Part shown: positions 1-9,364 of the stretch, one piece after another | Numbering within the stretch: the stretch's first letter is position 1 | Layout of the letters: the number at the start of each line of letters is the position of its first letter | Assembly (NCBI GenBank): GCA_002690445.1 | Contig: NZER01000175.1 | Coordinates: forward strand, 1-9,364 | Length of the DNA: 9,364 bases | Reading direction: 5' to 3' | DNA from: Candidatus Pacearchaeota archaeon | GTDB lineage: Archaea > Nanoarchaeota > Nanoarchaeia > Pacearchaeales > GW2011-AR1 | Position numbers and translations under genes: made by a program | Notes under the pieces: generated by a model | Databases searched by the model: none | Told to the model about the DNA's origin: nothing | The model's input: the letters and a program-made list of their open reading frames with translations, nothing else

Positions 1-159
1 ATGGGCATGATACAATATTATTATAATTATTTTATTAAGACAATGGGCAAGAGTGACGCAAATTTTACCCCCGTCTTAAAAGAACGCATTAATGATATTT
101 TATCAAAATACAACAAGTACAAGGTCTTTGTTGTACAAACTACAAAAGACCTATCTTAA
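1..159 (+). CDS. Possible C-terminal end of a plus-strand gene, or a 52-residue ORF
   Basis: The frame is open from the first base of the window and ends with TAA at 157-159. It encodes 52 residues, with ATG codons at 1, 7 and 43. The C-terminal half is lysine-rich and amphipathic (LKERINDILSKYNKYKVFVV) and reads like ordinary protein rather than chance translation. Because the window starts here, the true start may lie upstream. I do not recognise a family. An AT-only inverted repeat, 160-167 with 178-185, lies just past the stop. It has no following T-run, so it is at best a weak transcription end signal. Confidence 0.4.
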   Translation: MGMIQYYYNYFIKTMGKSDANFTPVLKERINDILSKYNKYKVFVVQTTKDLS

Positions 160-342
160 TTAATTGTAACTGCTTAAACAATTAACAAAAATCTTCAAAC
201 AATAGAAAGCGAAGTACACAAACTACAAATATCCACTAAAAAACAGCAATCCCCTAAATTCCAACTATAGGCTTAAACCTATCCCTTAAAGACAATTCGG
301 CTTACCCACACCGAAACGAAATCTACTAGGTTGCAGAAAAGC
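160..342. other. Non-coding A-rich stretch
   Basis: No gene is supported here. The stretch holds an 8-bp AT-only inverted repeat (160-167/178-185) and a short inverted repeat ATAGG...CCTAT (266-281). A direct repeat CTAGGTTG at 326-333 recurs at 370-377. The stretch leads into the TACTTT site array. Confidence 0.5.
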
Positions 343-823
343 GTACTAAAGTACGTAGGACGCAGTGCCCTAGGTTGGGTTGGTTGGAGGATAAACCATA
401 CTTTGGTACAGTTTTGTCTGAGTCATCTCCAAGAAACAAGAACATACTTCTATATTCTATACCTATAAACAAAGGGTTTTATATTTGTAAACTTACAGAG
501 TAGACACAGTAAAGTATATATACGGTATTCCCACGTTTTTCCCAGCTTTTAGGACAAATATACTTTCGTATAACACGCCGTACTCACTCCAGCCTGATTA
601 TCGTGCTAAAGTATGTCAATAGCCGACATGAAGACTGTTTTTGGTCATACTTTAAGGAAAGTACCCCAATTTAGAGCAATACAATATACTTTCCTAGTAA
701 AGTACATCAAGCCAGCCTCCTCCCCCACCCCGTGTTGCTCACATACTTTACCACTAAAGTACACAGGCTCTATTCAGTTTATACGTGAAGTCAGAAGGGG
801 TTTCTATACTTTATCTAAAGTAC
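343..823. repeat. Array of ATACTTT/AAAGTAC inverted sites
   Basis: Thirteen copies of the hexamer TACTTT or its complement AAAGTA fall in 480 bp. By eye I found only one other copy in the window, at 4648, inside a gene. Four sites are full inverted repeats with a fixed left arm ATACTTT and right arm AAAGTAC: 647-664 and 806-823 (4-bp spacer), 686-705 and 743-762 (6-bp spacer). Three are compact 12-bp versions of the form RTACTTTNGTAY: 343-354 (read on the minus strand), 398-409 and 560-571. Lone half-sites lie at 511-516 and 608-613. Dispersed near-palindromes like these usually bind a repressor, a partition protein or a replication initiator. No gene for such a protein is visible here, so the role is inference. 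Confidence 0.8.
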
Positions 824-1197
824 AGGACCAAGAGCCTCCCATCTAAGGGTGGTGTGTTACCCCCTAAGTATTCGTATTTATTAGGTTTTTTTTACCATCT
901 CCCCAAGGAGACCCTGGTGCTGCTTCATAACAATAGGCGAAGCTAACAATATAAATTGTGGTAAACAATATCAAAAGCAATATTAAAATTTTTAGAAGGC
1001 AATTTGACAATTTTATTAAGCAATAAACAATATCGAAAGCAATATCAAACAATATCAAACAATATAATTTCTTTTATGAGGGTACTTACCAAGATGAGAC
1101 TGTGCCCCCCTAGATAAAATCTAGCAATAGGACTTCCTTTATCGAGAGACTACCCGTACCTATTTTTTGACTTCATCGTGTTTATTACGATTTAAAA
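824..1197. other. AT-rich non-coding region with CAATAT repeats
   Basis: No convincing gene. The main feature is the CAATAT row, described separately. The stretch also has a T-run (885-892) just before the inverted repeat TCTCC-CCAA-GGAGA. The T-run lies on the wrong side for a plus-strand terminator, and the minus strand would give an A-run. A perfect 6-bp hairpin CTAGAT-AAA-ATCTAG lies at 1110-1124. ATCGT...ACGAT (1175-1191) lies just beyond the stop of the 62-residue gene on the minus strand, without a U-run. Confidence 0.5.
947..1065. repeat. Iteron-like CAATAT repeats, about 10 bp apart
   Basis: CAATAT occurs at 947, 966, 978, 1028, 1040, 1050 and 1060, with a related CAATAA at 1021. 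The last four copies are 12, 10 and 10 bp apart, so they lie on nearly the same face of the helix. The longer unit CAATATC(A/G)AAAG appears at 966 and 1028, and CAATATCAAA twice in tandem at 1040-1059. The DNA is very AT-rich. Phased direct repeats in AT-rich DNA are typical of replication origins (iterons plus an unwinding element) and of some operator arrays. Which applies here is not shown. Confidence 0.6.
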
Positions 1198-1386
1198 CTA
1201 TATTTTTCTAAATCGCATGTTTTGTCTAGTTCTTAGCTTATTTATTTTCCTAGACAGTTGAGAATCTGAAACAAAAGATGTATGAGGAAAGTTTTGATAC
1301 CCCCTACAATCTTGTATTGCCTTTTCTACGGCTCGTTTGTATTCGTATGAGTCGTAAACGAATTTGAATAGTTGCCAATCGTTCAT
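1198..1386 (-). CDS. Small basic protein of unknown function, downstream of the amidoligase
   Basis: A 62-residue ORF with ATG start and TAG stop. A strong SD, GGGAGGTG in the mRNA sense (1392-1399), sits 7 nt before the start and is the best evidence that the gene is real. The N-terminal part is aromatic and acidic (DWQLFKFVYDSYEY); the C-terminal 20 residues are rich in Lys/Arg (RKINKLRTRQNMRFRKI), which could bind nucleic acid. There is no signal peptide or membrane segment. It lies 98 nt downstream of the amidoligase on the same strand and could share its transcript. The gap contains one copy of the 27-bp inverted repeat and a 6-bp hairpin (1425-1440). No family recognised. Confidence 0.6.
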   Translation of the reverse strand: MNDWQLFKFVYDSYEYKRAVEKAIQDCRGYQNFPHTSFVSDSQLSRKINKLRTRQNMRFRKI

Positions 1387-1448
1387 GCTGACACCTCCCG
1401 TTGTTTGAATTGAGCAGTTTAAACACTTGCTTAGGTGTGAATTTATCC

Positions 1449-1475
1449 CTGTTCGTGAATGGTATCACTATTGTC
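1449..1475. repeat. Left copy of the inverted repeat flanking the amidoligase gene
   Basis: This 27-bp segment matches the reverse complement of 2484-2510 at 25 of 27 positions. The match extends outward to 33 bp (1443-1475 against 2484-2516) at 29 of 33. It ends 9 bp from the amidoligase stop codon. Its centre is GTGA-ATGGTA-TCAC, a small dyad. The two mismatches with the right copy are A/G changes at the first and last positions of the 6-bp dyad loop, leaving the GTGA/TCAC arms intact. Confidence 0.8.
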
Positions 1476-1484
1476 ATTTAATTT

Positions 1485-2468
1485 TTAGATTCTCGAGTAA
1501 AGTTTTTCGAGATAGTCGCACAATCCAGTTATCAAGATTGTTGCGTGGTCACGATTAGATTTCGCTAATTTCAATGTTCGTTTTTCAAACTCAGCACAAA
1601 GTGTCAAGTTTCCAGATGCGTATTCGAACACTTGGCGAAATGCCCAAGCGAAACCTTGATTTTTCTTGCTCAAAACCATAGCCCAACCGATATCGTTCTT
1701 TCCGAAAAACTCGAAAATTCGTTTTTCTTGCAATCGGTTTTCGGTACTGGTTAACCATTCTCTTTGATTCACCCTAAACACCCTTCTGAATGTTTTTTGT
1801 CTTGAGCAATATTTGACTAAATTCTGCGTGAATTTAATCCAGTTTGTCAATTTTCTATCATCAACAGTGAAGATGTTTCTTCTAAATTCCAATGTTTGGA
1901 ATCTTCGTGATATCCTCAAAGAGTTATATTTTCCTTTCGGAACTTTATCCCAGAAAAGCTCTCGGTCATCTTTATACCTTCTTGCTAATTTCTGGACATT
2001 GAGTGTGTAGTAATAGTCAAGTTCTGAGACATTGGCAACATGTTCTGTTGACCTTCTTGAACTTGGTATTACTAAGTCGATAACCCTTTCAAAGTTGAAG
2101 TAGAATGTTATCACGTTTGAGATTTGCAAAGGTGTAAGATTTTCACAATCATGATGTATGTGAAACCCAGTGCGTGGGGTTTCACTTGCGTTGTAGTTAG
2201 CGTTCAAATAACTAACCACTTGCGTCCAGATTTGCATTGCTTGATTTCCTGAAGTTCGAAAATCATCAGCAGTGCATATTTCTGAATAATCATCTGAATT
2301 GTGAAAACTTGCGTCTGTTTTGATAATAAACTTATTACCAAACTCATTCGCTATGCCTTCGGCAATCTCATCGCGTGAGTAGCCCGAATGTTGGAATTCC
2401 AATTCAATTCCAATTTGATTATCGAGCCATTGATTTTTCTTTGTTAAAGTGTAGTTTGTGATTATCAT
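1485..2468 (-). CDS. Putative amidoligase (Amidoligase_2 family)
   Basis: A 327-residue protein with the motif order of the Amidoligase_2 family (COOH-NH2 ligases with a glutamine-synthetase-like fold). It shows GIELEF at 20-25 and KTDASF at 50-55 with the conserved D and S. E63 follows, then TGFHIHHD at 100-107, a middle helix with E127, SRR at 137-139, and TLEFRR at 192-197. In the family, the acidic and histidine residues are predicted to bind metal and ATP for joining a carboxylate to an amine. The substrate is unknown; cell-wall peptides or protein tagging have been proposed for relatives, including phage-borne ones. The C-terminal 110 residues are helical and charged. There is no signal peptide, so it is probably cytoplasmic. 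The ATG is supported by GGAGGT (2474-2479) 5 nt upstream. The gene and its SD are enclosed by a 27-bp inverted repeat. The family call is strong; the reaction is inferred. Confidence 0.85.
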   Translation of the reverse strand: MIITNYTLTKKNQWLDNQIGIELEFQHSGYSRDEIAEGIANEFGNKFIIKTDASFHNSDDYSEICTADDFRTSGNQAMQIWTQVVSYLNANYNASETPRTGFHIHHDCENLTPLQISNVITFYFNFERVIDLVIPSSRRSTEHVANVSELDYYYTLNVQKLARRYKDDRELFWDKVPKGKYNSLRISRRFQTLEFRRNIFTVDDRKLTNWIKFTQNLVKYCSRQKTFRRVFRVNQREWLTSTENRLQEKRIFEFFGKNDIGWAMVLSKKNQGFAWAFRQVFEYASGNLTLCAEFEKRTLKLAKSNRDHATILITGLCDYLEKLYSRI

Positions 2469-2473
2469 TTTTT

Positions 2474-2479
2474 ACCTCC
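2474..2479 (-). promoter_or_regulatory. Ribosome binding site of the amidoligase gene
   Basis: GGAGGT on the minus strand, 5 nt before the ATG at 2468. It fixes the start and lies inside the inverted-repeat pair, so the enclosed unit carries its own translation signal. Confidence 0.8.
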
Positions 2480-2483
2480 ATTA

Positions 2484-2510
2484 GACAATAGTGACACCAC
2501 TCACGAACAG
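2484..2510. repeat. Right copy of the inverted repeat flanking the amidoligase gene
   Basis: Reverse-complement match (25 of 27) to 1449-1475. It lies 15 bp upstream of the amidoligase ATG, where an operator or 5' leader would be. The motif GACAATA begins this copy (2484-2490) and recurs just outside it (2512-2518), so this side is a little more elaborate than the left one. Its central dyad is GTGA-GTGGTG-TCAC on the minus strand. Confidence 0.8.
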
Positions 2511-3068
2511 TGACAATAACCGTCTTGTTCGTTGTGGCAATGAAGTCATCAACTTCCTAACCTAGTTGACAATGTTGTCCATATCTTTAGCAATATAGAC
2601 AATAGGCACGGGTATGCACACTTAGACGCTTGCTATCCTAATGGCTAAGGACAAAAGGTAAACCACAATATAGTGTATGATTTCCTTGGCTCGTGGTGCA
2701 GTCTCTCGACGAAAGGTCAGTAATCGCTTCTCCCACTCTAACAATACCTATACACTGGTGTGTTCTCGTCCATGAGACAATAATCTTTCGTGTCTCTCGC
2801 CGACTTACATTCGGTATCGTAGTCTCACGATTAAACAATATGCTTTTTGTTCGACCACTGGATTAAGTTCTCCTCGATGTACCCGTCATGTTCGGATTTC
2901 CTCCCCTTAAATCCGTTTTAAATTTCCTAACTATTTAAATTATAATATGCATTTCAGTCCGAATACAAGAACTATTTTTATTTATTTTCCTCATAAAACC
3001 CCTATAAATAGGGCAATTTATGAGTATGCCATAATGAACAAGGCTCAAAGATGGTACAACCTAAAGAC
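2511..3068. other. Gene-poor region upstream of the amidoligase, with recurring short motifs
   Basis: I find no supported gene. The region holds GACAATA or close variants at 2512, 2568 (GACAATG), 2598 and 2776, and GTCTCTCG at 2701 and 2792 with a variant at 2822. GTCTCTCG also occurs on the minus strand at 1143-1150. Small hairpins lie at 2542-2556 (GAAGT...ACTTC) and 2568-2579. A 7-bp stem CGGATTT/AAATCCG (2893-2899/2909-2915) is followed by TTTTAAATTT. A TATAAT box lies at 2941-2946 on the plus strand, with only a poor -35. The minus-strand promoter for the amidoligase should lie here, but I cannot place it with confidence. Confidence 0.5.
2991..3023. repeat. Nested hairpin between two minus-strand transcription units
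   Basis: The outer arms TCATAAA (2991-2997) and TTTATGA (3017-3023) pair perfectly. Inside them CCCTAT (3000-3005) and ATAGGG (3008-3013) pair as well. It lies 45 bp beyond the stop of the gene at 3069-3344. A minus-strand transcript would have an A-rich tail after it, not a U-run, so it is not a standard intrinsic terminator. It could be a 3'-end stabiliser, a factor-dependent end, or a protein-binding palindrome. Confidence 0.55.
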
Positions 3069-3344
3069 CTAATTGGCTGCTATATTATTTTTGTCTATAT
3101 ACCTTCTATCTACTATACAAGCTACTGGTATAACTATTAGGTTTCCTACGCTATCTATGGTATCTCCACAGAAGGAAAAATCTTGGGCGACGGTTATTGA
3201 TGTGTCGTTTTCTTTAATGATGTATCCTGTTGAGACACAAATGGCGAGTTCTTCTTCTAGGGCTTCATCGAGGTCTCTCCAGTCGGTGGAGGATTTTGCG
3301 TCATGCCAATAAATGCAGACATGTCTGTAAGGTATCTTTTTCAA
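3069..3344 (-). CDS. Small conserved-type phage protein of unknown function, TTG start
   Basis: A 91-residue protein starting at TTG (3342-3344). A long SD, GGGAGG in the mRNA sense (3354-3359), lies 9 nt upstream and supports this start. The pattern is HVCIYWHDA near the N-terminus, then W22 and LDEALEEE, STGYIIKEND, ITVAQDF and NLIVIPVACIVDRRYI near the end. This resembles small phage and microbial hypothetical proteins with a 'W-D...sl-e...G-i..e....i.i......IP...I' layout: a short beta-rich fold whose function is unknown to me. It has no signal peptide or membrane segment. It reads away from the structural operon, whose first start is 83 nt beyond its own, so the two units are divergent. 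Plus-strand ORFs over the same bases are judged to be shadows of this gene. Confidence 0.7.
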   Translation of the reverse strand: MKKIPYRHVCIYWHDAKSSTDWRDLDEALEEELAICVSTGYIIKENDTSITVAQDFSFCGDTIDSVGNLIVIPVACIVDRRYIDKNNIAAN

Positions 3345-3394
3345 GGACAGTACCCTCCCATATTATTTATGACAATGATAGTACGATGAAAAGA

Positions 3395-3422
3395 TTGTTT
3401 TTTGTTCATGACAGTTTAATAT
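3395..3422 (+). promoter_or_regulatory. Candidate promoter for the structural operon
   Basis: TTGTTT (3395-3400) and TAATAT (3417-3422), 16 bp apart, fit a weak sigma-70-type promoter. It lies in the only intergenic gap before the connector gene. Transcription would begin about at the ATG (3428), giving a nearly leaderless message, which agrees with the lack of an SD there. AT-rich DNA gives such matches easily, so the call is tentative. Confidence 0.25.
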
Positions 3423-3427
3423 ATAGT

Positions 3428-3928
3428 ATGGCATATTATACAACGGTACAAAAAGTTTATAGTCTATATCCACGAGTAGGCTCATTATCTTCAGTAAATT
3501 CATCAGCCGTGTCTTTTTACATTGACCAAGCAGAAAACGAAATTAATGGCTATTTAATCAACAACTACACGCTACCATTCAGTTCTACACCCCCTATTAT
3601 AGAGTCTTTATCTACTGAATACGCATTAGTAAAAATTTTGGAACGATTCTTTACCCAAGAAATAGGAAGCGACAATAGATGGGTAGAAAATAGACATAAA
3701 TATGTTAAAGAATACCTAAGCCAAATCAATTCAGGAGATGTAGGGTTATATAATTCTTCTCTTGAGATTATCGCCTACAAAGACGGAGATGCAATTTTTT
3801 CAAATACAATGAATTACAATCCGACCTTTACTGTGCTCAATCCAACCTTGCAACAGATAGATGGCGATAGACTTACAGATGAATGGGACGATGTTAAAAG
3901 CGAGTCCTATAAACCCAACTTAACATAA
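3428..3928 (+). CDS. Head-tail connector protein (DUF1320 / Mu gp36-like)
   Basis: A 166-residue protein beginning MAYYTTVQKVYSLYP. The layout is that of the DUF1320/gp36-type connectors: an N-terminal helix, then SAVSFYIDQAENEINGYL (about 27-44), a proline-rich turn (LPFSSTPPIIESL), then a long helix EYALVKILERFF. Such proteins form a ring between portal and tail. The reading frame is open further upstream to 3230, but that extension overlaps the minus-strand gene, is basic and unlike the family, and is rejected. An ATG at 3386 is possible but has no SD either. The start at 3428 is chosen by family fit. The TAA overlaps the ATG of the next gene by one base, suggesting translational coupling. 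Confidence 0.7.
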   Translation: MAYYTTVQKVYSLYPRVGSLSSVNSSAVSFYIDQAENEINGYLINNYTLPFSSTPPIIESLSTEYALVKILERFFTQEIGSDNRWVENRHKYVKEYLSQINSGDVGLYNSSLEIIAYKDGDAIFSNTMNYNPTFTVLNPTLQQIDGDRLTDEWDDVKSESYKPNLT

Positions 3929-4605
3929 TGCCAACAGATTTAATAGTAAAGCATAAGATTAGAGCATATAGCCGAGTTAGACTGGGAAAATTCGGAGGTC
4001 ATATGGAGATAAATTTTAAGGGTGTAAGGTCAAAAATGATTAAATTAACTAAATTTGCATCGGGGAGACAAGCTCTTGACTTTAGAAAGGCGTGGGTTAA
4101 CGAAACAATAGAGCTGATAGGCGATGCAATGAAGGAGAAGTGGGAAGGAAAGAAAGGGTGGCAATCAAACACAAAAGCATGGGCGAGGGTAAAACAAAAC
4201 CTGCAGGCTGCAGGAAAAAGTGTAGAAGCTAACAAAGTGGGGGTGTTCTCACGAAACTTAGAGACGATTGTTTTACGAGGAGGCAACGCATATCTCGTCT
4301 CTACCAAAGGCAACTTTATGAGACAGGGAGCAGGCACTAGGGGTAACAATTCAACAGGATTTAATATTATAGCTACCAGTATAGACGAGCCAGCAAGAGC
4401 ACTCCAAACTCCTAAAAAAAAGAGCTCAAGACAAAGCAAATATCCAGTATATTTCAACAGAGAACATAGATTCTTCCCAACAGTACCCGAGTTTATCAAG
4501 GTAGGTAATCAAGCACTAGCAAATCAAATTGGAAAACGCTATAAACACACCACATGGTTACAAAATATTAAAAATAAAGCACTATTGAAAGGAGCAAGTT
4601 TCTAA
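3928..4605 (+). CDS. Virion morphogenesis / tail completion protein (Mu gpG- or HK97 gp10-like)
   Basis: A 225-residue basic protein. The middle carries DAMKEKWEGKKGWQSNTKAW, like the 'W..l...T...K' stretch of phage virion morphogenesis proteins. The C-terminal part FNREHRFFPTVPEFIKVGNQAL matches the family's 'R.FP...eF...' segment followed by a helix. These proteins act at the neck or in completing the tail. Two starts are possible. The ATG at 3928 overlaps the previous stop (TAATG). The ATG at 4003 has GGAGGT (3994-3999) only 3 nt upstream and gives a 200-residue protein whose N-terminus (MEINFKGVRSKM) looks more like the family. I give the longer form but cannot decide. The family call rests on pattern and gene order. 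Confidence 0.6.
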   Translation: MPTDLIVKHKIRAYSRVRLGKFGGHMEINFKGVRSKMIKLTKFASGRQALDFRKAWVNETIELIGDAMKEKWEGKKGWQSNTKAWARVKQNLQAAGKSVEANKVGVFSRNLETIVLRGGNAYLVSTKGNFMRQGAGTRGNNSTGFNIIATSIDEPARALQTPKKKSSRQSKYPVYFNREHRFFPTVPEFIKVGNQALANQIGKRYKHTTWLQNIKNKALLKGASF

Positions 4606-4606
4606 G

Positions 4607-5047
4607 ATGGCAATTATTGATTATTTAGGGATAGAAACACAAATTAAAAGTATTCTTGATGGAGATGTTAGAACTTCTGACAATACTATTCAAGTAGAGC
4701 CAGAGATGATGCTTAACCCAGACAGCTGTCCGTTTATTGGTATATATCTTATGTCGTATGAAACTATGTTAGATACAGAAACAATAGGAGGAACAAGTCC
4801 TTATCTAACATCATTAGATATAGATATTTGGTGTTACACATTCAGTTTTGAAAACTATGACGGAGCAAGTCGGAGAGACACTTTGTTAGGCAATGTCAAA
4901 GAAGTTGTAAAAGATTACAAGACTCTTAATGGTAAAGTTTTGTATTGGCAGTTCGGTAATGGAGAGTTTGATAATCAAAAAAATACTACTGGACTTGGAT
5001 TCTTTAAGGGGGTATCTTTATCGTTACAATGTCAGATAAAAGAATAA
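4607..5047 (+). CDS. Tail terminator-like protein
   Basis: A 146-residue protein between the completion protein and the tube protein, the usual place of the tail terminator (lambda gpU or Mu gp37 type). The pattern fits: an N-terminal helix (IIDYLGIETQIKSIL), a hydrophobic strand after a proline (CPFIGIYLMSY), a strand with alternating residues (SLDIDIWCYTF), and a helix with basic residues (LLGNVKEVVKDYK). It ends in a strand carrying GLGFFKGVSLSLQC. Terminators cap the tube once the tape measure length is reached and join the tail to the head. AAAGGAG (4587-4593) lies 13 nt upstream of the ATG. It is separated by one base from the gene before it and overlaps the next by 19 bp. Sequence similarity is low, so the call leans on order and size. 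Confidence 0.55.
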   Translation: MAIIDYLGIETQIKSILDGDVRTSDNTIQVEPEMMLNPDSCPFIGIYLMSYETMLDTETIGGTSPYLTSLDIDIWCYTFSFENYDGASRRDTLLGNVKEVVKDYKTLNGKVLYWQFGNGEFDNQKNTTGLGFFKGVSLSLQCQIKE

Positions 5048-5223
5048 AAATCAAGTGGCTTGTAAGTGGATTAGAGGTAAGTGGTATTGGAATTGCTACG
5101 AAAGGAGAAGAAGTCGAAGTGCCTAATGACGTTGGTGAAAGTTTAATAAATCAGAAACTTGCAAAACAATCAAAAATGAATAATAATAATAAGAAACCTA
5201 ACAAAGGTGAGGATACAGAATAA
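5029..5223 (+). CDS. Small protein between terminator and tail tube genes
   Basis: A 64-residue protein whose start lies 19 bp inside the terminator gene and whose stop overlaps the tube gene start (TAATG). The first 48 residues have the pattern of a small beta domain: IKIKWLVSG, then KGEEVEVPNDVGESLINQKLAK. The 'kGeeveVp...a..Li..glA' layout recurs in small phage proteins encoded near head-tail and tail genes. The last 16 residues are Asn/Lys-rich and likely disordered. Its role is not established. Tight packing on both sides suggests that it is real and co-translated. Confidence 0.65.
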   Translation: MSDKRIKIKWLVSGLEVSGIGIATKGEEVEVPNDVGESLINQKLAKQSKMNNNNKKPNKGEDTE

Positions 5224-6194
5224 TGGGATACGGAATCGGTGGATATTTAAGTTTAGAAAAACAAAGTGCTTTTGGAACAGCTATTGAAAGTGCTCCTGTT
5301 TATATACCTTTTGTTTCAGAATCTTTAACTGAAAACAAAAATCTTTTGACAATAACTAATCTTAGAAATGTCTATGATAGTCCAAACGATTTACAAGGCA
5401 CAAACAATGTAACTGGCGATATAGTATTTGAGCCACACCCAATTTATTTAGGACATTTTTTAAGAGGGTGTATAACTGCTGGAACTGTATCATCAACATT
5501 ACAAACATCTGCATATTTGCACGAGTTTTTACCTGCACAAGCTGAATTTGCAGAAGATTGCACACTACCACCTTATACAATTACAATTTATAAAAATGTA
5601 GGAAGTTGCTATCAAATAACTGACGGATTAATTCACACACTAGGGATTGAAATGGTAGCTGGAGAAATTATAAAATGTACAGCAACAGTTCATGGTAGAG
5701 CTTATACAAAATCTTCAAAGAACACACCAAGCTACATTGCTGCCGACCCATTTACATGGAATCAGGTTTCTTTACAAGTTGGTGGAAGTGCAAACGGAGT
5801 TTTTGAAAGTGCAAATCTAACAATAACTAATCCAATAGACGGCATTATGGCTTTAAATGCTTCAACTAACGAAGCAAGATTACTCAGAAATGATTTTAGA
5901 ACAATAACAATAGACGGAGACCAGTCTTTTGAAAACCAAGCACAAGAAGCTAAGTTTAGAGACCAGTCATTACAGGCATTTAAATTTACTGTAACTGGAG
6001 ATACAGTAGTTGGAAATACAGGCGAATACAATCAGCTTACATTAGATATGCCAGATGTAAGATATACAACTTACGCATACCCAATAGGTGGTCCAGGAAG
6101 AATTACTGCTGCTTACGAAGCTAAAGCACAGTACGATACAACAAGTAGCTATGCTTTAAGAACAACTTTACAAAATACAGCTCAAAGTTATTAA
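5223..6194 (+). CDS. Major tail tube protein
   Basis: A 323-residue protein with the features of phage tail tube proteins: an N-terminal YLSLEKQSAFGTAI, followed by PVYIPFVSESL, then NNVTGDIVFEPHPIYLGHFL (about 62-81), where a domain strand leads into the 'G.l.' helix. The rest alternates Gly/Thr/Ser-rich strands, ending with RYTTYAYPIGGPGRITAAYE. Such proteins stack as hexamer rings to form the tube through which DNA passes. At 323 residues it is long for a simple siphophage tube, so an extra surface domain is possible. GAGG (5210-5213) lies 9 nt before the ATG. No sheath gene is present beside it, pointing to a non-contractile tail. Confidence 0.8.
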   Translation: MGYGIGGYLSLEKQSAFGTAIESAPVYIPFVSESLTENKNLLTITNLRNVYDSPNDLQGTNNVTGDIVFEPHPIYLGHFLRGCITAGTVSSTLQTSAYLHEFLPAQAEFAEDCTLPPYTITIYKNVGSCYQITDGLIHTLGIEMVAGEIIKCTATVHGRAYTKSSKNTPSYIAADPFTWNQVSLQVGGSANGVFESANLTITNPIDGIMALNASTNEARLLRNDFRTITIDGDQSFENQAQEAKFRDQSLQAFKFTVTGDTVVGNTGEYNQLTLDMPDVRYTTYAYPIGGPGRITAAYEAKAQYDTTSSYALRTTLQNTAQSY

Positions 6195-6214
6195 AAACAA
6201 AAAGGAGGAAACTC

Positions 6215-6493
6215 ATGAAGTTCAAGATTAAAGACAAAACATTAGTTGCTAACCCTGCAACTTTGCGTCAGATTCATACCCTTGAAAAGACAATAGGCAA
6301 TATCGCTAAATTAGGTGAAGAAGCTCCCTTTGAATCAATCATTAAAGTCATTGGAGTTGTTATAGACTCACAAGACCAAGAAGAAGGAATGACTCTTGAT
6401 TGGATTTTAGACAATTGTTCAATGGAAGACTTTGCGTCTCTTAACGAGGTGGTGTCGCATTTTTTAGGGGTCAGCCTACAAGAGACGGCATAG
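6215..6493 (+). CDS. Tail assembly chaperone, short form (lambda gpG analogue)
   Basis: A 92-residue protein between tube and tape measure genes, the place of the tail assembly chaperone. The sequence is mainly helical (LRQIHTLEKTIGNIAKL, FESIIKVIGVVIDS, WILDNCSMEDFASLNEVVSHFL). A very strong SD, AAAGGAGG (6201-6208), lies 6 nt before the ATG. Near its 3' end it carries the slippery heptamer T TTT TTA, so a fraction of ribosomes should make the long form ending at 6639. In lambda, the short and long forms bind the tape measure protein and guide tube assembly; neither is in the finished virion. The position and frameshift signal together make the call firm. Confidence 0.85.
   Translation: MKFKIKDKTLVANPATLRQIHTLEKTIGNIAKLGEEAPFESIIKVIGVVIDSQDQEEGMTLDWILDNCSMEDFASLNEVVSHFLGVSLQETA
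6446..6466 (+). promoter_or_regulatory. Programmed -1 frameshift site with upstream SD-like stimulator
   Basis: T TTT TTA (6460-6466) is in the correct phase for simultaneous -1 slippage (X XXY YYZ; codons TTT TTA in the zero frame). GAGGTG (6446-6451), which could pair with the end of 16S rRNA, ends 8 nt before it. This spacing is close to that of the stimulatory SD upstream of the E. coli dnaX slip site. I see no strong downstream stem-loop. After slippage the next codon is AGG at 6466-6468. Confidence 0.85.
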
Positions 6494-6639
6494 CACTCTT
6501 ACATCTAATTGATTATTTTGGTTATCAGTATGGTTGGTCTAAAGAAGAAGTCCAACAACTAACTCCTGATGAAATAAACAAACTGTATGGTATAATTCGT
6601 AAAAGAGAACGAAAAGGAGTAGTGAAAACTAAACTGTAA
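6466..6639 (+). CDS. Frameshift extension of the tail assembly chaperone (gpGT-like long form)
   Basis: Reading on in the -1 frame from 6466 gives 57 residues to the TAA at 6637-6639. The fusion is 84 + 57 = 141 residues from the ATG at 6215. The extension has the character of gpT-type domains: ALLHLIDYFGYQYGWSKEEV, then LTPDEINKLYGIIRKRE, which recalls the 'W...E...l...e' pattern of such domains. It fills the whole space between the short chaperone and the tape measure gene and has no good start codon of its own. In known phages the extension binds the tape measure and recruits tube protein. Confidence 0.8.
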   Translation, partial: RGQPTRDGIALLHLIDYFGYQYGWSKEEVQQLTPDEINKLYGIIRKRERKGVVKTKL

Positions 6640-6641
6640 TT

Positions 6642-8915
6642 ATGCCAGCTGGAAACGATATTAGAATAACAATGTCCTTGGGCTTTCAACAAATGGTCCA
6701 AGGTCTAGCTAAAGTTACAAAAGCTCTGGGTACACTCCAGAAAGAGCTAGATAAGAATACCAAGAGTCTTCAAAAAACATCAAAAGCGTTTGAAACACAC
6801 TCCAGAAAAGTCGCTAAGACTTCTAAGAAAAACAAGAAAAATGTTGAACAAGAAACTTCTGCCGTTGCTAAACTAGCAAAATCATATCAAAGACTAGCAA
6901 AAGGCGTAAAATCTTCTTTCACTCCATCAAAAGGAATGGAAAGAGGTGGTTTTCGTAAAGGAGGACAATTTGAATCTCCAGCATCAAGAATAAAAGGGCG
7001 ACAACCGTTTTCTGCGAGCTCAGAAGGGTTACAAAGATTTGCTACGGCACAAAACCAAGTGTTTAGTTCAACTATGAAAAATATAACAGCTAACTTTAGC
7101 CTAGGAAAAAGTTGGGCTTTTGCAAAACAAGCATTAGCTGCCTATTTAGGCGTAATGGCTATCAAAAAGTTAATGGCAGTAGCCGAAGCTGTACAAGAAA
7201 TCAATAACAGAATTAGAGTGACAATGACCTCCGAACAAATCAAAGGGGGAGATGTTAAAAAAGTCTTTAATGACTTATCTGAAGCTGCACTAGAAACTAG
7301 ACAACCATTTCAAGGTATGGCTGTTATGTATTCTAGGATTAGTCTGGCATCTAAAAACCTAAACATTAGCCAAAGCCAAGTTATGGAATCTACTAAACTC
7401 TTTAGTAAATTGTTAACAATACAAGGAGCAACGGCTCACGAAGCTCGTTCAGCTCTGTTGCAGTTTTCCCAATCTCTGCAAGCTGGTAAGTTAGCTGGTG
7501 ATGAATTTAGGTCTATATCTGAAGTGTTGCCAGGGATTCTTAGGCTCTTAGCAAAAGAAACTGGAGAGCCTATTGAAAGTTTAAAATCTTTAGCTGAACA
7601 AGGACAGTTAACACCTGACTTAATGTTAAGAGCTATTTTACGAGCAAAAGGCGATATCAATAGTGCTTTTAGTTTAACGGTTATGACAATAAACCAAGGT
7701 ATGAATATCTTACAAACTAGATTCTTACAGTTTGGACAAGCCTTCCTTGGTACAGAAGAAGGAGCATTGATATTAAACTCCGTTTTTAAAATCTTAGGCA
7801 AAACTATTCAAGTTTTAACAAGGATACTCCAAATCTTTATGCTGGCATTAAAAGCCGTTAGAACTGCGATAGAATTCACAATCGACACTTTTATGTTAGG
7901 AGTAAAAGGATTTGGAAAACTAGGTCAATTTTTGACTGGTCTAGGTGATGACGCTGAGGAATCTAGGAAAAGAATTGGGGCGTTAGGATATGAGTTTGAT
8001 GTGACCAGCGAAAAAGCTGAGGAGTTACGAAAAACAATAGAGAGAGGGGTATTTAAATCAACACACCCAGGACAAGATGTTCCAAAGGATTTACAGCCAA
8101 CAGAGAATGTAGGATTATCAGATGAAGATGCAAATGCAGCAATAAACAGAATAAAAGGTATGGACGCTGCCTATAAGAAATTTACAGCTGAGATAGTAGA
8201 TTCATCAAATAAAATGGGGAACGCTTGGAAAGAATTGTTTGTTGAAACAATGGCAGTCACAGCTCCAACAATGTTTGGAGACGCAGTTGCAGGAATGATA
8301 ATGGAAGGCGAAAGTCTAAAAGAAAGCATGACTAAAATCTGGAAAGATTTAGCTAAATCAGTTATCGCAGCAATAATGAAAATGATTGTACAAATGATAA
8401 TAATGCACACACTAATGGCTGCTCTTGGTATAGGAAGTCCAACTATGCTTAAAGGGTCTGGAGTTGCAGGATTCTTTGCTAACCCTATGAAAATGTTAGG
8501 TAAATGGTTTGGAGGTGGTGGAGCAGGAGGAGCTGGAGCTGCTGAAGGTGGTCCAAATCCATTAGGCACTTTAATACCAAGTGTTCTACCTAAGTCAGGT
8601 GGCATATTGAAAAAACTAGGTTTTGCAACAGGTGGTCCAATAGGAGCTGGACAATTATCAATGGTAGGAGAAGAAGGACCAGAGTTGTTTGTACCTAAGG
8701 CTGCTGGCAATATAATACCAAATGACCAACTTGGTGGACGACCTATGATAATACAAAGTCTCAACCTATTTCCTCATGCAAATATAGACCAAGCATTAAT
8801 GGATAAACCAATGGAATACTGGCTCGATGTAGCACAGACAAGAATACTTCCAGCTTTAAACACTTTAGGGCAATCAGGCTCAGTAACAAACTTAACTTTT
8901 GAGGAGGCTAGATAA
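6642..8915 (+). CDS. Tail tape measure protein
   Basis: A 757-residue protein. Residues 15-90 are lysine-rich and coiled-coil-like. Residues about 180-340 match the tape-measure N-terminal domain (TIGR02675 type), including LLQFSQSLQAGKLAGDEF (272-289) and SISEVLPGILRLL (291-303). Hydrophobic helices lie at about 160-182, 378-420 and 570-597. The stretch FGDAVAGMIMEGESLKESM...LAKSVIAAIM (545-579) resembles the C-terminal region of lambda gpH-family proteins. A glycine-rich linker follows (622-637), then VGEEGPELFVPKAAGNIIPN (675-694), a common tape-measure ending. By the usual rule of about 0.15 nm per residue the tail would be near 110 nm. I see no peptidoglycan hydrolase domain. The nearest SD (GGAG, 6616-6619) is too far away, so translation is probably coupled to the chaperone extension, which ends 2 nt upstream. 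Confidence 0.95.
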   Translation: MPAGNDIRITMSLGFQQMVQGLAKVTKALGTLQKELDKNTKSLQKTSKAFETHSRKVAKTSKKNKKNVEQETSAVAKLAKSYQRLAKGVKSSFTPSKGMERGGFRKGGQFESPASRIKGRQPFSASSEGLQRFATAQNQVFSSTMKNITANFSLGKSWAFAKQALAAYLGVMAIKKLMAVAEAVQEINNRIRVTMTSEQIKGGDVKKVFNDLSEAALETRQPFQGMAVMYSRISLASKNLNISQSQVMESTKLFSKLLTIQGATAHEARSALLQFSQSLQAGKLAGDEFRSISEVLPGILRLLAKETGEPIESLKSLAEQGQLTPDLMLRAILRAKGDINSAFSLTVMTINQGMNILQTRFLQFGQAFLGTEEGALILNSVFKILGKTIQVLTRILQIFMLALKAVRTAIEFTIDTFMLGVKGFGKLGQFLTGLGDDAEESRKRIGALGYEFDVTSEKAEELRKTIERGVFKSTHPGQDVPKDLQPTENVGLSDEDANAAINRIKGMDAAYKKFTAEIVDSSNKMGNAWKELFVETMAVTAPTMFGDAVAGMIMEGESLKESMTKIWKDLAKSVIAAIMKMIVQMIIMHTLMAALGIGSPTMLKGSGVAGFFANPMKMLGKWFGGGGAGGAGAAEGGPNPLGTLIPSVLPKSGGILKKLGFATGGPIGAGQLSMVGEEGPELFVPKAAGNIIPNDQLGGRPMIIQSLNLFPHANIDQALMDKPMEYWLDVAQTRILPALNTLGQSGSVTNLTFEEAR

Positions 8916-9292
8916 TGGGCAATATATTACTAGGTGTTCCTAACAGTAGTTACATAGAGTTGCAAAATGAAGCTGGTTATAGATTTCAATTTACTCTTAA
9001 TTTAAACAAACAAGATATTAGAACAAGAGGAGGAAACCTGTATACCTATATAACTCCTGCATCATCTTATAGACAATTTAGAATTCCTATGACATTTGTA
9101 AGTTCAAGCAAAAGAGCACAGGTCAACTCTTGGTTTGAAACGGGAACTGATTTGAGATTTATAGAAGACGATAGTTTCGCTAACTCATATTACTCAGTTA
9201 GAATAGTTGGCAAACAAGAGCCTTTTCAAACTTTTCATGTTCCTTATTTCAGAACATATTATGATGGGGAGATTGTTATTGAAACAACATAA
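8915..9292 (+). CDS. Distal tail / minor tail protein
   Basis: A 125-residue, beta-rich protein directly after the tape measure gene, where distal tail (Dit-type) or lambda gpM-type proteins are encoded. Residues about 44-85 show SYRQFRIPMTFVSSSKRAQ and NSWFETGTDLRF, the 'l.f..ls......l..ff..G....l' pattern of tail hub proteins. It ends FHVPYFRTYYDGEIVIE, like the closing 'y.GeI.lE' strand of such domains. It probably forms the ring at the tip of the tube to which host-binding proteins attach. GAGGAGG (8901-8907) is 7 nt upstream, and the ATG overlaps the tape measure stop (TAATG). It is short for a full Dit, which suggests only the hub domain. Confidence 0.6.
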   Translation: MGNILLGVPNSSYIELQNEAGYRFQFTLNLNKQDIRTRGGNLYTYITPASSYRQFRIPMTFVSSSKRAQVNSWFETGTDLRFIEDDSFANSYYSVRIVGKQEPFQTFHVPYFRTYYDGEIVIETT

Positions 9293-9306
9293 GGTAAAAT
9301 AGAAAG

Positions 9307-9364
9307 ATGGCACATATATACGATTCAGGAAGAAATTATATAGCAGTAGGAAGTGCAAATCTTG
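9307..9364 (+). CDS. Start of a tail tip gene, cut by the window end
   Basis: An ATG at 9307 opens a frame with no stop before the window end; 19 codons are present (MAHIYDSGRNYIAVGSANL). It lies 14 nt after the previous stop, with only a weak purine stretch (AGAAAG) before it. By position it should encode the next tail tip or baseplate protein, but too little is visible to assign a family. Confidence 0.5.
   Translation, partial: MAHIYDSGRNYIAVGSANL

What the first reader, a model, noticed from the sequence alone, without database searches (positions are those of the whole stretch)
1443..2516. Amidoligase gene with its own ribosome binding site enclosed by a 27-33 bp inverted repeat
The copies at 1449-1475 and 2484-2510 match in inverted orientation at 25 of 27 bases (29 of 33 when extended outward). 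They sit 9 bp after the stop and 15 bp before the start. A gene plus SD between matched inverted repeats could be a transferable cassette, an invertible segment, or an mRNA whose two ends pair. The two mismatches are G-G versus A-A changes at matching ends of the central loop, while the GTGA/TCAC arms are kept, which hints at a protein site under selection.
Basis: partly seen in the sequence, partly recalled or inferred. Interest (0 to 1): 0.7.

Follow-up and report, generated by a model that had tools for sequence, protein, structure and literature searches.

The report
Phage gene with self-pairing RNA ends
The two ends of the messenger RNA of one phage gene, an amidoligase, look selected to pair with each other over 33 bases: a related phage has the same pairing in the same place with a largely different sequence, so the pairing itself seems to be what matters.

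Summary
The inverted repeat is real (29/33) and beyond chance. Best reading: an RNA stem, not a cassette border or operator. A relative (L003, amidoligase 72% identical) has a 33-nt inverted repeat at matching offsets (15 nt before start, 10 nt after stop), but the middle 23 nt of each arm match the window at only 9 of 23 positions. Between window and L003, 12 of 33 pairs changed on both sides and still pair; slid controls give 0-2. In the mRNA 3 of 4 window mismatches and 4 of 4 L003 mismatches are G.U, so 32/33 and 33/33 pair. In window, L002 and L003 the 5' arm also forms a local leader hairpin that leaves its last 12 nt mostly free. The folds exclude each other, suggesting a switch completed when the 3' arm is transcribed. 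Likeliest output: RNase III excision or protection of the amidoligase mRNA; inferred, untested. Limits: two lineages; L002 breaks one pair; remoter amidoligase loci tested lack it. New variant of bacterial 5'/3'-UTR pairing (icaR, hbs).

The parts
2484..2516 (-). 5' arm (A5), directly upstream of the amidoligase ribosome-binding site
1443..1475 (-). 3' arm (A3), 9 nt after the amidoligase stop codon; pairs with A5 in the minus-strand RNA (32 of 33 pairs, 3 of them G.U)
1485..2468 (-). amidoligase ORF, 327 aa (PF12224 Amidoligase_2; PHROG amidoligase)
2475..2479 (-). Shine-Dalgarno GGAGG of the amidoligase, left outside the arm
   Evidence: read from sequence; folds
2496..2538 (-). competing local hairpin: segment 2526-2538 pairs with A5 residues within positions 8-21 (5 + 7 pairs, small internal loop, plus 4 inner pairs); excludes the A5-A3 pairing
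   Evidence: z -2.8 (window), -2.6 (L002), -4.5 (L003)
2484..2495 (-). last 12 nt of A5, mostly unpaired with the upstream segment; candidate toehold for A3 (inference)
1198..1386 (-). downstream 62-aa ORF, kept after the amidoligase in the L002 contig (98%) and L003 (about 50%); in L003 another small ORF lies between
   Evidence: L003 sequence
3069..3344 (-). upstream 91-aa ORF (phrog_25889, unknown function), first ORF of the minus-strand cluster

Best explanation
The repeat encodes a long-range RNA stem ('panhandle') that joins the 5' and 3' ends of the amidoligase cistron in the minus-strand transcript. SHOWN by sequence comparison: the complementarity is kept while the sequence changes, in two lineages, at nearly fixed distances from start and stop; and in both the 5' arm has a competing leader hairpin in about the same place. 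INFERRED: during transcription the leader hairpin forms first; when the 3' arm emerges about 1 kb later it starts pairing at the 12 mostly free nucleotides of the 5' arm, displaces the hairpin and closes the stem. The short hairpin would be a poor substrate for the double-strand nuclease RNase III and the 27-33 bp stem a good one (general knowledge), so the likeliest output is cleavage of completed transcripts only, releasing a separate amidoligase mRNA with trimmed ends, as happens for rRNA and for 23S intervening sequences. My odds: end-pairing RNA under selection about 0.8-0.85; hairpin/stem switch about 0.45; RNase III excision as the output about 0.4. The number below is for RNA-level end pairing being the right account of the repeat.
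For: Covariation: paired window 32/33, L002 31/33, L003 33/33; window versus L003 16 pairs unchanged, 4 changed on one side, 12 on both sides; partners slid by 1-3 columns give 0-2. The middle 23 nt of each arm are 9/23 identical between lineages against 666/982 in the ORF, yet complementary within each genome. Wobbles: 3 of 4 (window) and 4 of 4 (L003) non-Watson-Crick positions are G.U on the coding strand; the opposite strand scores lower (window 54.0 v 67.5; L018 = L002 contig 51.5 v 60.5; L019 = L003 54.0 v 72.0). Whole-transcript minimum-energy folds contain the pairing (window, L003); mean pairing probability 0.93, 0.92, 0.99. Flank-to-flank binding z -5.9, -5.6, -5.9 against 100 shuffles each. 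Of 328 ORFs of 100 aa or more, the two amidoligase ORFs score 72.0 and 60.5, the third 30.0. Local hairpin in all three.
Against: Only two independent lineages carry it; the 12 double changes are one comparison, and the structure was found on these same sequences. L002, close to the window, has two changes in the 5' arm: one turns a pair into A.C, the other leaves a mismatch. Remoter amidoligase loci are at background: 9 of 12 tested (flanks there mostly taken from the match start, not the start codon) and 12 of 15, of which L035 is marginal (z -2.4, 1 of 100 shuffles as good); six loci are in both sets and some are near-duplicates. The local hairpins of the two lineages are offset by about two positions; in one of four L003 leader lengths its probability drops to about 0.4. 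No consistent effect on the ribosome site: with v without the 3' arm, start-codon openness falls in window and L002 (0.40 to 0.24, 0.37 to 0.23) and rises in L003 (0.41 to 0.50); against the nascent leader, Shine-Dalgarno openness in L003 falls from 0.91 to 0.36 and is about unchanged in window (0.21 to 0.19) and L002 (0.25 to 0.18). No transcript data; translating ribosomes could prevent pairing; host and its RNase III unknown.
Confidence: 0.8

Rival explanations
1. The stem forms, but its output is not excision: it shields the mRNA from nucleases (as described for B. subtilis hbs) or damps translation until the 3' end is altered (as for S. aureus icaR).
For: Same architecture class in print (PMC7821165 passages; PMC3868564 abstract and one section). 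In L003 the nascent leader buries the start codon (openness 0.01), the full fold frees it (0.50), and the Shine-Dalgarno goes the other way (0.91 to 0.36).
Against: The arm ends a few nt before the Shine-Dalgarno and does not cover it; openness changes differ between lineages. A 27-33 bp duplex is expected to invite RNase III (general knowledge).
Confidence: 0.35
2. DNA-level repeat: terminal inverted repeats of a mobile gene cassette, or an invertible segment, with arms kept alike by a recombinase or by arm-to-arm copying.
For: Inverted copies enclose exactly one gene; the 5' arm begins and ends with TTGTC in both lineages; L023, a relative by gp36, has no amidoligase by tblastn and a different 265-aa ORF in that region.
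Against: Same place and orientation in window, L002 and L003; arm sequences differ between lineages; no target-site duplication seen beside the arms (read by eye); no transposase or recombinase family among the 9 window ORFs and 6, though several had no match at all; mismatches fall on the G.U side (7 G.U, counting those shared by window and L002 once, against 1 A.C).
Confidence: 0.1
3. Two operator sites for a DNA- or RNA-binding protein, each a near-palindrome (GTGA-N6-TCAC).
For: The palindrome is present in both window arms.
Against: Absent in L003; arm patterns hit one contig each in viral contigs; the pattern occurs only twice in the window record.
Confidence: 0.03

Closest known systems
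S. aureus icaR mRNA, 5'-UTR/3'-UTR pairing (PMC3868564; abstract and one discussion section seen)
   Same: [quoted passage not shown] the duplex is an RNase III substrate there; the authors suggest a 5' fold displaced by the 3' UTR, like the order proposed here.
   Different: There the pairing covers the Shine-Dalgarno through UCCCC; here the stem stops a few nt short of it. Here 33 pairs supported by covariation between two lineages, in a phage, with another ORF downstream.
B. subtilis hbs mRNA 5'/3'-UTR interaction (Braun 2017, known here only through passages of the review PMC7821165)
   Same: Ends of one mRNA pair; effect on stability.
   Different: 14 nt interaction that protects from RNase Y; here 33 nt.
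23S rRNA intervening sequence of Coxiella with S23p ORF (PMC4990558, passages seen)
   Same: An ORF enclosed by inverted repeats that form a 28-bp stem cleaved by RNase III.
   Different: Lies inside rRNA and is rapidly degraded after excision; here the ORF has its own ribosome site and lies among phage genes; no Rfam match up to E 1 in the window.
16S/23S rRNA processing stems; hok mRNA (recalled; no paper on them read, hok named in the PMC3868564 section)
   Same: Long-range stem across 1-3 kb cut by RNase III; fold that changes once the 3' end exists.
   Different: rRNA is not translated; hok is a short toxin mRNA.

Membership tests
bacterial mRNA with 5'-UTR/3'-UTR pairing | extended complementarity between the two UTRs of one cistron | tested here: met
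bacterial mRNA with 5'-UTR/3'-UTR pairing | pairing conserved by compensatory change | tested here: met
   12 of 33 pairs changed on both sides, window v L003; two lineages only
bacterial mRNA with 5'-UTR/3'-UTR pairing | both arms lie on one transcript | not testable with these tools
   no RNA data
icaR-type translational control | pairing covers the Shine-Dalgarno | tested here: not met
   arm ends upstream of GGAGG; SD openness 0.19 v 0.16, 0.18 v 0.21, 0.36 v 0.38 with v without 3' arm; but nascent L003 leader 0.91
RNase III-excised element (rRNA stalk, 23S IVS) | cleavage in the stem by RNase III | not testable with these tools
   stem length suits it (27-33 bp); no cleavage data
23S IVS | embedded in rRNA | tested here: not met
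   no Rfam match up to E 1 in the window
mobile cassette with terminal inverted repeats | same end sequence in the second lineage or at other loci | tested here: not met
   shared only with the near-identical L002 contig
invertible segment | both orientations found | tested here: not met
   one orientation relative to gp36 in window, L002 contig and L003 (3 of 3); reads not available
Amidoligase_2 (PF12224) | profile match above curated cut-off | tested here: met
   45 bits, cut-off 22; catalytic residues not checked

The most novel reading that the evidence does not exclude
A transcript-completion switch: the 5' arm is first held in a leader hairpin with a free 12-nt toehold and is handed over, about 1 kb later, to the 3' arm, whose first bases lie near the leading edge of a ribosome stopped on the stop codon (footprint size recalled). 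The phage thereby cuts out or stabilises one complete cistron of an operon without a protein of its own, and the three strands co-evolve. This would be an mRNA counterpart of rRNA processing stems with built-in strand displacement.
Probability: 0.3. Interest if true: 0.75.

Novelty: new variant of a known kind. Interest (0 to 1): 0.6.

Why it matters
The bacterial 5'/3'-UTR pairings named in the papers I saw are few (icaR, hbs, RNAIII). This one has 33 pairs, twelve two-sided changes between two phage lineages, leaves the ribosome site outside the stem, and comes with a competing hairpin in about the same place in both lineages. If right, phages can fence one gene of an operon at RNA level, and the recipe for finding it (inverted repeats flanking an ORF whose mismatches are G.U on the coding strand) can be used to look for more.

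Tried and rejected
Protein-site palindrome: absent in L003. Dispersed repeat: window arm pattern found in 1 viral contig, L003 arm pattern in 1, exact matches only. Mobile cassette and inversion: see rivals. Promoter inside the arm: the scanner found 15 promoter-like sites in 900-3500 against 8.9 expected, weak ones near the arm among them; the arm sequence differs in L003, so not pursued. Sequestration of the ribosome site: no consistent sign. Relatives: amidoligase in viral contigs with single sequences (3 loci each) and an alignment (12 loci), gp36 alignment (42 loci), downstream small ORF (2 loci); genome contigs gave 43 pattern matches, none a relative; phage records gave no DNA match and 22 remote amidoligases by protein, whose flanks I did not examine. 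Among the loci tested only the window, the L002 contig (held also as L001, L007, L018, L059, L060) and L003 (also L019) have the stem. The protein search found an identical cluster (P0001, 19 contigs, longest 37,656 bases) and two further close amidoligases, P0002 (71%) and P0003 (61%), whose DNA I could not reach; metagenome contigs was not scanned because its cap is 0.

Literature: 8 counted searches, (one search was an input error; one search returned unrelated papers). I saw only titles and abstract starts of the listed papers, and none of those showed a phage mRNA of this design; open-licence PMC only, few wordings. I do not claim that it is absent from print.

Left out of counts: one search took 15 amidoligase loci; L008, L011, L012, L014, L039, L040, L043, L051 and L052 were not given to it (duplicates, cut-off or very remote), nor second copies of contigs already in it. 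In one search, 13 were given and L011 was too short. One search left out duplicate loci (L005-L007, L018, L019, L026, L027) and ORFs too near a contig end; the window's ORF was merged with its twin in L001.

Full report
What is there. The window is a 9364-base virus record with a plus-strand head-tail and tail gene run from about 3428 (Mu gp36-like, tail tube, tape measure) and a minus-strand cluster: 91-aa ORF, a 600-base stretch without a clear gene, the 327-aa amidoligase (PF12224, 45 bits), a 62-aa ORF. The inverted repeat is the longest that one search lists: 1443-1475 and 2484-2516, 29 of 33 complementary. In 100 dinucleotide shuffles the best DNA inverted-repeat score was 19 (observed 21) and the best RNA-helix score 44.0 (observed 67.5), so the repeat is unlikely to be chance, clearly so when read as RNA.

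The relatives decide what kind of thing it is. L002 is a near-identical phage (97.7% over 5.3 kb). L003, a 4.2-kb contig, is a second lineage: amidoligase 72% identical, gp36 99% identical, same gene order except for one extra small ORF between the amidoligase and the 62-aa homologue. L003 has a 33-nt inverted repeat with 88% complementarity and 1006 nt between its arms, 15 nt before the start and 10 nt after the stop, but of largely different sequence. On the alignment of the three loci the middle 23 nt of each arm agree at 9 of 23 positions between window and L003, against 666 of 982 in the ORF. Pairs: window 32/33, L002 31/33, L003 33/33; 16 unchanged, 4 changed on one side, 12 on both sides; sliding the partner by 1-3 columns leaves 0-2 double changes and 9-19 paired positions per sequence.

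The strand is told by the wobbles. In the minus-strand RNA the window has 3 G.U and one A.G; L003 has 4 G.U and nothing else; L002 has the same 3 G.U as the window, plus G.G and A.C. On the other strand each G.U would be an A.C mismatch, and the helix scores lower there. A DNA mechanism that keeps two arms alike has no reason for this side. It counts against the cassette and inversion readings, as do the same place and orientation in all three genomes. The numbers are small (7 G.U against 1 A.C).

It is specific to this gene and this clade, as far as tested. Of 328 ORFs of 100 aa or more in the held loci, the amidoligase ORFs of L003 and L001 score 72.0 and 60.5 for a flank-to-flank helix; the next scores 30.0 and the 99th percentile is 25.7. 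Among 42 gp36-anchored loci scanned for helices within 3 kb, only L018 and L019 (second copies of the two relatives) exceed 50; the next best is 48.0 in L050. Remoter amidoligase loci are at background: 9 of 12 tested and 12 of 15, with a marginal value in L035 (z -2.4). So the stem looks like an addition of this lineage, not part of the enzyme family.

A second fold. The 5' arm also pairs locally. In window and L002 the segment 2526-2538 pairs with residues within arm positions 8-21 (-18.5 kcal/mol, z -2.8 and -2.6); in L003 the equivalent segment makes a hairpin with a 13-bp run (-14.7, z -4.5). In leaders of 90-430 nt most arm residues from 8 to 21 in window and L002, and from 9 to 21 in L003, pair upstream with probability of about 0.8 or more, and residues 22-33 mostly do not. 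Exceptions: residues 15-16 in window and L002; L003 at 300 nt (about 0.4); L003 at 90 nt, where residues 25-28 also pair. The apical part keeps ATTGTC in both lineages. With the whole cistron present, arm-to-arm pairing has mean probability 0.93, 0.92 and 0.99. The two changes that separate L002 from the window in the 5' arm fall at residues 6 and 15, unpaired in the local hairpin; with about half the arm unpaired in it, two of two is weak evidence.

How it most likely works. Nascent leader: hairpin, free toehold. After transcription of the gene: the 3' arm, which begins 9-10 nt after the stop codon, pairs first with the free end of the 5' arm, then displaces the hairpin. The closed stem is long enough for RNase III. 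I take excision or end-trimming of the amidoligase mRNA as the likeliest output (about 0.4), protection or translational control as the next. Ribosome-site openness does not decide: with v without the 3' arm the Shine-Dalgarno hardly changes and the start codon changes in opposite senses between lineages; against the nascent leader L003 gains at the start codon (0.01 to 0.50) and loses at the Shine-Dalgarno (0.91 to 0.36), while window and L002 lose at the start codon (0.42 to 0.24 and 0.23). Apart from the values, this paragraph is inference.

Comparison. The review PMC7821165 (passages) and PMC3868564 (abstract and one section) describe icaR, hbs and RNAIII as bacterial mRNAs whose UTRs pair. 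PMC4990558 (passages) describes an ORF enclosed by a 28-bp stem that RNase III cuts, inside 23S rRNA. The present case works like these and fits the broad class of 5'/3'-UTR pairing, but it fails the icaR feature of covering the Shine-Dalgarno and the IVS feature of lying in rRNA. I call it a new variant of a known kind.

Main weakness: two lineages, one comparison, no RNA data.

Noticed in passing
window and L001 throughout; L023 about 3340-3490: GACAAT is over-represented and strand-biased: window 19 on plus, 1 on minus (the one is inside the 3' arm, 1470-1475); L001 42 to 2; L017-L058 together 230 to 49 relative to gp36 (second copies included), control TAACAG 181 to 87. In the L001 ORFs checked it occurs in all three frames (9, 5, 4), and it also occurs between genes, with tandem arrays in L001 6180-6209 and L023. 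It may be a polar motif (replication, packaging or recombination).
   Followed up: partly
window 2863-2915 (-): A short leader ORF (MTGTSRRT in the window; by eye MTGTSRRS in L002 and MTGTSRKIESTA in L003) whose Shine-Dalgarno sits in the loop of a hairpin CGGATTT/AAATCCG; in L003 the stem is CAGATTT/AAATCTG, a two-sided change (alignment).
   Followed up: partly
window 300-850; L001 8140-8800; L004 5075-5480: Stretch without clear genes and with many TACTTTA...TAAAGTA stem-loops; L001 holds an extra unit of roughly 100 bases relative to the window (inverted repeats in L004).
   Followed up: no
L001 6325-7077; L004 6560-6997: A gamma-glutamyl cyclotransferase-like gene in L001 (phrog_2520), in the same phage as the amidoligase; the L004 ORF looks alike by eye.
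   Followed up: no
window 3000-3013 (-): Terminator-like hairpin between the 91-aa ORF and the leader, partly changed in L003.
   Followed up: no
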